Assembly (NCBI GenBank): GCA_937924775.1
Contig: CALDUT010000008.1
Location: 1-64,000 of the forward strand
Length of the DNA: 64,000 nt
Source of the DNA: an uncultured Gemmata sp.
GTDB taxonomy: Bacteria; Planctomycetota; Planctomycetia; Gemmatales; Gemmataceae
Direction: 5' to 3'
In this document: in pieces, positions 1 through 64,000 of the stretch
Layout: each line of letters starts with the position of its first letter
Numbering within the stretch: position 1 is the first letter of the stretch
Translations under genes and position numbers: made by a program
Notes under the pieces: generated by a model
What the model was told of the DNA's origin: nothing
Databases searched by the model: none
Seen by the model: the letters and a program-made list of their open reading frames with translations, nothing else

Positions 1-1299
1 GGTGTCAGCGGGGCCGCTGTCCGGGCCGCCGTGAAACGGCTGAACCTGCCCGCGACCGGCCACGGCAAGGCCCGCACGTTGCCACGGTCGACCGTGGAAG
101 CCCTCGTGCTAAACCGAGCGAAGGGGGCATCGCCGGAAACGATCAATCACTATGTCCGTGCCGTACGTGGGTTCTTTCGTTGGCTTGTGAAGTCGAAGCG
201 GATCGGTGCCAATCCCCTGGAAACGCTGTCGCTGGTGAACGCCGCCGGGGACATCCGCCGCCGTCGCCGCGAACTGACCGTCGACGAACTCCGCCGGCTG
301 TTCAACGCGGCGCGTGCGAGTACCCGCACTTACCGCGGGCTGACGGGGGAAGATCGGTTCATGCTCTACCTCACCGCCGCTGGGACCGGGTTCCGGGCGA
401 ACGCCTTGGCGAACCTAACACCGGCCGATTTCGACCTGACCCCCCCTTCGCCCGCCGTGACCTTGGCCGCTCGCTTCGCCAAGAACCGCCGAACCAAGGT
501 ACAACCGTTGCCATCCGACGTGGCCGACGCCCTCCGCGACTACCTGGCCACGAAGCCGGCCGGTTCGCCCGTCTGGGGCGGGACGTGGGCCAAGGATCAC
601 CGAGGGGCCGAGATGCTGCGGGGCGACCTGGCCGACGCCGGCATCCCCTACGTCGTGGAAGGCCCGGACGGGCCGGAGTACGCCGACTTTCACGCCCTGC
701 GGCATTCGTACCTGACGCTGGGCGGCCGGTCGGGAATCGACCTGCGGACGCTACAGGAACTCGCCGGACACTCGAAGCCAGAACTGACGGCCCGCTACTC
801 GCACCGCCGGTTGTACGATTTGGCCGGGGCCGTGGACAAGCTGCCGCCGCTGGTGCCGACCAGCGAACCGAGCACCAGTACGGCGGCCATCCCCCTTCGG
901 CTCACCGGAACCGAAGGGGGGGCCTCAGGGCGAAAACCGAACGCCATGAACCGTTTAGATGCCTCTGCGGGCGTACCACCGGGCGTACCACCGGGCGTAC
1001 CAACTGGGTACACCGGGCTGCATTCATCTGCACAGAAAGGCACTATTGGACTTGTTTCTCCAGAATCAACGCATTCGCCGCAAGTCCTGGAAACACAACA
1101 ACCTGACGCTGTTTTGCGTCAGGTTGCATCGGATGGCCTCAGTGAGGACGACGGGGGCCAAACCCACAGCCCCCGGATAGAAATTCCGGTGATCGAACGG
1201 CCTGAGCGGCTGCTACTGCGTGTCAGCCACCACTTTTACACGACAGAAGCCGAAATCGACCGGCTGGCGGACGTTTTACAACAGTTGTTACGGTTGTAG
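1..1299 (+). CDS. Tyrosine recombinase/integrase, 5' end outside window, with a foreign-looking C-terminal tail
   Basis: The frame is open to base 1, so the true start lies left of the window; the first in-window candidate is GTG at 31. The protein has a SAM-like core-binding region (NHYVRAVRGFFRWL) followed by a catalytic domain: an Arg in TGFRANALANL, a Lys hairpin (FAKNRRTKVQ), HALRHSYLTL, a GH pair in LAGHSKPELT, and the Tyr in ARYSH. All catalytic residues of a phage-type tyrosine recombinase are present, so it was probably active in integrating or excising an element. A short VPPG repeat and about 60 further residues follow. The last 40 or so residues (IEIPVIERPERLLLRVSHHF, then YTTEAEIDRLADVL) do not look like an integrase; they resemble the C-terminus of class V aminotransferases. 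The reading frame may therefore cross an integration junction near 1150-1180. The enzyme class is certain; the chimera is an inference. Confidence 0.9.
   Translation, partial: GVSGAAVRAAVKRLNLPATGHGKARTLPRSTVEALVLNRAKGASPETINHYVRAVRGFFRWLVKSKRIGANPLETLSLVNAAGDIRRRRRELTVDELRRLFNAARASTRTYRGLTGEDRFMLYLTAAGTGFRANALANLTPADFDLTPPSPAVTLAARFAKNRRTKVQPLPSDVADALRDYLATKPAGSPVWGGTWAKDHRGAEMLRGDLADAGIPYVVEGPDGPEYADFHALRHSYLTLGGRSGIDLRTLQELAGHSKPELTARYSHRRLYDLAGAVDKLPPLVPTSEPSTSTAAIPLRLTGTEGGASGRKPNAMNRLDASAGVPPGVPPGVPTGYTGLHSSAQKGTIGLVSPESTHSPQVLETQQPDAVLRQVASDGLSEDDGGQTHSPRIEIPVIERPERLLLRVSHHFYTTEAEIDRLADVLQQLLRL
969..1004 (+). repeat. Three 12-bp tandem repeats encoding Gly-Val-Pro-Pro
   Basis: The unit gggcgtaccacc occurs at 969, 981 and, with a changed end, at 993. 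It lies in frame inside the integrase and encodes a GVPP-GVPP-GVPT linker between the catalytic domain and the tail. Confidence 0.8.
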
Positions 1300-1519
1300 T
1301 GGCCCGATCGGATCTTCCGGAGCGACACACCGCTGTTCAATTGCGTAAGTCTTTATCCAATAATGATTTGCGATAATCCGGAAAAAGTGGCGACAGCTCC
1401 CGCAATCCGCCGCAGGCCCCGCTAGAATGGCTGGGGAAATCGCGGGCGCAAGTTTGGGGCGCGATTGCATTCTAGCGGTGTACCCGGCCCAGAGTACCGG
1501 GGTAATGAGGATGAACAGC

Positions 1520-2281
1520 ATGACCCGGTCGAATCTCACACGCGTGTCGGTTCCGCCAACCATCGACGATTTGATGGTTCGCTTTCTCGCCAACCGTTCA
1601 GACGCTGCTACTGCAGCAGTCGATCTGGTCGAGAGTGAAGTGGAACCGCACGATGTCGCGGCCGGGTTCCGGGTGGATGCGCGGGCGGCTTGGCTCGACG
1701 CCGTGGCCGCTGGCACCTGGGGAGGGAACGCTCCCACGCCCGCGATCCAACCGCCGAACGATTGGGCGGCGCTCGTGGCCCAAGCGACCCCGGCCTACGC
1801 ATTGCCTCTGGCCGCCGGTCACTTCCCGCAGCAAGTCAAAGACTTACAACCCCTTTTGGCGAACTTCCGCCCCAGCGAACTGCGGTCGCGTCGCCGTACA
1901 ACCCCTCTTCCGGGATTCCACGAACTGCGAGCGTGGATTGCCCGTCACGGCCCCACGCAGCCGCAACTGGCCGCTGGTCTTGCCCGCCTCCTGGGCGATG
2001 ACACGACTGCTGATCACTGGCTGGCGACAGCGACCCACGCCGACAACGATCGAGCTGCGAATTTGTGGATGAAGGGGGAATGGCAAGCAGCTGGTGCGGC
2101 GTGGGACACCCTCGCGGAAACTCCCGCCGTCCTCTTTAACCGCGGTATGGCTCGCGTGTTTTTGGGCCGGTTCTCCGAAGCCCGCGAGTGGCTCCAGAAA
2201 GCCATCACGGCCATTCCGGATACCAGTGGCTGGAACGCACTGGCCCGCTTGTACCTCGCCGTCGCCGAAATTCATAGCTAA
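1520..2281 (+). CDS. TPR-like protein of unknown function
   Basis: A 253-residue protein without a signal peptide or membrane segment. The C-terminal third alternates Ala/Leu-rich helices and contains a tetratricopeptide-like pair (AVLFNRGMARVFLGRFSEA, then REWLQKAITAIPDTSGWNAL), suggesting a protein-interaction role. The start at 1520 was chosen because GAGG lies 9 nt upstream; ATG at 1511 and ATG at 1427 are in-frame alternatives, giving up to 284 residues. It stands alone between the integrase and leftward genes. Codon use (G/C at third positions) supports coding. I do not recognise a specific family. Confidence 0.75.
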   Translation: MTRSNLTRVSVPPTIDDLMVRFLANRSDAATAAVDLVESEVEPHDVAAGFRVDARAAWLDAVAAGTWGGNAPTPAIQPPNDWAALVAQATPAYALPLAAGHFPQQVKDLQPLLANFRPSELRSRRRTTPLPGFHELRAWIARHGPTQPQLAAGLARLLGDDTTADHWLATATHADNDRAANLWMKGEWQAAGAAWDTLAETPAVLFNRGMARVFLGRFSEAREWLQKAITAIPDTSGWNALARLYLAVAEIHS

Positions 2282-2400
2282 AACAGATGGCATTACGTCC
2301 TGTGAGGCGTCGTTCGCGGCGGGATTGGCTGCGGAAAGAACGTTGTCTCAGATTGCAGCAACGGTGTCGCGAAACCGACGCTTTCGCTCCAGAAACACTG

Positions 2401-2428
2401 CCGGCCCGATCCTTCCCGACCGGGCCGG
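2401..2428. terminator. GC-rich 8-bp hairpin, possible terminator
   Basis: ccggcccg at 2401-2408 is perfectly complementary to cgggccgg at 2421-2428 with a 12-nt loop. It lies between the 3' ends of the convergent genes ending at 2281 (+) and 2463 (-). There is no T-run, so termination is only a suggestion. Confidence 0.35.
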
Positions 2429-2462
2429 GTCAAGGTTCCCTGGACAGACAGGGGCAAGAGGT

Positions 2463-2615
2463 TCAGGCCATACGATTTGCTGCTACCCACAGCATGTACG
2501 CGACACGGTCATGCAGCTTCTCCCGTTTGCGGCGTTCCAGGTACACATCACGCCAAGCATAGTACAAGGTGGCGATGGCGAGGCAGGCGAGATTGCAAGC
2601 GAGCAGATGAAACAC
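2463..2615 (-). CDS. Small single-pass membrane protein, 50 aa
   Basis: This frame reads MFHLLACNLACLAIATLYYA, then WRDVYLERRKREKLHDRVAY, then MLWVAANRMA. It has one N-terminal hydrophobic helix (about residues 3-20) followed by a strongly basic/acidic amphipathic stretch, so it is probably an inner-membrane protein with a cytoplasmic tail. The GTG start at 2615 is supported by GGGGGAG with an 8-nt spacer; a longer frame back to 2702 is possible. A promoter-like pair lies at 2691-2718. The function is unknown; the distribution of charged and aromatic residues argues against chance. Confidence 0.6.
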   Translation of the reverse strand: MFHLLACNLACLAIATLYYAWRDVYLERRKREKLHDRVAYMLWVAANRMA

Positions 2616-2690
2616 AGCCGAGACTCCCCCTACGGGGCGAGAGGTCCTGATGGTCCGCTGGGCGGATCGGCCACAACAAGCCGACATCCA

Positions 2691-2718
2691 ACCGTAGACC
2701 ACAGCCGATGCGCGTCAA
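2691..2718 (-). promoter_or_regulatory. Candidate sigma70-type promoter
   Basis: On the minus strand TTGACG (2718-2713) and TACGGT (2696-2691) are separated by 16 nt. It would drive the 50-aa membrane protein that starts at 2615. Motif match only. Confidence 0.35.
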
Positions 2719-2836
2719 CCCCGAGTGGGTGAAAATTGCCAGGAGTCTCTCACCGTTACGACCAATTTTTCCTGCAGGATTTTACCTATCGTTGAATTCG
2801 TAAGGCGAAGTGAAGGGGGGCGTGCCGCGGAGGAAC

Positions 2837-3517
2837 TTATACCGACCCGGCACTGTTCAAAACTTCGCCACGCAACCCCGTCAGGCCCTCACGGCCCAAG
2901 CGAATCAGCTTCCCGTTGACTTCAATTTCGAAAAGATCGTCGAGTTCTTGGTAGGATAAAATCTGGACACGGGCCCCCGGAGTCAGACCGTGGGCGAACC
3001 AACGCCGCAGCCGATCGGGGCGGTCGTCCTGGACTTCGCGGACAATCACGGTTTGTCCGGCGCGGCATTCGGTCAGTGGCTGCAACGCTCGCGATTTCAG
3101 TTCCCCGGTCCGCGAGGGGATCAGATGCCCGTGCGGGTCTTCGTGCGGTTCGCCCAGATAGTCGGCCAGGGCTTGTTCCAGGCGTGGAGAGATCGCGTGT
3201 TCGAGGGCTTCGGCTTCCGCGTCCACTTCGCTCCAATCGAGCTTCAGCACCTGCGTGAGGAACAATTCCACCAACCGATGGCGGCGAATAACCCGGCGGG
3301 CTTCCGCCAGCCCCCGAGCCGCCAGTTTGGCACCCTTGCCGGATTCGTACTCGATCCAACCGGCTTCGGCTAACCGGGACAGCATCCCGGTCACCGATGG
3401 GGCCTTCACCTCCAATAACTCCGCGATACGATGGGGTTTGACGAACTGATCGACCCCGCCAAGGCAGTGGATCGCCTTCAAGTAATCCTGGACGGCGGGC
3501 GAGGGTTGATCGCTCAT
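2837..3517 (-). CDS. DtxR/MntR-family metal-dependent transcriptional regulator
   Basis: A 226-residue protein with the DtxR layout. An N-terminal winged helix (residues 1-65; VQDYLKAIHCLGG, then KAPSVTGMLSRLAEAGWIEY) is followed by a dimerisation and metal-binding helix region (RRVIRRHRLVELFLTQVL, EHAISPRLEQAL) and a C-terminal SH3-like FeoA domain (ELDDLFEIEVNGKLIRL). The acidic and His residues typical of the metal site are present (RHRLVE, EHAIS, GEPHEDPHGH). Such proteins repress iron or manganese uptake genes when metal is bound. It follows lpxB on the same strand after 92 nt. No metal transporter of the usual target type is adjacent. The class is secure; Fe versus Mn cannot be decided from sequence. 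Confidence 0.92.
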   Translation of the reverse strand: MSDQPSPAVQDYLKAIHCLGGVDQFVKPHRIAELLEVKAPSVTGMLSRLAEAGWIEYESGKGAKLAARGLAEARRVIRRHRLVELFLTQVLKLDWSEVDAEAEALEHAISPRLEQALADYLGEPHEDPHGHLIPSRTGELKSRALQPLTECRAGQTVIVREVQDDRPDRLRRWFAHGLTPGARVQILSYQELDDLFEIEVNGKLIRLGREGLTGLRGEVLNSAGSV

Positions 3518-3608
3518 ACCACGAACTCCAGCGCAGGGGCTATCGCCTTCATGATAACGAATCCCAGGGAGTGCGGGTGAGGAGTTCGTAAATCGCCGGC
3601 GGCAGCCA

Positions 3609-4748
3609 CTAGCCCGCTGCCCGCGAGGCCGACGCCGCGCGCAGCAAATACTCGGCGGCCCGATCGCAGGCGCCCGGTTGAGCGACGCGGTCGCGGAGAG
3701 ATTCTAATTGTCGTACCAATGCCATCCGTCGGGCCGGATCATTCAGCCAATCGAGGACGATCGAAGCGATCCGCGGGGATTCATCGCGGGATGTTAACAG
3801 TTCCGGATACAGTTCCTGATGCGCAAGCAGATTCACCAGGGTGATGTAGGGAACCTTGAGGGCTTGCCGGGCACAGAAGCGGTAAAACGGGGCCAGTTTG
3901 TAAACAATCACCGTAGGTTTGGCCCGATACATCAGTTCCAAACTCACGGAACCCGAGACGGCCACACACGCATCCGCCAAGGCAATGATCTCCGGGGTGC
4001 GCTGCGTGTGAACCTCTATGGGCAGTTCCGGCGGCCGGAGGGCCCGCATCGCCTCAGCATGTCGTGGATGGAAAGCCGCGACGAGAAACCGGACATCCGG
4101 GCGGGCCGCGTGAATGAGCCGGGCCGCGTTCACCAGCATAGCCCCATTGGCCGCGACTTCTTTATTCCGCGACCCCGGCAGCAGAGCGACCCGCAGGCCC
4201 GGTCGGGCTTGCTCTTGGGCGAGAAAGACCGGGTCAAGCTGTTGGGCGGCAAGTTCATCGAAGTACGGATGCCCCACATAATGAGTAGGGACGTGCCGTT
4301 GGCGGTACCACTCGTCTTCAAAGGGCAACGCGGTGAGAACCCCGGTGAAGAGTTTGCGGACTTTGCGGACCCGGCCCTGTTTCCATGCCCAAATTTGAGG
4401 TGGGACAAAAAAATATGTAGGGATACCATAATCGCGAATCCGTTTGGCCAACGCGAAGTGAAAGCCGGGGTAGTCGATGAGAACGACGGCATCAGGCCGG
4501 TTGGCCCGGATGTGCTGGATCGCCTGATGACCGACGGCGAAGAAGGTTCGCAAATGGCGCACCACCTGGCCCAACCACATCACGGCCAGATCGGTGAGCG
4601 GGTAAAGCAAGTGGGCTCCAGCGGCCTGCATCCGCGGGCCACCAAGAGCCGTGATGTGAGCCTGTGGCGCGCGGGCCATCAGGGCGCGAATGAGGTTAGC
4701 CCCGTGCAAATCGCCGCTGGGTTCACCCGCACTGATGAAGAACTTCAT
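3609..4748 (-). CDS. lpxB: Lipid-A-disaccharide synthase
   Basis: A 379-residue GT19-family protein, the usual length. It condenses UDP-2,3-diacylglucosamine with lipid X to give the lipid A disaccharide at the cytoplasmic face of the inner membrane. Visible family motifs are SAGEPSGDLHGANLI at the N-terminus, GGPRMQAAGAHLLYPL, the VLIDYPGFHFALAKRIR segment, FVPPQIWAWKQGRVRK, and LLPGSRNKEV. It begins 33 nt after the small basic protein ending at 4781 and precedes the DtxR-type regulator, so the three are probably co-transcribed. No other lpx gene is in the window. Its presence fits an outer membrane with lipid A, as expected in many planctomycetes. Confidence 0.96.
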   Translation of the reverse strand: MKFFISAGEPSGDLHGANLIRALMARAPQAHITALGGPRMQAAGAHLLYPLTDLAVMWLGQVVRHLRTFFAVGHQAIQHIRANRPDAVVLIDYPGFHFALAKRIRDYGIPTYFFVPPQIWAWKQGRVRKVRKLFTGVLTALPFEDEWYRQRHVPTHYVGHPYFDELAAQQLDPVFLAQEQARPGLRVALLPGSRNKEVAANGAMLVNAARLIHAARPDVRFLVAAFHPRHAEAMRALRPPELPIEVHTQRTPEIIALADACVAVSGSVSLELMYRAKPTVIVYKLAPFYRFCARQALKVPYITLVNLLAHQELYPELLTSRDESPRIASIVLDWLNDPARRMALVRQLESLRDRVAQPGACDRAAEYLLRAASASRAAG

Positions 4749-4780
4749 GATGGCATCCTTGCCGGAAAAATAACGAAGCG

Positions 4781-5191
4781 CTAACCTTTGGTGGCCGGTG
4801 TGGGTGGGGGATTATCGGTCGCTCGCACCGCCGCCGAACCGCGTCCGGGCAATGGTGTTGGCTCCGCGACCCGGCGATAACCCAACGACCGCAACACTTC
4901 CAACACTTCGCTCCAAGTCGGGAAGGGACGACGATTTTCGCGTTTGTAGCGGTCCATCGCTTTCATGAATTCGCGTTCGTCGTCGGTGTAGTCGCGTTCG
5001 CAGGTGGTCGGGTCGATCAGGCGGCGTCGTTCACTGCTTTTGCGTTTCGCAGCCGCGTTTTCGGCCCGCCGCCGATCCGTCGCTACGGGGATGTTTCGTT
5101 TGCGGCGGTCGTTTGGGAAATTCTCCGCCCCTGCGTCGTTGGCGGAGCTGGCGCTCGCCGGTGCGGTCGTTGGGTTCGTAGGAGTCGTCAT
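4781..5191 (-). CDS. Small basic hypothetical protein upstream of lpxB
   Basis: A 136-residue hydrophilic protein. The N-terminal 60 residues are low complexity, rich in Thr, Ala, Pro, Arg and Lys. The C-terminal part holds a better-defined segment: [20 protein letters not shown], then [20 protein letters not shown] with YRRV. That segment looks like a short helical domain and is probably the conserved core. The start at 5191 removes an improbable 70-residue upstream extension. A TTGACA-type promoter lies at 5304-5331. Function unknown; it is probably in one transcript with lpxB, which starts 33 nt downstream. Confidence 0.7.
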
Positions 5192-5303
5192 GTTTAGCGG
5201 TGCCTCACAGCCATGTCGTGGGGAAGGCTGAGAGCCAGGCCTGAACAACCGGCCCGGTGCCGGTGCTTCCTGCGCGAACCGACGGAATGAACGGGTGTTT
5301 CTA

Positions 5304-5331
5304 AGACTACCCGACAAACGGAATGTGTCAA
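5304..5331 (-). promoter_or_regulatory. Candidate sigma70-type promoter for the lpxB transcript
   Basis: On the minus strand a perfect TTGACA (5331-5326) is followed after 16 nt by TAGTCT (5309-5304), about 110 nt before the start at 5191. It sits in the 281-bp gap between carB and that gene, in which nothing else was recognised. Confidence 0.45.
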
Positions 5332-5472
5332 CCAGAATTAACAACCCTTCGGATTTCCTCCCAGATTTTCTCATGTTGTTCCTGCCGATTTCCGAGATCA
5401 CGCAGATTAGAGAAACTTTCTGCTATCGCCGGAAATCGTTGTTGTCCGTAGAATTGGAGCGGTTCTCCACGG

Positions 5473-8400
5473 CTACCCTTCCCGGGGTGGGTTGCCCGCC
5501 GCAGCCGGGGTCGGTGGGCGATGAGCCGCAATCCCGCGGCATTCAACCGGATCGGCCGAGGGCCGTTTTCCGTAGTGCGGGAAACGATCTTGCAGAGCTT
5601 TGACCGTCAATTCGTGCTGTTTGAGGGCTCGGCAGGCTTCCATCGCGGCCTGCGCGGCGGAAATGGTGGTGATGGCGGTCACTCGCGACGCGACAGCTTC
5701 GGCGCGAATTTTCGCTTCATCGGTGGAACTGCCCCGCCCGGTCGGGGTGTTGATGACCAACGCGACCTCACCATTTTTTAATTTATCGATCAAATTCGGT
5801 CGCCCCTCGGCGATTTTGGGCACCACCTCCACGGGAATGCCCCGCTCGGCGAGAAACTGGGCCGTGCCCCGGGTCGCGATCAGGTGGAAGCCCATGTCGG
5901 CAAAGCCGCGGGCGATCGGCAGCACAGCTTCTTTGTCGCGATTGGCAACCGAGATGAACACCGTGCCCTCTTGGGGTAAAGCCGACGATGCCCCCAATTG
6001 GGCTTTGGCAAAGGCGATAGGCATGCTATCGTCGATGCCCATCACTTCGCCAGTCGATTTCATCTCCGGCCCAAGGATAATATCGACGCCAGGGAATTTG
6101 TTGAAGGGGAAGACACTTTCTTTCACGGAGAAGTGCTGGGGAACGACTTCCTCCACAATGCCCAGTTCCTCCAACGTTTTGCCGACCATCACCAACGCGG
6201 CCAGACGGGCCAACGGCACACCGGTGGCTTTCGAGACAAACGGCACCGTGCGGCTGGCCCGGGGATTGGCTTCGAGAATGTAAATCTGCGGGGGTTCCAC
6301 CACCGTCCCATCGGGTCGTAACCCGGTGACGGCAAACTGAATGTTCATCAACCCCCGCACACGCAACGCCAACGCCAACTGCCGCGATTGCCGCTTGATG
6401 TCTTCGACCACGTCCGCTGGCAGGCTGTGCGGCGGAATGACACAGGCCGAATCGCCGGAGTGAATCCCCGCTTCCTCGATGTGTTGCATGACCCCGCCGA
6501 TGAGGGTGCGGGTTCCGTCGCACAAGCAATCGACATCGACTTCAGTGGCATTTTCTAGGAATTGGTCGATGAGAACGGGCCGGTCTTTCGACAGATCCGG
6601 CTCGACGCGATGCATATAGGCGACCAGCTCCTCCTCGTTGTAAACGATCTTCATATCGCGGCCGCCGAGGACGAAACTGGGGCGTACTAACACGGGAAAG
6701 CCAATCTTGCGGGCGACGCGGATGGCCTGCTGCACATCGACCGCGGTCCCGTTGGCCGGTTGTCGCAAGCCCAGTTCGCTGACCAGTTGGGCGAACCGTT
6801 CGCGATTTTCGGCAATGTCGATGGAATCGACACTGGTGCCGATGATGGACACCCCGGCGGCTTCGAGAGGTTTGGCGAGGTTGAGTGGGGTTTGCCCGCC
6901 GAATTGCACAATCACGCCCTCCGGCTTCATCCGGTCGTGGATGTTGAGAACGTCTTCCGGGGTCAGCGGTTCGAAGAAGAGATGGTCGGAGGTGTCGTAA
7001 TCGGTGCTGACCGTCTCCGGGTTGGAATTGACCATGATGACTTCGTAGCCGTTTTCGCGCAGGGCGAAGGCCGCCTGGCAGCAGCAGTAGTCGAACTCGA
7101 TGCCTTGGCCGATGCGGTTGGGTCCGCCGCCGAGAATCATGATCCGCGGTTTACCGCTGAAGGGCCGGACTTCATCCTGGAGGGGGGGCGGGGCATCGCC
7201 TGTGGCCGTCGCGATGTGCCGCACCGGGGCCTCGTAGGTGCTGTAGTAGTAGGGTGTATAGGCTTCAAACTCTGCCGCGCAGGTGTCCACGCTTTTGAAC
7301 ACCGCTTCAATACCGTAGCGGCGGCGGAGTTCACGCACGTTTTCGCGGGGCACTTTCCAGATGTTGGCCAGTTGCCAGTCGATGAAACCGTACTGTTTGG
7401 CCTTCAAGAGCAGCTCGGGGGTGACCTGCTCGAGCGATTCGACCGCCCGCAGTTCGTTCTCCACGTCCACCAATTCCTGAATGGCTCGCAGGAACCAGGG
7501 GTCGATTTTGGTGCGCTGATGGATTTCGTCGATACTCAGGCCGGCGAGAATGGCGTAGCGGATGTACCAGATGCGTTCGGCGTTGGGGTTGGCCAGTTTG
7601 AAGTTGATTTCTTCGCGGGTTGGGGGGGTGTCGGTGCCCCAGCGGTCGCGGCGGTCGCAACCGAGGCCGAAACGGTTGACCTCCAGACCGCGGAGGGCTT
7701 TTTGCAGCGATTCCTGGAAGTTGCGGCCGATGGCCATGGTTTCGCCCACGCTTTTCATCTGGGTGGTGAGGGTGGGATTGGCCTCAGGGAATTTTTCGAA
7801 GGCGAAGCGGGGCACTTTCGTGACGACATAGTCGATGGTCGGTTCGAAGCAGGCGGGCGTTTCGCGGGTGATGTCGTTACGCAGTTCGTCGAGGGTGTAG
7901 CCGACGGCGAGTTTGGCGGCGATTTTGGCGATGGGGAAACCCGTGGCTTTGGACGCCAGGGCGCTGGAACGCGACACCCGCGGGTTCATTTCGATGGCGA
8001 TCATCCGGCCATCGACGGGGTTGACCGCGAATTGGATGTTGCTGCCCCCGGTTTCGACACCGATTTCGCGGATGATCGCCTTCGCTTGATCGCGCATCCG
8101 CTGATATTCTTTGTCGGACAGGGTTTGCGCGGGGGCCACCGTGATGCTATCGCCGGTGTGAACGCCCATCGGATCAAGGTTCTCGATCGAACAGATAATG
8201 ACGACGTTATCCGCCCGATCGCGCATCACCTCCAATTCGAATTCTTTCCAACCAATGACGGATTCCTCGACCAAAACTTCCGTGGTGGGCGAGAGTTGCA
8301 GCCCTTTGGTCACCAGTTCGATGTACTCTTCCTTGTTGTAGGCGATGCCCCCCCCGGTGCCGCCCATAGTGAAACTGGGCCGCAGCACACACGGCAATTT

Positions 8401-8886
8401 CACCTCCTCTATCGCCTCCAGGGCTTCAGCCAACGTATGCACCACCCGCGACCGGGGCACATCGACCCCGATTTTGATCATCGCATCTTTGAAACGCTGG
8501 CGATCTTCGGCTTTGTCGATGACATCGGCATTGGCCCCGATCATCTCAACACCGTATTTGTCCAAAACACCCTGTTTGAAGAGCGCCATCGCGGTGTTGA
8601 GGGCCGTTTGGCCGCCGAGGGTGGGCAGGAGGGCATCGGGTCGTTCCGCGGCGATGATCTTCTCGACCACCTCCCAGGTGATGGGTTCGATGTACGTCCG
8701 GTCGGCGGTTTCAGGGTCGGTCATGATTGTCGCCGGGTTGGAATTGACCAACACGACGGTATAACCCTCCTCACGCAAGGCTTTGCATGCTTGCGTGCCG
8801 GAGTAGTCGAATTCACAGGCTTGCCCAATGATGATCGGCCCGGAGCCAATCAGCAGAATTTTCTTCAGATCGGTACGTTTCGGCAT
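5473..8886 (-). CDS. carB: Carbamoyl-phosphate synthase large subunit
   Basis: A 1137-residue protein that makes carbamoyl phosphate from bicarbonate, ATP and ammonia for pyrimidine and arginine synthesis. It shows the duplicated ATP-grasp architecture. The first half contains [20 protein letters not shown] and [18 protein letters not shown]; the second half contains [20 protein letters not shown] and the matching [17 protein letters not shown]-terminal MGS-like allosteric domain (about residues 960-1100; [37 protein letters not shown]) follows. The length is slightly above the E. coli enzyme (1073), mostly from a linker in the first half and a short Pro-rich tail. ATG at 8886 was chosen because the next residues ([16 protein letters not shown]) match the family N-terminus. 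carA is not in the window. Confidence 0.98.
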
Positions 8887-9038
8887 TGTGGTGTGTACAA
8901 AAAATGTTCCGCGCAAACTCCGAATAGCTTATTGAACGCCGGCGCGGGGCCAAGATCACTACCGACATCGCAAATCTTTCGGAATTCGGTACTATCAGCT
9001 TCAGCGCGGCCGTTTTTCCCGGCTCAAGGAGCGCAGGC

Positions 9039-9944
9039 ATGTTACAGCGATTGATCGTGTTGGTCGTGATGTTCGCGAGCTTGATGGGCTGCGGCACCAA
9101 GAAGCCGAATGCCCCACCTGGCAGCGACGACAATCCCAACAGCAGCGACCCGGCAGTGGCCTATACCATCCAATTGCGCAACCCACACGAAGGCGACAAA
9201 ACCGCTGTCCAGATCGTTGAAACCAGAACTCTCGGGCTGGAAGGCCCCAACGGCCCCACTCAGTCGATGCGCCAGGAAAAACGTTACGAGTATACGCAAC
9301 ACATCCTGAGTATGCCCGGGGACGCCAAGAAACCCACCAAGCTCACGCGCACCTACACCGTTGCTCAACGCACGGATCCAAGCACTAACCAACTGAAAAC
9401 GCTGTCGTTTGAACGGAAAACCGTCACCATCGAAAAGAAAGGCGAACAGTACATCTTCACCGTCGATGGCCAACCCATTAGCAGCCCCGATAAAATCGAC
9501 CTCGAATTCGAATTCCGTGACCGCGACCAATCCGACATCGACGACATCATCCCCAAAACGACGGTCCGAATCGGAGAAACGTGGGCTGTCGATCCGGCGG
9601 TGGGGCAGAAAATCTTTGGCCCCATCGCTCCTGGCATCGACAAAACCAGTAGCCAGTTCGACTGCAAACTGATACGGGTTTACACCAAAGACGGCAGACA
9701 ATACGGTGTAATGTCTTTCGATATTGATTTTGGCTTAGAGATGAAAGCCCTCTCGCCCCAAAAAGCCGGTGGCAGCGGATCTATGAAGGTGAACGCCACC
9801 ATGGATGTGGTGATCGACGGTTCATCGTCCGAAGGTACGAAGAAAGCAACGATCCAAGGCCATGTGAATACCAGCGAGCGGGGAACTCCGGTGAAATTGA
9901 TCATCCACGGGACCACGGAAAAAACGGTCCGCAATCTCCCGTGA
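9039..9944 (+). CDS. Putative lipoprotein, first member of a three-copy exported family
   Basis: A 301-residue protein with a lipoprotein signal (LIVLVVMFASLMGC, Cys at residue 18). A Pro/Asn/Ser linker leads into a mostly beta-strand domain. Landmarks are SFERKTVTIEKKGEQYIFTV, an acidic DQSDIDDIIPK, VRIGETWAV at the centre, and a C-terminal strand pair ending in a TVRNLP-type tail. The same landmarks recur in the genes at 10009 and 54304, so these form one family. AAGGAG upstream supports the ATG at 9039. The protein is probably anchored in a membrane facing the periplasm. Function unknown; no catalytic motif was seen. Confidence 0.8.
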   Translation: MLQRLIVLVVMFASLMGCGTKKPNAPPGSDDNPNSSDPAVAYTIQLRNPHEGDKTAVQIVETRTLGLEGPNGPTQSMRQEKRYEYTQHILSMPGDAKKPTKLTRTYTVAQRTDPSTNQLKTLSFERKTVTIEKKGEQYIFTVDGQPISSPDKIDLEFEFRDRDQSDIDDIIPKTTVRIGETWAVDPAVGQKIFGPIAPGIDKTSSQFDCKLIRVYTKDGRQYGVMSFDIDFGLEMKALSPQKAGGSGSMKVNATMDVVIDGSSSEGTKKATIQGHVNTSERGTPVKLIIHGTTEKTVRNLP

Positions 9945-9954
9945 TGCCGCTGAT

Positions 9955-9981
9955 CCCCGCCGAAGTTTGCGTTCGGCGGGG
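9955..9981 (+). terminator. Perfect 10-bp hairpin between two paralogous genes
   Basis: ccccgccgaa at 9955-9964 pairs fully with ttcggcgggg at 9972-9981 around a 7-nt loop, 11 nt after the stop codon at 9944 and 28 nt before the next start at 10009. There is no T-run. It may attenuate transcription or protect the upstream message. Confidence 0.55.
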
Positions 9982-10008
9982 TGGTGATTGTCCCCCAGGA
10001 GTTTGCTT

Positions 10009-10902
10009 ATGGAACGTCTGTTTGGCAGCGTTTTGGCTCTGACGATTCTCGCTGCTCAGCTCGGAGCGGCCGATGACGAGGCCGTGGCCCTGCAACGCTA
10101 CCAGTACCGCGTCGGCGACCGTGTCCGCGTGATGGATGAAGAACGTAGTCTATTGCGCTTCGTCGTGGTTCAAAACAACCAACGCGAAGAAAAGCAGGAG
10201 ACACGCGAGAAAATTGTAATCTTTGTCAGCGAAACCCTCGCTGTCCAAAAGGGAGAACGCCGCCCTCGCAAAATCCAACGCGTCTACGAGCGGGCTGAGG
10301 AAACCAAAAACGGTACTACTGAGAAGCTCCCCCTGCACGGCCAAACCGTTGTTATCGAAAAAAAGAACGACCGTTACGTGTTCACCACTGGCAACGGCCA
10401 AGCCCTCGATGGCCCCGCCCACGACGAACTCGATAAAGAATTCAATCGCAAAAAGGAGGACGACGAACTCGACAACTTCATCCCACCCCGGCCTCTCAAA
10501 CCGGGCGAAACATGGATGATGGATGCCCAGAAACTGGTTCAATCGTTCTCCCGCGCCTCGCGGGAGTTCATCATGGATGCCAAAACCGCCAAGGGCGAAG
10601 GGAAGTTCGTGGAATCGTACACCTTTGGCGGTTACAAATACGGCATCTACGATATGTTGATTCAGTTTCCTCTCAAACAACTCGCAGGTCCCAACCCGAT
10701 GGATCTGAAATCCGGTAGCAAGATGGAGATGCGGATTCTGGCCGACGGCAACGTCGATGGCCGCGAACCCAACGGGATTCTCACCCTGCGAGTCACGCTT
10801 CGGGCATTCTTCGATGGTCCCCAAGGGGCCTCTGCCAGCATCAAGGCCGATGGCGTGATGCTGCAGTCCATGGCACGGCTACCCGCTCGCAAACGTGATT
10901 GA
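10009..10902 (+). CDS. Exported protein, second member of the three-copy family
   Basis: A 297-residue protein with a cleavable signal peptide (RLFGSVLALTILAAQLGAAD) and no lipobox Cys, so it is probably soluble in the periplasm. It repeats the landmarks of the upstream gene: LHGQTVVIEKKNDRYVFTT, an acidic DDELDNFIPPRPLKPGETWM, a YKYGIYDMLIQFPL strand, and a charged C-terminus. AGGAG 8 nt upstream fixes the start at 10009. It follows its paralogue after 64 nt, implying tandem duplication. Lys/Glu content is high in residues 60-140. Function unknown. Confidence 0.8.
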   Translation: MERLFGSVLALTILAAQLGAADDEAVALQRYQYRVGDRVRVMDEERSLLRFVVVQNNQREEKQETREKIVIFVSETLAVQKGERRPRKIQRVYERAEETKNGTTEKLPLHGQTVVIEKKNDRYVFTTGNGQALDGPAHDELDKEFNRKKEDDELDNFIPPRPLKPGETWMMDAQKLVQSFSRASREFIMDAKTAKGEGKFVESYTFGGYKYGIYDMLIQFPLKQLAGPNPMDLKSGSKMEMRILADGNVDGREPNGILTLRVTLRAFFDGPQGASASIKADGVMLQSMARLPARKRD

Positions 10903-10993
10903 GAGTGAACCCAGCGGCTCGTCGCAAACCGGACCGTGAGCCAACCCCACAAAAAGCTCCTCCCCACCTGAGCCTACGCCCGGGGGCAACGCA

Positions 10994-12055
10994 TCACCCA
11001 CCGCGGAGGACAAACACCACCGACACCGCATTGAACAAGCTGTGCACCAATACCGGGACGAAGATGCCGTTGGTACGCACCGCCAGCCAGCCCAGACCCA
11101 ACCCGAGGACAAAAAGCGGAATCGGGTTCGGCCAGACACTGGAATGCACCACCGCGAAGAACGCCGCGGTGGCGTACACGGCCCGCGCCCGCCGTGCTCC
11201 CACCGTCTGATAACGCCATACCACGGTTAACCCCACCGCCAAAAGCAGGGCAAAAATGACTGGCCCCAGCCGCTGCTGACCGAACATCGACGCGAACACC
11301 ACCGCCGCCACCATCACAAACCATGGGCGCGCTGCGGTCAGGGGCGAAACACCGGCACCGGGAATTTTGGTGCGCCCCACGCACCATGCCAGCAAAATTC
11401 CCCGGAAAAGCAATTCCTCCCGCAACGGGGCCCCAACACACGCTTCGAACGCAAACAGCGCTTGGTCCAGCCGGGGTTGGCTGCCGAAATAGGTTAGAAT
11501 GTGCTGTTCCGGGGGCATTCCTAAAGCCGTGAAGATCGCGTTGACGATCGCGTTGAAGATCAGCACCGCCGGTGCCAGAACAAACCACGCCACCACCGCC
11601 AGCCACACTTTCCCCGCCCAGCTGCCCTGGCCCGCCAAGGCCGGTTTCCACTTCGGGTACAAAAGGATCCGCACCAGCCATAAGATCAGAAACGCCGTCG
11701 GGAGCGTGAGCGTATTGGCCCAGAGCATCCGGATGGTATTGGCTAGCTCGAACTGCACCGGGTCCAGGTCGGGATGGTCGTTCGTGGGCCATTCCGCTTC
11801 AATCGCCACCCGCGGCTGCCATCCCGCCCGCTCCAACAAGCCACTGAAGAGTGCCGGGAGGATCACCGCCACCAGCAAAAACGCCAGAATCACTTCTACC
11901 CCGCCCCACGGCACCCGCCACGGCTTCCACCGGGGCCAGAGCGTTTCCCCACGCGGGCGCACAATCCGTGCCACGACCCCCAGAAAAAGCGCCGCGGCTG
12001 CAACCCACAGCCCCGCGGTCGCCATTCGTTGCGCTTCGTCCCAAAATTCCTGCAC
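10994..12055 (-). CDS. CPBP-family intramembrane metalloprotease
   Basis: A 353-residue protein with about eight hydrophobic segments. The CPBP (CAAX protease / bacteriocin-processing) signature is complete: a Glu-Glu pair with Arg in LREELLFRGILLAW, a His in FFAVVHSSVWPN, and the final LVHSLFNAVSVVF with His and Asn. These residues form the membrane-embedded metal site. Bacterial members cleave membrane or prenylated proteins or give bacteriocin immunity; the substrate cannot be guessed here. It is divergent from trpC and converges on the exported protein ending at 10902. Confidence 0.88.
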   Translation of the reverse strand: MQEFWDEAQRMATAGLWVAAAALFLGVVARIVRPRGETLWPRWKPWRVPWGGVEVILAFLLVAVILPALFSGLLERAGWQPRVAIEAEWPTNDHPDLDPVQFELANTIRMLWANTLTLPTAFLILWLVRILLYPKWKPALAGQGSWAGKVWLAVVAWFVLAPAVLIFNAIVNAIFTALGMPPEQHILTYFGSQPRLDQALFAFEACVGAPLREELLFRGILLAWCVGRTKIPGAGVSPLTAARPWFVMVAAVVFASMFGQQRLGPVIFALLLAVGLTVVWRYQTVGARRARAVYATAAFFAVVHSSVWPNPIPLFVLGLGLGWLAVRTNGIFVPVLVHSLFNAVSVVFVLRGG

Positions 12056-12166
12056 GATCGACCTTTCGTGGAAATCGATAATGCCAACCAGCCACTGCCG
12101 TGGTCCGGCAAGCCGGCTGGATATTTCTATCTATAACTTCACAAGACGCCCTGCACACAAACCGCT

Positions 12167-12970
12167 ATGCCGACGATCCTCGACCGCATCCTCGAAACCA
12201 AACGTCGCGAAATCGCGATCGCGAAAGCCGCTGTGTCGGAAGCCGAACTCGAACGCCGTATCGCGGCTTTGCCCCCGGTACGTGATTTCGCGACGGCGCT
12301 GCACCACAGCGGCCGGATCGCGATTATCGCCGAGGTGAAGAAAGCCTCGCCATCGGCCGGGGTGATTCGCCCGGATTTCGACCCGGTGGCGATTGCTCGC
12401 ATTTATGCTGCGCACGGGGCCGCGGCCATCAGCGTTCTCACCGATCGCGAATACTTTCAGGGCCACTTGGATTATCTCACCGCCATCAAAAACGCGGTTT
12501 CGCTCCCGGTTTTGCGGAAAGATTTCATCATCGATCCCTATCAGTTGCTCGAAGCCCGTGCCGCCGGGGCCGATGCCGCTCTCCTCATCGCCGAGTGCCT
12601 CCCCGGCGAGCGGCTGGCGACCCTGCAGCAACACGCGGTTGCCCTCGGCCTGCAGACGCTTGTCGAACTGCACGACGCGGAACAACTCCCCCGTGTTCTC
12701 GGTTGCGGAGCCACCATCATCGGCATCAATAACCGCGATTTGCGAACTTTCGTCACACGGCTCGACCATACACGGGAATTGTTGCCGCATATTCCCACAG
12801 ATCGCCTCGTGGTCAGTGAAAGCGGCATCCGCACACACGCCGATCTGGTCGCCCTCCAGGCCGCTGGGGTACAGGCGGTTCTGGTCGGCGAATCGCTGAT
12901 GCGAGCCGCCGACATTGGCGCAGCGCTCGATTCACTCCGCGGCGGGCCGCTTCCCCGGCTCCCCGCCTGA
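12167..12970 (+). CDS. trpC: Indole-3-glycerol phosphate synthase
   Basis: A 267-residue TIM barrel, normal length for the monofunctional enzyme. It closes the ring of carboxyphenylamino-deoxyribulose phosphate in tryptophan synthesis. Catalytic signatures are visible: AEVKKASPSAGVI (Lys), PVLRKDFIIDPYQLLEARAAG (Lys), the IAECLPGERL Glu, INNRDLRTF, and VSESGIRTHADL with VLVGESLMRA forming the phosphate site. No other trp gene lies nearby, so tryptophan genes are scattered, as often in planctomycetes. Its last 39 nt overlap the 3' end of the opposing glycosyltransferase gene. No strong ribosome binding site is seen. Confidence 0.97.
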   Translation: MPTILDRILETKRREIAIAKAAVSEAELERRIAALPPVRDFATALHHSGRIAIIAEVKKASPSAGVIRPDFDPVAIARIYAAHGAAAISVLTDREYFQGHLDYLTAIKNAVSLPVLRKDFIIDPYQLLEARAAGADAALLIAECLPGERLATLQQHAVALGLQTLVELHDAEQLPRVLGCGATIIGINNRDLRTFVTRLDHTRELLPHIPTDRLVVSESGIRTHADLVALQAAGVQAVLVGESLMRAADIGAALDSLRGGPLPRLPA

Positions 12971-14719
12971 TCGATCCTTCCGCAACAATTGCCCGCCGCA
13001 CCAGACCCACAATGCCAGCAAAATGAAGGTATCGAGCGGATAGCGAAGCCCGGTATCGGCCTGGAGTTGCAGAACGCTTCCGTTGGTGGCGAAGCGGCGG
13101 ACACCGAGCGTGGCTTCCAGTTCCAAGCCCGCCAGCATGTTCTCGACGACAAACAGTGCCGCGATTAGCGTCAACGGAAAGGAATTGACATACCCCCACA
13201 TCCGAGCCGCTAGTGGTGGCGGGGGAGGCCAGCCCCCCGCTGGTGGTGGCAAGGGCGGCCACATGGCGGCCGGCTCCCGCCCGTGGAGGACAAAGCACTT
13301 CGTTCGCCCAAAGGGACGTGGGTCCGCCAATAAAACAGCCAAGGCCACTGCCGAGAGTAAAACGTCGTAATACATGAAGTGAAAGCACGTCAAATAAGCC
13401 CCCAGAAAAAGAAAACCGGCACTGAGTCCCGTGGGCTGCTTCCGGTCGCCACGCCAAAGGTACAAACACACCGTAGTGCCGAAGACGATCCCCCACACCG
13501 CCCACGCGATGCGGCTGACCGTGGCCGAACCCCGTTCGTGTTGCGGTTGGCTGAAGTCGAGGAGCAGACGCCGGGGAATGCCTTGCAAATCGCGGCTGAG
13601 GTCGATCCAGTTCGCGTTCACTTGGTAGAGCGCAGAGGCCTCCTGTCCAATTTTTAGCCAGTGGAACCAACTGTCCAGACCGACCAGCGGCAGCGTGGCC
13701 AGCCCCAAGGCGGCCCCGGTGGCGACCATCGCCCCGACAAAACGCCATCGACGCATCAAGAGGGGGACCATAATGAACGCGGCCGCCCACACCGGCTTGA
13801 AAGCCAAAAAGCCCCACACAATGCCGCCGGCGACGTTGTAGCCGCGGCTGGCCAACGCCCACCCGCCCACGAGAAGAGCCAGGGTGATCGTCGGATTTTG
13901 CCCCAAATCCAGCCCGGCCCGCATCCCGGGATAGAAGAACAACGCCAGCGTCGCTACCGACCACCGGATGCGGCCCTGCGTCAGCGATTGGATGCCCATG
14001 CCAGCCAGCGGTACCAGCAGCGCCGCGACGACTTGAAAGAGGTGATACGCCCGCCGCGGGCTTTCGATCATTCCCAAGGGGGCATAGAAGAGCGCATGCA
14101 CGGGGGGATAGAGCGGTCCACCGATGGCCGGTGCGTTGACCGCGGCGATCACCTCCGGGGTGAGCGCGGCGTGCGCCGCCGCCTCCCAAACGATCGCGCC
14201 CAGCGGCGGCCCTAAGGGCGATTGTGCCAACGGCAGGACCACCGCCCCGCCCACCCTCCGCCATTCCGGTGGATCGCAACCCATGAACCAACTCATCAGG
14301 TTCTCAGCATCGTGGCGAGAGGATTCCTCCCTGCTGAGGGTCGCTGTGCGCTGTAGCGGCGATTCGTCGGTCACCGGATATGCTTGGCGAACGATGGTCC
14401 ACTGCCGCTGCCGGTGATACAGTTCCCGGCCATGTCCAGTGGCGAGCATGCGGCCCATGACCCACTGCCCGCCGAAGTCGATTTGGGCATGGCCAGAGTT
14501 GCCGTCGGCCCGTCTCTGCTGGGGTGGAAGATGCGGGGGATCATCGAAGCTTTGCCATGCGCGGATGGTCATCGCGAGGCCCACGATGACGACCACAACC
14601 CCCAGGAGACCCTCCTGCACGCACGGCTGCCCGAGCCAGACCCAATAGCGGGGCGGAATGACGAACTCGGACGGGGGTAACGGAGACGGCACGGGGGGGG
14701 CAGTCACGCAGCAGGCCAC
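12932..14719 (-). CDS. GT87-type (DUF2029) polyprenyl-phosphate-dependent membrane glycosyltransferase
   Basis: A 595-residue integral membrane protein with about ten hydrophobic helices (for example [16 protein letters not shown] near residue 38 and repeated helices from residue 200 on). The pattern of a conserved acidic first periplasmic loop, a [17 protein letters not shown] segment and an [19 protein letters not shown] segment fits GT-C enzymes of the DUF2029/GT87 family, which transfer mannose or arabinose from lipid-linked donors at the cell surface. The ATG at 14719 lies inside the 3' end of dapF (16-nt overlap), so the two are translationally coupled. A Pro/Gly-rich loop ([17 protein letters not shown]) near the C-terminus is unusual. 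Substrate unknown. Confidence 0.78.
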
Positions 14720-15558
14720 TCACCGGTGAAAACTTCGACAGCCGGACCGGTTTTGTACACGCAGTTATCCGCATCCGACCATTCCAATTCGAGATCGCCA
14801 CCGGGCAGATGAGCGAGGATCTTCCGCGCGGTGCGTCCGGTCAACACCCCGGCGACACAGACCGCGCAGGCCCCGGTGCCGCACGCCAGCGTCAGGCCGC
14901 TGCCGCGTTCCCAGGTGCGGATGGTCACTTCGGTGGGCGTGTGGACCTTCACAAAGTGGGCGTTGACCCGGCGTGGAAAGGCCTCGTGATGCTCGATTTT
15001 GGGCCCGAATTCGGCGACCCTATCGCGCGTGTGTAGATCGAAGAACTCGTCGTCCACATACATCACCGCATGCGGGTTGCCCATCGATACGCAAGTGACG
15101 GCAAATTCCCGCCCCCCAGCGACGAGCGGGGCGTTGCAGGGCGGGTTTCCCGCAAGCGTGGTGGGAATCTGCGCAGCTTCGAGGATTGGTTCACCCATAT
15201 TGACACGCACGCGCGCCACCTGGCCTTCTTGCACTTCCAAATCGAGCGTCAGCACGCCGCGACCGGTTTCGATCGTCAGACGCGGTTTGGTGGCAATCCC
15301 GTGATCGTGAACGAACTTGGCGACACAGCGGATGCCATTGCCGCACATTTCCGATTCGGAACCATCGGCGTTGAACATCCGCATCCGAGCATCGGCTCGC
15401 TCACTGGGGCAAATGAGAATCAGACCATCGGAGCCAACCCCGAAGTGCCGGTCGCTGATGCGGCGGGCTAGCACAGCGGGGTCCGCCGGCGGCCGCTGCC
15501 GGATACAATCGACATACACATAGTCGTTACCTAGACCGTGCATTTTGGTGAATTGCAT
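14704..15558 (-). CDS. dapF: Diaminopimelate epimerase
   Basis: A 284-residue enzyme that converts LL- to meso-diaminopimelate for lysine and peptidoglycan. The two catalytic cysteines are present in [18 protein letters not shown] and [14 protein letters not shown]. The N-terminus [18 protein letters not shown] matches the family and fixes the start at 15558; the frame is open 118 codons further upstream but that extension is not coding-like. DapF supports a meso-DAP peptidoglycan precursor in this organism. It is followed by, and overlaps by 16 nt, the GT87-type gene. Confidence 0.97.
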
Positions 15559-15744
15559 CGCCACGTCCTCAGCGCCAGGTTGAAGTGATTCTAAACGCGT
15601 CTTGCTGCCCCGAACAGTGGCCATTGCCCCGCCGGCGACGACCCTTCCTGGCTCTGACTCCGCGGACCTTATTGGCGATTTGTTGTATGTCTTCTTAGGG
15701 TCCGGCTTGTATCCCTTTGCCCCCTTTACCCATGAGGAGAACGT

Positions 15745-16533
15745 ATGCGTCGGATTCTCGTTGGAGCCGTTCTGACGGCCACCGTAGCAGCCGCCAGCGT
15801 GACCGGGTCTGTGACCGGGCAAGACACCCCAGCGGCTCTGGTCTACGAAATGCGTGTCTACTACGCCGCCCCGGGGAAGTTGGAGTCGCTCCATGCCCGC
15901 TTTCGCGATCACACCATCAAGCTATTCGAAAAACACGGGCTGACCAATATTGGTTATTTTGTCCCGGTGGGGGAGAATCCCGAGAACAAATTGGTGTACT
16001 TCATCGCGGCCCCCAGCAAAGAAGCCCGCGATCAGTCGTTCAAAAACTTTATTGAGGATCCGGCGTGGAAAAAAGTGGTGGCCGAAAGTGAAAAGGATGG
16101 CAAGTTGGTCAGCAAGATCGAATCGCGGTTCCTCACCCCCACCGACTACTCCCCGCCGTTGAAAATCGAAAAAAGTCTTCAGGATCGCGTCTTTGAACTG
16201 CGAACCTACACCGCCACACCGGGGAACCTCGGTCACCTCAACAACCGTTTCAAGAATCACACGCTGAAACTCTTCGAAAAGCACGGGATGACCAACATCA
16301 TCTATTGGAACGTGCTGAAAGGGCAAAAAGACGACGATCGCATGCTCATTTATCTGTTGGCTCACAAAAGCCCGGAAGCAGCGGCGCAATCGTTCGCGGC
16401 CTTCCGTCAAGACCCCGATTGGCTCGCAGCCCGCAAGGCCAGCGAGGAGAAGGCGGGGGGCAGCCTGACTGAACCGAAAGGCGGAGTCGTTTCGGAATTT
16501 CTGAAACCGACTGATTATTCGCCATTGAAGTAG
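15745..16533 (+). CDS. Exported NIPSNAP-family protein with two domains
   Basis: A 262-residue protein with a signal peptide ([20 protein letters not shown]). Two NIPSNAP domains follow in tandem: [20 protein letters not shown] to about residue 125, and [20 protein letters not shown] to the end. Each contains the paired [10 protein letters not shown] / [10 protein letters not shown] motif, showing an internal duplication. These are ferredoxin-like alpha/beta barrels; bacterial members are common in planctomycetes but have no settled function. GAGGAG 5 nt before ATG gives a strong ribosome binding site. It is divergent from dapF. Confidence 0.9.
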
Positions 16534-16663
16534 CGATTCCGGAATGTGAATTCCTCGCGAAAGCTGGAATTTACGCTGGGGCGCAACGGTACCGCGTTGG
16601 CGGGGCCGTGAGTGGTGGCCCCTCGCAGAGGGAACCTCGGAAAGCTGCCGGTCAAAGCCCCCG

Positions 16664-19600
16664 TCAGAGCCCCGGTAAGGGCGGCGGGCGGCTTTCGGGA
16701 GCCGGGCGAACATCGGCTCGCCAGCGCTTCACCGCGCCATCGCGGCTAACGGTGGTGAGCATCGTGTTATTGGCGTTGAAGGCGAGATCGAGAAGACGAT
16801 CGGCATGCCCGGTCAGCGTCAGCCGTTCTTGCCGCGAAACCGGGTCCCAGAGAATCACGGTGCGATCGTCGCTGCCCGAGGCCAGAGTGCGGCCATCCGG
16901 GCTGAAGGCGAGGCAGAAAACCGCCCCGGTATGGCCGCGGAGGTCGTGCAGGGGCGTCAGTTGGCCATGCGTTTCGACTGTCCAAAGTTTGATCACCCCG
17001 CTAGTATCTCCGGTGGCCAGTCGGGTGCCCGAACTATCGAAAGCCAGCGATTCCACATCCGGACGAAATTCGCTGCTACCCACCCAGCGATGATGGCTGT
17101 GGGGCCAGTCGGCCACGATGACGCCTTCCATCGTCACGATCTTCACGCCGCTCTCCACGGCCACGGCTATCCAATTGCGGGTGGGATGGAAGGCCAGACG
17201 GCGAGCCCCCGGGGTGGCCAGGAGTATCCGGCCTTCAGGGGGATTGTCCTGGCCATCCGCGGCATCAGCGAAGTCGCGGGTCTCGTAAAGGCGGACTCCG
17301 TCCGGATCGACCGTGGCGATCCAGCGGCCGGTGGGGTCGAACCGGACGGCCACAACGGGATGGGGCGTGGGGGTGAAGACATAACGGGGGAAGTGGCCCG
17401 GTCGCAGTGGCCGCGTCGGTGCGGGTTGCCAGCGTAACTGCGGCGCTAACCAGACGAACAAGCCGTTTTCCACCGCAACCACGAAATTCCGGCCATCGGG
17501 GGAAACCGCGGCCGCCCGGGGGAGGCCGTGGTTGGTCGGCGGCGGTTGGAAGGGAAGTTCCGTCAGCGCCAGCGGTCCGGGCGGCCCGGTCCGGGGTGGG
17601 CTGCCAGGCGGGACGAAGTCGCTGGCGTAGAGGCGGATGTGCCCCAGATCATCCGCGGCTACGAAGGTGTTGCCGAAGGCATTCATCCCCAACGCTTTGA
17701 GGCTTTGGGCGGTGGCCCGCCCCAAGGGATCGCGGGTGGTGCGGATCAGTTCCTCGGCTTCGTGCGTGCGGGCTGTCGTTTGCCAGACGATGGCCAAGCC
17801 ATCCATACCCGCGGAAACCACTGTGCGGCGATCGGGGGCAAAGGCGACGGCGTTGATCTGCTGCGCATGGCCGATGAGGTGACCCCGTTCGCGGCCATCT
17901 TCGGTATCCCACAAGCGTACGGTTTTGTCGAAGCCGGCGCTGGCCAGAACCAAGCCATCCTCGCTGAAGGCGAGAGCGTAAATCGAACGGGTATGGCCGA
18001 AGAGGCGACGTTCACGCCGGGTCGGACGGTTGAAAATGCGCACCGTCGGCGGTGTACCGTTGTTGGTCGTGGCCACCCAATCGCCATTGGGCGAAACCGC
18101 GATGGCCCGCACCGCGTCGGCATGCAGTCCGCGTTCGGGCAACGATTGTAGGTATTTCCCCCCATCGCCTGTCCAGATTTTGGCCAGTTGATCGTGTCCG
18201 CCACTGGCCAGGATTTCCCCATTGTGAGAAAAGGCCAAGCAGTAGACGCCGCCTTTGTGGGCGAAAAACCGCCGTTGTACCCACACCGGGCGAGCCTCGG
18301 GCGACTGATTGGCCTGCGTCAGCATGGCCGCGGTGGCGCCCAGCCCGCCGAAGGCCGCGATGTCGGCCGGGATGGGTCGCCAGCCGGTCAGGTTCCACCA
18401 GCGGAGCATGCCATCGTCGCTGCCGCTGACCAATTGCCGGCCATCCGGGCTGAACGCGACACAGCGTACGTCTTTGTCGAGATCCCCGTCGGTCAACGTT
18501 AAGGCGGGCGAGAGAACCAGCGGTTTCACGACCGTGGGAACTAACGGGGGAAGCCAGCTGGGCCGCCGCAGTTGCTCGAGAACCCCCAGGGGAACAACCC
18601 ACAACCGCACGGTCCCATCGGCCCCGGCGGAGGCCAACACGCTCCCCTCGGGATGGAATACGACCTGATGAACCGCCCCCTGATGGCCCGTCAGAATCAG
18701 CCAGGTTCGCCCCGTGTGCGGATCCCAGACGCGGATCGTACCGGCCTCACCGGCGGTGGCCACCAGGAACCCATGAGGAGCATAGGCCACCGTGCGCAAA
18801 GGATCGTCGGGCTGATGTTCGATGTACGAACGATCATCGCGCTGGCACAATCGCCGCAGATAGTGCCAGGTGAAGTCGCGAAGTTCCGTCGGGCAGCGGG
18901 TTTCGTCTTCGAGCAGGGCGACCGCACGCAGGGGGTCGCGCTCGCACAGGATGGCCACTTGCGACAACTGCAATGCGTAAGCGGCCCGGCGGGTGCGTTC
19001 GGCTTCTTCGGCCAATAAGCGGGCTTTTTGAACCGCTTCAATGCGGCGTTTTTCAATTTCCGCCGCCAGTTGTTCCGCTTGTTTTTGGGCCGCTTCCGCT
19101 CGGTCGCGTTCGTGTTGGGCCACGCGGGCTTCATATTCTCGATTACGCACCGCTTCGCGGACCCGTACAAACGCGACCCCCAGAACGGTGACCAAGGCCA
19201 CCGTGGCGGCGACGGTGACAAACAGCAGAGCGGCCATCGCCGGATGCCGCCGCGCCCATTTGACGCCGCGGCCCCAGGCCGATAGCGGCCGGGCTTTGAT
19301 CGGTTCACCTTTGAGAAACCGTTGCAAGTCGTCGGCCAAAGCCGCCGCGTTGGGGTAACGCTGGGTCGGCTGTTTCGATAAGCACTTCAGGCAGATGGTT
19401 TCGAGATCGCGGGGAACGAGGGGATTGAGCCGTTTGGGCGGCACCGGATCATCGTCAAGAACTTGGAGAACGGTCGAGAGCGGGGTTTCACCGCGAAACG
19501 GGGGCCGGGCTGTGAGCAGTTCGTAAAGGATCGCGCCGAGGGCGTACACATCGGTTGCAGGTCCAATCTCGCGGGATTTGCCCCCGGCCTGCTCGGGGGC

Positions 19601-20569
19601 AATATAGCTCGGGGTTCCGACCACCGCTCCGGTTTGCGTACCCCCATCCCCGCCGCCCACCGATTCATCCAAGCGTTTGGCCAGACCAAAATCGGTCACT
19701 TTGGGAATGAACGGTGTTATCCGGCGATGGGCCGGCCGCAGTGCCGTTTTCCGCTGAGGTTCGCCGAGGTCGGGTTGCGCTCCAGCCAGCAGGATGTTGC
19801 CCGGTTTGAGGTCGCGGTGAATGATACCGGCGTCGTGGGCGTACTGCATGGCCCGGGCCAACTGAGCCACCAATTCCGCGGCGTGAGTTGGTTCCCAGGG
19901 CTCGGGGCCGATGTATTGCGCTAAACTGCCGCCGTCGACAAATTCCAGTGCCAGGTAGGGGTGATTGTGGGCTTCCCCAATGTCGTAAATCTGAACAATA
20001 TTGGGGTGTTGCAGCTTGGCGACCGCTTCGGCTTCGCGGCGGAAGCGGTCCCGTTCGGCGGGTCCGGCGTGGCTGCCGGATAGGATCATCTTCAACGCCA
20101 CCAGCCGGTTGAGACTCACCTGCCGGGCTTTGTACACCACGCCCATCCCGCCTCGGCCCACCTCCTCGAGAATCTCATAACCGGGAACCAAGGGCGGGGC
20201 GAAGTCGGAGCGTTCGAGCTTGGCATCCAATGGAACGATGCTGGAATCCGCCAAACCCCGACGGGCCAGCACCTCGGCGAAAGAGGAAAACGAGGGGCCC
20301 GACTCTGCGGCCCCTTCCAGCGGCTTGCGGGGAGGAAACGATTCCGGCGGGGCCAACTCCGACGTCCCTGCGCCCAGAGGCCGCGGGAGGGCCTGCGTCT
20401 CCGATTGACCGCTGACTGGCTGGGCGGTGGCGACGACAAATACCCCGGGCTTGTCTTCCGCCGATACCACAACCAGCGCAGTATCCCCGCACACCGGGCA
20501 GGCCGCGATCGCATCGCCAGCCAGCCGGTTCCATGTGTGGCCGAGGGAGCAGCGATACGCATCGGCCAT
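16664..20569 (-). CDS. Membrane-anchored Ser/Thr protein kinase with C-terminal WD40 repeats
   Basis: A 1301-residue protein. Residues 1-30 carry a Cys pattern (CSLGHTW, then CPVCGD) resembling a small zinc ribbon. A Hanks-type kinase spans about 130-395: GRGGMGVVYKARQ, ALKMI Lys, HRDLKPGNILL, TDFGLAKRL, and GTPSYIAPEQAG, all canonical. One transmembrane helix (AALLFVTVAATVALVTVLGV) near 460 and a charged coiled-coil (about 485-530) lead into a beta propeller region from about 590 to the end, with at least ten WD repeats (e.g. VAFSPDGRQLVSGSDDGMLR, LAFSPDGRTLASGSDDRTVI). It probably senses or scaffolds through the extracytoplasmic propeller. Such fusions are typical of planctomycetes. TerC lies just upstream on the same strand. 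Confidence 0.95.
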   Translation of the reverse strand: MADAYRCSLGHTWNRLAGDAIAACPVCGDTALVVVSAEDKPGVFVVATAQPVSGQSETQALPRPLGAGTSELAPPESFPPRKPLEGAAESGPSFSSFAEVLARRGLADSSIVPLDAKLERSDFAPPLVPGYEILEEVGRGGMGVVYKARQVSLNRLVALKMILSGSHAGPAERDRFRREAEAVAKLQHPNIVQIYDIGEAHNHPYLALEFVDGGSLAQYIGPEPWEPTHAAELVAQLARAMQYAHDAGIIHRDLKPGNILLAGAQPDLGEPQRKTALRPAHRRITPFIPKVTDFGLAKRLDESVGGGDGGTQTGAVVGTPSYIAPEQAGGKSREIGPATDVYALGAILYELLTARPPFRGETPLSTVLQVLDDDPVPPKRLNPLVPRDLETICLKCLSKQPTQRYPNAAALADDLQRFLKGEPIKARPLSAWGRGVKWARRHPAMAALLFVTVAATVALVTVLGVAFVRVREAVRNREYEARVAQHERDRAEAAQKQAEQLAAEIEKRRIEAVQKARLLAEEAERTRRAAYALQLSQVAILCERDPLRAVALLEDETRCPTELRDFTWHYLRRLCQRDDRSYIEHQPDDPLRTVAYAPHGFLVATAGEAGTIRVWDPHTGRTWLILTGHQGAVHQVVFHPEGSVLASAGADGTVRLWVVPLGVLEQLRRPSWLPPLVPTVVKPLVLSPALTLTDGDLDKDVRCVAFSPDGRQLVSGSDDGMLRWWNLTGWRPIPADIAAFGGLGATAAMLTQANQSPEARPVWVQRRFFAHKGGVYCLAFSHNGEILASGGHDQLAKIWTGDGGKYLQSLPERGLHADAVRAIAVSPNGDWVATTNNGTPPTVRIFNRPTRRERRLFGHTRSIYALAFSEDGLVLASAGFDKTVRLWDTEDGRERGHLIGHAQQINAVAFAPDRRTVVSAGMDGLAIVWQTTARTHEAEELIRTTRDPLGRATAQSLKALGMNAFGNTFVAADDLGHIRLYASDFVPPGSPPRTGPPGPLALTELPFQPPPTNHGLPRAAAVSPDGRNFVVAVENGLFVWLAPQLRWQPAPTRPLRPGHFPRYVFTPTPHPVVAVRFDPTGRWIATVDPDGVRLYETRDFADAADGQDNPPEGRILLATPGARRLAFHPTRNWIAVAVESGVKIVTMEGVIVADWPHSHHRWVGSSEFRPDVESLAFDSSGTRLATGDTSGVIKLWTVETHGQLTPLHDLRGHTGAVFCLAFSPDGRTLASGSDDRTVILWDPVSRQERLTLTGHADRLLDLAFNANNTMLTTVSRDGAVKRWRADVRPAPESRPPPLPGL

Positions 20570-20678
20570 GCCACCTCCTCACGAACCGTATTGTCAGATT
20601 ATCGGGGCGAACCGACCTGTTGCAAGCGAAGCCCGGAACTTCGGGACACAACCCCGGGCCTGGAGCGTTCCTCCGCCG

Positions 20679-21881
20679 TTAGGCGGAATGTTCGCCCGCG
20701 ACCGGGGCTTTCTTCCCGCGCCCCAAGCGCATGTTGATCAGTTCCACTATCAGCGAAAAGCTCATCGCCGCGTAAATGTAGCCTTTATCGATGTGCTGAC
20801 CCAGACTTTCCGCCACCAGCATAACACCGATCAGAATGAGAAAACTCAGTGCCAAAACCTTGATCGTGGGATGCTGCTCCACAAATTCGGCAATTGGGCC
20901 GGCGAAATAGAGCATTACTACCATCGCGATCACCATGGCCACCACCATGACCCAGATTTGTTCCACCATCCCGATGGCGGTAATCACCGAATCGAGCGAG
21001 AAAACGATGTCGATGATGGCGATGGTGAGAATCGTCCCCGCAAAGCTGGCGGGGCGAGGGGCGGTCGCGGCTTTTCCGTTGTCAGCGTTTCGGGCTTCCT
21101 CCAGCTTCTTATGAATCTCAAACGTGCTTTTGCCGATGAGAAAGAGACCGCCGGCCAGGAGAATCAGATCCCGGAAAGAAACTTCGCGGGCCTCCATATC
21201 GCGAAGAAAACCAAGATCGGGCAGGGTGAACAGGGGAGCCGTCAATCCCAGCAGCAACCAGAGTGAGCCGAGCAGAGCCAGACGTGTGCCCAAAGCCGCT
21301 CCCAGACCGATCTTCCGGGCTTTGGGCTGCTCGTCCTTGGGCAAGCGGCTGGCAATGATCGCTAAAAAGATGATATTATCCACGCCCAGAACAATTTCCA
21401 TTGCGGCCAAGGTCACAAGGCCTAAAAGAACGGCGACCAACGACCAACTGGCGGGGTTGATGACTCGGATTTCGCGAATTTCGGCCCGTGTCATGGACAG
21501 GGGTTGCTGCGCGGCCTTCAGCTCGAAGAGGAACGTATCCGCGATAACCCGACCCCGAAGAAGGGTTTTGTCCACTAATTGGACAGTATCGTAGGCTTCG
21601 CCCTCCGGGTTCATTTGAAACGTGATTCGCTTCACATGCTGCAATCCGATGGTTGTACTGCCGTAATCGGTTTGGAGCATGAGTGTGGATTGTTGCCAGC
21701 GGCCTTCGATGTTGGGGCCGCCGGCGGCGGGAACAACAATCACTTGGGGAAAGAGCGCCGGATCGGGGGGGAAGCCTCCCGCGGCATCGTGCGACTGAGC
21801 GATCGCGGGCCGCACCACCGCGATCAGCAGCACCCCAATACCGGTTGTCAGAACCCACCACGGCCGTCGACGCTCCGTCAT
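20679..21881 (-). CDS. TerC-family membrane protein with an exported N-terminal domain
   Basis: A 400-residue protein. Residues 1-28 look like a signal peptide (TGIGVLLIAVVRPAIAQ). Residues 30-135 form a beta-rich domain not present in ordinary TerC (IEGRWQQSTLMLQTDYGSTT, LRGRVIADTFLFELKAA). A standard TerC domain follows with seven or so helices and the acidic motifs AMEIVLGVDNIIFLAI and IAIIDIVFSLDSVITAIG. TerC/Alx proteins are linked to manganese export and metallation of exported enzymes, and to tellurite resistance. AAGGA 8 nt before ATG supports the start at 21881. It precedes the WD40 kinase with a 109-nt gap. Confidence 0.92.
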   Translation of the reverse strand: MTERRRPWWVLTTGIGVLLIAVVRPAIAQSHDAAGGFPPDPALFPQVIVVPAAGGPNIEGRWQQSTLMLQTDYGSTTIGLQHVKRITFQMNPEGEAYDTVQLVDKTLLRGRVIADTFLFELKAAQQPLSMTRAEIREIRVINPASWSLVAVLLGLVTLAAMEIVLGVDNIIFLAIIASRLPKDEQPKARKIGLGAALGTRLALLGSLWLLLGLTAPLFTLPDLGFLRDMEAREVSFRDLILLAGGLFLIGKSTFEIHKKLEEARNADNGKAATAPRPASFAGTILTIAIIDIVFSLDSVITAIGMVEQIWVMVVAMVIAMVVMLYFAGPIAEFVEQHPTIKVLALSFLILIGVMLVAESLGQHIDKGYIYAAMSFSLIVELINMRLGRGKKAPVAGEHSA

Positions 21882-21976
21882 GGCTGATCCTTCCCAGAAA
21901 AGAACGCAGCAAGTGTACGAATAAGACGCCCAACTACCAGTTGCCAATTGCCGCTCGAGGTGTAACAATCCCGGAC

Positions 21977-22627
21977 ATGAGCCGCGAACACGATCTCCAA
22001 CACATTCTGCACTGCGGTCTTGTCGCCGTGGTGCGTTTCGATGATCCTGAGCCGTTGCTAGCGGTGATGGAAGCCCTCGCTGCCGGCGGCGTGGAGGTCG
22101 CGGAAGTGACCATGACCGTGCCCAATGCCCTGGAGGTGATCCGGACTGCCAAACGCCAGCTCGGCTCGCGGATGCTTGTGGGAGCGGGAACGGTTCTGGA
22201 TCCCGAAACGGCCCGGGCAGCTCTCCTGGCCGGTGCGGAATTCCTTGTGGCGCCAACACTTAATACCGAAGTGATTCAACTTTGTCGCCGGTACGACAAA
22301 GTCGTGATGCCTGGGGCCTTCACGCCCACGGAAGTGTTGCAGGCCTGGGAAGCTGGGGCCGATATTGTGAAAGTTTTCCCCGCAGATGTGGTGGGTCCGG
22401 CCTTTTTCCGGGCGTTGCGGGGGCCATTGCCACAGGTGCGCCTCATGCCCACCGGGGGGGTAGATTTGACAACCGCGGCGCAATTTCTCCAGGCTGGGGC
22501 GGCGTGTTTGGGTGTCGGGGGGCCGTTGGTGGACCCCCGGTGGGTGGCGGCTGGCGATTACGCCCGGATTACTCAACAAGCCCAGCACTATGTGGAAATC
22601 GTTCAGCAGCACCGCCGGGGGGGATAA
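21977..22627 (+). CDS. eda: 2-dehydro-3-deoxy-phosphogluconate aldolase
   Basis: A 216-residue class I aldolase that cleaves KDPG to pyruvate and glyceraldehyde 3-phosphate. Motifs: VAVVRFDDPEPLLAVMEALA, the EVTMTVPNALEVI segment with catalytic Glu, GAGTVLDPETARAALLAGAE, and KVFPADVVGPAFFRAL with the Schiff-base Lys, then MPTGGVDLTTAAQFLQAGA. The start at 21977 matches the family N-terminus. The KDG kinase gene follows on the same strand after 124 nt, so the two enzymes form a KDG degradation pair. Confidence 0.93.
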   Translation: MSREHDLQHILHCGLVAVVRFDDPEPLLAVMEALAAGGVEVAEVTMTVPNALEVIRTAKRQLGSRMLVGAGTVLDPETARAALLAGAEFLVAPTLNTEVIQLCRRYDKVVMPGAFTPTEVLQAWEAGADIVKVFPADVVGPAFFRALRGPLPQVRLMPTGGVDLTTAAQFLQAGAACLGVGGPLVDPRWVAAGDYARITQQAQHYVEIVQQHRRGG

Positions 22628-22751
22628 GGCCTTCCGACGTGTGGATCGGGGGAATATCCCGACTGGTCTTGAGGAGCCCCGGGGACGTCCCTGGGTCGTG
22701 GAGGGGGACAACATCGGCACTCGCGGTGCTACCCCAGCGTATGAGTGAACT

Positions 22752-23738
22752 ATGCCCTACGACGTCATTGCTTTCGGGGAAGCGATGGTGCGGTTGTCGC
22801 CACCGCACTTTCAGCGTTTGGAACAGGCCCGGACGTTGGATGTGGAAATCGGCGGAGCGGAACTGAACACCGCGGCCGGACTGGCCCGCCTGGGCCGTAA
22901 AGTGGCGTGGGTATCGCGGTTACCCCACAATGCTCTGGGACGGCTCATCACCCACCGTGTGCGGGAAATTGGCGTTGCGGAGGAATGGGTACAATTCGCC
23001 CCCGAAGGCCGTTGCGGTTTGTATTTCCTCGAATTTGGTGCGGCTCCACGACCCAGTGCGATTCTTTACGATCGCCGCGATTCCGCTATGGCCCAAGTTC
23101 GCTGCGGCCAATTCGATTGGCCGGCCATTCTCCATGGGGCCCAATGGCTGCACATCTCTGGCATCACCCCGGCCCTGAGCCCGGGGGCTGCCGAAGTGGT
23201 GGAGGAAGCCCTGAACGTGGCCCAGCAGGCGCGCGTGAAAGTCAGTTTTGATCTGAACTACCGTTCCCAGTTGTGGTCCCGCGAACAAGCTGCGACGGTG
23301 TTGGCCCGGTTATTGCCGAAGGTTGAGTTGCTGATCGCTAGCGAAGCCGATGCCGAGCATCTGTTTGGTATTACCGGTGAGGATTTCACTGAAGTCGCGG
23401 AACAATGGGTGGAGCGGTTCGGGGTTCGCATCGTCGTGGGGGCACGCCGCGAAGCCTCGTTGGTGTGGCGCAACCGTTTTGCCGCAGTGGGCTACAGTGC
23501 GGGGAAAACCGTAGAATCGGAATGGTACGATGTGGAAATTGTTGATCGGCTCGGCGCGGGCGATGCCATGGCCGCGGGGCTGCTCCACGGCTTGCTGGAT
23601 AACGATCTGAAGAAGGGAGTTCACTACGGAGCCGCGATGGGCGCGCTGAAGCATACCGTGCCTGGGGATTTGCCATGGCTGACCCGCGACGAAATCGAAG
23701 CCGCTCTCCACGGCTCCAGCCTGCGGATTCGCCGCTAA
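22752..23738 (+). CDS. kdgK: PfkB-family sugar kinase, probably 2-dehydro-3-deoxygluconate kinase
   Basis: A 328-residue ribokinase-fold protein. The N-terminus YDVIAFGEAMVRLSPPHFQR is typical of KDG kinases; the substrate lid contains GGAELNTAAGLARLGRK; the C-terminal PfkB signature DRLGAGDAMAAGLLHGLL carries the catalytic Asp. It would phosphorylate KDG to KDPG, the substrate of the adjacent eda product. That context raises the assignment above generic PfkB. The spacer between the two genes holds no obvious terminator. Confidence 0.85.
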   Translation: MPYDVIAFGEAMVRLSPPHFQRLEQARTLDVEIGGAELNTAAGLARLGRKVAWVSRLPHNALGRLITHRVREIGVAEEWVQFAPEGRCGLYFLEFGAAPRPSAILYDRRDSAMAQVRCGQFDWPAILHGAQWLHISGITPALSPGAAEVVEEALNVAQQARVKVSFDLNYRSQLWSREQAATVLARLLPKVELLIASEADAEHLFGITGEDFTEVAEQWVERFGVRIVVGARREASLVWRNRFAAVGYSAGKTVESEWYDVEIVDRLGAGDAMAAGLLHGLLDNDLKKGVHYGAAMGALKHTVPGDLPWLTRDEIEAALHGSSLRIRR

Positions 23739-23781
23739 CTTGCGACCGGGGCTGCGGCTGGCCACGCGTGACGATACTACG

Positions 23782-23877
23782 CCGCTCGAGGGTAACTCTT
23801 GGAAACCGTTGGGGTTAGGGCGTTCCGGCGATGGCTTCTTCGAGGTAATTCTTGGGTACCGTTAGGGTTCGGGCGTT
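23782..23877. repeat. Imperfect tandem duplication of about 45-50 bp
   Basis: The stretch 23825-23877 is repeated with substitutions at 23782-23824; both units share gaggtaa-like starts, cttgg, accgtt and gggcgtt ends. It lies at the 3' end of the pseudogene, and the second unit lies beyond that gene's stop codon. Confidence 0.6.
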
Positions 23878-24470
23878 GCTGGGAGCGATCCAGGCGGCGA
23901 TGTTACCGTCTGTGAGATTCGTATTACAGCGTTGTGGCCGGGGACAACTCGTCGAGGGTCTCATTCAGAACCGCTTCGAGTTGCTGTCGCTCCTCCAGCT
24001 CCGCTAGAGAGGCCAAATGCGGGACCACATCACATGCAGGGAGCCATCGGCTTCCCACGCCACTTCTAAATTGGCTAACAGCCCGCGGACCTCGCCATAG
24101 AGCTTGTTCGCAAAAGCCACACATTCTCCAAGCAACTGATCGGCTTCATGAAATCGTCCCAATCCGGTGAAGGCTTCGGCCCACCTGAACAGAATCAGCA
24201 GTCGGTCGGATCGCGACGGAGAGTCGGGCGGTCGGAGGCTTTTGTGGGCATGGCGGAATTCATGAGCGGCACGGTCGTAAACACCGAAATAATATCATGG
24301 TGTAAGCGGGCCATGTCGCCGTAGGCACATGTCAGCGGGTGCGACCCAGAGCCATACTTCGCTTTCGCGGCCATCGCGGCCCGGCGAACGATCGTTTCGG
24401 CTTCCGCAGTCTGTCCGGCCGCGGCCCGCTGCAAGGCCTGCCAGAGCGGTTCGGAGAATTGATGAACCAT
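23815..24470 (-). pseudogene. TPR-type protein gene broken by at least three frameshifts
   Basis: Reading the minus strand, a protein-like sequence runs through all three frames in order. It begins at ATG 24470 (AKAKYGSGSHPLTCAYGDMA, kinesin-light-chain-like TPR), shifts near 24294 (VYDRAAHEFRHAHKSLRP, then LGRFHEADQLLGECVAFANK), and shifts near 24010 (LASLAELEERQQLEAVLNET). It shifts again near 23925 and ends NIAAWIAPSNARTLTVPKNY plus LEEAIAGTP and a stop at 23815. Each segment has coding-like composition while stops appear in the abandoned frames. The most likely explanation is a decayed gene; sequencing indels are possible but three are unlikely. The hflX terminator lies upstream of its start. 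Confidence 0.7.
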
Positions 24471-24522
24471 CTACATGGTCGGCTGAGCGGAGCTTGGTGC
24501 AAACTAGGCAGAACAAGTGTTC

Positions 24523-24549
24523 AAAAAATGAACAGTCGGCAAGACCGAC
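24523..24549 (-). terminator. Rho-independent terminator after hflX
   Basis: On the minus strand GTCGG-tcttg-CCGAC is followed 6 nt later by TTTTTT (24528-24523), 56 nt beyond the hflX stop codon at 24605. Confidence 0.55.
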
Positions 24550-24604
24550 CGGCTTCCCCACTCGGCCATTATAAATCGCTGCATCTGGTCGGATGAAGGT
24601 CGGA

Positions 24605-26041
24605 TCACGCGGGGGCGGGCTGAGTTTTTCCATTCGCCGATGGCGAACCGTGGCCATTCACAAAACGGACGCGAACGGTCGGCCCGGCGATGTGGTGCAG
24701 CAGGTGTTTGGGTATATGACAGCGGATGACCACTTCGTTGGCTTCGTCGCGAAATTCCTGGCGGTAAACTTCGGCATGGGCGTTGAGGAAGGCCAGCACC
24801 CGGCCATTGCCCGCGTCCGTGACGACTTCGGCTTCGGCGAAGTCCGCGGCCAGGGTTTCCATCACTGCGTCTTCCAACCGGTCGATGCCTTCTCCGGTCA
24901 GCCCGCTGATGGCGATAGCCTGCGGGTGGTGGGCTTCCAGGAGCGTTACGGGCGAACGATCGGTGAGTTTATCGATTTTGTTGAGGACCAGCAGAGTCGG
25001 TTTGTCGGCACAACCGAGTTCTTTGAGAACCGTGTTGACAGCGCGGATATGGTCTTCCGCCTGGGGGCTGCTGGCATCGACCACATGTAACAGCAGTTTG
25101 GCATGCCGTGCTTCTGAAAGCGTGGCTTTGAACGACGCCACCAAATGGTGGGGCAGATCGCGAATGAAACCGACGGTATCGGAGAGCAGCACACGGCCCC
25201 AATCGCGGATGTGCCATTGCCGCGTGCGGGTATCGAGCGTGGAAAAAAGTTGATTTCTGACTAATACCCCGGCTTGCGTGAGGGTATTCATCAACTGCGA
25301 TTTCCCCGCGTTGGTATAGCCGACGAGGGAAACCGTATGCTCCTCACTGCGGCTTTTGACTTCGCGTTCTTTGCGGGCCAAAACCTCTTCGAGTTTGTGT
25401 TTCAGGTCGCGAATGCGGTTGCTGACAAGCCGGCGGTCGGTTTCGAGTTGGGTTTCGCCCGGTCCGCGCAGGCCGATACCCCCGCCCTTTTGTCGCGACA
25501 GGTGTGTCCACATTTGTTTGAGTCGCGGCAGAGAATATTCGAGCTGCGCCAATTCGACTTGCAACTTGGCTTCTGCCGTGCGGGCCCGGGTGGCGAAAAT
25601 GTCGAGAATCAACTCACTGCGATCAAGAACTTTCACCCCGATGGCCTTTTCGAGATTGCGAGCCTGGGCCGGGGACAGATCGTTGTCGAAAATGACGACA
25701 TCGGCATCATAGGCTTGCACCAGTTGCTGGAGTTCGGCGAGCTTTCCGGTGCCGATGTAGGTGGCCAGTTGAATGTCGTGCCGTTTTTGTGTCAATTCAC
25801 CGACGACACATGCCCCGGCGGTTTCAGCCAGACCGCGAATTTCGTCACACGGATCGGCTTCATTGGGCCACTGCCGATCGGGAAGGGCCACGCTAACAAG
25901 AATCGCCCGTTCGCTGGCTACCGACAGATCGTCGCGGGGCGTTTCAAAGACTTTGCTGATCGTTATATCCTCCTGTGGGCCGGGGTGAAAAACACACCAG
26001 CCCGACACAGATGAGACATCTGCGCCGGGCTGGAGGTTCAC
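24605..26041 (-). CDS. hflX: GTPase HflX
   Basis: A ribosome-associated GTPase that splits stalled or hibernating ribosomes. Its HflX-specific N-terminal half is clear (GTGKLAELQQLV, VIFDNDLSPAQARNLEKAIG, VLDRSELILDIFATRARTAE, GGGIGLRGPGETQLETDRRL). The G domain follows: GYTNAGKSQLMNTL, DTVGFIRDLPHHLVASF, NKIDKL. A start at GTG 26041 gives 478 residues, but this lacks a ribosome binding site. A perfect AGGAGG lies about 70 nt downstream with no ATG/GTG/TTG at proper spacing, so the true initiation codon may be non-standard (ACG or ATC). It lies 27 nt after the giant VWA gene on the same strand. Confidence 0.93.
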   Translation of the reverse strand: MNLQPGADVSSVSGWCVFHPGPQEDITISKVFETPRDDLSVASERAILVSVALPDRQWPNEADPCDEIRGLAETAGACVVGELTQKRHDIQLATYIGTGKLAELQQLVQAYDADVVIFDNDLSPAQARNLEKAIGVKVLDRSELILDIFATRARTAEAKLQVELAQLEYSLPRLKQMWTHLSRQKGGGIGLRGPGETQLETDRRLVSNRIRDLKHKLEEVLARKEREVKSRSEEHTVSLVGYTNAGKSQLMNTLTQAGVLVRNQLFSTLDTRTRQWHIRDWGRVLLSDTVGFIRDLPHHLVASFKATLSEARHAKLLLHVVDASSPQAEDHIRAVNTVLKELGCADKPTLLVLNKIDKLTDRSPVTLLEAHHPQAIAISGLTGEGIDRLEDAVMETLAADFAEAEVVTDAGNGRVLAFLNAHAEVYRQEFRDEANEVVIRCHIPKHLLHHIAGPTVRVRFVNGHGSPSANGKTQPAPA

Positions 26042-26068
26042 CTGAATTCGTCAGACATCGGCATAGTT

Positions 26069-29000
26069 TTAGCGTCCTTCACCGCCGGGCAATAGAGGTA
26101 CTTTGGGCAATTGAACCTCCCCGCGGCCAGCGAAGACGGGGTTGACGGTGATGCTGTAGGTTTTCCGGTCCGGGTTGAGTTTGTAGGTGGCCCGGATGTC
26201 CGCGGTGTTGGGGGCGATACCAGCGACGCGGATTTCGGTCGGCGGGGCGACCACCGGCAGCGGTGGCCCGCCGCTACTGGTCGTGGGTGACAGCAGGGCC
26301 GACCCCGCGGTGCCGAAGCCACCACCCAGGCCAGAAACCCCGCTGGTGAGCGCAGCCCCGGTGGCTTCGTTGCGGAAATCCCGGGGAGCCACGTCGTCAC
26401 TGATGTCGGCCAACGTCGTTCGCGACCCGCCGTCGAGATGAATTTCGACAGGCGCACCATCCAGGCGAACGTCCATCAAATCCACGCTCTCTTGAGGAGT
26501 TCCTTTGAACTTCGTCACTTTCAGGCGCGCCCCGCCGATCGCTCGGCCAAAGGCCTGTTTAACGGTGATCACATAGGTGCCACTGAAGGCGCTGGCCGCA
26601 GTGTAAACTTCGGAGCGATCATCCCCTTGATCTAAGATATCCGCTTTCAGGACGCCACCGCCAGTGGTGCGTTTGTTCAGAGCCGAACAGACGGAACCCG
26701 ACGGTTCGGTGACGATCAAATCGAGGTCCGCGGTTCCTTGCCAGAGCAATTCGATCACCAGATCGCGGCGGTTTTGCTCGGCGATGGCTTGGCCTAAAAG
26801 CGCGGTGTCCTGCCCGGCTTTCTTGAGGGCGGCTTCCAGCTTCGGCAATCGCTCCTTTACCTGCTGGTGGTAGTCGATACCGTCGCCGTTGGGCCAATCG
26901 CGTTTGAGCAGGTTGTTGGCCGCCCACATGACCGCGTCGCTCTTGACGTCGGTGGCGTATTCCGCGTAGGCCATAGCGTTGGCGTAGGGCGTCGGGTCAT
27001 TGGGGCTGAATTCCGCGGCGCGTTGGCAGAAGAGGAAGGCCTGATTGTGATTGTTCAACTTCGCTTCGACACTGGCGGCTTTCAGATACGCCTTAGCGCT
27101 CGTCGGTTCCAGGTCGATACCCGAGACTGCGGCGCGTTCGATTTCTGCCGGGGTGGCATTGGCGGTTTGCAAAGCCATTGTGAGCGCTTCGTGGACCCAC
27201 GCGTCCGTCGCCAGACCTTTGCGCAGGTTCCCCTTGAGAACTTCTGCCGCGGCTTGCGGTTCGTCAAATTCCATGAGAAATTCCACGCTGGCCAAAATCA
27301 ACCCGGGGTCATCGACGGTCCAATCGATGGCGTGGTGCCACATGGTCCGGGGGTCGTTACCGAGTTTCTTCCGCAAAGCGGCCACGTCCACCTTGGGATC
27401 GCGGAGGGTCGGCTTTTCGGCTGGAACCACGACCGGTGGTTCCTTAGGCGGATCTTTCACCGCGACCGGGTCTTTGGGCGGGTTCGCCGGATGGGCGGGA
27501 TTCTTGGGCGGATTGGGCCCGATGACGACCGGATCGCGCGGCAAATTCGGGTTCCCCGGACCGCGGGCAAACCCATTGCCTTGCTTCTTCAGTTTGATCG
27601 AGGCCGCGGAGTGATACCGCGAAGTCCCGCGGATGATCAACGCCTTGGCTGGCGGGTAATAGCCTAGTGAATTGAGCTGTTCCGCTGGCAACACGGGGAT
27701 TTCTTCTTCACCGCCAGCCCCGGGCACCGGGGATACGCCGGGCAAGTTCGCCCACTCGCCTTTGGCCACGGTTTCGAAGATCAGTTGCAGCAGCAGCTGG
27801 CTTTGGTCGCCCCCTTGGATCCCGAATTGACCACCAAGGTTACCGAACTGACCGAGTTGCCCCCCGGTAAAGCCGGTGAAACCACCGCCGAAACCCAAAT
27901 TGACCGTTCCTTGGATACCGAATTGGGCAGCATTGTTACCGAAAGGACCGGGGTTACCGAATTGACCGAACTGCTGCCCTGGAATACCGCCGCCAAATTG
28001 GGGGGCACCGAAGCCGAACTGGCCAAAGCCAAACTGACCCCCGATGTTCTGCAATCCACCCCCGAAGAGGCTAGCTGCGCCGAAAATTGCCAGTGTTTGG
28101 TTTTGGAAGAACAGGTTTTGGAAGAGGGTGGCTTGGTTGACCGCCATTGGAATGGGGATGACCAAGTCTTCCACGGGGAAAACCCGGGTGACTTTCTCTT
28201 CGAGACGGCGATCGAAGGTGGTGATCTCAATGTATTCGGGGCGAACGATGTAGGTAGCCCCCATCGACAACAGCACGATATCGAGGAAGTTGCCCAGCTT
28301 CAGCCCGCGCAATTGAGTGGCCGCCAGCTTGGGCCGGGCTTCGCGGATGTTAATGTCGTCCTTCTTGAAATACTCTTCCATGATAACGAAGGTGACATTG
28401 TACTTGGACGACAGTTGGCTGAGCAGTTCAAATAGTGGGATTTCATTGATGTTCATGTCGTCTTTGAGCTGAACTTCCGTGTTTTCCAGAATACTGCGCA
28501 GCTCGATCTGGGAACGGCTCGGGGTCGGTCCCAAATTGGAGTTCAGATACGCTTCGCGACGCAGACCGGTCAGTTCGCGCCACACAGCCGCGGGCGGGAA
28601 GTGGACTGGCGGTTCATCCGGGTAAGGAATGTGTGACTTCTCCACCTGCAACATCGTGAGCAGGAAGCGGTCTTCGCGGAGCCGGACGAGTTCTTTCCAT
28701 TCCCGCAGTTGGGTGGCACTTTGACCAATGATGTAGCTGGCCGTCGCGGTGGGTGGCACCGGCAAGCCGCGGGAAACCTTTTCTTGGATCATCAATTGGG
28801 CTTCTTGATATGCCAGTTCGTAGCGGGCTTCTTGCATCAGTTGCCGGAACTGACTGATGCGGTTTTGATCCCGGGCATTGGCTTCTTCCTGGCGATCAAA
28901 TTCGTTGATCCGCTGCTTGGTGCGCGCGATGGCTTGGCGCTCGGCATCGGCTTGCCGTTTGATTTCGGCTCCTTTGACAAACACTTCCCGCATTTTGGCT

Positions 29001-30682
29001 TCGAGGTCGGCGACCATTTGCCGGCGGGCATCGTTGCCGATGCCATCGTAGGCGAGGATTTCGTCGCGTTGCCGTTTGAGGTCTTGGTAGGCGGCTTCGG
29101 GGTCAGACCGTAGCAGTTGTGTGGCGCGGCGAATGGTCGCATCGACGAGAACTTTGTAGCGTTCTTCTTCCACGCGACGGCGGGCGGCTGCTTCCTTGAG
29201 CAAGTCTTGGGCCGCCGGTGGCGGATTGACACCCGGTTCGGGGTCCGGCTGTATCGACGCGCCGGGTTCTTGGAGGATTTCGCGAATCGTACCGCCATCG
29301 AGTTTCACCGCACCGGTCTTTTGTTTGACCTTCTTGGCCAGATCGTCCAAGGTGACCTTACCGGCCTTCATTTGGGTCAGGAGGGCTTTGCCAATGGTCG
29401 CTTCGCGGTCGCCGGGGGCGATTTTCAGAGCCGCATCATAGAGTTTTTCGGCGTCGTCGTAACGTTTGGCGCTGACAGCCCAGACGGCTTGGGTGAGAAA
29501 TTCTTCGCGGTACAGGTTCACTTGGGTGCTGGCCAGCGCTAAGGCCCGGTCGGCCTGGAGCATGGCCGGTGCATCTTTGTGCGGCGCTTCTCGCCACTGC
29601 GTCAGCATCAAATTCAGGAAGTAGTGTTCGACGGTGGGGGGCGGCAGGGGTTGGCTGAAGTTGAAGGCCACTTCTTTGCCATTGACCAGGCCGTTGACGG
29701 TGGCGGTCACCGTGCCGGCGGCCGGTTTGGCGAGTTTGCCCATCACCAGGGTGGCCCGGTCGGCCCGCATCGGGGGCAGCTTCGTCGGGTAAACTTCACC
29801 TACTTCATCACCAAACTTCCAATTCACTGGCTTGACAACTGGCACATCGAACGCTGCTTTCAGCCGGCGGATGAACTCGGCTTGCTGAACCGGGATATTG
29901 AGGTCCTCAAGGACGCGAACCACTGCTCCTCCGGTCACCGCGGCCAGCCCGTGGAGATTGTGGGCATCGAGCTTGATCCCCAACGGCACGGCAAAGAAGT
30001 AGATGTCCTTCTGGTCCATCTGTTGGCCGATGGCCAGCCGGTCGGCTTCGGTCAGTTTGGTGAAGGCACTTTCCCCATCGCCGAGATAGAGAAGGATTTG
30101 GTGGCGTCCCCGATGGGGAGCGAGGGTGGCGAGGGCTTTTGGGAGTCCGTTTTTCAGATCCGCGGCCCCAGCGCCGTACTCGATTTCCGTTAGCGCCACC
30201 GCGGCTTTTTGCACTTCGGGGGAGTTGGCCGGCTGGAAGTCGCGGGTCAAGGCCCGGGTGGCCGTGGGGGTATTCAGCGTCCAGACGCTGATGCGATCAT
30301 CAGCGTGAAGGCTCGCCGCGAGCGAGGTGATGATCTGCCGGGCTTGCTTGAGCGGGCGGCCAGCTTGGCTGGCGGTGGTATCGACCAGTATGAGAATGTC
30401 GCGGGGCCGCGGGGCCGGGGTCGCGACGGTCGGCTGGATTTGCCAGGCGAAGAGCAATTCCCCGTCTTTGGGTTGGTAGGTCAGGACGGGCAGTTTGCTG
30501 AACTTCGTTGTGGCCAGTTCTTCCGCGAGCCGTTGGGTGTTCGGCCGCGTCGGGGTTTCCACCGCCACTGGTGGTGCCGAGCCGGACCGAGCATCCCCAA
30601 ATAAGCTCGTCGACAGGGCCGCCACGGAGGCTGCCACCCCCAACAATGCCGGTAAATACCGTAGCCGTTTTAGAAGTGTCAT
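26069..30682 (-). CDS. Giant exported VWA / TPR / secretin-N-like protein
   Basis: A 1537-residue protein with an N-terminal signal or anchor helix (YLPALLGVAASVAALSTSLF). A von Willebrand A domain (about 90-270) has a MIDAS-like DTTAS motif. Helical repeats and a long charged coil (residues 380-640, QRDEILAYDGIGNDARRQMV) follow. Near 750-830 lies a secretin/TonB short N-terminal-like module (INEIPLFELLSQLSSKYNVT), then a Gly/Gln/Phe-rich low-complexity tract (about 875-955). A Lys-Pro-Asp linker with PPKDPVAVKDPPKEPP (about 1040-1095), a TPR-like block, and a YfaP/DUF2135-like domain (LLWQGTADLDLIVTEPSGSV) come next. The combination suggests a large envelope scaffold or secretion-associated protein. 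The start at ATG 30682 has GGAG 10 nt upstream. Confidence 0.85.
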   Translation of the reverse strand: MTLLKRLRYLPALLGVAASVAALSTSLFGDARSGSAPPVAVETPTRPNTQRLAEELATTKFSKLPVLTYQPKDGELLFAWQIQPTVATPAPRPRDILILVDTTASQAGRPLKQARQIITSLAASLHADDRISVWTLNTPTATRALTRDFQPANSPEVQKAAVALTEIEYGAGAADLKNGLPKALATLAPHRGRHQILLYLGDGESAFTKLTEADRLAIGQQMDQKDIYFFAVPLGIKLDAHNLHGLAAVTGGAVVRVLEDLNIPVQQAEFIRRLKAAFDVPVVKPVNWKFGDEVGEVYPTKLPPMRADRATLVMGKLAKPAAGTVTATVNGLVNGKEVAFNFSQPLPPPTVEHYFLNLMLTQWREAPHKDAPAMLQADRALALASTQVNLYREEFLTQAVWAVSAKRYDDAEKLYDAALKIAPGDREATIGKALLTQMKAGKVTLDDLAKKVKQKTGAVKLDGGTIREILQEPGASIQPDPEPGVNPPPAAQDLLKEAAARRRVEEERYKVLVDATIRRATQLLRSDPEAAYQDLKRQRDEILAYDGIGNDARRQMVADLEAKMREVFVKGAEIKRQADAERQAIARTKQRINEFDRQEEANARDQNRISQFRQLMQEARYELAYQEAQLMIQEKVSRGLPVPPTATASYIIGQSATQLREWKELVRLREDRFLLTMLQVEKSHIPYPDEPPVHFPPAAVWRELTGLRREAYLNSNLGPTPSRSQIELRSILENTEVQLKDDMNINEIPLFELLSQLSSKYNVTFVIMEEYFKKDDINIREARPKLAATQLRGLKLGNFLDIVLLSMGATYIVRPEYIEITTFDRRLEEKVTRVFPVEDLVIPIPMAVNQATLFQNLFFQNQTLAIFGAASLFGGGLQNIGGQFGFGQFGFGAPQFGGGIPGQQFGQFGNPGPFGNNAAQFGIQGTVNLGFGGGFTGFTGGQLGQFGNLGGQFGIQGGDQSQLLLQLIFETVAKGEWANLPGVSPVPGAGGEEEIPVLPAEQLNSLGYYPPAKALIIRGTSRYHSAASIKLKKQGNGFARGPGNPNLPRDPVVIGPNPPKNPAHPANPPKDPVAVKDPPKEPPVVVPAEKPTLRDPKVDVAALRKKLGNDPRTMWHHAIDWTVDDPGLILASVEFLMEFDEPQAAAEVLKGNLRKGLATDAWVHEALTMALQTANATPAEIERAAVSGIDLEPTSAKAYLKAASVEAKLNNHNQAFLFCQRAAEFSPNDPTPYANAMAYAEYATDVKSDAVMWAANNLLKRDWPNGDGIDYHQQVKERLPKLEAALKKAGQDTALLGQAIAEQNRRDLVIELLWQGTADLDLIVTEPSGSVCSALNKRTTGGGVLKADILDQGDDRSEVYTAASAFSGTYVITVKQAFGRAIGGARLKVTKFKGTPQESVDLMDVRLDGAPVEIHLDGGSRTTLADISDDVAPRDFRNEATGAALTSGVSGLGGGFGTAGSALLSPTTSSGGPPLPVVAPPTEIRVAGIAPNTADIRATYKLNPDRKTYSITVNPVFAGRGEVQLPKVPLLPGGEGR

Positions 30683-30761
30683 TGCCCAATCGCTCCTACT
30701 GAGGGCATCCGGCCAGCAAGTCGGAAGGCCCCTACGCGGATGAACTCTAAGTGTGATTTTA

Positions 30762-30782
30762 CGATACCCGCCTGGGGTATCG
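30762..30782. promoter_or_regulatory. Perfect 8-bp inverted repeat, possible operator
   Basis: cgataccc (30762-30769) and gggtatcg (30775-30782) are perfect inverted copies separated by 5 nt, 80 nt upstream of the giant VWA gene. This matches the size of a dimeric repressor site; it could also be an mRNA leader hairpin. Confidence 0.4.
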
Positions 30783-31010
30783 CCAGCAGTCTTTCGCCGG
30801 ACCAATCGGGGTCCTGGGGGATTCCAACCACATTTATTTTTTGATTTTTGAAGGCTGTTGTATCCCCTCAGCCGGCGATTGCTCGAAGTCTACCCGGTGT
30901 AACGCACAAGTGGGGGTTGTGTTGGCGAGTTCCGCCTTTCCTGTGGCTTGTTCGCGACTTATTGGCCGTTTTTTCGGTGCAATCCCCCCCTCCCGCGCCG
31001 GGATTTTGAT

Positions 31011-31038
31011 TTGACTTACCTATTCCACGGCCTACGTT
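31011..31038 (+). promoter_or_regulatory. Candidate promoter for the coiled-coil gene
   Basis: TTGACT (31011-31016) and TACGTT (31033-31038) are 16 nt apart, about 145 nt before the start at 31183. Motif match only. Confidence 0.3.
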
Positions 31039-31182
31039 CCCCGGTAGGTAGCGTTCTGTCGGCCGTTGTGGGAATGTGGACGGGACGGCGCAGTTTTCAC
31101 GCTGGAAACTCAAGCTGCCATTGCTTTTAGAGCAAAAATCCCACCGAGTCGAAGTTTCAACAACCCATTCACCCACGCAGTC

Positions 31183-32223
31183 ATGGCAAACCCGATTCCC
31201 CCAACACCGAGCGATCAACCGAATACCGCGATTTCCGCGGCAGAATTGCGCCGGCGATTGCTGGCGTCCCCTCCGCCCCCGTTGGCCGCGACCGTGGCCA
31301 GCGGGGAAGCGTCTGAGGAATTCGTTGCGGAAATGGAACCGACCCAGCCTGTGGTATCGCCGCAACCAACGCCCACACCAGCAGTTGCGCCGCCACCCAG
31401 CCGTTCCAGTTCTACCGATTTGCTGGCCCGCTTGCGGATGCCCGGCAAGTCCGGGGCCATCCCCGTGCCGCCGCCGCGATCGGGGGTGGCTCCTCTGCCG
31501 TCGGCTCCGGAAGCTTTGCCGGTTCGCCCCCCGGTCAATCGCCGCACGCCACTGACACCGGGGCGGCACTACGAACCCACCATCGCCGGGGCTTTGAATC
31601 ACCTGCACGACCTGACATTAGCTACCAATCGCCACGAGGATTCGCCTTTGGTTGAAATTCAGCGTCTGCGGGCGGAAAATAGTGAATTGCGCTCGCTTCT
31701 TGAAGAAATGAAGCACTTGCTTCAGGAGGCTAGCAATACCGAACAGGAATTGGTAGCCAAACACCAACAATACGAAGAAGCCCTCCAAGCCAAGGATGCG
31801 CAAATCGAGGAGCTGAGCGCTCAGTTGGGAGCCATCGAAGAGCAGATCGCCAAGGGGGAGTTAGTGCCCCCACCGCCGGCTCCCAAAACCCGCACAGAAT
31901 TGGAAGAATGGGCCGACGAACTGGAAAAAGAGAGCGCCAAACTCGCTCAAGAACGCAAACGCCTCGAAGACGAACGCCGGCAGCTACGGGAAGACGAAGA
32001 AGCCCTGGAAAACCAAATGCGGACGATGGAAGTCTCGATGGCACGCGAACGGGCGCTTCTGGCGCGGCAGGAAACCGAACTGCGTCGCCTCAGCGCGGAA
32101 ATTCAACATGAACTGGAACTCCTCCAACGCGGCGACTCGGGCTTACGCGAACAAATGGCCAAGTTCCAACGCCGGGCCCAGGAAGTCATGGCCAATCCCG
32201 GGGGCCCCAACAGCCGCCGCTAA
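31183..32223 (+). CDS. Coiled-coil protein with Pro-rich N-terminus
   Basis: A 346-residue cytoplasmic protein without signal peptide or membrane segment. Residues 1-135 are Pro/Ala-rich and disordered-looking; one short helical motif in it is SSSTDLLARLRMPGK. From about residue 150 to 335 an almost continuous coiled coil runs (IQRLRAENSELRSLLEEMKH, LEEWADELEKESAKLAQERK), broken by a PPPPAPK hinge near 230. This is the shape of a scaffold or filament-like protein. The start at ATG 31183 is preferred over an upstream extension that lacks coding character. Neighbours give no functional clue. Confidence 0.8.
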   Translation: MANPIPPTPSDQPNTAISAAELRRRLLASPPPPLAATVASGEASEEFVAEMEPTQPVVSPQPTPTPAVAPPPSRSSSTDLLARLRMPGKSGAIPVPPPRSGVAPLPSAPEALPVRPPVNRRTPLTPGRHYEPTIAGALNHLHDLTLATNRHEDSPLVEIQRLRAENSELRSLLEEMKHLLQEASNTEQELVAKHQQYEEALQAKDAQIEELSAQLGAIEEQIAKGELVPPPPAPKTRTELEEWADELEKESAKLAQERKRLEDERRQLREDEEALENQMRTMEVSMARERALLARQETELRRLSAEIQHELELLQRGDSGLREQMAKFQRRAQEVMANPGGPNSRR

Positions 32224-32232
32224 CCAACTGTC

Positions 32233-32400
32233 GTGACGGCGAGTGGGAATCGCTATGAGGTGGATAATTCCGATGCGATTGTTGCCCGCGAAGGGCTGGC
32301 GATTTTCATTGGATCAGGTCGCGTGCCGGTGCTTATTGACCACGAAGGGGTCTGTGAGGTAATCGGCGAGCTGTTCGGACGAACGGCTGAAGCGGGTTAA
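32233..32400 (+). CDS. Possible 55-aa small protein or gene remnant
   Basis: A frame from GTG 32233 to TAA 32398-32400 encodes a balanced, globular-looking sequence (GNRYEVDNSDAIVAREGLAI, then FIGSGRVPVLIDHEGVCEVI, then GELFGRTAEAG). It lies 9 nt after, and in the same frame as, the coiled-coil gene. There is no ribosome binding site at the GTG. Either it is a real small gene translated by coupling, or it is the 3' remnant of a larger one. I do not recognise the family. Confidence 0.35.
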   Translation: MTASGNRYEVDNSDAIVAREGLAIFIGSGRVPVLIDHEGVCEVIGELFGRTAEAG

Positions 32401-32565
32401 TGGCTGTAAGTTCTACGATAGCGGAATCTCCGTTCTGCGTCAGCACTTGATACTGGCGTTTTTTACTCCCCTAGGGGCCATTATTCCGGGCTCGTGAAGT
32501 TCCGAAACAGCCCATGAGTGAACCTCCGGGGCTGCCGCCCAAACACAATGCCAACAAGCCCTTGG

Positions 32566-34920
32566 CTAGCTGGGGGAATCGCCACGAGTCATCGTTTCTC
32601 GCCGGGAACCGACCCACAATAAGAATGCCCCGAGTAGCCCAAACACCACCACTGCGGCGATTTTCGCCCCGCGCACCTCATCCGGCTTCCATTCCAGAAG
32701 GCCGCGCGCGTTGGTTTCTCCAAACAGGTGCTGTCCGATATTGAGAGCGTCCTGAATCTCGGGGACAAACGCGGTGAAGGCGATGAGCAAGCCACACAGC
32801 GTGCCGCCGGCGATGTAACCGCTGGCCAGCAATACCCCGGGGCTGGTTTCCGTTTCCGTTTCGCTCGTGGGTTGGCCGCGGAGCTTATCGGCGACCCAGC
32901 GGAGCATACCGCCGATGAAAATCGGCGTACTCGAGGCCAGCGACAGATACATCCCCACAGCCACCGGCAGGGCCGAAACGCGGCATAACTCCAGCACTAC
33001 CGCGATCATCACGCCGGCGATGATGAGGGACCATTCCAACGTTCCACCGAGAATCCCTTCGATGATGTTGGCAAATAGTCGCGGTTGTGGGGCGGTGAAT
33101 TCCCGCGGCGCGTCGGTACCGCTGTCCATCGTCTTTTCTTCACGGGAAATGGGAACATCCGTGCGGTAAACCGGTTGGCCCGCAGCAGTGACCAGATAGC
33201 GGCCCGGTTTGAGAACGTCGTGTTCTCCGCGGCGGACGTGGACCACGAAGTATTCGTTTGTGTCGAGCTGTTCTCCCAAATTGTAGGGCCGCCCGGGTTT
33301 CTCCGTAGGGGCGTCGGCCGGGATCGCCAACTTCACGTCGGCCGGGATGCCCTTCTTCGTATAGTGAACCGCGGCCTGGTTCAGTACCAGCATAGTGACG
33401 CCGATCACCAAGGCCGACGACACCGCCCCAATCAAGATACCCCACTGTTGTTTGGATGGTGTGGCCCCCACCAAATAGCCGGTTTTGAGGTCTTGCGAGG
33501 TGGTGCCGCCGTTGCTGGAAGCGATGCAGACCACCGCAGCAATCGTAAGAGCCGTCAGCATCGCGGCCGGTCCGGTGCGGCCCAAGACGAGGAAGATTAG
33601 GCATACGAGCAAAAGGGTGGCGATGGTCATCCCGGAAATCGGGTTCGACGAGCTGCCGACTTCGCCCGTCAAGCGGCTCGACACCGTAACGAACAAGAAG
33701 CCAAAAAGCAGAATCATCACCGCGCCAAGAAGCCCCTGCACATTCAGCCCCAAACCCAATTGCGGTACGAGCGCCAGAATCACCACTAAGCCCACACTGC
33801 CCCAAAGAACCACCGCCATCGGCATGTCGCGTTCGGTTCGCGGGACGATTCGCACGCCATCAGCGTTGGCCGCCGCGGTCCGGGCGGCGCGCATGTCGCG
33901 TAACCCGGCGATAATCGAACCAATGATCAACGGTAAGGCCCTTACCATGCTGATGATGCCACCGGCCGCCACCGCGCCGGCTCCGATGTACCGCAAATAG
34001 GTCACGCGGAGGTCCTCCGGTTCCATGTTGCGGATGAGGCCGGGATTGGTAGCGTCCTGGGGGTAGTCGGGGTTCCAGCGCGCCGGAGCCACCGGTTCCA
34101 GCAAGGCCTCGCCGAAGGTCGCAATCAGGGGACCTAGCACAAAGTACGAAATCACGGCACCGGCCATCATCAACGCCGCCACCCGCGGACCAATCAGAAA
34201 CCCTACGCCCATCAATTCCGGGGACAACTCCCCACTCAGTTGCCCACCTTTGAGTCCCGATTTGGTTCCAGTCGCCGCATCCTCCACATACAACTTTGTA
34301 GCCGGTTCCGCGGCCCACAATTTGCCGGCCGCAGTCAGAAACTTATGAACAAACGCCACACCAAAACCCACAAACACCATCTGGGCCGTTGCCCCGCCTT
34401 TCTCCCCGGCGATCAGCACCTCGGCACAGGCAGTCCCTTCGGGGTAAATCAGCTTCCCATGCTGCTTGACGATGAATGCTCGTCGCAGCGGGATCATCAT
34501 GAGAATGCCCAACACCGCCCCCAACACGGAAACCGTCATGACCCGGATGGGGTCCATCTCGAACCCGAGCAACAACAAAGCCGGCATCGTGACACCGACC
34601 CCAAAGGCGATGCTTTCGCCGGCGCTGCCGGTTGTCTGCACGATGTTGTTTTCAAGAATCGTCGCTTTGCGGAAGCCAAAAGCCTTGGAAAAGGCCCGAA
34701 ACAGCGTGATCGACAACACCGCGATCGGCACCGAGGCCGACACCGTCAGGCCCACTTTCAGCACCAAATACAACGACGACGCGCCGAAGATAATACCCAG
34801 TACGACCCCCGTGAGCACCGCGGGAATCGTGAACTCCGGGGGCGATTGGGTCGGCGGGATGAAGGGCTGATGCGGGGAGGCTTCGCGGCTCGCAGCGGCC
34901 GGTTCGGACGACATGGCCAT
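32566..34920 (-). CDS. OPT-superfamily oligopeptide/metal-chelate transporter
   Basis: A 784-residue membrane protein with roughly 14-16 hydrophobic helices. The prokaryotic OPT signature NIVQTTGSAGESIAFGVG is present near residue 88, together with LIYPEGTACAEVLIAGEKGG and a late GMYLSLASSTPIFIGGMLRW. A polar, probably periplasmic or cytoplasmic insert of about 100 residues (PADVKLAIPADAPTEKPGRP onward) interrupts the last third. OPT proteins import oligopeptides or metal-siderophore complexes by proton symport; bacterial substrates are mostly unknown. The first or third Met could be the start. It is monocistronic. Confidence 0.92.
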   Translation of the reverse strand: MAMSSEPAAASREASPHQPFIPPTQSPPEFTIPAVLTGVVLGIIFGASSLYLVLKVGLTVSASVPIAVLSITLFRAFSKAFGFRKATILENNIVQTTGSAGESIAFGVGVTMPALLLLGFEMDPIRVMTVSVLGAVLGILMMIPLRRAFIVKQHGKLIYPEGTACAEVLIAGEKGGATAQMVFVGFGVAFVHKFLTAAGKLWAAEPATKLYVEDAATGTKSGLKGGQLSGELSPELMGVGFLIGPRVAALMMAGAVISYFVLGPLIATFGEALLEPVAPARWNPDYPQDATNPGLIRNMEPEDLRVTYLRYIGAGAVAAGGIISMVRALPLIIGSIIAGLRDMRAARTAAANADGVRIVPRTERDMPMAVVLWGSVGLVVILALVPQLGLGLNVQGLLGAVMILLFGFLFVTVSSRLTGEVGSSSNPISGMTIATLLLVCLIFLVLGRTGPAAMLTALTIAAVVCIASSNGGTTSQDLKTGYLVGATPSKQQWGILIGAVSSALVIGVTMLVLNQAAVHYTKKGIPADVKLAIPADAPTEKPGRPYNLGEQLDTNEYFVVHVRRGEHDVLKPGRYLVTAAGQPVYRTDVPISREEKTMDSGTDAPREFTAPQPRLFANIIEGILGGTLEWSLIIAGVMIAVVLELCRVSALPVAVGMYLSLASSTPIFIGGMLRWVADKLRGQPTSETETETSPGVLLASGYIAGGTLCGLLIAFTAFVPEIQDALNIGQHLFGETNARGLLEWKPDEVRGAKIAAVVVFGLLGAFLLWVGSRRETMTRGDSPS

Positions 34921-35215
34921 CGGTCCTGACTCAAAAATTGGGGGAATCCCCGGGGTTGCTGGTGGAGGACTCCCCGAAAGTGATAGGAACGCCGCAGTGA
35001 TCGCCCAGGAGTCGGTGCCCCGGCAGCCAGAACGTTGGGCCGAATTCTGGTAGGCTTGCCGGCTATGAGGAGGTTGAGCCGCAAACGGGTGTCAGACTGG
35101 CCGCGTGGGCCGGCGTTGGAAGGGATGACGCGAGGGGGAAATGATTGAGGCGGCCGGAAATTTCAGGTGTGGCCTAAAATTTCCGGCGTATTGCGGTGTG
35201 GCCTGAAAATTCTGT
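34921..35215. other. 295-bp gap between two leftward genes
   Basis: It contains the hairpin at 35153-35187 and a repeated ggtgtggcct motif (35166 and 35195). No open frame with coding character, promoter or RNA gene was recognised. Confidence 0.5.
35153..35187 (-). terminator. Perfect 11-bp hairpin after the ACT-domain gene
   Basis: gccggaaattt (35153-35163) and aaatttccggc (35177-35187) are exact inverted copies around a 13-nt loop, 29 nt downstream of the ACT gene's stop codon at 35216. No T-run follows. Confidence 0.5.
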
Positions 35216-35647
35216 TCAAGCCGTACCCAGTTCCGCGAGAATGGTAGCGGCCCGGTTGGCATCGGTCACAGTGTCGAAGGTCGCATAGCCGACAAACTTG
35301 CCGCCCACCACCGACATGACCAGGCCGTGTAGGTTGATCCCGGCCATTTCCCACGCCTGCGTGAGCCGCCCGCCGAGGCCGGCTTTGTCGTCGCCTTCCA
35401 CACGCATCACAATCGGTTCGCTGACTTCGTGCAAGCCAGCCTCGCGCGCCGCTTTCAGTTCCCCGTTGCCGTGCAGCGGGGCCACATACAAATCCCCCAC
35501 CCCCGGCTTGGTGGCCGAACGCTGGCTATAAACGTATTCCAAATGAGCGCCGGCCTCGGCGAGTTTCTTCAACTTGACCGCAATCCCCCCCGGTTTATCT
35601 TCCACTTCCGTATGAAACAGATGGACACGTTGCATTTTGAAGCTCAT
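35216..35647 (-). CDS. ACT-domain protein, tandem ACT
   Basis: A 143-residue protein made of two ACT-like units: MQRVHLFHTEVEDKPGGIAV, then VMRVEGDDKAGLGGRLTQAW. Each begins a strand followed by the Gly turn and helix typical of amino-acid-binding regulatory domains (KPGGIAVKLKKLAEAG; KAGLGGRLTQAWEMAG). Stand-alone ACT proteins of this size usually sense amino acids or regulate partner enzymes. AGGAGG 8 nt before ATG 35647 fixes the start. It is divergent from the amidohydrolase gene at 35825. Confidence 0.85.
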   Translation of the reverse strand: MSFKMQRVHLFHTEVEDKPGGIAVKLKKLAEAGAHLEYVYSQRSATKPGVGDLYVAPLHGNGELKAAREAGLHEVSEPIVMRVEGDDKAGLGGRLTQAWEMAGINLHGLVMSVVGGKFVGYATFDTVTDANRAATILAELGTA

Positions 35648-35824
35648 GAGAAGGGCCTCCTGTAAAGCGGCTAGCGGCCGCAATCGTCGAGAAATGTCGC
35701 GTGTCCCGCTTCAACCGAAGTGTTCCATGCGACAAACCACCCATTGGCGATGATAACTCTGGCAACGAGCTTTGCAACTGTGTAGCTTCTGTGAAAACGC
35801 CCTGTGTGTCTGTCAGGAGTCCGC

Positions 35825-38416
35825 ATGCACCGGTTCGTACTGCTCATTCCAATTGTGATAGGAGCGTCGCTCCCGCTTCTGCCAGCGGTGGCTTCCTCCC
35901 AAGCCGCGACAGGCCCGCGCATCGCCTTCACCGGCGCCACGATCTACACCGCCACTGCCGAGCCGCCGATCGAAAACGGCCTGCTCATCATCAACAGCGG
36001 GACAATCGAATACGTTGGCCCGCTTAGAGAAAAGTTTGACCGTACCAATACAGATGTCATTGACGTCAAAGGTCTGGTCATCATTCCCGGCTTGGTCGAT
36101 ACGCATTCTCACCTGGGCGTTTGGAGCCGGCCAGGGGTTCCCGGGAACACCGATGGCAACGAAATGAGCGGGCCTGTACAACCCGCCGTGCGGGCTATCG
36201 ACTCCTTCAATCCCGACGATCCCGGCATCCGTATGGCTGTCGCCGGCGGCATCACCACTGCCAATGTGATGCCTGGCAGTGGCAATGTCATTGGCGGCCA
36301 AACCGTGTATGTGAAGTACCGCGGCCGCAGCATCGACGCCATGCGCATCACCGGCCGGCACGATGGCCGCGAAATCCTCGGCGGTCTGAAGATGGCTAAT
36401 GGCGAGAACCCTAAAGGCTACGGCCGGACCAAACAGCAGGCCCCGTTCACACGCATGAAAATCGCGGCTCTGCAGCGCGAAACCTTCCAAAAAGCCCAAG
36501 AATACAAAGCCCGGCTCGACGCCGGGGAGAAGCCCCCCCGCGACATTGCCCTCGAGCCGTTGGTGGAAGTGCTGGAGGGCCGCCGCACCGTCCACTTCCA
36601 TTGCCACCGGGCCGACGATCTGCTCACCGCCATTCGCATCAGTGAAGAATTCGGCTTTGAGATCGTGCTGCAGCACGCGACCGAGGGCTATCGCGTTGCC
36701 GATGTGCTGGCGAAGAAGAAAATCCCCGTTTCGCTGACACTCATCGATTCGCCCGGCGGTAAAGCCGAAACTATGGGGCTACTCGAAGAAAACGCGGCCA
36801 TCCTGGAAAAGGCCGGCGTGACCGTCACCATCAACACCGACGACAGCATCACCGAATCCCGCTTCTTCCTTCGCACCGGGGCGATCGCCGTTCGCGGGGG
36901 CCTGAGCGAAGCCGCGGCTCTCCAAGCCATTACCATCAATGCGGCCAAACTGCTGCACCTCGACCACCGGCTCGGCTCGCTCGAAAAAGGTAAAGACGCC
37001 GATTTCGTCGTCCTCAGCGGCAAACCCTTCAGCGTCTACACCCAAGTGCTACAAACGTGGATCGATGGTCACAAGGTGTTCGATGTGAAAACCGACCGGG
37101 CCTACCAAACCGGGGGCTTTGCCCTGCCGGCCGGGGAGAAATTGCCCGAACTATTCCCGGTGCGGACGGTGATCCCCCCGCCGGCCGCCAGCCCCGTGCC
37201 GGTGTTCGACGGCCTGAAGAATGCTTTCGCCGTTGAGGCAGACCACCTCCACACCGGCACCGAGAAACCGCCCGGGCCGGGTACCGTCGTCGTCCAAAAT
37301 GGCAAGATTGTGTATGTCGGCCAAGCGCTGATCAAGAACATGCCCGTTTACAAGGCCAAGCATGTGACGCCGGGGTTGATCGACAGCTTCTGCGTCGCAG
37401 GGCTGTCCGGGGCGTGGAACATCCCGGCCGATCAGGATCAGGACGAACTGAGCGACCCCAACCAAGCCGATTTGCGCGTTCTCGATGGCTTCAACGCCCG
37501 CGAACCGCTCCTTGAATTCCTCCACGCCAACGGTACTACCATCGTACACATCACGCCGGGGCGGCAGAACCCCCTCGCGGGCCGCAGTGGCATTTTCCGC
37601 ACCGACGGTGTCACCACAGACAGCGCCAGCATCACCCCGGTCTATGCCGTGGTGGTTAACCTCGGGGAAGTTCCCAAAAGCCGGACAATCACCACGCGCA
37701 TGGGGGTTGCCGCGCTGGTGCGGCGAGCATTCAGTGAAGCGCAAAATTATGCCAAACAAACTGTTACGGCAAAAAATCCCAAGCTGGAAGCCCTGCTTGC
37801 GGCTCTGGAGAGGAAGGTACCCGTCTACTTCGCCGCCCACCGCAAAGACGACATCCAAACCGCGTTACGCATCGCTCAGGAGTTCCACCTGAAACCGGTG
37901 ATCGCCCTGGGAACCGAAGCGTACCGCATGGCCGATGAATTGAAGAAAGCCGGGGTCCCGGTCGTGGTTCACCCCACCATGCAGCGAGCCGGTAGCAGTA
38001 TCGAAACGCTGCATTCGTTCACCGCCAACGCGGCGGCACTCGACAGTGCAGGCATCCCGGTGACGATCTGCACCGGGTTTGAAGGGTATGTTCCCAAAAC
38101 CCGGGTGCTGCGGCACGAAGCTGCCATGGCGGTGGCCGCCGGCATGGACAAAAACCGGGCCCTGCAGGCCATCACCATCAACGCCGCCAAGCTTCTCGGC
38201 ATCGATAAGGACTACGGCAGCCTCGAAGTGGGGAAGGTAGCCGACCTAGTACTGTACGACGGCGACCCCTTTGAACACACCACCCATGTCATGCACACCA
38301 TTGTGCGGGGTCGCATCGTCTACAACCGCGACGACTACCTGAAGTTGCCCTTCGAACGCCGCGTTCTGCCGTTGCTGGGTGGCGGTCCTGGTTCGGGTTG
38401 CTGCCTGAGTTGGTGA
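35825..38416 (+). CDS. Exported tandem amidohydrolase
   Basis: An 863-residue protein with a signal peptide (HRFVLLIPIVIGASLPLLPA). It is built from two amidohydrolase halves. The first has the metal motif DTHSHLG, a later HFHCHRADDL, a VTINTDDSITESRFF Asp region and a composite beta domain tail (GSLEKGKDADFVVLSG). The second half repeats the layout (YFAAHRKDDIQTALRIAQEF, GSLEVGKVADLVLYDGDPFE), but its HxH position reads DSFCVAG, so the metal site is probably lost. AGGAG upstream supports ATG 35825. Exported members are often annotated as imidazolonepropionase-like or dipeptidase-like; the substrate is unknown. Confidence 0.9.
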   Translation: MHRFVLLIPIVIGASLPLLPAVASSQAATGPRIAFTGATIYTATAEPPIENGLLIINSGTIEYVGPLREKFDRTNTDVIDVKGLVIIPGLVDTHSHLGVWSRPGVPGNTDGNEMSGPVQPAVRAIDSFNPDDPGIRMAVAGGITTANVMPGSGNVIGGQTVYVKYRGRSIDAMRITGRHDGREILGGLKMANGENPKGYGRTKQQAPFTRMKIAALQRETFQKAQEYKARLDAGEKPPRDIALEPLVEVLEGRRTVHFHCHRADDLLTAIRISEEFGFEIVLQHATEGYRVADVLAKKKIPVSLTLIDSPGGKAETMGLLEENAAILEKAGVTVTINTDDSITESRFFLRTGAIAVRGGLSEAAALQAITINAAKLLHLDHRLGSLEKGKDADFVVLSGKPFSVYTQVLQTWIDGHKVFDVKTDRAYQTGGFALPAGEKLPELFPVRTVIPPPAASPVPVFDGLKNAFAVEADHLHTGTEKPPGPGTVVVQNGKIVYVGQALIKNMPVYKAKHVTPGLIDSFCVAGLSGAWNIPADQDQDELSDPNQADLRVLDGFNAREPLLEFLHANGTTIVHITPGRQNPLAGRSGIFRTDGVTTDSASITPVYAVVVNLGEVPKSRTITTRMGVAALVRRAFSEAQNYAKQTVTAKNPKLEALLAALERKVPVYFAAHRKDDIQTALRIAQEFHLKPVIALGTEAYRMADELKKAGVPVVVHPTMQRAGSSIETLHSFTANAAALDSAGIPVTICTGFEGYVPKTRVLRHEAAMAVAAGMDKNRALQAITINAAKLLGIDKDYGSLEVGKVADLVLYDGDPFEHTTHVMHTIVRGRIVYNRDDYLKLPFERRVLPLLGGGPGSGCCLSW

Positions 38417-38537
38417 AACGCGACAGCGCCATCGAGAAGTGGGAAGAGAGAAGTAAGGAGACCTACCGATTGCAGCTACCAGCCGGGTATTCATTTTTCC
38501 TGTTTTCTCTCTTCACCCTCTCTGATCATTCGCCGAC

Positions 38538-39029
38538 TCACTCGCCCAAATCGGCTTCGGTGAACAGTGTGAACCCTTGGGTATCGAGGGCAGCGGCGGC
38601 TCCCTCGAAATCATCGACATACACTGCCACCGCGGTGTTGCCCATCGGCCCTACACCGGCCAGAAGCGGATACATGTAGCAAACGTTAATTTCCGCTGTC
38701 AGAAGTGCCTTCATGATCGTCAGAAGCGGATGATCGTCGTCAGGCAATTTGACCACCAGGAGATCACTTTCGGTGAACGCAAATTTGGCCGCGGTGAGAA
38801 TTTCGTAGCCGCGTTCGTAATCGCTGGGTACCAAACGGATAATAGCGCAATCCGCGGTTTCCACAACTGTCAGCGAAACGACGCGAATATCGGTTTGCTC
38901 GAAGCGGCGAACCAAATCGAGCAAGGCCCCCATCCGGTTCGCCAAAAACACATTGAATTGTCGCACACTGGGCCAATCCCGACCTTTGGCGGTCGCATAA
39001 TCGACCTCGGCCTTGTCGCCGAAACTCAT
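38538..39029 (-). CDS. ACT-domain protein, acetolactate-synthase-regulator-like
   Basis: A 163-residue protein with two ACT-like halves: RQFNVFLANRMGALLDLVRR, and LPDDDHPLLTIMKALLTAEI. The first half resembles regulatory ACT domains of branched-chain or aspartate-pathway enzymes. It is a stand-alone protein, like the one at 35647, but the two share little detailed sequence. Candidate promoter elements lie at 39088-39117. Its converging neighbour is the tandem amidohydrolase. It may regulate amino-acid synthesis, but no enzyme partner is adjacent. Confidence 0.8.
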   Translation of the reverse strand: MSFGDKAEVDYATAKGRDWPSVRQFNVFLANRMGALLDLVRRFEQTDIRVVSLTVVETADCAIIRLVPSDYERGYEILTAAKFAFTESDLLVVKLPDDDHPLLTIMKALLTAEINVCYMYPLLAGVGPMGNTAVAVYVDDFEGAAAALDTQGFTLFTEADLGE

Positions 39030-39087
39030 TGATACTCCTTTTTCCCATCGCGGAACACGAACGTGGGCAAGGACTTGTGCCCCAAGA

Positions 39088-39117
39088 AGTGTACCGGTTG
39101 CCGGTGGGGTTGGTCAA
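39088..39117 (-). promoter_or_regulatory. Candidate promoter for the second ACT gene
   Basis: On the minus strand TTGACC (39117-39112) and TACACT (39093-39088) lie 18 nt apart, about 60 nt before the start at 39029. Confidence 0.4.
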
Positions 39118-39161
39118 CTCTCCGCCGCGGCCGCACCATCGAAAAAAAAATTCCCTACTGC

Positions 39162-39191
39162 TTGACAAGTCGAAAAAATTGCTCATAAGAA
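39162..39191 (+). promoter_or_regulatory. Candidate sigma70-type promoter
   Basis: A perfect TTGACA (39162-39167) and TAAGAA (39186-39191) are 18 nt apart in an AT-rich stretch unusual for this GC-rich region. It points to the small frame at 39232 and the NrnA-like gene at 39409. Confidence 0.45.
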
Positions 39192-39231
39192 TAGTAAGGT
39201 AAATTTGTACAAAAACCGAGGTGAGGAATAG

Positions 39232-39357
39232 ATGAACACTCCGCCGAACGCACAACAGATCCTGGCGATAACGCCTGTGGTTTCCAGAGGCTTGCAACCC
39301 CTGGCCCCAGTGGGAACCGCACGAGTAGACCGTTGCCGGATTTCGCATGCCCTTTAG
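39232..39357 (+). CDS. Possible 41-aa leader peptide or small protein
   Basis: ATG 39232 is preceded by the ribosome binding site-like GAGGTGAGGA with a 4-nt spacer to the start, and lies about 40 nt after the candidate promoter. The peptide (MNTPPNAQQILAITPVVSRG, then LQPLAPVGTARVDRCRISHA) is neither clearly hydrophobic nor repetitive. It ends 51 nt before the NrnA-like gene, so it could be an upstream leader. Support is from signals rather than homology. Confidence 0.35.
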   Translation: MNTPPNAQQILAITPVVSRGLQPLAPVGTARVDRCRISHAL

Positions 39358-39408
39358 CCCGCGGCGGCTTACAATGCAAGTACCTCCCGCTGAAGGGATT
39401 GTGTCCTC

Positions 39409-40380
39409 ATGCCGCTTGATTGGTCGCCGTTGGTTGCATGGCTGCGTCGTCACGAACGCCCCTTGCTGATGACCCACATACGCCCCGATGCCGACGGGCT
39501 GGGCTCGCAATTGGCCCTGCATGATGCCCTCACCGCCATCGGCCAGCAACCACGGGTGGCCATCGCCAGCAAACTCCCGCCACGCTATGCCTTCCTAGAC
39601 CCCCCCCGGCGGCTGATCGAAGACTTTCTCCCCGAATCCTTCAGCGACCGGGATTGTGTGCTGATTCTCGATACCGGAACCTGGAATCAATTGGGTGATT
39701 TTGGGAAGTGGTTGCAAGCGTCGGCATTGCCACGAGCCGTGGTGGATCACCACCGCACGCAAGACGACCTCGGGGGGCTCCGTTTTGTCGATACCACAGC
39801 CGAGGCGACCGGCCGGCTGGCTTACGAAATCATCACCGCCTTGGGAGTCTCACTGAGCCCCAATGCTGCACAGCACCTGTTCATGGCCGTGGCTACAGAT
39901 ACCGGGTGGTTCCGGCACGCGAACACCACGCCGGCCACCTTCGCCCTCTGTGGCGAATTGGTTGCGCGCGGAGCCAATCCCACGGTTCTCTACGAGCAGT
40001 TGTACGAATCGGCCACGCTTGCCCGCCTCAAACTGATCGCGATCGCTCTGGATCGGCTCCAGGTCGTCGCTCAGGGGAAAATCGCTTACACCGAAATTCG
40101 GCTGGCTGACTATGCCGTCACCGGAGCCGTGCCCGGGGATACCGAAGACCTCATCAACTACCCCCGTGGTATCGAAGGGGTCGAGCTGGCGTTGGTGTTC
40201 ATCGAACAGCCCGATGGCGGCACCAAAGTGAGTTTTCGCTCGCGAGCGGTGGATGTGTCGCAACTGGCCGAACACTTTGGCGGCGGCGGGCACAAACTCG
40301 CTAGCGGGGCCCGGATGATGCAACCGCTCGATCAGGTTCGCCTCGCCGTGTTGAACGCGGCGACCCACCTGGTGAGCTGA
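39409..40380 (+). CDS. DHH/DHHA1 phosphoesterase, NrnA-like nanoRNase/pAp phosphatase
   Basis: A 323-residue protein of the DHH superfamily. It has the metal motifs HIRPDADGLGSQLALHDAL, LILDTGTWNQLG, VVDHHRTQDDLGG (the DHH), and AVATDTGWFRHANTT. The DHHA1 C-terminal domain ends in FGGGGHKLASGARM. Family members degrade 2-5 nt RNAs and dephosphorylate pAp. The length is normal. The gene may lie in one transcript with the following di-heme gene, which starts 60 nt later. The specific activity (NrnA versus another DHH enzyme) is the likely but unproven choice. Confidence 0.88.
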   Translation: MPLDWSPLVAWLRRHERPLLMTHIRPDADGLGSQLALHDALTAIGQQPRVAIASKLPPRYAFLDPPRRLIEDFLPESFSDRDCVLILDTGTWNQLGDFGKWLQASALPRAVVDHHRTQDDLGGLRFVDTTAEATGRLAYEIITALGVSLSPNAAQHLFMAVATDTGWFRHANTTPATFALCGELVARGANPTVLYEQLYESATLARLKLIAIALDRLQVVAQGKIAYTEIRLADYAVTGAVPGDTEDLINYPRGIEGVELALVFIEQPDGGTKVSFRSRAVDVSQLAEHFGGGGHKLASGARMMQPLDQVRLAVLNAATHLVS

Positions 40381-40440
40381 ACCCACGTAGCGGGCCGCTG
40401 AGGTTGACCAACGGCGGAAGTTCGACGGTTGGAGTTGCTT

Positions 40441-42177
40441 ATGTCGTATACACTTCGCGATTTACCGTTGCCAGTGAAAGTGGTGACAACTGTCTTTTTG
40501 CTGGCGGTAGGGTTGGGTTACACCTCGGCGATGGTGCAATTGCACATGCAGGATGCGAAGTCGGGCCAGCCGATGCCCACGGTCGACGATGTGATCCGCA
40601 AATACACCGGTAAGGTGAAGTACGACCCCAACAATCCGCCTGCTGGGGCGATGTCGCGGCTCGAAGCTCTGATTACCAGCCCGCTGATTGAAATCAGCTC
40701 AGTGTCAATGGCCGGGGCATTCTTCGCCCAAAGCCGGGCTGAACGCGAACGCAACCCCATTCCCGAAGAACTCTTTCGCGCACAGCGCACCGGCGAGCAG
40801 ACCGCGATTCAACTGTGGATCCACACACCCGAAGACCAGCGCAGGGCCGCCTACAATGCCGATCGCTTCGTACCGCTGCCGGGGAAAATGCCTGCGGCCA
40901 TCACGCCCGAATTCCTCGCGGGCGATTCGATCCGGGTCAAGTCGATTCTGGACAAACGTTGCGGTTCGTGCCACTCGCACGGCGGAGAGAAAGAGAACAT
41001 CCCACTGGATAGTTACGAAGGCTTCCTTCCCTACCTGACGGTGGAAGCCACAGCCCCGGTCGCCGGTTATGTAAAAGTTGAAGAACCCATCAGCATCACC
41101 AAGTTGACGCAATCGACCCACGCGCACCTTCTCAGTTGGGCGGTGCTGTTTTCGCTCACGGGTCTGATCTTTGCCTTCAGCAACTATCCCACCACCGTGC
41201 GGTGCATTCTGGGACCGTGGGTGGTGATCGCGGTCTTCGCCGATACGTCGCTGTGGTGGGCGGCCCGGCTGAGCGATGCTTGGGGGCCATACTTCGCTAT
41301 GGGCATCATCGGTACAGGTGCGGCCGCCGGTTTGGGCTTGGCTGCGCAGATTGTGCTGAGCCTGTTTAACATGTACGGAACCAATGGCAAAATCGCGCTG
41401 GCGGCACTGTTCGCTCTTGGTGCCGGCATCGCAGGATTGCTTTGGAGCAACACCATTCGACCGGCGCTGCTCGAAAAACAACGCGCCGCTCAGCAGGCGA
41501 AAGCGAACCCCCAGTCTACCGATGAATCGAAAGCGAACCCCAGTCCACCGAAAACCGACCCCAACGGCAACGCCCTTCCCGTTGAGCCGAAAGTCTATCA
41601 ACCGGTCAACGACCTTGACCGCCTTCTGACACTGCCCGTCCGTGATGAACGTGGCCAGCCGCTTCCGCCCGACCAAATTCAGTTCAACGGCGGCCCCAAA
41701 GGTAGCATGGTCGCGGCGTTTTTCGATAAGGACAAAGATTATAAGAAGCTGATGGATGACCCCAACATCCCGCCAGAAACCAAAGCCCAGCGGAAAGCCG
41801 AACGCGAGGCCGAACTTGAAGCGATGCAAGCGTGGGTCCGCAGCCCCGAAGCGACTCGCAAACCCGCGTATGAAGCCAACAGTTTCCCAGTGCCCCCATC
41901 CCTCGCCGCCCGCCTGACTTCGGAATTCGTTCACGGCGGCCAGGTGCGGATCAAATCCCTTATTGATACTCGCTGCGGCGTCTGCCACGCTCCAGGGAAG
42001 AAACAAGAGGATTACCCGCTAACAACCTACGACGAACTCGCGCTCTATTTGAAGCCGTTGGCCGCCGAACCGCCTGGACCCGCCCCGGGGCCGACCCGGG
42101 GCCCCGATGGCACTCCCCCGCCCGGCCCGACACCCAATACGCCACCGCCGGTCCCTCCTGCCAAGGACGACGACTAA
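40441..42177 (+). CDS. Membrane di-heme c-type cytochrome-like protein with an internal duplication
   Basis: A 578-residue protein. An N-terminal membrane helix (VVTTVFLLAVGLGYTSAM) is followed by a periplasmic domain with CGSCH (about residue 175), then about four membrane helices (LLSWAVLFSLTGLIFAF, VLSLFNMYG, IALAALFALGAGIAGLLW), a Pro-rich linker, and a second domain with CGVCH (about residue 520). The two heme domains match each other: IRVKSILDKRCGSCHSHGGE versus VRIKSLIDTRCGVCHAPGKK, preceded by IHTPEDQRRAAYNADRFVP versus VRSPEATRKPAYEANSFPVP. It therefore arose by duplication. GGAG upstream supports ATG 40441. An electron transfer role at the membrane is likely; no partner oxidase is nearby. 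Confidence 0.85.
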   Translation: MSYTLRDLPLPVKVVTTVFLLAVGLGYTSAMVQLHMQDAKSGQPMPTVDDVIRKYTGKVKYDPNNPPAGAMSRLEALITSPLIEISSVSMAGAFFAQSRAERERNPIPEELFRAQRTGEQTAIQLWIHTPEDQRRAAYNADRFVPLPGKMPAAITPEFLAGDSIRVKSILDKRCGSCHSHGGEKENIPLDSYEGFLPYLTVEATAPVAGYVKVEEPISITKLTQSTHAHLLSWAVLFSLTGLIFAFSNYPTTVRCILGPWVVIAVFADTSLWWAARLSDAWGPYFAMGIIGTGAAAGLGLAAQIVLSLFNMYGTNGKIALAALFALGAGIAGLLWSNTIRPALLEKQRAAQQAKANPQSTDESKANPSPPKTDPNGNALPVEPKVYQPVNDLDRLLTLPVRDERGQPLPPDQIQFNGGPKGSMVAAFFDKDKDYKKLMDDPNIPPETKAQRKAEREAELEAMQAWVRSPEATRKPAYEANSFPVPPSLAARLTSEFVHGGQVRIKSLIDTRCGVCHAPGKKQEDYPLTTYDELALYLKPLAAEPPGPAPGPTRGPDGTPPPGPTPNTPPPVPPAKDDD

Positions 42178-42304
42178 CGTCACGGCAAATACACCCGAAA
42201 CCAAGCCCAAAATCGGCAGCGGTTGGGAAAAAAATCGTGGCGTAGATGAATCCTTTTTGTGGGTTCCTCCCTCCATAATAAGCGCGGGAGCAAACAATCA
42301 ATCT

Positions 42305-42407
42305 GCCCGACCGTTCCCACGGGCGGACGGTTGGGCCTCCCGCAAGCCTTAGCATGGCGATTCCCTTTCTCTAGTGGCCCGTGAACTTGCAGAAGGAGGT
42401 GTCACTA
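42305..42407 (+). promoter_or_regulatory. Candidate RNA thermometer in the hsp20 leader
   Basis: The hsp20 ribosome binding site GGAGG (42395-42399) can pair with CCTCC (42336-42340), and the adjoining CTTGC (42386-42390) with GCAAG (42342-42346), forming an interrupted 10-bp helix with an internal loop (agaa / c). Just upstream, gcccgaccgt (42305-42314) pairs with acggttgggc (42327-42336) with one wobble. Both would occlude translation at low temperature. This is structure by inspection, not calculation. Confidence 0.45.
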
Positions 42408-42865
42408 TGCTACCTGTACTGCGGAACCATAGCTCGGCGTTGGTTACCAATCCGTGGAACCGGTTGTCGTCGATTTTCGACCACTTCGATCGGATGTTAG
42501 ACGAGGCTTTTGTCACCCCGCTCAACGGGACGTCGGCCTGGACCAACTTCCCAATGTCGTTGTGGGAAGACGAAAACGCGATCTATGTCGAACTCGACGC
42601 TCCGGGTGTCAGTGAAAAGGATATCGAACTGACCGTTCAAGACGGTGATCTGATCATTCGCGGCGAACGCAAAGCGCCCGAACGGAAGACCGGTTACGAC
42701 AACCGCCTGTATGGACGGTTCGCGCAACGGATTGCTTTGCCGGCCGCGGTCGACACCAACAAGGTCGAAGCCAAACTGACCAACGGAGTGCTGACCGTGA
42801 CTTGCCCGAAGTACGAAACGGCCAAACCGCGCCGAATCGCGATCACCGCGGGCAAAGACGAATAA
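42407..42865 (+). CDS. Small heat shock protein, Hsp20/alpha-crystallin family
   Basis: A 152-residue chaperone. Features are an N-terminal arm (NPWNRLSSIFDHFDRMLDEA), an alpha-crystallin domain (about 45-135; IYVELDAPGVSEKDIELTVQ, DLIIRGERKAPE, then YGRFAQRIALPAAVDTNKVE), and the conserved A-x-x-x-n-GVLTVTCPK motif. It holds unfolding proteins during stress. AAGGAGG with a 7-nt spacer gives a strong ribosome binding site at ATG 42407, which may be masked by RNA structure (see the leader entry). It stands alone, followed by the large hairpin at 42942-42985. Confidence 0.96.
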   Translation: MLPVLRNHSSALVTNPWNRLSSIFDHFDRMLDEAFVTPLNGTSAWTNFPMSLWEDENAIYVELDAPGVSEKDIELTVQDGDLIIRGERKAPERKTGYDNRLYGRFAQRIALPAAVDTNKVEAKLTNGVLTVTCPKYETAKPRRIAITAGKDE

Positions 42866-43261
42866 CTTTCGTCATCCCGCCGGCGGTTATCATCAGCTCA
42901 TTCCAAGGATGATTCCACGTCGGAGCAGGATCGCTGTGACGCGTTCTTGAGCGACTCGGTCCTAAGACCGTGTCGCTCAAGAACGTTGTGAAACGAACAT
43001 CCTGGACAACTGATGCATTCACCCACGACGCGGTCCACGGATCGGGTCGCGGGGTTTTGTCTCCCCACTCTCTGGCCGGAGTATTCCAGCGATGCGAGGG
43101 TGGCTGGGTAAGTCCGCCTGAGTGATTTTCACCATTCTGGTGCCGGAGTGGCATTCGCCGATCAGTTGGACTAGCAGCAACAACCGCGGTTCGCTACTCT
43201 GGGGCCGTAAAAGCTGTGCGGATTTTGACCAGCTTGAAGGTTGCTTCTGTGGGGAGCAGGG
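42866..43261. other. 396-bp intergenic region between hsp20 and the ABC exporter
   Basis: It holds the long hairpin at 42942-42985. No coding sequence or RNA gene was recognised; a weak TTGACC-like element near 43222 could drive the exporter genes. Confidence 0.5.
42942..42985. terminator. Long 20-bp hairpin with a 4-nt loop
   Basis: gttcttgagcgactcggtc (42943-42961) pairs with gaccgtgtcgctcaagaac (42966-42984) with a single mismatch, extended by one C-G pair outside; the loop is ctaa. It lies 77 nt after hsp20. It lacks a T-run, so it may be a terminator for both strands, an RNA-stabilising structure or a repeat element. Confidence 0.5.
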
Positions 43262-44068
43262 ATGTTTCGCCACTTGTCCGCTGTTTGGACGGCTCGTCAT
43301 TTTCTGTTGGCCTTAGTCCAGCTGGACCTCCGGTTGCGTTACCGGCGTTCGGTCTTGGGGGTGGGTTGGTCGCTGTTACACCCGATCGCTATGACCATCG
43401 TTTTTACGGTGGTCTTCAGCCAATTGTTTGGCGATAGTAACCCGGTGGGTTATGCCGCGTTCGCGCTGGCGGGGTTGGCGGTGTGGGGCTTTTTGCGCGA
43501 AGCGGCGACCAGCGGCAGCCGGGCCTTCTTGCAGAACGAAGCGTATATTCGCCAAAGCCCAATGCCCTACACGATTTACACCCTGCGGACGGTGTTGGGG
43601 CAGGCGATTCATTCCTCGTTGGCGCTTGTGATTGTGGTGTGTTTGTTGGTTTTGTGGAAAGGCAATCCTGGGGTGTTGGTGGGGCTTGCGTTGGCGATTC
43701 CGGGAATGATCATCACCCTCATCGCGGCGTGGGCCATTGCCACCATTGGCGCCTTCATCAATGCCTTCTTCCACGACACTGCACAAATTCTGGAGGTGGG
43801 CTGCCAAATTGGCTTCTTCCTGACCCCGATCATGTACCGGCGGAGCTTGCTGGACCAGCGTGGTTTGGGTTGGGTTGTCGATATTAACCCGGTGAATCTG
43901 TATCTGTCGGTCATTCGCGACCCGCTGTTGGGAGGCATTCCGTCGCCCGAAGGATTGGTGCAACTCAGCTATGCCTATTTGGCCGCGGTGGTCTTCACAG
44001 GGGTTTTGGTGGGTTTGGCCGCTGGTGTAGTCAGTTGGTTGCAGAAAAAAGTGATCTTTTATCTCTAA
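43262..44068 (+). CDS. ABC-2 type polysaccharide exporter permease (Wzm/TagG-like)
   Basis: A 268-residue integral membrane protein with six hydrophobic helices. The N-terminus RHFLLALVQLDLRLRYRRSV and SVLGVGWSLLHPIAMTIVFT are typical of the permease subunit that exports O-antigen or teichoic-acid type glycans. A downstream SRAFLQNEAYIRQSPMP loop and FFLTPIMYRRSLL near the C-terminus also fit. GGGAGCAGGG precedes ATG 43262. The ATP-binding partner follows after 63 nt and a GT4 glycosyltransferase after that, forming a three-gene surface-glycan unit. Confidence 0.92.
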   Translation: MFRHLSAVWTARHFLLALVQLDLRLRYRRSVLGVGWSLLHPIAMTIVFTVVFSQLFGDSNPVGYAAFALAGLAVWGFLREAATSGSRAFLQNEAYIRQSPMPYTIYTLRTVLGQAIHSSLALVIVVCLLVLWKGNPGVLVGLALAIPGMIITLIAAWAIATIGAFINAFFHDTAQILEVGCQIGFFLTPIMYRRSLLDQRGLGWVVDINPVNLYLSVIRDPLLGGIPSPEGLVQLSYAYLAAVVFTGVLVGLAAGVVSWLQKKVIFYL

Positions 44069-44131
44069 GTCGGCCAATCCTGCGTGTTTCGCCGGTGATG
44101 GAATACCTTCCTAACCCCAAGGACTACATTC

Positions 44132-44896
44132 ATGGCCAAAATTGAATTGACCGACGTTTCGATTATCTTCAACGCCCATCCGCAGAAGCGGGTCAGCCTC
44201 AAGGAATACCTCGTTCGTGGATTGTTTCGCCCGTCAGCCAACCCGCCGATGCGGGTTCATGCGCTCACAGGCATCAATCTGGTGGCTCGCGACGGCGATC
44301 GGATCGGGGTTATCGGTCACAACGGTGCGGGCAAAAGCACCCTGTTGAAAACCCTCGCCGGGATCTATCCGCCCACCACCGGTACTCGGATCGTGGACGG
44401 CAAAATCTGCTCGCTCTTTGACATCATGACCGGCTTTGAACCTGAAGCGACCGGGTGGGAGAACATCCTGTACCGCTCGTATTTGCAAGGCGAAACCCCA
44501 CGGAGCATTCGCGGCAAGCTCGATGCCATCGCGGCCTTTTCCGAATTGGGTGACTTCCTCAACATCCCGGTGCGCAACTACTCCGCCGGCATGATGATGC
44601 GGCTGGCGTTCTCCATCGCCACCGCGATCGATCCCGAAGTGCTGCTGATTGATGAAGTGTTAGCCGTCGGCGACCTGGCCTTTCAGACCAAAGCTCAGGC
44701 CCGGATGCGGGAATTGATGCAATCGGCGCGACTCATGGTGATGGTGGCTCACGATCTGGTGTCCATCCGCCAGATGTGTACCCGCGTGCTGTGGATGGCC
44801 CATGGCCAAATCATCCGCAGCGGTCCAACCGATGAGATTGTCGATGAATATGTGGCTGCGATGCACCGCCAAGCCCAGCCCGCCGCCGCGGCCTAA
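44132..44896 (+). CDS. ABC transporter ATP-binding subunit (Wzt/TagH-like, short form)
   Basis: A 254-residue ATPase. Walker A is GHNGAGKSTLLKTLAG; the signature is NYSAGMMMRLAFSIA; Walker B is EVLLIDEVLAVGD, with a switch His in MVAHDLVSIR. The N-terminal extension (NAHPQKRVSLKEYLVRGLFR) and VDGKICSLFDIMTGFEPEAT are features of polysaccharide exporter ATPases. It ends shortly after the ATPase domain and so lacks the C-terminal carbohydrate-binding domain seen in the long Wzt form that reads the glycan terminus. It pairs with the permease 63 nt upstream. Confidence 0.94.
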   Translation: MAKIELTDVSIIFNAHPQKRVSLKEYLVRGLFRPSANPPMRVHALTGINLVARDGDRIGVIGHNGAGKSTLLKTLAGIYPPTTGTRIVDGKICSLFDIMTGFEPEATGWENILYRSYLQGETPRSIRGKLDAIAAFSELGDFLNIPVRNYSAGMMMRLAFSIATAIDPEVLLIDEVLAVGDLAFQTKAQARMRELMQSARLMVMVAHDLVSIRQMCTRVLWMAHGQIIRSGPTDEIVDEYVAAMHRQAQPAAAA

Positions 44897-44967
44897 GAGC
44901 CAGAGCTGTAATCGCTGTTCCAAGAATGAACCTTGATGCCTTGTAAATCCCCGGAGTGAGATAACCT

Positions 44968-46161
44968 GTGCGGGTGCTGTTCAACGGAATCACGCTTCTG
45001 AAACCGCGAACTGGTATCGCCCACGCGGCCGCCCACTTGCATGCCGCCTTGGTGGCGGGCTATCCGGCCGACACCTTCTGGCTGTACCCGGGTACAACAG
45101 TGGCCCGCTTCGCGAGTCGCTGGTTTCGCCATTCCGGCACAACGGCCGACCATGCCCGACCGGAACCCCCGGCTTCCCGCCGACCCCGTCGGTGGCAGCA
45201 ACTGCTCCATACCGCGACTCAAACAGCCTACGCCGCCCACTTTCACACTCTTGCCCGTTGCGGTCGCTTCGATCTTTACCACGAGCCGAATTTCGTGCCG
45301 TTTCGCACCCATTTGCCGGTTGTGCTCACCGTTTTCGATCTGTCGGTGTTGCTTTACCCCCAGTGGCACCCAGCGGAACGGGTGAAAGCCCATGAAGCCG
45401 CGTACCACCGCCGCTTGGCGTTTGCGGAGCATGTGCTGGTGGGTACAGAGGCGGTCCGGGCCGAGGTGCTGAAGTATCTGGCCCTCCCAGCCGACCGGGT
45501 GACGGCCATGTTTTGCGGGGTGAGTCCCTGGTTCCGCCCGCAATCGGCTGATGCGATCGCCGCCGTTCGGGCCAAGTATCAACTGCCGCCGCGGTACATG
45601 TTGCATGTCGGCACGATTGAGCCGCGGAAGAACGTAGGGTTGCTCCTGCGAGTGTTTTGTTCACTGCCAGCAGCACAGCAGCAAGCGTGCCCGCTGGTTC
45701 TGGCCGGCGGCTGGGGGTGGAAAACCGAAGCGGAACGTGAATTGTTCCACACGCAGGCACGCCACCGTGGCGTGCTACACATTGGCTATGTGCCAGATGC
45801 GGACCTCCCGGCTCTGTATTCGGGAGCCGCGGCGTTACTCTATCCGAGCTTTTATGAAGGCTTCGGCATGCCACCGCTGGAGGCCATGGCTTGCGGCACC
45901 GCCGCGGTGACCTCCACAGCCGCCGCCGTTCGGGAAGTTGTGGGTTCGCATGCTCTGACGATCGACCCACACGATGAAGCCGGTTGGCGCAACGTACTGG
46001 GGCGAATTGCCGCCGACCCAGATTTCCTTGCCGACTACCGCCGCCGCGGTTCCACCCATGCCGCGACCTTTACTTGGGAAGCCTGTGCCCACCGCGTGCA
46101 TCGGGTCTACCGCCGCGTCTTGGGTTTGCCAGAAGCCATTGCTTCCCGCCAAGCCGCTTAA
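44968..46161 (+). CDS. GT4-family glycosyltransferase
   Basis: A 397-residue GT-B enzyme of the glycosyltransferase group 1 type. The N-terminal domain starts VRVLFNGITLLKPRTGIAHA and the C-terminal donor domain shows LHVGTIEPRKNVGLLLRVF, HIGYVPDADLPALYSGAAAL and the E-x7-E motif in YPSFYEGFGMPPLEAMACGT. It uses a nucleotide sugar in glycan assembly on the cytoplasmic side. It follows the ABC exporter pair on the same strand, so it probably builds the exported glycan. Acceptor and sugar are unknown. Confidence 0.92.
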   Translation: MRVLFNGITLLKPRTGIAHAAAHLHAALVAGYPADTFWLYPGTTVARFASRWFRHSGTTADHARPEPPASRRPRRWQQLLHTATQTAYAAHFHTLARCGRFDLYHEPNFVPFRTHLPVVLTVFDLSVLLYPQWHPAERVKAHEAAYHRRLAFAEHVLVGTEAVRAEVLKYLALPADRVTAMFCGVSPWFRPQSADAIAAVRAKYQLPPRYMLHVGTIEPRKNVGLLLRVFCSLPAAQQQACPLVLAGGWGWKTEAERELFHTQARHRGVLHIGYVPDADLPALYSGAAALLYPSFYEGFGMPPLEAMACGTAAVTSTAAAVREVVGSHALTIDPHDEAGWRNVLGRIAADPDFLADYRRRGSTHAATFTWEACAHRVHRVYRRVLGLPEAIASRQAA

Positions 46162-46376
46162 TAGCACCGCGATGGCCGCCGCTTGCCACATCAAGCCTGC
46201 AAGAAATGAAGCTCGCCATCGGCCGTTTCGTCGTTCAAAATTCCCCTCCAGATGGTGCCTGATCGGGGTTGTGATACAGTCTCTAGCAGCTGCGAGCCAA
46301 CAGGTTTGGCATCACGCCATCCTTCTGTTCAACGCAGCCGCTCGTGGGCTGACACTTATACGACGCAGTGTAAGTC

Positions 46377-47684
46377 CTAACGGGGGGGCGGCGGCATTTC
46401 GAGGCGGGCATACTCTTCCCACAAAATGGCCAGGCGGTCCTGGGCTGCGGCCAGGGGTAACACCCGGTAACGATCTTGGTCGCATTCGAGCAAACCGCCG
46501 CGGGCCAGCTTGTGGAGGGCATCGAGTACTTCAAAATTCACGGGCGTGTGGAGTAATTCACTCAGGTCACGCTCGATGGCGAAATCGAGTTCTTCCGCGG
46601 TCCAACCGCGGCTCCCAGCGAACCGCCACAGGTAGTAGTAGGCCAGCAGTACTTCCCGGGTTTCCTGCTCTTCGGCTTCGTCCAGAAGCCGGTGCATCAC
46701 GCCGGAATTGTTATCAAGGTTTTGGTAATAAAGACTTTGCGTCAATTGCAGGGCGTAGGTTTGCCGGGCCGATTGGAACGTATACCACGTTTTGTAACCA
46801 TAGCCGGCGATCAGAGCCAAGGGGGTATAAAGCGCCATTAGCACCCCGGTGGTCAGCCCGCCGAGGAGTGACAACAGCGGGAAGGTACTGAGCTTCCACG
46901 CGACGTAGGCGACGGAACTGGCCACGGTTCCGCCGAGTTTGAGGCGGTCGATTTTGGGCATGCGTACCCGCCCGCCGGGCAGGAGCATTTCCACGTCCAT
47001 CTTCGGCATGTCTTTGAACAGTTTGAGAAAGACGCTCTGGGTGTCGGGGTCGGTTCCCAACCGTTTGTGGGGCCGTTGTTTGAAGATGACCGCGACCCGG
47101 CCAAAAGTGGGTATCGGTACGAGTTCTTTCCGCCACAACTTCCACCATGTTCGCCGCACACGGGAACCAATCCCTTCGCCGCGGTAGTACATTTCCATCC
47201 GTTCGAAGGCCTCCCAGGGCACATCCATTTCCAAGCCCCATTCGCTGGCCCCGCGCATGACTTCCTCAATGGCTTTCCGGGTCAGGCGAACGTAGTTGGC
47301 CCGGATCATCAAGCGGTCGAAGGTGTGGAAGAGTTGATCGAGGGCCACGGCCCGTTGCTCGGTGTTGAGGGGAATGAGGGGCTTGGGGTCGGCGTCGGGG
47401 TCGAAGGCGGTGTAGGCCTCTTTGAGCTGCCGGATTTCGCCCTGGTAGAGCGTGTGCAGATGGGCGATGACCGCGGCGGCGAAGCGGCGAAAGGCCGCTT
47501 GATTTTCGGCCGATAGTGGGGGTTCCCCCTTGAAGCCGGGGCGGGAGCAAAGGTACGCGATCAAATCGGCAATCCGAATCGGGATGTAATGCTCGTGAAC
47601 CATCGCTTGCTCATAGTCCCGGACAAGGGGGAAGTGCAGTTCTCGACCACCGTTCGCATTCCGGGATTTCCCCCGCCACCCCAT
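46377..47684 (-). CDS. DUF3754-family membrane protein
   Basis: A 435-residue protein. The conserved block [20 protein letters not shown] followed by [20 protein letters not shown] and two to three membrane helices ([20 protein letters not shown]) is characteristic of DUF3754/TMEM143-like proteins. It has a long helical N-terminal part and a C-terminal domain ([20 protein letters not shown]), rich in Tyr and Leu. ATG 47684 is 14 nt after the kinase stop; Met 28 is an alternative start. The co-transcribed atypical kinase suggests phospho-regulation. Function of the family is unknown. Confidence 0.85.
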
Positions 47685-47698
47685 CGCTCTGCCAACGA

Positions 47699-48556
47699 CT
47701 ACTCCTCCAACGACGCCGGATCGTCGAGTTTGGCCGCGGCTTCGTCCGCCAGTTGGTCGAGCCAGCCTTGGATGTGGCTCATCCGTTCGGGCCGTTTATT
47801 GGCATTAGGTTCTAAGCATTGCTGAATCAATTCCGCCAGACCATCGGGCACCATGGGATTGATGGCCTTCACAGGCTTGAGCTGTTCGCGGAACAGTTTA
47901 TTGGTCATAGGCAAGGTATCTTCGCCATGGGCCCAACAGGGGGGCAATTGCAGAGTGACCAACCGGTACATGGTGGCCCCGAAGTTGTAGATATCGGTCC
48001 GTTCGTTGATCAGTTTGTGCGATACCGTTTCTGGGGCCATGTATTCCGGGGTGCCCTGGATGCGGTCTTTGGCTTCCCCGCGAATCCACGCTAAGCCGTA
48101 GTCGATGATCTTCACCCGGGTGCCGCGTTCGTAGATCAGGTTATTGGGTTTCATATCGGCATGAAAAATGCTCTGTTTGTGCATGTGCGTCAGTCCATCG
48201 GCGATGCGTTCGAACACGCGAATGGCCTTGGCCATGGGCAATAGCGGTAACTTGTCCATCGTGGTTCCGGGAACATATTCTAACAATAGCTTGGCTTTCT
48301 TGGGTCCGGAGAACCACCCGCTTTCCACTTCGAAGGCATAAACTTTGACCAGATTGGGATGGTTGAGCCTCTGGCCGACGCGGAATTCGTGTTTCGCCTG
48401 TTCCAGATACTTTAAATCCTCCTTATCCTCGATAGTGACAATCTTCAGGGCGTACTCCATTTCGTCGTCGGCGCGGCGGATGTGTAGAATATGACTGTGG
48501 GCCCCGCGGCCGAGTTCCCCGAGGATAGTAAATTTGCCGATTCGATCGATCGCCAT
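47699..48556 (-). CDS. Atypical Ser/Thr protein kinase with altered catalytic motifs
   Basis: A 285-residue single-domain protein without a membrane anchor. It has a Gly-loop ([20 protein letters not shown]), the VAIK Lys in EYALKIVTI, and [10 protein letters not shown]. The catalytic loop reads [12 protein letters not shown] instead of HRD, keeping the Asp and Asn; the metal motif reads [10 protein letters not shown] instead of DFG, keeping the Asp. GTPEYMAPE is normal. Arg loss in HRD usually means no activation-loop control, so the kinase may be constitutively active or work differently. The start at 48556 begins at MAIDRIGKF; a longer frame to 48739 lacks coding character. It is followed 14 nt later by the DUF3754 gene. 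Confidence 0.88.
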
Positions 48557-48664
48557 CGTAGCACCACTTGCAAGGACGATTCCGAGTCGATGATGGATGA
48601 TAACAAACGGTCGCGGTTCCGGCGTGCCCGCATCAATCGACCATCGTAGCTCATCCTGAGTCTT

Positions 48665-51600
48665 GTGGAAATGAACCTCTCCCTCGACGAACGCACAAAA
48701 CAATACGGCCGGGACATTTTCGCCCGGCTCGACCGGCAAGGTCCATTACCCTTCACCCGGGCGTGGTTGGACGAGAAACTCATGAGCCTCGGCATGCACG
48801 ACCCGGTGCTGAAAGTCCAACTGTTCCGCTTTGTCGATACGTTACCGTACCTCAAAGAGCCCGAGGAAGTTTCGCGGCACCTGCGAGAATATCTGCAGGA
48901 AGCGGAATTGCAATTGCCCCGTTGGGTCCGCTGGGGAATGAAGCTGATCCCACAGGGGGGCTTGTTGGGGCGGCTGTTGGCCTTCCTTGCGCAAAGCGGG
49001 GCGCAGCAGATGGCCCGCAAATTCATTGCTGGCTCCAATGTCGCCGAGGCGATCGACGCGGTGCGACGGTTGCGGCAGCGCCGCTTGGCCTTCACGATTG
49101 ATTTGCTCGGCGAAGCCACCATCACGGAAGTCGAGGCCGATCATGTCCAAAAGCAGTACCTCGAACTGTTGGCCGGGCTGACGCGGGAGGTCAATCGGTG
49201 GCCGGAAGAGCCGATCATCGACCGCGACGACCGCGGACCGATCCCCCGGGTGAACGTATCGGTCAAACTCTCCGCTCTGTACAGTCAGTTCGATCCGATA
49301 GATCCCGAAGGCACGGCCCAGGCGGTCTGCGCGCGTCTGCGGCCGATCCTCGCCTTGGCCCAGCAAACCGGGGCCTTCGTCAATTTCGACATGGAGCAAT
49401 ACAGCTTCAAAGAGACGACTCTGCGTATTTTCCGCGACATTCTCACCGAGCCACCATTTCGTGATTGGCCCCACGTCGGCATCGCGATTCAGGCCTATCT
49501 CAAAGATAGCGACAACGACCTGCGGCAACTGCTCGATTGGGCAAAAAACATCCGCAAAACGCCGGTGGGGATTCGTCTAGTCAAAGGTGCATATTGGGAT
49601 TACGAAACCGTGATCGCGGCCCAGCATCATTGGCCAGTGCCCGTATTCACGCAGAAGTGGCAATCCGATGCCAATTTCGAGAAACTCACGGAATTCCTCT
49701 TGGCCAACGTCGATTGGCTGGTGCCGGCGTTTGGCTCGCACAATATCCGCAGCATCGCCCACGCCATGGCCGTGGCCGAGTCTCTGAAAGTGCCGCCGCG
49801 CCGCTATGAATTCCAGATGCTATACGGCATGGCTGAGCCGATTACCGTGGCGATCCAATCTCTGAACTACCGCGTGCGCATCTACACGCCCTATGGTCAG
49901 TTGCTGCCGGGAATGGCCTATTTGGTTCGCCGGTTGCTCGAAAATTCGTCGAACGATTCGTTTCTCCGGCAAGGTTTTGCCGAAGGTTTATCCGAAGAGG
50001 TGCTGTTGATGAACCCCACCGAGCTGGCCGCTCCGCACCCACCCCCCGCGAACCCACCGGCTGCGGCTGTCTGCGCCGCGGTCGTCCCATCGTCAGCGCA
50101 GGCCGGGCCACCGTCTTCAATCACCTGTTCCCGGTTTACCAACGAACCGCTGACCGACTTCGCCATCGCCGCCAACCGCGAAGCGATGAAAGCTGCTTTG
50201 GCCGATGTCCGTCAGCAGTTCGGTCGTACTTATCCGGTTGTGATAGACAACACCGCGCAGCCGGTGGCAGGCCGGGTGCTGGCGCGGGAAAACCCCTCGC
50301 GGATCGCGGAAATCGTTGGTCGAGTGGCGATGGCAACGCAAGATCAAGCTCGGCAAGCGGTTGCGTCGTGTCTCCGGGCGTTCGACGCCTGGCGGGAAAC
50401 ACCAGTGCGCGAACGCGCGGCATTGCTCCGCCGCACTGCTCAACAATTCCGCACACGTCGCTTCGAGCTGGCCGCGTGGATTGTCCACGAAGTCGGCAAA
50501 CCGTGGCGAGAAGCTGATGCTGATGTCGCCGAGGCGATCGATTTCTGCGAATATTATGCGCAGGAGATGCTCAAACTGGGTGCACCCCAACATCGCGACG
50601 TGCCCGGCGAAGACAACCGCTACTTCTACGAGCCCCGGGGTGTCGCGGTGGTGATTGCCCCGTGGAACTTCCCACTGGCCATCCTCACCGGCATGGCGAC
50701 CGCGGCCCTTGTGGCCGGCAATACCGTGGTGCTGAAACCGGCCGAGCAAAGCAGCGTGGTCGCCGCCAAGCTGATGGAGTGCCTCCAAGCCGCTGGGTTG
50801 CCCCCGGGGGTAGCCAACCTGCTGCCAGGTGCGGGGGAAGAGATCGGCCCGCTATTGGTCACGCACCCAGATGTGGCCCTCATCGCTTTTACGGGTTCGC
50901 TCCAGGTGGCATTGACCATCAATGAACAGGCCGCGAAAACCCCCGGCGGGCAAAACTTCGTCAAAAAGGTCATCGCCGAGATGGGCGGGAAGAACGCCAT
51001 CATCATTGATGCCGACGCCGACCTCGATGAAGCCGTCAAAGGGGTGGTCGATTCTGCGTTCGGCTACAGCGGGCAGAAGTGTTCCGCCGGTTCCCGGGCG
51101 ATCGTTTTGAGTGGCATCTACGACCAATTCCTCCATCGGCTGATCGAAGCGACCAAAAGCCTCGCTGTCAAACCTGCGGACGATCCCGGCTGTGCGGTCG
51201 GCCCGGTGATCGACGCCGAAGCCCGCGACCGCATCCTGCGTTTTATCGCAATCGGCAAAACGGAAGCCAAGCTTGTTCACCAATCGGATGTAGGCTCACT
51301 CGCGGACCAAGGTTACTTCGTTCCTCCCACCATTTTCGCGGATGTTCCTGAAAACGCGACGATCGCCCAGGAGGAAATCTTCGGCCCCGTACTCGCGGTG
51401 ATGCGGGCCCGCGACCTCGAAGAGGCCCTCCGCATTGCCAACAGTACGAAATACGCCCTCACGGGGGGCTGCTACAGCCGCAGCCCCCAGCACATTGAGA
51501 TGGTGAAGCGGAAATTCCGTGTCGGTAATTTGTACATCAACCGCAAATGCACCGGGGCTTTGGTCGATCGCCAACCCTTCGGGGGCTTCAAACTCAGTGG

Positions 51601-51715
51601 CATTGGTAGCAAAGCCGGCGGGCCCGATTACCTGCTGCAGTTCTTGCTGCCCCGCACGATCACCGAAAACCAGATGCGTCGCGGTTTTGCTCCAGAGACG
51701 CATCCTGAGGGCTGA
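48665..51715 (+). CDS. putA: Bifunctional proline dehydrogenase / glutamate semialdehyde dehydrogenase
   Basis: A 1016-residue enzyme that oxidises proline to glutamate. The N-terminal proline dehydrogenase barrel shows VNVSVKLSALYSQFDP, VGIRLVKGAYWDYETV and YEFQMLYGMAEPI. A Pro/Ala-rich linker precedes the P5C dehydrogenase: EPRGVAVVIAPWNFPLAILT, GNTVVLKPAEQSSVVA, IAFTGSLQVALTINEQAA, and FGYSGQKCSAGSRAIVL with the catalytic Cys. The family DNA-binding module of enterobacterial PutA is absent, matching the non-regulatory type common in planctomycetes. GTG 48665 or ATG 48671 is the start. It is divergent from the atypical kinase. Confidence 0.96.
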   Translation: MEMNLSLDERTKQYGRDIFARLDRQGPLPFTRAWLDEKLMSLGMHDPVLKVQLFRFVDTLPYLKEPEEVSRHLREYLQEAELQLPRWVRWGMKLIPQGGLLGRLLAFLAQSGAQQMARKFIAGSNVAEAIDAVRRLRQRRLAFTIDLLGEATITEVEADHVQKQYLELLAGLTREVNRWPEEPIIDRDDRGPIPRVNVSVKLSALYSQFDPIDPEGTAQAVCARLRPILALAQQTGAFVNFDMEQYSFKETTLRIFRDILTEPPFRDWPHVGIAIQAYLKDSDNDLRQLLDWAKNIRKTPVGIRLVKGAYWDYETVIAAQHHWPVPVFTQKWQSDANFEKLTEFLLANVDWLVPAFGSHNIRSIAHAMAVAESLKVPPRRYEFQMLYGMAEPITVAIQSLNYRVRIYTPYGQLLPGMAYLVRRLLENSSNDSFLRQGFAEGLSEEVLLMNPTELAAPHPPPANPPAAAVCAAVVPSSAQAGPPSSITCSRFTNEPLTDFAIAANREAMKAALADVRQQFGRTYPVVIDNTAQPVAGRVLARENPSRIAEIVGRVAMATQDQARQAVASCLRAFDAWRETPVRERAALLRRTAQQFRTRRFELAAWIVHEVGKPWREADADVAEAIDFCEYYAQEMLKLGAPQHRDVPGEDNRYFYEPRGVAVVIAPWNFPLAILTGMATAALVAGNTVVLKPAEQSSVVAAKLMECLQAAGLPPGVANLLPGAGEEIGPLLVTHPDVALIAFTGSLQVALTINEQAAKTPGGQNFVKKVIAEMGGKNAIIIDADADLDEAVKGVVDSAFGYSGQKCSAGSRAIVLSGIYDQFLHRLIEATKSLAVKPADDPGCAVGPVIDAEARDRILRFIAIGKTEAKLVHQSDVGSLADQGYFVPPTIFADVPENATIAQEEIFGPVLAVMRARDLEEALRIANSTKYALTGGCYSRSPQHIEMVKRKFRVGNLYINRKCTGALVDRQPFGGFKLSGIGSKAGGPDYLLQFLLPRTITENQMRRGFAPETHPEG

Positions 51716-51850
51716 AGCGTCACACTAGCTCCAAGACGCAGCCGCCTGCCGAAATCCCCGTGTTCGTCGAGCCAATCCGCTAACAGCAGTCGCGGTGCCG
51801 TCGTCGGGGTGATCGCAGACGGCTCGGGACAACGCATGGTGTTCGCTCAT
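51628..51850 (-). pseudogene. Frameshifted remnant of a TIGR02996-type repeat-companion domain
   Basis: From ATG 51850 the minus strand reads SEHHALSRAVCDHPDD, then needs a one-base shift near 51800 to continue as TAPRLLLADWLDEHGDFGRR. Joined, this matches the short domain with a PDDDxPRLxxADWLEExGD core, which is multiplied in Gemmata relatives at the start of leucine-rich or other proteins. After about residue 40 the similarity ends and the frame runs antisense into putA. It lies 30 nt downstream of the DUF962 gene. A decayed copy is the best explanation; a 69-residue open frame from 51837 covers only the second part. Confidence 0.55.
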
Positions 51851-51880
51851 GCTGGGCTTTGCCGGCGGCGTTCGAGAACC

Positions 51881-52213
51881 TCATGTGGGTGGTGCGGGAG
51901 GGGTAGGCTTCTGGTGCTGTGGCGCGATCGCGACCACCGGCCAACCGAGTAACCGTTTGATCGGAATGAACTCGCCGACATCGTTGCCTTCGATGCGGTG
52001 GCCGATCCATTGTAACAGGTAGCCGCAGACAATCGCTCCCACACACCAATACCACTCCGCCACAAACCACAGCGGCACACCGGCAACCGCTAGGGGGATG
52101 CCGACCATGTGAATCCAGTAGTTCGCCGGGGTTTGGTGCCGCTCCAGCCAGTTCCGCCGGGCCCGCCCAGCTAGCGCCCAGAGTTTGCGAGCCATCGGAA
52201 AGCGATACTTCAT
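51881..52213 (-). CDS. DUF962/Mpo1-like membrane protein
   Basis: A 110-residue protein with two to three membrane helices. The family marks are NYWIHMVGIPLAVAGVPLWF near residue 32 and LLQWIGHRIEGNDVGEF near 66. These resemble Mpo1, a yeast 2-hydroxy fatty-acid dioxygenase whose His residues bind iron; the bacterial role is unproven. The start at 52213 (MKYRFPMARKL) is preferred to 52249 by length, but both are possible. The gene is divergent from rpe. Confidence 0.85.
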   Translation of the reverse strand: MKYRFPMARKLWALAGRARRNWLERHQTPANYWIHMVGIPLAVAGVPLWFVAEWYWCVGAIVCGYLLQWIGHRIEGNDVGEFIPIKRLLGWPVVAIAPQHQKPTPPAPPT

Positions 52214-52369
52214 GCCTGTCAGTTTCTGATCTTGGACGAAAAGTTTCAAGGGGTGGCTTACGTTTGCATGCTCCCTTCCTACGACCGTGGGTCTCGGATT
52301 TCACACACGAAGTTTCCCATTGTCTTTATGGGCAACTTGGCGAATCGGCTTTCATCCGGCAGACTGTCT

Positions 52370-52403
52370 GGAGAGACGATCTGGCGCGGCGATCGTTCTC
52401 TCC
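52370..52403 (+). promoter_or_regulatory. Strong hairpin in the rpe leader
   Basis: ggagagacgatc (52370-52381) pairs with gatcgttctctcc (52391-52403) with one bulged base; a few outer pairs extend it. It lies 90 nt upstream of rpe. It may be a leader structure or a terminator of upstream transcription. Confidence 0.4.
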
Positions 52404-52493
52404 GGGGATGATAACGGGCCAATGGCGGTCGTCCCCGTTCTTGGAGGAGCTCTACGGCTTCGTGCGCCGCTTGGCATTTCTGAGGAAGTGGTT

Positions 52494-53150
52494 ATGATCG
52501 CACCGTCGATTCTGGCAGCGGATTTTGCCCGGTTGGGGGAACAGGTTGGCGAAGTCGCCGACGCCGGGGCCAACCGGATTCACATCGACGTGATGGACGG
52601 CCACTTCGTGCCGAACTTGAGTATGGGTTCGGTGGTCGTCAAAGGTTTGCGACCAGTCACGACACTGCCGTTGGAAGTTCACCTGATGGTGGAAGACCCC
52701 GGCCGCTTCCTCGACGGATTCGTGAAAGCTGGGGCCGATACATTGATTGTTCATCTCGAAGTGCTGCCGGATCCACGGCCGATGATCGAGCAGATCCGCA
52801 GCCTCGGCAAGAAAGTGGGCCTGGCGTTCAACCCGGATATGGCCGTAGAGCGGATCGAGCCGTTTTTGCGAGACATCGATTTGGCGTTGTGCATGACCGT
52901 TTTCCCCGGCTTTGGCGGGCAAGCCTACATTCCGGAAAGCACGCAGCGGATCAAGAAATTGCGGACCATGGTGAATATGCATAACCCGGCCTGCGAGATC
53001 GAAGTGGATGGCGGGATCGACACGCGCACGATCCGCGAAGCGGCCAGCGCCGGGGCCACGGTGTTCGTCGCGGGTACAGCGATCTTTGGTGCGAAAAACG
53101 GCCCGGCCGCTGCCGTGCGGGAGTTGCAGCAGCTGGCGAAAATTGTCTGA
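52494..53150 (+). CDS. rpe: Ribulose-phosphate 3-epimerase
   Basis: A 218-residue TIM barrel that interconverts ribulose and xylulose 5-phosphate in the pentose phosphate pathway. Motifs: IAPSILAADFARLGEQVGEV, IHIDVMDGHFVPNLSMG (metal and catalytic Asp), VHLMVEDPGRFLDGF, TVFPGFGGQAYIPE, and EVDGGIDTRTIREAASAGA. All metal-site residues are present. GAGGAAG upstream supports ATG 52494; the frame is open 69 codons further back but without family similarity. It converges on the third exported paralogue. Confidence 0.97.
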   Translation: MIAPSILAADFARLGEQVGEVADAGANRIHIDVMDGHFVPNLSMGSVVVKGLRPVTTLPLEVHLMVEDPGRFLDGFVKAGADTLIVHLEVLPDPRPMIEQIRSLGKKVGLAFNPDMAVERIEPFLRDIDLALCMTVFPGFGGQAYIPESTQRIKKLRTMVNMHNPACEIEVDGGIDTRTIREAASAGATVFVAGTAIFGAKNGPAAAVRELQQLAKIV

Positions 53151-53206
53151 CTGCGGAGACAACGGCCAGCGCCCCGATCCGGACGCGGTGTTGCGGCGAC
53201 CCTTGA

Positions 53207-53230
53207 CACATTTCCGGTGAAAGGAATGTG
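53207..53230. terminator. Hairpin between convergent genes
   Basis: cacatttcc (53207-53215) pairs with ggaatgtg (53223-53230) with one bulge, between the ends of rpe (+) and the lipoprotein gene (-). It may act in both directions; no T-run. Confidence 0.35.
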
Positions 53231-53239
53231 AGAGTCTGG

Positions 53240-54304
53240 TTAGTTTTTCGGAAACGGCGGCGGTGGCTGAGTGACCGGGGGGTGCGGTCCGGTGTCTTCG
53301 ACTCGGAGGACCGAAGGCTCGGTCGGTGGGCTGGCGACGAGGACGCTCCCAGGCCGTGGGGCTGCCTGGCCGACTCGTTCTTCGGTTTCCGCCCATAGGA
53401 TTGTGCCGCACAGACGCAGACCGGCCGTCGGTTCGGCTGGCGGCGGTGTTTCCGCCGCCATTTGAATATGGGCGATCACTTCTACATCGTGCCAAGTACC
53501 ATCGACACATACGGTCACATCCCAGTGAACGTCGATGGGGGCGGAACTGCCCGGAGCCGCACGAGCGGTTTTTAGTGGAACCCATTGGGTCGCGACCGCT
53601 AACTGAGCGTACTGGCGGCCGTCGCGGTCGAAGATCCGGACAAGCCGGGCAAACCCGTGGGATTGCTTTTCGTCGAGCGTCAGGAAGGCTACATGATCGA
53701 GCCAGCGGGTCCACTTCATCACCGGGATCGGCCACGATTCGCCGATCCGCACCGGTTGGGGAGGGACCAAATCCTGCGTAGTGAACGCATCGTGGAAATC
53801 CGAGTAGCGCTGATCGATGAAGAGCCGCAGATGGGGATCGATCGGATGGCCATCGGTGGCGAAACTGTCGTACCAACCGTGGAGTTTTTGGATGACAATT
53901 TCGCGGCCCACCACGGGTGGCAACTCCTCAGGCATGGTCAGGCCTGCGAGGGGCTGCGCCCGCTGCCATTTGGTAAAAGTGATACGCGCGCGGGTAGGAC
54001 GTTTCGCCCCCTCGGGGAAGACTTCGATCGTCTCCCGGTAGCGGATCTCTTCATGGATGGAGTAGGTTTTCGCCGCGGGTCGGTCGGCAGCCGCCGTATC
54101 CGAGCCCTCAGGACCGGCGTCATCCACGGTCACGCTAAGATCAACCGCCACGGTGCCCCGCAGCACCGACCCTTCGCCCGGGATGCGGACCTGCAAGGTA
54201 TAAACCTCTTCTTCCCTCACCGGCCGCGGCGGGTGGTCGGCGGATTCGGAGCAACCCAGCACCGCAGAGAGGGCCAGTATCACTAGGGACGCTCGCACCG
54301 TCAT
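53240..54304 (-). CDS. Putative lipoprotein, third member of the exported family
   Basis: A 354-residue protein with a lipoprotein signal (SLVILALSAVLGC, Cys at 18). It keeps the family landmarks of the genes at 9039 and 10009: a VVGREIVIQKLHGWYDSFAT strand, an FTTQDLVPPQPVRIGESWPI segment, YAQLAVATQWVPL, and VHWDVTVCVDGTWHDVEVIA. An extra central loop and a Pro-rich C-terminus (GPHPPVTQPPPPFPKN) make it longer. It is alone here, divergent from the glcF-like gene. Function unknown. Confidence 0.78.
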   Translation of the reverse strand: MTVRASLVILALSAVLGCSESADHPPRPVREEEVYTLQVRIPGEGSVLRGTVAVDLSVTVDDAGPEGSDTAAADRPAAKTYSIHEEIRYRETIEVFPEGAKRPTRARITFTKWQRAQPLAGLTMPEELPPVVGREIVIQKLHGWYDSFATDGHPIDPHLRLFIDQRYSDFHDAFTTQDLVPPQPVRIGESWPIPVMKWTRWLDHVAFLTLDEKQSHGFARLVRIFDRDGRQYAQLAVATQWVPLKTARAAPGSSAPIDVHWDVTVCVDGTWHDVEVIAHIQMAAETPPPAEPTAGLRLCGTILWAETEERVGQAAPRPGSVLVASPPTEPSVLRVEDTGPHPPVTQPPPPFPKN

Positions 54305-54522
54305 GAACGGTCTCTCCCGCTTGTCGCTTCTTCCTTCAAATTAACGTCTCTGGTTCGGAAAGCAATTCCTCCGGTTGCGTCCCTGCCACCCGCAGATACG
54401 AATTGTTGTCAAATTATGTCCTGGTACATCCGGTAGCAATACCGGGAATAGGCGAAGGAGTTTCGCCCCGGTTGATGGGGAAATCGCTACGCTGGACCCA
54501 CGCCAATTGCTAAGCTTACCGT

Positions 54523-55908
54523 ATGGCCACCACAACCCTTGCGAAAACCGCGTTGCCTGTTGTCTCCGAGAACCGGGGATCGCCGCCCCCAGCACAACCC
54601 GGGCCGGCGCTGGATTATGAGCTACTGCTCGATTGCGTTCACTGCGGACTTTGCACGGCCAGTTGCCCCACTTATGTGGAAACCGCCAACGAGGCCGATT
54701 CGCCCCGGGGCCGCATTTATTTGATGCGGAACGTGATCGACGGCACACTGCCGCTCGATGACGACGTCAAACGCCACCTCGACCAATGCCTCAACTGTCG
54801 CGCCTGCGAAACCGCCTGCCCTTCGGGCGTGCAGTATGGCAAACTCATTGAGCCTTTCCGCGTGTATATGGATCGGCTCGAACCGGGGCGGCAAGTCGCT
54901 ACGCTCAATGCCCTGCAGCGATTCTTGCTCTTCTACGTCTTCCCCTATCGCTGGCGGAATCGCCTGACGTTAGCCCCAGCGCGACTGCTCCAGTGGACTG
55001 GGCTCGACTGGTTGGCCGAGAAAACCGGGTTGATGAATCTCGTGCCGGCATCTCTGCGTGCCATGAAGCAAATGCTCCCCGACCTCCAACCCCACTACGG
55101 GTATTTGCCGGAGGTTCTCGAACCCATTGGTCCGAAACGGGCCCGGGTGGCCCTGTTCTTGGGCTGTGTGGCCGATGCCCTGTATCCCGAAACGAACTAC
55201 GCCACGGCCAAGGTCCTCCAAGCCAACGGTTGCGAAGTGTGGATTCCCCGCCAGCAAGTTTGTTGCGGAGCCCTGCATTATCACGCGGCGCAGGAAGAAC
55301 CGGCCCGGGAATTCGCGCAGCAGAACTGCGACGCCTTCGCCGCCACCGACCCTGCACGGTTTCAATCCGTCGATGCGATCGTTACCAACGCCGCAGGTTG
55401 CGGTTTTCAGCTCAAGGACTACGCTCACATCCTTCACGATACCCCCCACGCCGAAACAGCTGCTCGTTTCCAAAGCAAAGTCCGCGACATCAGCGAATTC
55501 CTCATGGAACTGGGGCCGATTGCGCCAAAACATCCGCTGAAGGTTCGGGCCACCTACCACGACGCCTGCCACCTGCGGCACGCGCAGCAAATCTACCAGC
55601 AACCGCGGCAGTTGCTGCAGATGATCCCCGGCTTAGAACTCGTCCCATTGCCCGAAAGTGAACTGTGTTGCGGGGCCGCCGGCAGCTACAACCTCACCCA
55701 ACCGGACATGGCCGATCGTCTTGGTCGTCGCAAAACCGCGAACATCGCCACCACCGAAGCCCGGGCCTTGTTCACCGGCAATGTGGGATGTCTGATGCAG
55801 ATCACCCGCCATCTGAAGGCTGTCGATCCAGGAATTTGGTGCGCGCATCCGGTCGATGCGTTATGGGCCAGCTACAGCGGTGAGATGCCCAAATCCCTCC
55901 GTGGCTAG
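54523..55908 (+). CDS. glcF: Glycolate oxidase iron-sulfur subunit-like protein
   Basis: A 461-residue iron-sulfur protein. It has two [4Fe-4S] motifs, CVHCGLCTASCPTY and CLNCRACETACPSG, and two CCG domains (CCGALHYHAAQEEP, CCGAAGSYNLTQPD). This is the GlcF layout and normal length, as part of membrane-linked glycolate dehydrogenase. The FAD subunits GlcD/GlcE are not adjacent, so partner and substrate need care; related LutA/GlpC-like proteins share these motifs. It is probably on the cytoplasmic membrane face. ATG 54523 is the first candidate with family similarity soon after. Confidence 0.87.
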   Translation: MATTTLAKTALPVVSENRGSPPPAQPGPALDYELLLDCVHCGLCTASCPTYVETANEADSPRGRIYLMRNVIDGTLPLDDDVKRHLDQCLNCRACETACPSGVQYGKLIEPFRVYMDRLEPGRQVATLNALQRFLLFYVFPYRWRNRLTLAPARLLQWTGLDWLAEKTGLMNLVPASLRAMKQMLPDLQPHYGYLPEVLEPIGPKRARVALFLGCVADALYPETNYATAKVLQANGCEVWIPRQQVCCGALHYHAAQEEPAREFAQQNCDAFAATDPARFQSVDAIVTNAAGCGFQLKDYAHILHDTPHAETAARFQSKVRDISEFLMELGPIAPKHPLKVRATYHDACHLRHAQQIYQQPRQLLQMIPGLELVPLPESELCCGAAGSYNLTQPDMADRLGRRKTANIATTEARALFTGNVGCLMQITRHLKAVDPGIWCAHPVDALWASYSGEMPKSLRG

Positions 55909-56074
55909 GTTCCTCCATTATTCGTTGGAACAAGCGGAAGGCGGGGGGCTGATGCTCCTGCCATTTCTGATGGATCAGCTTGTGTCAGCCATTTCCTGAA
56001 CTACCGCGGAGACAATCCACCAGCCCCGGTATCGTGGCCTGGGGCTTCCTGATCGCACGGCGGTCAGCGCATCG

Positions 56075-58648
56075 TTACCGCATCGGGGGAAGCGATGGCG
56101 GAACCGCCGGCGGAGCCACGGGTATCGTTTCGCCTGAGCTAGGTGGCGACCAGACATGTTCCGCTGGGACCTTGGGCTTGGGAATCGTCACAGTGCCGTT
56201 GGCCGAAAAATCGCTGCTGTGGTTGTGTGGGCCGGCAGGTGGCAGTGGAGTTCCGATGTCGAGCGGTTTTACACCCGCGGGCAGTTGGGGTACTCTCACC
56301 CGTTCGGTGGGTACGAAGTCGGCATTGCCGGTGCTGGGTGGCAACTGGGTCGGTGACGGTTGCAGCGAGTCGCTGAAGGGCCGTGTCCCGGTGGGGAGTG
56401 TCGGCACTTTCACTGTTCCGCTGGGTGTGAAATCACTCGCCGCAGGAGCCGTTGCTGGGGGTGTCGAACCGAACGTCGGGAGTGGGCGCATCATCACCCT
56501 TTCGGGCGGGTTCGTAAAACCGTTCAGACCGTTGAGGTTCTCCATTCCGGGTAATGGGCGTGGTTCGGGCGCGGCTTTGGGATCGGTGGGCCGCGGCGGT
56601 GGGAGCTGATCGGGAATCGGCTCACGCTTATCGTTGAATAGGGGCAGATTCAACACGGAGTTGACACCGCCGACCGGGGCGATCGGATGCCCACCGAGCA
56701 CTACGCCATCCGACGGCAGCGGCTGTTCACGCAATTTGAGAGCCGCTTCTGTGCGTTCGCGGATGTAATCTTTGGCCCGCTTATTGACCCACGGCGGCAA
56801 GGGGCCTTCGCTGACGGTCACATTGTTGTATTGCTGAATCGTTCCTTTGGCGAATTCAAACGCGGCCAGAGCGATGTTGTAGTTGGCAATCGCTTGCGAC
56901 TCGGCCGCAATTGCCGCGGCCAACTGTTGTTGCACGGTCAGATAATTGAGGAAGAACGCCTGGTTCCAGTTGCCAATCCGGATGACCTCGCCGATCCGCC
57001 ACAGATACTTTTGGAGTTCTTCGCGTTCGGCCCGGGCCGGCGCAATTTCGCGGTAACTTTGGATCACCCGGCGGTATTGCCCGGCCAGATATTCAATGGC
57101 TTTCAGCTCCGAGTCGCGCAGTTGAACGTAGCTTTTCGTCAGATTCAACTGCGCTTGGCGGACCAGACCGTTGGCGTCGCGGAAGCCCAAGGGCATATCG
57201 AGGCGGAAACCGATGGTCCAGCTGTTGAAGCGGTTCTCCGCGAGGCTGCCGAAGGCGTTGCCGGGGCTGAGGATGCCGTTGGGGCCCACATCATTCGTCG
57301 AGCCGCCCAATCGTGTCCCCAGGCCGGCGATGTCGTAGGAGAGATAGCTCCGCAGGTCGGGCCGGCGTAAGTTCTTTTGCAGCAGCAAATCGAGCTGGCG
57401 GAACTTGACATCCTGGCGGGCGATCATCAATTCCGGCCGATTGGCAATCGCGTCGACCGCCGCTTCGCGGAAATCGGGAATGTACGGAGCCAGGTTCGGT
57501 TCATCAATCGGAACAATCCGATAGCCGTCGTCGCTGCGTAGGCCGAGCAGGCCGCGGAGCTGCCGTTCGCTTTCCAAGACCTGCCCGCGGGCTTGCAGCA
57601 CTTGCCGCTGGAAGCGGTGAAACTGCGCTTGAATCTGGTTGAGGTCTTGCGGTGGAGCTTGGCCGATTTCGACTCGCAGTTTGATGAAACGGTAGCCTTC
57701 GAAGGCTTGCCGCAAACCTTCTTCCTGAGCGTAGAGGTTGTAATACGCCGCGTACAAGTTCCAGTACGCCGCTTCCACGTTGGCCAACATATAGTTGACG
57801 AGCAGATCGAAGGTGGCGCGGTTCTGATCCAAACGAATACGGGTAATCAAGATACCTTCGGTGCCCACCCCGCCAGCAGGTTGAATGCCGGGCAACAACA
57901 GGCTGCCTTGTTGCAGCGGCCCGATGTTGGAGATTTGGTTGATCTCCACGCCGTAGAGCCGCAACAGGGGCTGCTCCAAGGTGAACTGCACCCGCGGCGT
58001 ATAGTTGGGGTTGATCAGCGCCACTTGTGTTGCGGCCAAACGGGAGAACTTGTTGTAGTCGGTACTGGCCGTAATGCCGACCACACCCCCGGTGGGCAAT
58101 CCCTTTGCCAAGGTGGTGCTCAGCAAGGCGGCATCACGCGATTGCTGGAAGGCGAGGAACTGAGCCGCGACGGGTTGATCGAATTTCTGCCACTGCATGG
58201 TGGTGACCCACCGGGCATCGAAGCGGCTGAGGGCCCGTTCCACTTCGGCGGCGGCAATCGCCGGGTCGATGGCGAAGGCACGAATGGCATCTGTACCGCT
58301 AACGTTACGGCCGAGAAATTGTTCGAGGTTTTCGTTTTTGAAGCCGAAGTTGTTCGGTGCTTGCGCCCCGACGTTGCCTTGCTCCAACGCCAAGGCGATA
58401 CACTCACTGAGTTTCATGTACTTCGGCGGGCGGACAAAATCCGTCACATCCGACAGCTTGCCGATGTTATCCACCTGCCCCGGAGCGATGGGGGCATGAA
58501 CGTTCGTTTCCAACTCGCGGGGAGCAGCGACTTTCACCGCTTCGACATAATCCGCCGGTTCCATGAACAATTGCTGCTTACACCCCCCGGTCGGCGTCAT
58601 CACGAATAGCCCGGCGAGTGCCCGTTTGATCCACCGGTTCCGGCTCAT
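56075..58648 (-). CDS. TolC-family outer membrane lipoprotein with a Pro-rich C-terminal repeat tail
   Basis: An 857-residue protein. The lipobox is GLFVMTPTGGC (Cys about residue 23). The body is TolC-like: long helices (LLVNYMLANVEAAYWNLYAA, VFQRQVLQARGQVLESERQL-type) and the RPELMIARQDVKFRQLDLLL pattern near the second repeat, with DMPLGFRDANGLVRQAQLNL. After about residue 690 comes a tail rich in Pro with three loose repeats: SDFTPSGTVKVPTLPTGTRP, ADFVPTERVRVPQLPAGVKP, SDFSANGTVTIPKPKVPAEH. It would form the outer-membrane channel of efflux or secretion; no inner-membrane partners are nearby. ATG 58648 was chosen for the signal. Confidence 0.86.
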   Translation of the reverse strand: MSRNRWIKRALAGLFVMTPTGGCKQQLFMEPADYVEAVKVAAPRELETNVHAPIAPGQVDNIGKLSDVTDFVRPPKYMKLSECIALALEQGNVGAQAPNNFGFKNENLEQFLGRNVSGTDAIRAFAIDPAIAAAEVERALSRFDARWVTTMQWQKFDQPVAAQFLAFQQSRDAALLSTTLAKGLPTGGVVGITASTDYNKFSRLAATQVALINPNYTPRVQFTLEQPLLRLYGVEINQISNIGPLQQGSLLLPGIQPAGGVGTEGILITRIRLDQNRATFDLLVNYMLANVEAAYWNLYAAYYNLYAQEEGLRQAFEGYRFIKLRVEIGQAPPQDLNQIQAQFHRFQRQVLQARGQVLESERQLRGLLGLRSDDGYRIVPIDEPNLAPYIPDFREAAVDAIANRPELMIARQDVKFRQLDLLLQKNLRRPDLRSYLSYDIAGLGTRLGGSTNDVGPNGILSPGNAFGSLAENRFNSWTIGFRLDMPLGFRDANGLVRQAQLNLTKSYVQLRDSELKAIEYLAGQYRRVIQSYREIAPARAEREELQKYLWRIGEVIRIGNWNQAFFLNYLTVQQQLAAAIAAESQAIANYNIALAAFEFAKGTIQQYNNVTVSEGPLPPWVNKRAKDYIRERTEAALKLREQPLPSDGVVLGGHPIAPVGGVNSVLNLPLFNDKREPIPDQLPPPRPTDPKAAPEPRPLPGMENLNGLNGFTNPPERVMMRPLPTFGSTPPATAPAASDFTPSGTVKVPTLPTGTRPFSDSLQPSPTQLPPSTGNADFVPTERVRVPQLPAGVKPLDIGTPLPPAGPHNHSSDFSANGTVTIPKPKVPAEHVWSPPSSGETIPVAPPAVPPSLPPMR

Positions 58649-58989
58649 ATGTGTAATCCCCACTCCCCCTACGTCGTTGCGTTGCGACGGCATGGACCCC
58701 CGCCAATGCCGCGCAAGTCCCCTCGATGCGGAGGCGTCTCACCAACCATCGACGGAGCGACCGGAAGAATTTAGCTAGTTTGGCAGTCTAAACCGAGTTT
58801 TTTTTCATTCCGTGTGAAGTTCGGGGTTTGTCGCGACTGAGCTAGGCTTCACAACTCAGAAAACCGTCGGCATCGGGGTATTCTGCCTAGGAGAGCGCGT
58901 CTCCGGCTTGAGCCAGAAGCGTATCCGCGATACTCTGAAACGCGTACCTTTCCATCTTTTGCGGAATTCCCATCCCAAGGAGGTTGACC

Positions 58990-59202
58990 GTGGATCAACC
59001 AGTCAGCAACGAACTGAAACAAAGTCGTATGACAGAATTCATCAAGCTATTGCCCCTGACCCTGGAACTGGCCGGGTTACCCAAAGGTGAGCCAGGGCGG
59101 CCGTTCACCGCGGATCAGATCGAAGGTCGGGCCATGAGTGTGCGCACGGCCTACCGGATTGCCCGCAATCTGATTAAGGAAATTGGCGAAACCGGGAGCT
59201 GA
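58990..59202 (+). CDS. Small conserved-looking hypothetical protein, 70 aa
   Basis: The start is GTG 58990, set by AGGAGG with a 6-nt spacer. The sequence (DQPVSNELKQSRMTEFIKLL, then a proline-rich loop and RPFTADQIEGRAMSVRTAYR) has a helical pattern and ends in IARNLIKEIGETGS. It may be a small DNA- or protein-binding helical domain. No family is recognised. It converges on acpS. Confidence 0.65.
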   Translation: MDQPVSNELKQSRMTEFIKLLPLTLELAGLPKGEPGRPFTADQIEGRAMSVRTAYRIARNLIKEIGETGS

Positions 59203-59246
59203 ACCGGCACTGTACGCCATCGCCTCCGGCACGGGGGCTTTGGGGT

Positions 59247-59272
59247 ATTAGTCATCTAAATTAGTCATCTAA
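59247..59272. repeat. 13-bp tandem repeat at the end of acpS
   Basis: attagtcatctaa occurs twice in direct tandem (59247-59259, 59260-59272). The second copy encodes the last codons and stop of acpS on the minus strand, so the duplication includes a gene end. Confidence 0.7.
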
Positions 59273-59683
59273 AGCGGTATCTTCCGCGACCGGTAGTGAC
59301 ACCGAGTAAACGGCAATGGCCGTGGCTGTGGCGAAGCTACGGCAGAAGGCGGTCGTCAGCAGAAAGTGATTGACACCGCGGGCCAGCATCAGTTCGCGGG
59401 TCGCCCCGCAGACGGCGACCTGCGGGCTGCACCCGTTTTCGCAGATAATTTCAATATCCTTCCAGTTCATCCCGCGTTTCCAAGTCGTTCCCAGAGCGCG
59501 GAAGACGGCTTCTTTTGCCGCCCATATAGCTGTGAATTGTTCGGTCACATGCTTTTTGCTGTTGCAGTAGCTCACTTCCCGGTCGGTATAGACCTGCCTG
59601 AGGAACGTTTCTGCGTGGTCGTCGATCAGTTGTCGCACCCGGGCGCATTCCATCACTTGGGTGCCCAGTCCGAGAATTTCCAT
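59261..59683 (-). CDS. acpS: Holo-[acyl-carrier-protein] synthase
   Basis: A 140-residue 4'-phosphopantetheinyl transferase that activates ACP with CoA. Motifs are MEILGLGTQVMECARVRQLI, TDREVSYC, the AAIWAAKEAVFRALGT-type WAAKEA core, and a typical TTAFCRSFATATAIAV-like C-terminal strand. In the first motif the usual Asp (GTDIVE-type) is replaced by Gln (GTQVME), while the downstream Glu and the WAAKE Glu remain. Other planctomycete AcpS proteins may share this, but I cannot check. The start at 59683 matches the family; an upstream extension to 59794 would overlap the pcrA leader. Confidence 0.88.
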   Translation of the reverse strand: MEILGLGTQVMECARVRQLIDDHAETFLRQVYTDREVSYCNSKKHVTEQFTAIWAAKEAVFRALGTTWKRGMNWKDIEIICENGCSPQVAVCGATRELMLARGVNHFLLTTAFCRSFATATAIAVYSVSLPVAEDTALDD

Positions 59684-59787
59684 GGGTCCAGCTGAGCTAC
59701 GCTGTTTGGGTCGCTTGGGGTAAAATTCCCCTATTAGTTTTTTCTTAGTCGCCCGCCGGGCAGAAGGAACCCCGAAAGGATTGCTCC

Positions 59788-62037
59788 ATGTCACACGTTG
59801 CGCCGCTGCTGGCCGATTTGACCGACGAACAACGGACCGCGGTCGAACATGGCGATGGTCCGTTGTTGATTCTTGCCGGTGCCGGCAGTGGCAAAACGCG
59901 GGTGATCACGCGGCGAGTGGCCTATTTGTTGGCCCAGGGTGTACCTGCGCAGAGGATCCTGGCGATCACCTTCACCAACAAAGCCGCGGGCGAAATGAAA
60001 GCCCGCATCGAGAAGTTGGTACCAGGTCACCGGGTGTGGGTGGGCACCTTCCACAGTTTGGGGGCCCGCCTGCTGCGGCAATATGCCGATCGGTTCGAGA
60101 TCGACCGCCACTTCACCATCTATGACATGGACGACCGGGGCCGCATCGTCAAAAACGCGATCGACGCCGCCGGGTTGGACAACGTCAAATTCACCCCCGA
60201 GCGCATCGGCGGGGCCATCAGTCGCGCCAAAAATCTTCTCCTCACCCCCAATCAATACGCGAAACAAGCCACGGATTTCTTCGAACAAACGGTGGCCAAG
60301 GTGTACCCCATCTATCAACGGCACCTCCGCCAAGCCAACGCTATGGACTTCGACGATCTGCTGTTTCTGCCCGCGTTGGCGCTGCGATCCAACGACGAAC
60401 TCCGTCGCGAACTCGACCAACGCTTCCAGTACATCCTCATCGACGAATACCAGGACACGAACCTGGCCCAGTATGAAATCGCCAAACGGCTGAGCCAAGA
60501 TTATCCCAATCTGTGCGTTGTCGGTGATCCCGACCAATCCATTTACAAGTGGCGCAATGCCGACATTCGCAACATCCTCGATTTCGAACGCGACTTTCCC
60601 ACGGCTCGGGTCGTGCTACTGGGCCGCAATTACCGCAGTACCCAATCCATCATTCATGCGGCCAATAGCCTCATCGCTCACAACCAGCAACGTAAGAAAA
60701 AAACGCTCACCACCGACAATGAACGGGGCGAGCCAGTGAGCATCATCACATTCGACAACGGTTTGGACGAAGCCGAAGGCGTGGTGTTACGCATCAAACA
60801 GACTGTGGCCGCTGGCAAATTCAAATACCGCGACCATGCCATTTTTCTGCGTATCAACGCTCTGACGCGGTCGCTCGAAAGTGCTTTTGTCAAGCACGGT
60901 GTACCGTTTCAGATTGTCAAAGGCCTGGCGTTCTTCGAGCGGAAAGAGAACCGCGATGTTCTTGCTTACCTGCGTTTGCTGGTGAACCCGAACGACAACA
61001 TCAGTTTCTTGCGCATCGCCAATGAGCCGGCTCGCGGCATTGGCAAAGCGTCGCTCGACAAACTGCAGGATTTCGCCGCCCGTCACGATATCAGCCTTTT
61101 TGCGGCCGCTGGGCAGATGGCCCGCATTACTGAGATCAAAGGTAAAGCCGCTACGGGTCTGCGCGATTTCCACAGAACGCTCACCGAATTGCGGACCAAA
61201 CTCGATCTCCCGCCGCACGAGCTGGTGCAACTGGTTTTGGAGAAAAGCGGTTACGAAGCGATGCTCCGCGATTCCGCCGACGATGAAGATGCTGATCGGC
61301 TCGCTAACGTGGGTGAATTGATCACCGCGGCCAAACAATTCTGGGACGAAGACCACACCCGGACCATCAGCGATTTCCTCGAACAAATCACGCTGGCCTC
61401 CGATGTGGATAGTTGGGATGAACAAACCGACCATGTTTCCGTCATGACGCTGCATGCCTCCAAAGGGTTAGAATTTCCGGTGGTCTACATTCTCGGGGTG
61501 GAGGAAGGTTTACTGCCGCACGAACGCAGCATGGGCCGACCAGACGATGAAGAGGAAGAACGGCGGCTCTGCTTTGTCGGCATGACGCGAGCGATGAAGG
61601 AGCTCTACTTGTGCAACGCCCGCATCCGCGAATATCGCGGCACACCCAATTACTGCATTCCCAGCCGGTTTTTGCACGAATTACCGCCCGAGGTGCAGCA
61701 CATTGACACCACACTGACCCGAAATTATGCCCGCACCGCAGCCGACGAATATCGGAGGAAAATCGGCAACGCGGCCAGCGATTGGGCCGATACCGGCGCT
61801 CGCCCGTACCTGCCTGCCCCCCCAGCGAAACGTGCCATCCCCCTTCCGATCGGCGAGGCACCGACCGGTGAACTCGAACCGGGCACGCTCGTTCAACACG
61901 AACAGTACGGTGTGGGCAAAGTCGAAGAAGTCAGCGGCTTTGGAGCCTTCCGCAAAATTCGCGTGCGTTTTCCCAGCCACGGCGAAAAGCTCTTCGCCGG
62001 CGAGAAGGTGAAATTGAAGGTCGTCAAACGGCGATAA
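59788..62037 (+). CDS. UvrD/PcrA-type ATP-dependent DNA helicase
   Basis: A 749-residue SF1A helicase. Motif I is AGAGSGKTRVITRRVAYLLA; motif Ia FTNKAAGEMKARI; motif II IDEYQDTN; motif III GDPDQSIYKWRNADI; motif IV RNYRSTQSI; motif V VMTLHASKGLEFPVVYILGV; motif VI FVGMTRAMKELYLC. The C-terminal 60 residues form a Tudor-like PcrA tail (QHEQYGVGKVEEVSGFGAFR). It acts in nucleotide excision repair and replication. AAAGGA upstream supports ATG 59788. PcrA versus UvrD naming is not resolved by sequence alone. It is divergent from acpS. Confidence 0.95.
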   Translation: MSHVAPLLADLTDEQRTAVEHGDGPLLILAGAGSGKTRVITRRVAYLLAQGVPAQRILAITFTNKAAGEMKARIEKLVPGHRVWVGTFHSLGARLLRQYADRFEIDRHFTIYDMDDRGRIVKNAIDAAGLDNVKFTPERIGGAISRAKNLLLTPNQYAKQATDFFEQTVAKVYPIYQRHLRQANAMDFDDLLFLPALALRSNDELRRELDQRFQYILIDEYQDTNLAQYEIAKRLSQDYPNLCVVGDPDQSIYKWRNADIRNILDFERDFPTARVVLLGRNYRSTQSIIHAANSLIAHNQQRKKKTLTTDNERGEPVSIITFDNGLDEAEGVVLRIKQTVAAGKFKYRDHAIFLRINALTRSLESAFVKHGVPFQIVKGLAFFERKENRDVLAYLRLLVNPNDNISFLRIANEPARGIGKASLDKLQDFAARHDISLFAAAGQMARITEIKGKAATGLRDFHRTLTELRTKLDLPPHELVQLVLEKSGYEAMLRDSADDEDADRLANVGELITAAKQFWDEDHTRTISDFLEQITLASDVDSWDEQTDHVSVMTLHASKGLEFPVVYILGVEEGLLPHERSMGRPDDEEEERRLCFVGMTRAMKELYLCNARIREYRGTPNYCIPSRFLHELPPEVQHIDTTLTRNYARTAADEYRRKIGNAASDWADTGARPYLPAPPAKRAIPLPIGEAPTGELEPGTLVQHEQYGVGKVEEVSGFGAFRKIRVRFPSHGEKLFAGEKVKLKVVKRR

Positions 62038-62054
62038 GTATTCCCCTGTTCATA

Positions 62055-62086
62055 AGTGATGTTAATTTCACTATGAGCGATTTTTT
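62055..62086 (+). terminator. Candidate terminator after the helicase gene
   Basis: AGTGA (62055-62059) and TCACT (62068-62072) form a short stem, followed by TTTTTT at 62081-62086, 18 nt after the stop codon. The following 60 bases are T-rich, unlike the rest of the window. Confidence 0.4.
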
Positions 62087-62311
62087 CGCCAAGTCAAATT
62101 TTTTTCTGGTTTTTTCCTCCCAGCTTTTTCTCCTGGCAGCGGCCGATGGCTGGATGGCTGCCCGGCGGCCGCGGCACAACAAGCTGCCTGAGGTTGGCAA
62201 CGATACTGTCGTGTAAATTCCCAAGGCAGTTCGCGGGCTGATGGGGGGGCACAACAACCTGCTGGATCGCCCCAGCGGCTCGCTATCTCTAACCGCTTTG
62301 GGTGCGCAGGA

Positions 62312-63169
62312 CTATCCTTCGGTGGCGCCGCAGTCTTTCAGAATAGCGCGGAAGGCTTCCACCGCGTAGGGGAAGAGGTCGGGCCCGGTGATGCCGCCGG
62401 TGGGGCCGCCGCCGCGGAGGTGCGGTTCCATCACCGCGAAGCCATCGTAGCCCATCGCCACGGCTCCGCGGATGCTGTGGGCGATGTGGCCGTCGCCGGT
62501 GCCGGCGATCATGCCGTAGTCGTGGCCGGCGGCGTGCCCCCCTTTCTTCCAATCTTTGATGTGGAAGTGGGCGGTGAATTCCTTGGTTTTCTCCCATCCT
62601 TCGATGGGGTCGTAGTTGCAGTAGGCGTAGTTGGCGGCATCGTAAGCAGCCCGCAGAGCGGGGCTATTCACCGTGCGGAGAATATCCGCGACACGATCGG
62701 GCGAATCCCCATAGATGCGGTGTTCGTTCTCATGAAACAACACCAGATGGTTCTGGGCAGCCAGTTCGGCCATGGCCGACAAACGCCGCATGACTTCCTC
62801 GCGATACTTCGGCCACTCGGCCGTGTCGAAGTTCGCATCGTTTCCGGGAGGGTAGAAGCTGAAAATGCGAATCCCGCGTGTGCCGAAGAGACCGCACAGT
62901 TCGATAGCGCGTTTGAGTTTATCCAGATGGCTGGGGAAATCCGCGTCGATGGCGACTTTGCCCACCGGGGAACCAATAGCCGACAAACCGAAGCCCTCGC
63001 CATCCAGTAATTTCTTGAATTCTCGAATTTGTTCATCGGACAGCATTACGACATTGGTTTTATAAATCGAACGGAATTCGATGAAGCGGATGCGGCACCG
63101 CTTGAGAACCTCGACTTGTTCGCGAGGATCGGGAGAGATTTCATCGGCGAAGGCACTGAGTCGGAACAT
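62312..63169 (-). CDS. Sugar phosphate isomerase/epimerase-like TIM barrel protein
   Basis: A 285-residue protein of the xylose-isomerase-like TIM-barrel superfamily. It starts MFRLSAFADEISPDPREQVE and contains FIEFRSIYKTNVV, the metal-site segments HENEHRIYGDSPDRVADIL and AYDAANYAYCNYDPIEGWEK, AHFHIKDWKKGGHAAGHDYG, and a C-terminal YDGFAVMEPHLRGGG. Such proteins are abundant in planctomycetes and act on sugars or inositols; the substrate is unknown. The start at 63169 is preferred to ATG 63178, and the longer frame to 63334 lacks family features. Confidence 0.88.
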   Translation of the reverse strand: MFRLSAFADEISPDPREQVEVLKRCRIRFIEFRSIYKTNVVMLSDEQIREFKKLLDGEGFGLSAIGSPVGKVAIDADFPSHLDKLKRAIELCGLFGTRGIRIFSFYPPGNDANFDTAEWPKYREEVMRRLSAMAELAAQNHLVLFHENEHRIYGDSPDRVADILRTVNSPALRAAYDAANYAYCNYDPIEGWEKTKEFTAHFHIKDWKKGGHAAGHDYGMIAGTGDGHIAHSIRGAVAMGYDGFAVMEPHLRGGGPTGGITGPDLFPYAVEAFRAILKDCGATEG

Positions 63170-63337
63170 AGCAAGCATCCGGAGGTTGTGGGAACAATCG
63201 CTATCACAATAGGCGGATTCGCGAACTTCGGCGAGCGGGGGGCCAAGCGGCCCACAGCGACGAATCGACCGTGGCACGGCCCCCACCTGCGTCGCGATTC
63301 CCACCAAGCGGAGCTTTCCTACGGTGTGGACCACGGT

Positions 63338-64000
63338 TCAACCTTGCATGACCGAACCGGACGCCGTCCAACAGATCCGGTGGGGATGCCATCGCAATTC
63401 CTCATCGGCCACTTCTTCCCCCCGGGCGATGCGCCACACCAGTTCGGCGAGGTTGACAGCAGCCACGGCCCGCAAGCCGATGTACGAGGTCGTCAGTCGC
63501 GGGTTGATTTCGATGGCGTAATCTTCGGAACCGTCGTCGCGTTCACCCAAGACTAGATCCACACCAACGAAGCCCCGTAACCCCGGTACACACGCGCTAG
63601 CCCGTAGCGCCAAGTCTACAGCCCGCTGGGCCAAAGACTCAGGAAGGGGTAATTCGCCCCCGGTGTAGTGTAAGCGGTCATCGTCCGACAATCGTTGAAA
63701 GGTTGGCCGCAGTGGTAGCACCTGCCGTGGGCCGCACAGCAGAGCGACACTGGCCGGCTGGCCGGGTACGAATGGCTGTAAGATCATGTCCTGATTGGCT
63801 TTGCATTGAGATAAAGCGGCCGCCCAACCAGCTAGGTCGCGGATGAGGAAGGTATTGGTCGAACCGGCTCCGTCCCGCGGTTTCCATACCAGGGGGAATG
63901 GGTCGTCTGCGGACGGTGGACGGGTCATCGTCGCGGGGGTGGGGATGCCCTGCTGCCGCCAATGGTGGGCCAAACGGTATTTGTCGCCCGTCAGTTTGAT
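63338..64000 (-). CDS. ATP-grasp family ligase, 5' end outside window
   Basis: The frame is open to the right edge of the window (IKLTGDKYRLAHHWRQQGIP), so the N-terminal part is missing. The visible 220 residues have the ATP-grasp core: PLVWKPRDGAGSTNTFLI, DMILQPFVPGQPASVALLCG, and the GFVGVDLVLGE then YAIEINPRLTTSYIGLRAVA metal-binding end. This resembles small-molecule or amino-acid ligases such as MfnD-type tyramine-glutamate ligase, which some planctomycetes carry for C1 metabolism, but the specific reaction is a guess. The gene converges toward the isomerase start after 168 nt. Confidence 0.8.
   Translation of the reverse strand: MKLTGDKYRLAHHWRQQGIPTPATMTRPPSADDPFPLVWKPRDGAGSTNTFLIRDLAGWAAALSQCKANQDMILQPFVPGQPASVALLCGPRQVLPLRPTFQRLSDDDRLHYTGGELPLPESLAQRAVDLALRASACVPGLRGFVGVDLVLGERDDGSEDYAIEINPRLTTSYIGLRAVAAVNLAELVWRIARGEEVADEELRWHPHRICWTASGSVMQG

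Follow-up and report, generated by a model that had tools for sequence, protein, structure and literature searches.

The window, a stretch of 64,000 nt from an uncultured Gemmata sp. (source assembly 4.79 Mb, 27 contigs), carries on its forward strand an hsp20 gene that starts at the ATG at 42407, with the Shine–Dalgarno (SD) sequence GGAGG at 42395–42399 upstream. An in-frame GTG at 42374 was rejected as the start, since the ATG at 42407 has an SD and matches the aligned starts of the orthologs. The nearest relative found was G014, and the window itself is placed in the class Planctomycetia; class and family labels of genomes follow the kinship column of the search set. Downstream, 79 nt 3′ of hsp20, lies a near-perfect inverted repeat (42944–42983; TTCTTGAGCGAC...GTCGCTCAAGAA, inner CGGTC/GACCG), probably a terminator or a repeat element, whose arm has no second exact copy in the window and one copy with a single mismatch at 31942. 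The features of the gene and of its leader are as follows.

42248–42275, forward strand: promoter-like GAATCC-N16-CCTCCA (putative promoter)
42284–42290, forward strand: outer helix, 5′ strand GCGGGAG, pairing with 42337–42343 in the fold of 42282–42420; both strands kept in G014
42305–42336, forward strand: hairpin A, in the MFE structure of every fold containing it
42318–42324, forward strand: loop A element CACGGGC, predicted kissing partner of 42377–42383; 7 of 7 bases complementary, same or similar in 24 other ortholog leaders
42337–42343, forward strand: outer helix, 3′ strand CTCCCGC, holding most of the anti-SD strand first proposed (folding)
42350–42357, forward strand: hairpin B, 5′ clamp strand TAGCATGG, pairing with the start-codon region 42405–42412 (fold and relatives)
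42363–42371, forward strand: hairpin B, anti-SD strand CCCTTTCTC (fold; in relatives, this strand and the SD strand covary)
42377–42383, forward strand: hairpin B loop GCCCGTG, predicted kissing partner of 42318–42324 (comparison of leaders)
42391–42399, forward strand: hairpin B, SD strand AGAAGGAGG, with the SD GGAGG at 42395–42399 (fold)
42405–42412, forward strand: hairpin B, 3′ clamp strand CTATGCTA, including the start codon (fold)
42407–42865, forward strand: hsp20 coding sequence, 152 aa (Pfam PF00011, E 9.8e-22; start aligned with ortholog starts)

The secondary structure of the leader was predicted by folding. The best fold consists of hairpin A (42305–42336) and hairpin B (42350–42412), with both the SD and the AUG paired in hairpin B, a predicted pairing of the kind expected in RNA thermometers. 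Hairpin B (fragment 42349–42415) gave z = −3.23, with none of 200 shuffles as stable, and the whole leader (42282–42420) gave z = −3.39, with 2 of 200 shuffles as stable. In the fold of 42282–42420, the outer helix formed by 42284–42290 and 42337–42343 encloses hairpin A; around its loop element, the window's hairpin A was equalled by none of 500 flank shuffles.

The original prediction was that a two-hairpin leader hides the SD, with CCTCC (42336–42340) and GCAAG (42342–42346) pairing with GGAGG (42395–42399) and CTTGC (42386–42390), respectively. These motifs lie at those sites, all ten pairs match, and the second, upstream hairpin that had been claimed was recovered as hairpin A, at 42305–42336. 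In the predicted fold the SD is indeed hidden in a two-hairpin leader, but the strand hiding it is that of hairpin B (42350–42371) and not CCTCC/GCAAG. When 42290–42420 was folded at temperatures between 20 and 65°C, pairs of the proposed helix had a probability of at most 0.02, as they also did in 42300–42440 and 42240–42440; in the fold of 42282–42420, CCTCCCGC pairs instead with GCGGGAG at 42284–42290. The helix became appreciable only in shortened RNAs, namely 42305–42407, which ends at the A of the ATG (∼0.37 at 37°C, ∼0.7 at 55°C), and 42336–42410 (∼0.3–0.6 at 55–65°C). Moreover, the fragment that forms it, 42336–42400, gave z = −0.16 with 80 of 200 shuffles equally stable, one of its ten pairs is lost in G014, and none of 13 other GGAGG leaders checked contains an exact analogue. 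A thermometer formed by 42336–42346 with 42386–42399 would account for the exact complementarity, and the helix does form if the RNA ends at the start codon, or when hot with the upstream leader absent. With a probability near zero once the start codon and the upstream leader are included, it was rejected as the predicted fold, and we regard it as an exceedingly improbable thermometer.

Conservation of hairpin B was examined next to the nearest relative and then across orthologs. Between the window and G014, all 65 bases of 42350–42414 are identical, as against 121 of 152 third codon positions in hsp20, 85 of 231 bases in 42000–42230 and 103 of 238 in the 3′ flank. Hairpin A differs from that of G014 at 7 of 32 bases; of the 11 stem pairs compared, two carry substitutions in both partners, a third in a single partner, and another no longer pairs. 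The clamp over the AUG retains 8 of 8 pairs in G000 and also 8 of 8 in G091, two of them there as new wobble pairs. A DNA search with the leader through 95 family genomes (its own included) found only G014 besides the window at E<1e-3, the next match being 26 bases in G021 at E 0.0011, so protein orthology and covariance models were adopted; an exact-pattern search was too strict, with a match in one of 59 genomes. Protein orthologs taken from the 95 family genomes yielded a common leader motif, CTTTCTTTC-nn-GTTGCCCGTGAAC-n-GGAAGGAGG.

In a MAFFT alignment of eight leaders (seven distinct), 92.9% of cells in the SD hairpin were paired, compared with no more than 66.3% in slid controls, and RNAalifold recovered 13 of the 14 pairs unaided. 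Three of these 14 pairs had changed on both sides, a count reached by 17 of 500 shuffles. On a MAFFT alignment of 15, RNAalifold gave ten pairs, three with both sides changed in some row. Model-fitted alignments extended the comparison: with 12 distinct rows (A4), 91.1% of cells were paired with five both-side changes (6 of 500 shuffles), and with 18 distinct rows (A7), 88.7% were paired with four both-side changes, against 2.8 in shuffles. In A7, to which divergent rows had been added, the both-side count was matched by 112 of 500 shuffles and the covariation score by 2 of 500. Taken as sequence comparison, these alignments support a hairpin B conserved among orthologous hsp20 leaders, with some compensatory changes.

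Two covariance models were built, R1 from eight leaders with sequence through the ATG and R2 from 15 sequences. Within the family genomes R1 found only its eight training genomes, with the next match at E 0.18. Across 397 genomes of the class, 18 matches at E≤0.1 comprised the eight training members, seven new ones from other families, directly before hsp20 (G230, G299, G176, G137, G148, G330 and G163, identified as Hsp20 by protein profile) and three others: G224 and G226 (prepilin-like on inspection), and G149, where no ORF was seen. Every R1 match of at least 44 bits lies before hsp20, and below this value true and false matches are mixed; G224, at 33.6–33.7 bits, outscores G137, G148, G330 and G163 when R1 is used, and with R2 it outscores G185, G194 and the second copy in G230 (G230b). 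The window scores 57.7 bits with R1 and 53.2 bits with R2, as a training member of both.

R2 gave four true matches (all known) and two false ones in the 170 genomes of f4, and six matches in the 45 genomes of f3, five of them true, including the new G185, G194 and second G230 copy, and one false (G224). In the seven genomes of f9 only G137 was found. Matches in 12 of 392 phylum genomes comprised four true ones, already known, and eight that are not hsp20. The R2 matches outside hsp20 were G271, G358, G684, G128, G562, G512, G474, G726, G781 and G674. Absences in these scans carry little weight, because scans of more than 40 genomes filter more strictly and score few candidates, and seven leaders found through their proteins were missed; R2 does not recognise G102, G013, G167 and G218.

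The two hairpin loops hold exact reverse complements, GCCCGTG (42377–42383) in hairpin B and CACGGGC (42318–42324) in hairpin A. A profile of Hsp20 gave 50 places at E≤1e-35 in the 397 class genomes, and 29 leaders, those ranked 1–27, 29 and 30, were examined in detail. The loop pair was present in 25 leaders from 24 genomes and five families, which are 25 of the 27 best-ranked orthologs, and absent from four of the 29 (G212 and the second G176 copy, both within the top 27, and G159 and G209). At the remaining 21 of the 50 places, the CACGGGC/GCCCGTG pair itself occurred in none. The two elements are spaced 50–62 nt apart in 23 leaders, and 33 and 35 nt apart in the other two.

Pairing in the 25 leaders follows the loop closely, with 17, 23, 25, 25, 24, 25 and 23 leaders paired at the seven successive positions, and 7 and 11 just outside. 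One kissing position is G-C in 22 leaders, A-U in G167, C-G in G102 and G-U in G048. The matched change in G167 is the stronger, as a hairpin A with ACAGGC in its loop is present in the regional MFE structure, whereas that of G102 is not. Uncompensated variants of loop B occur in G089 and G194 (both GCCCGCG) and in G048 (one mismatch), and one end pair of the complementarity is lost in G230 and G218.

The kissing partner had been chosen by eye from the region of hairpin A, and several controls bear on that choice. In the MFE structures, hairpin loops sharing at least six complementary bases were found in 8 of 26 leaders against 0.28 expected, and at least five in 12 of 26 against 1.18 expected (dinucleotide shuffles; related leaders are not independent). 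As a test of the hairpin A loop this is conservative, because small pairs inside loops shorten them. Taken leader by leader, 9 of 18 had a complement whose length recurred in fewer than 50 of 1000 shuffles; for the window, 63 of 1000 shuffles equalled it. Only 11 of 25 leaders had a hairpin A around the element that no more than 25 of 500 flank shuffles equalled, and in G148 this hairpin requires a loop of 25 nt. The isolated 7-bp loop duplex has a calculated energy of −12.6 kcal/mol (ViennaRNA), a value that ignores the cost of kissing.

A generic test asked for at least six complementary bases 30–66 nt apart. Of the 29 family leaders 20 were positive, where shuffles predict 3.76, but so were 24 of the 50 distinct hsp20 leaders outside the family, where shuffles predict 8.3. 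The test is unspecific because ordinary inverted repeats count, and the excess in other hsp20 leaders implies that shuffles understate chance. By a narrow pattern test, both elements occurred in none of 62 other hsp20 rows, four of which (three of G051 and one of G053) carry a variant pair. Since the generic test separates the family poorly from other hsp20 leaders, the case for a kissing contact rests not on complementarity alone but on the recurring sequences and places, their position in loops, the sharp edges and a few matched changes, all of them comparative evidence for a putative contact.

The variant pairs occur in hsp20 leaders of one genus, L075, L080 and L083 (the three copies in G051), L079 (G053) and L176 (G052). 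They are 9-nt pairs around a GCCCG core, GTCGGGCAC/GTGCCCGAC and GTCGCGGGC/GCCCGCGAC, and read as a further matched change on the evidence of the sequences. In G052 and G053 the SD faces GCCTCC, and the MFE structure forms the 9-nt complementarity as a nested helix. G051–G053 may carry a form of this leader with a nested helix.

These structures bear on a reading in which CACGGGC and GCCCGUG would pair as a nested helix in place of hairpin B, making the leader a strand-exchange switch without kissing loops. The MFE structure of the G094 leader likewise uses the long-range helix, as do those of G052 and G053, and the folds of these last two, together with the generic complementarity control, led us to weigh strand exchange up and the kissing readings down. 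An exchange helix would nevertheless be expected to extend, whereas in the 25 main leaders the complementarity ends at the edges of the 7-nt loop, and hairpin B is in the MFE structure of seven of nine leaders folded. We judge strand exchange quite unlikely and retain the kissing of the two loops as the preferred reading.

The upstream sequences were compared across the same leaders. A sigma54-like element lies ∼125–175 nt before the ATG in 18 of 29 family leaders (0.27 expected by shuffles) versus 2 of 62 other hsp20 rows. In its place, the window, G014, G091 and G013 have the GAATCC element with a box 15–17 nt further on; GAATCC followed by a CTCTAA/CATCTA-like box is shared by the hsp20 leaders of these relatives and found in 15 of the 62 other hsp20 rows. 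In the leader of G014 (L034), GCGGAAAAAAAAGGCCACGGCGTGAATCCTTTTCAC with GAATCC occurs twice as a direct repeat, starting 250 and 177 nt before the hsp20 ATG. Soon after the GAATCC element of other hsp20 genes (L010, L011), short GGCGGG..CCCGCC hairpins were seen by eye and are possible mRNA stabilisers. Many genus-level hsp20 leaders, among them L007, L008, L010, L012, L013, L016–L020 and L022, which are without the kissing pair, carry a TTGGCACGCGGCTTGAA-like sequence, a sigma54-like box that has GA where GC is usual. Control of a Planctomycetia heat-shock cluster, including IbpA, by sigma54 is predicted in a 2025 study (PMC12316311), so this part of our observations is not new.

With inverted repeats at a nearly fixed spacing downstream of promoter-like elements, the two loop elements might also be DNA half-sites for a transcription regulator. 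Paired changes in the stems that enclose them are what RNA would be expected to show, and we consider DNA half-sites a highly improbable explanation compared with elements that act in the transcript.

The behaviour of the leaders with temperature was followed in silico. The window's hairpin B stayed closed up to 65°C, and opening of the AUG was 0.38 at 75°C (42282–42430). Across 26 leaders, the mean unpaired probability of the SD at 45°C was at most 0.05 in ten, 0.20–0.38 in 13 and 0.64–0.70 in three (G165, G013 and G212), in which the SD is mostly open; the value of 0.20 for the window corresponds to one bulged base of five. In the ten tightly closed leaders the SD was 0.04–0.43 open at 65°C. 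As a yardstick, the E. coli ibpA leader was 0.2–0.4 open at all temperatures and is uninformative for a comparison of folding. A growth temperature of ∼35°C was estimated from 33 ORFs of the window by a crude composition formula. A hairpin closed to 65°C in an organism estimated to grow near 35°C speaks against simple melting in this leader, and a protein partner could be involved.

Such a partner could make the leader a protein-binding site, for instance for autogenous Hsp20, with the protein contacting the loops and heat acting through the protein and not through melting of the RNA. In addition to the stability of the window's hairpin B, the loops vary less in sequence than base pairing by itself would demand, and a review describes that E. 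coli IbpA leaves its own mRNA on heating (PMC8155344). Base pairing better explains a complementarity confined to the 7-nt loop, as well as the matched variation in G167 and perhaps G102, and we consider a protein-binding site a rather unlikely account next to pairing of the loops.

The leader was compared with known regulatory RNAs. Rfam 15 gave no match in the window at gathering scores and no relevant match in nine loci at E up to 5, and the signature anti-SD strands of both ROSE and fourU are missing, which agrees with the original view that the leader is of neither type. ROSE elements have a U(U/C)GCU strand opposite the SD, a position held by CCCUUUCU in the window. The ColE1 transcripts RNAI and RNAII interact through 7-nt kissing loops, and the leader resembles them in its complete 7-nt loop–loop complementarity, here in cis within one mRNA leader. 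To the ROSE thermometers of alpha- and gamma-proteobacterial small heat-shock genes it is alike in having several hairpins in the leader and a hidden SD, as outlined for ROSE in PMC4166951, and it differs from them in the missing Rfam match and anti-SD strand and in its predicted loop–loop contact. The fourU element of Salmonella agsA shares a U-rich anti-SD strand before a small heat-shock gene; according to the same source four consecutive U pair with AGGA of the SD, while CCCUUUCU has three consecutive U and not four against AGGA. Cyanobacterial hsp17 and hspA thermometers likewise hide the SD or start codon, and that review points to a leader from Anabaena whose additional hairpin may form tertiary contacts (PMC4166951). 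The present leader has no Rfam match to these, and its contact is predicted from the comparison of many leaders.

In searches of the literature, no work joining RNA thermometer, hsp20 and planctomycet was found, and no such leader among the papers listed on thermometers with kissing, loop–loop or pseudoknot contacts and on planctomycet RNA motifs, with subscription papers mostly outside the scope of that search. The available text of PMC11109978 counts two thermometer candidates without naming them. The hsp20 leader thus looks undescribed and is possibly a heat-sensitive switch. The window itself has the SD hairpin recognised by R1 and R2, loops that are complementary at 7 of 7 pairs, and hsp20 directly behind them, which places it among the Planctomycetia hsp20 leaders with predicted kissing loops.

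It appears on balance probable that this leader is a conserved cis-regulatory RNA of the Planctomycetia, in which hairpin B hides the SD, its loop kisses hairpin A, and heat or stress loosens the structure for translation. Comparison of the leaders supports hairpin B, the two complementary loop elements with their spacing, and the place directly before hsp20. From this position, the function of hsp20 and the known thermometers of small heat-shock genes (PMC4166951), we infer that both loops would pair in the same molecule, that closing would repress translation and that heat would open the structure. The leader is most likely a translational heat-shock switch. Hairpin B would pair the SD with a U/C-rich strand, through G-U wobbles in many members, and in the window would pair the start codon as well. 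The 7-nt loop of hairpin B would then kiss the loop of hairpin A, locking the closed state cooperatively, and translation would be low while lock and helix hold. On heating, or under another stress, the tertiary contact and the SD helix would both give way and Hsp20 would be made in a burst.

More tentatively, and with somewhat less confidence than doubt, the leaders may represent a new class of switch, in which an intramolecular kissing loop, joining a 5′ hairpin to the hairpin that hides the SD, keeps a small heat-shock gene locked in a cooperative and heat-sensitive way across the Planctomycetia, often behind sigma54-like promoters. If so, control is expected to fail when a single loop is altered and to return when both are altered to match. 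RNA thermometers have mostly been described as melting hairpins, and a loop–loop lock would add a tertiary contact as the sensor of temperature.
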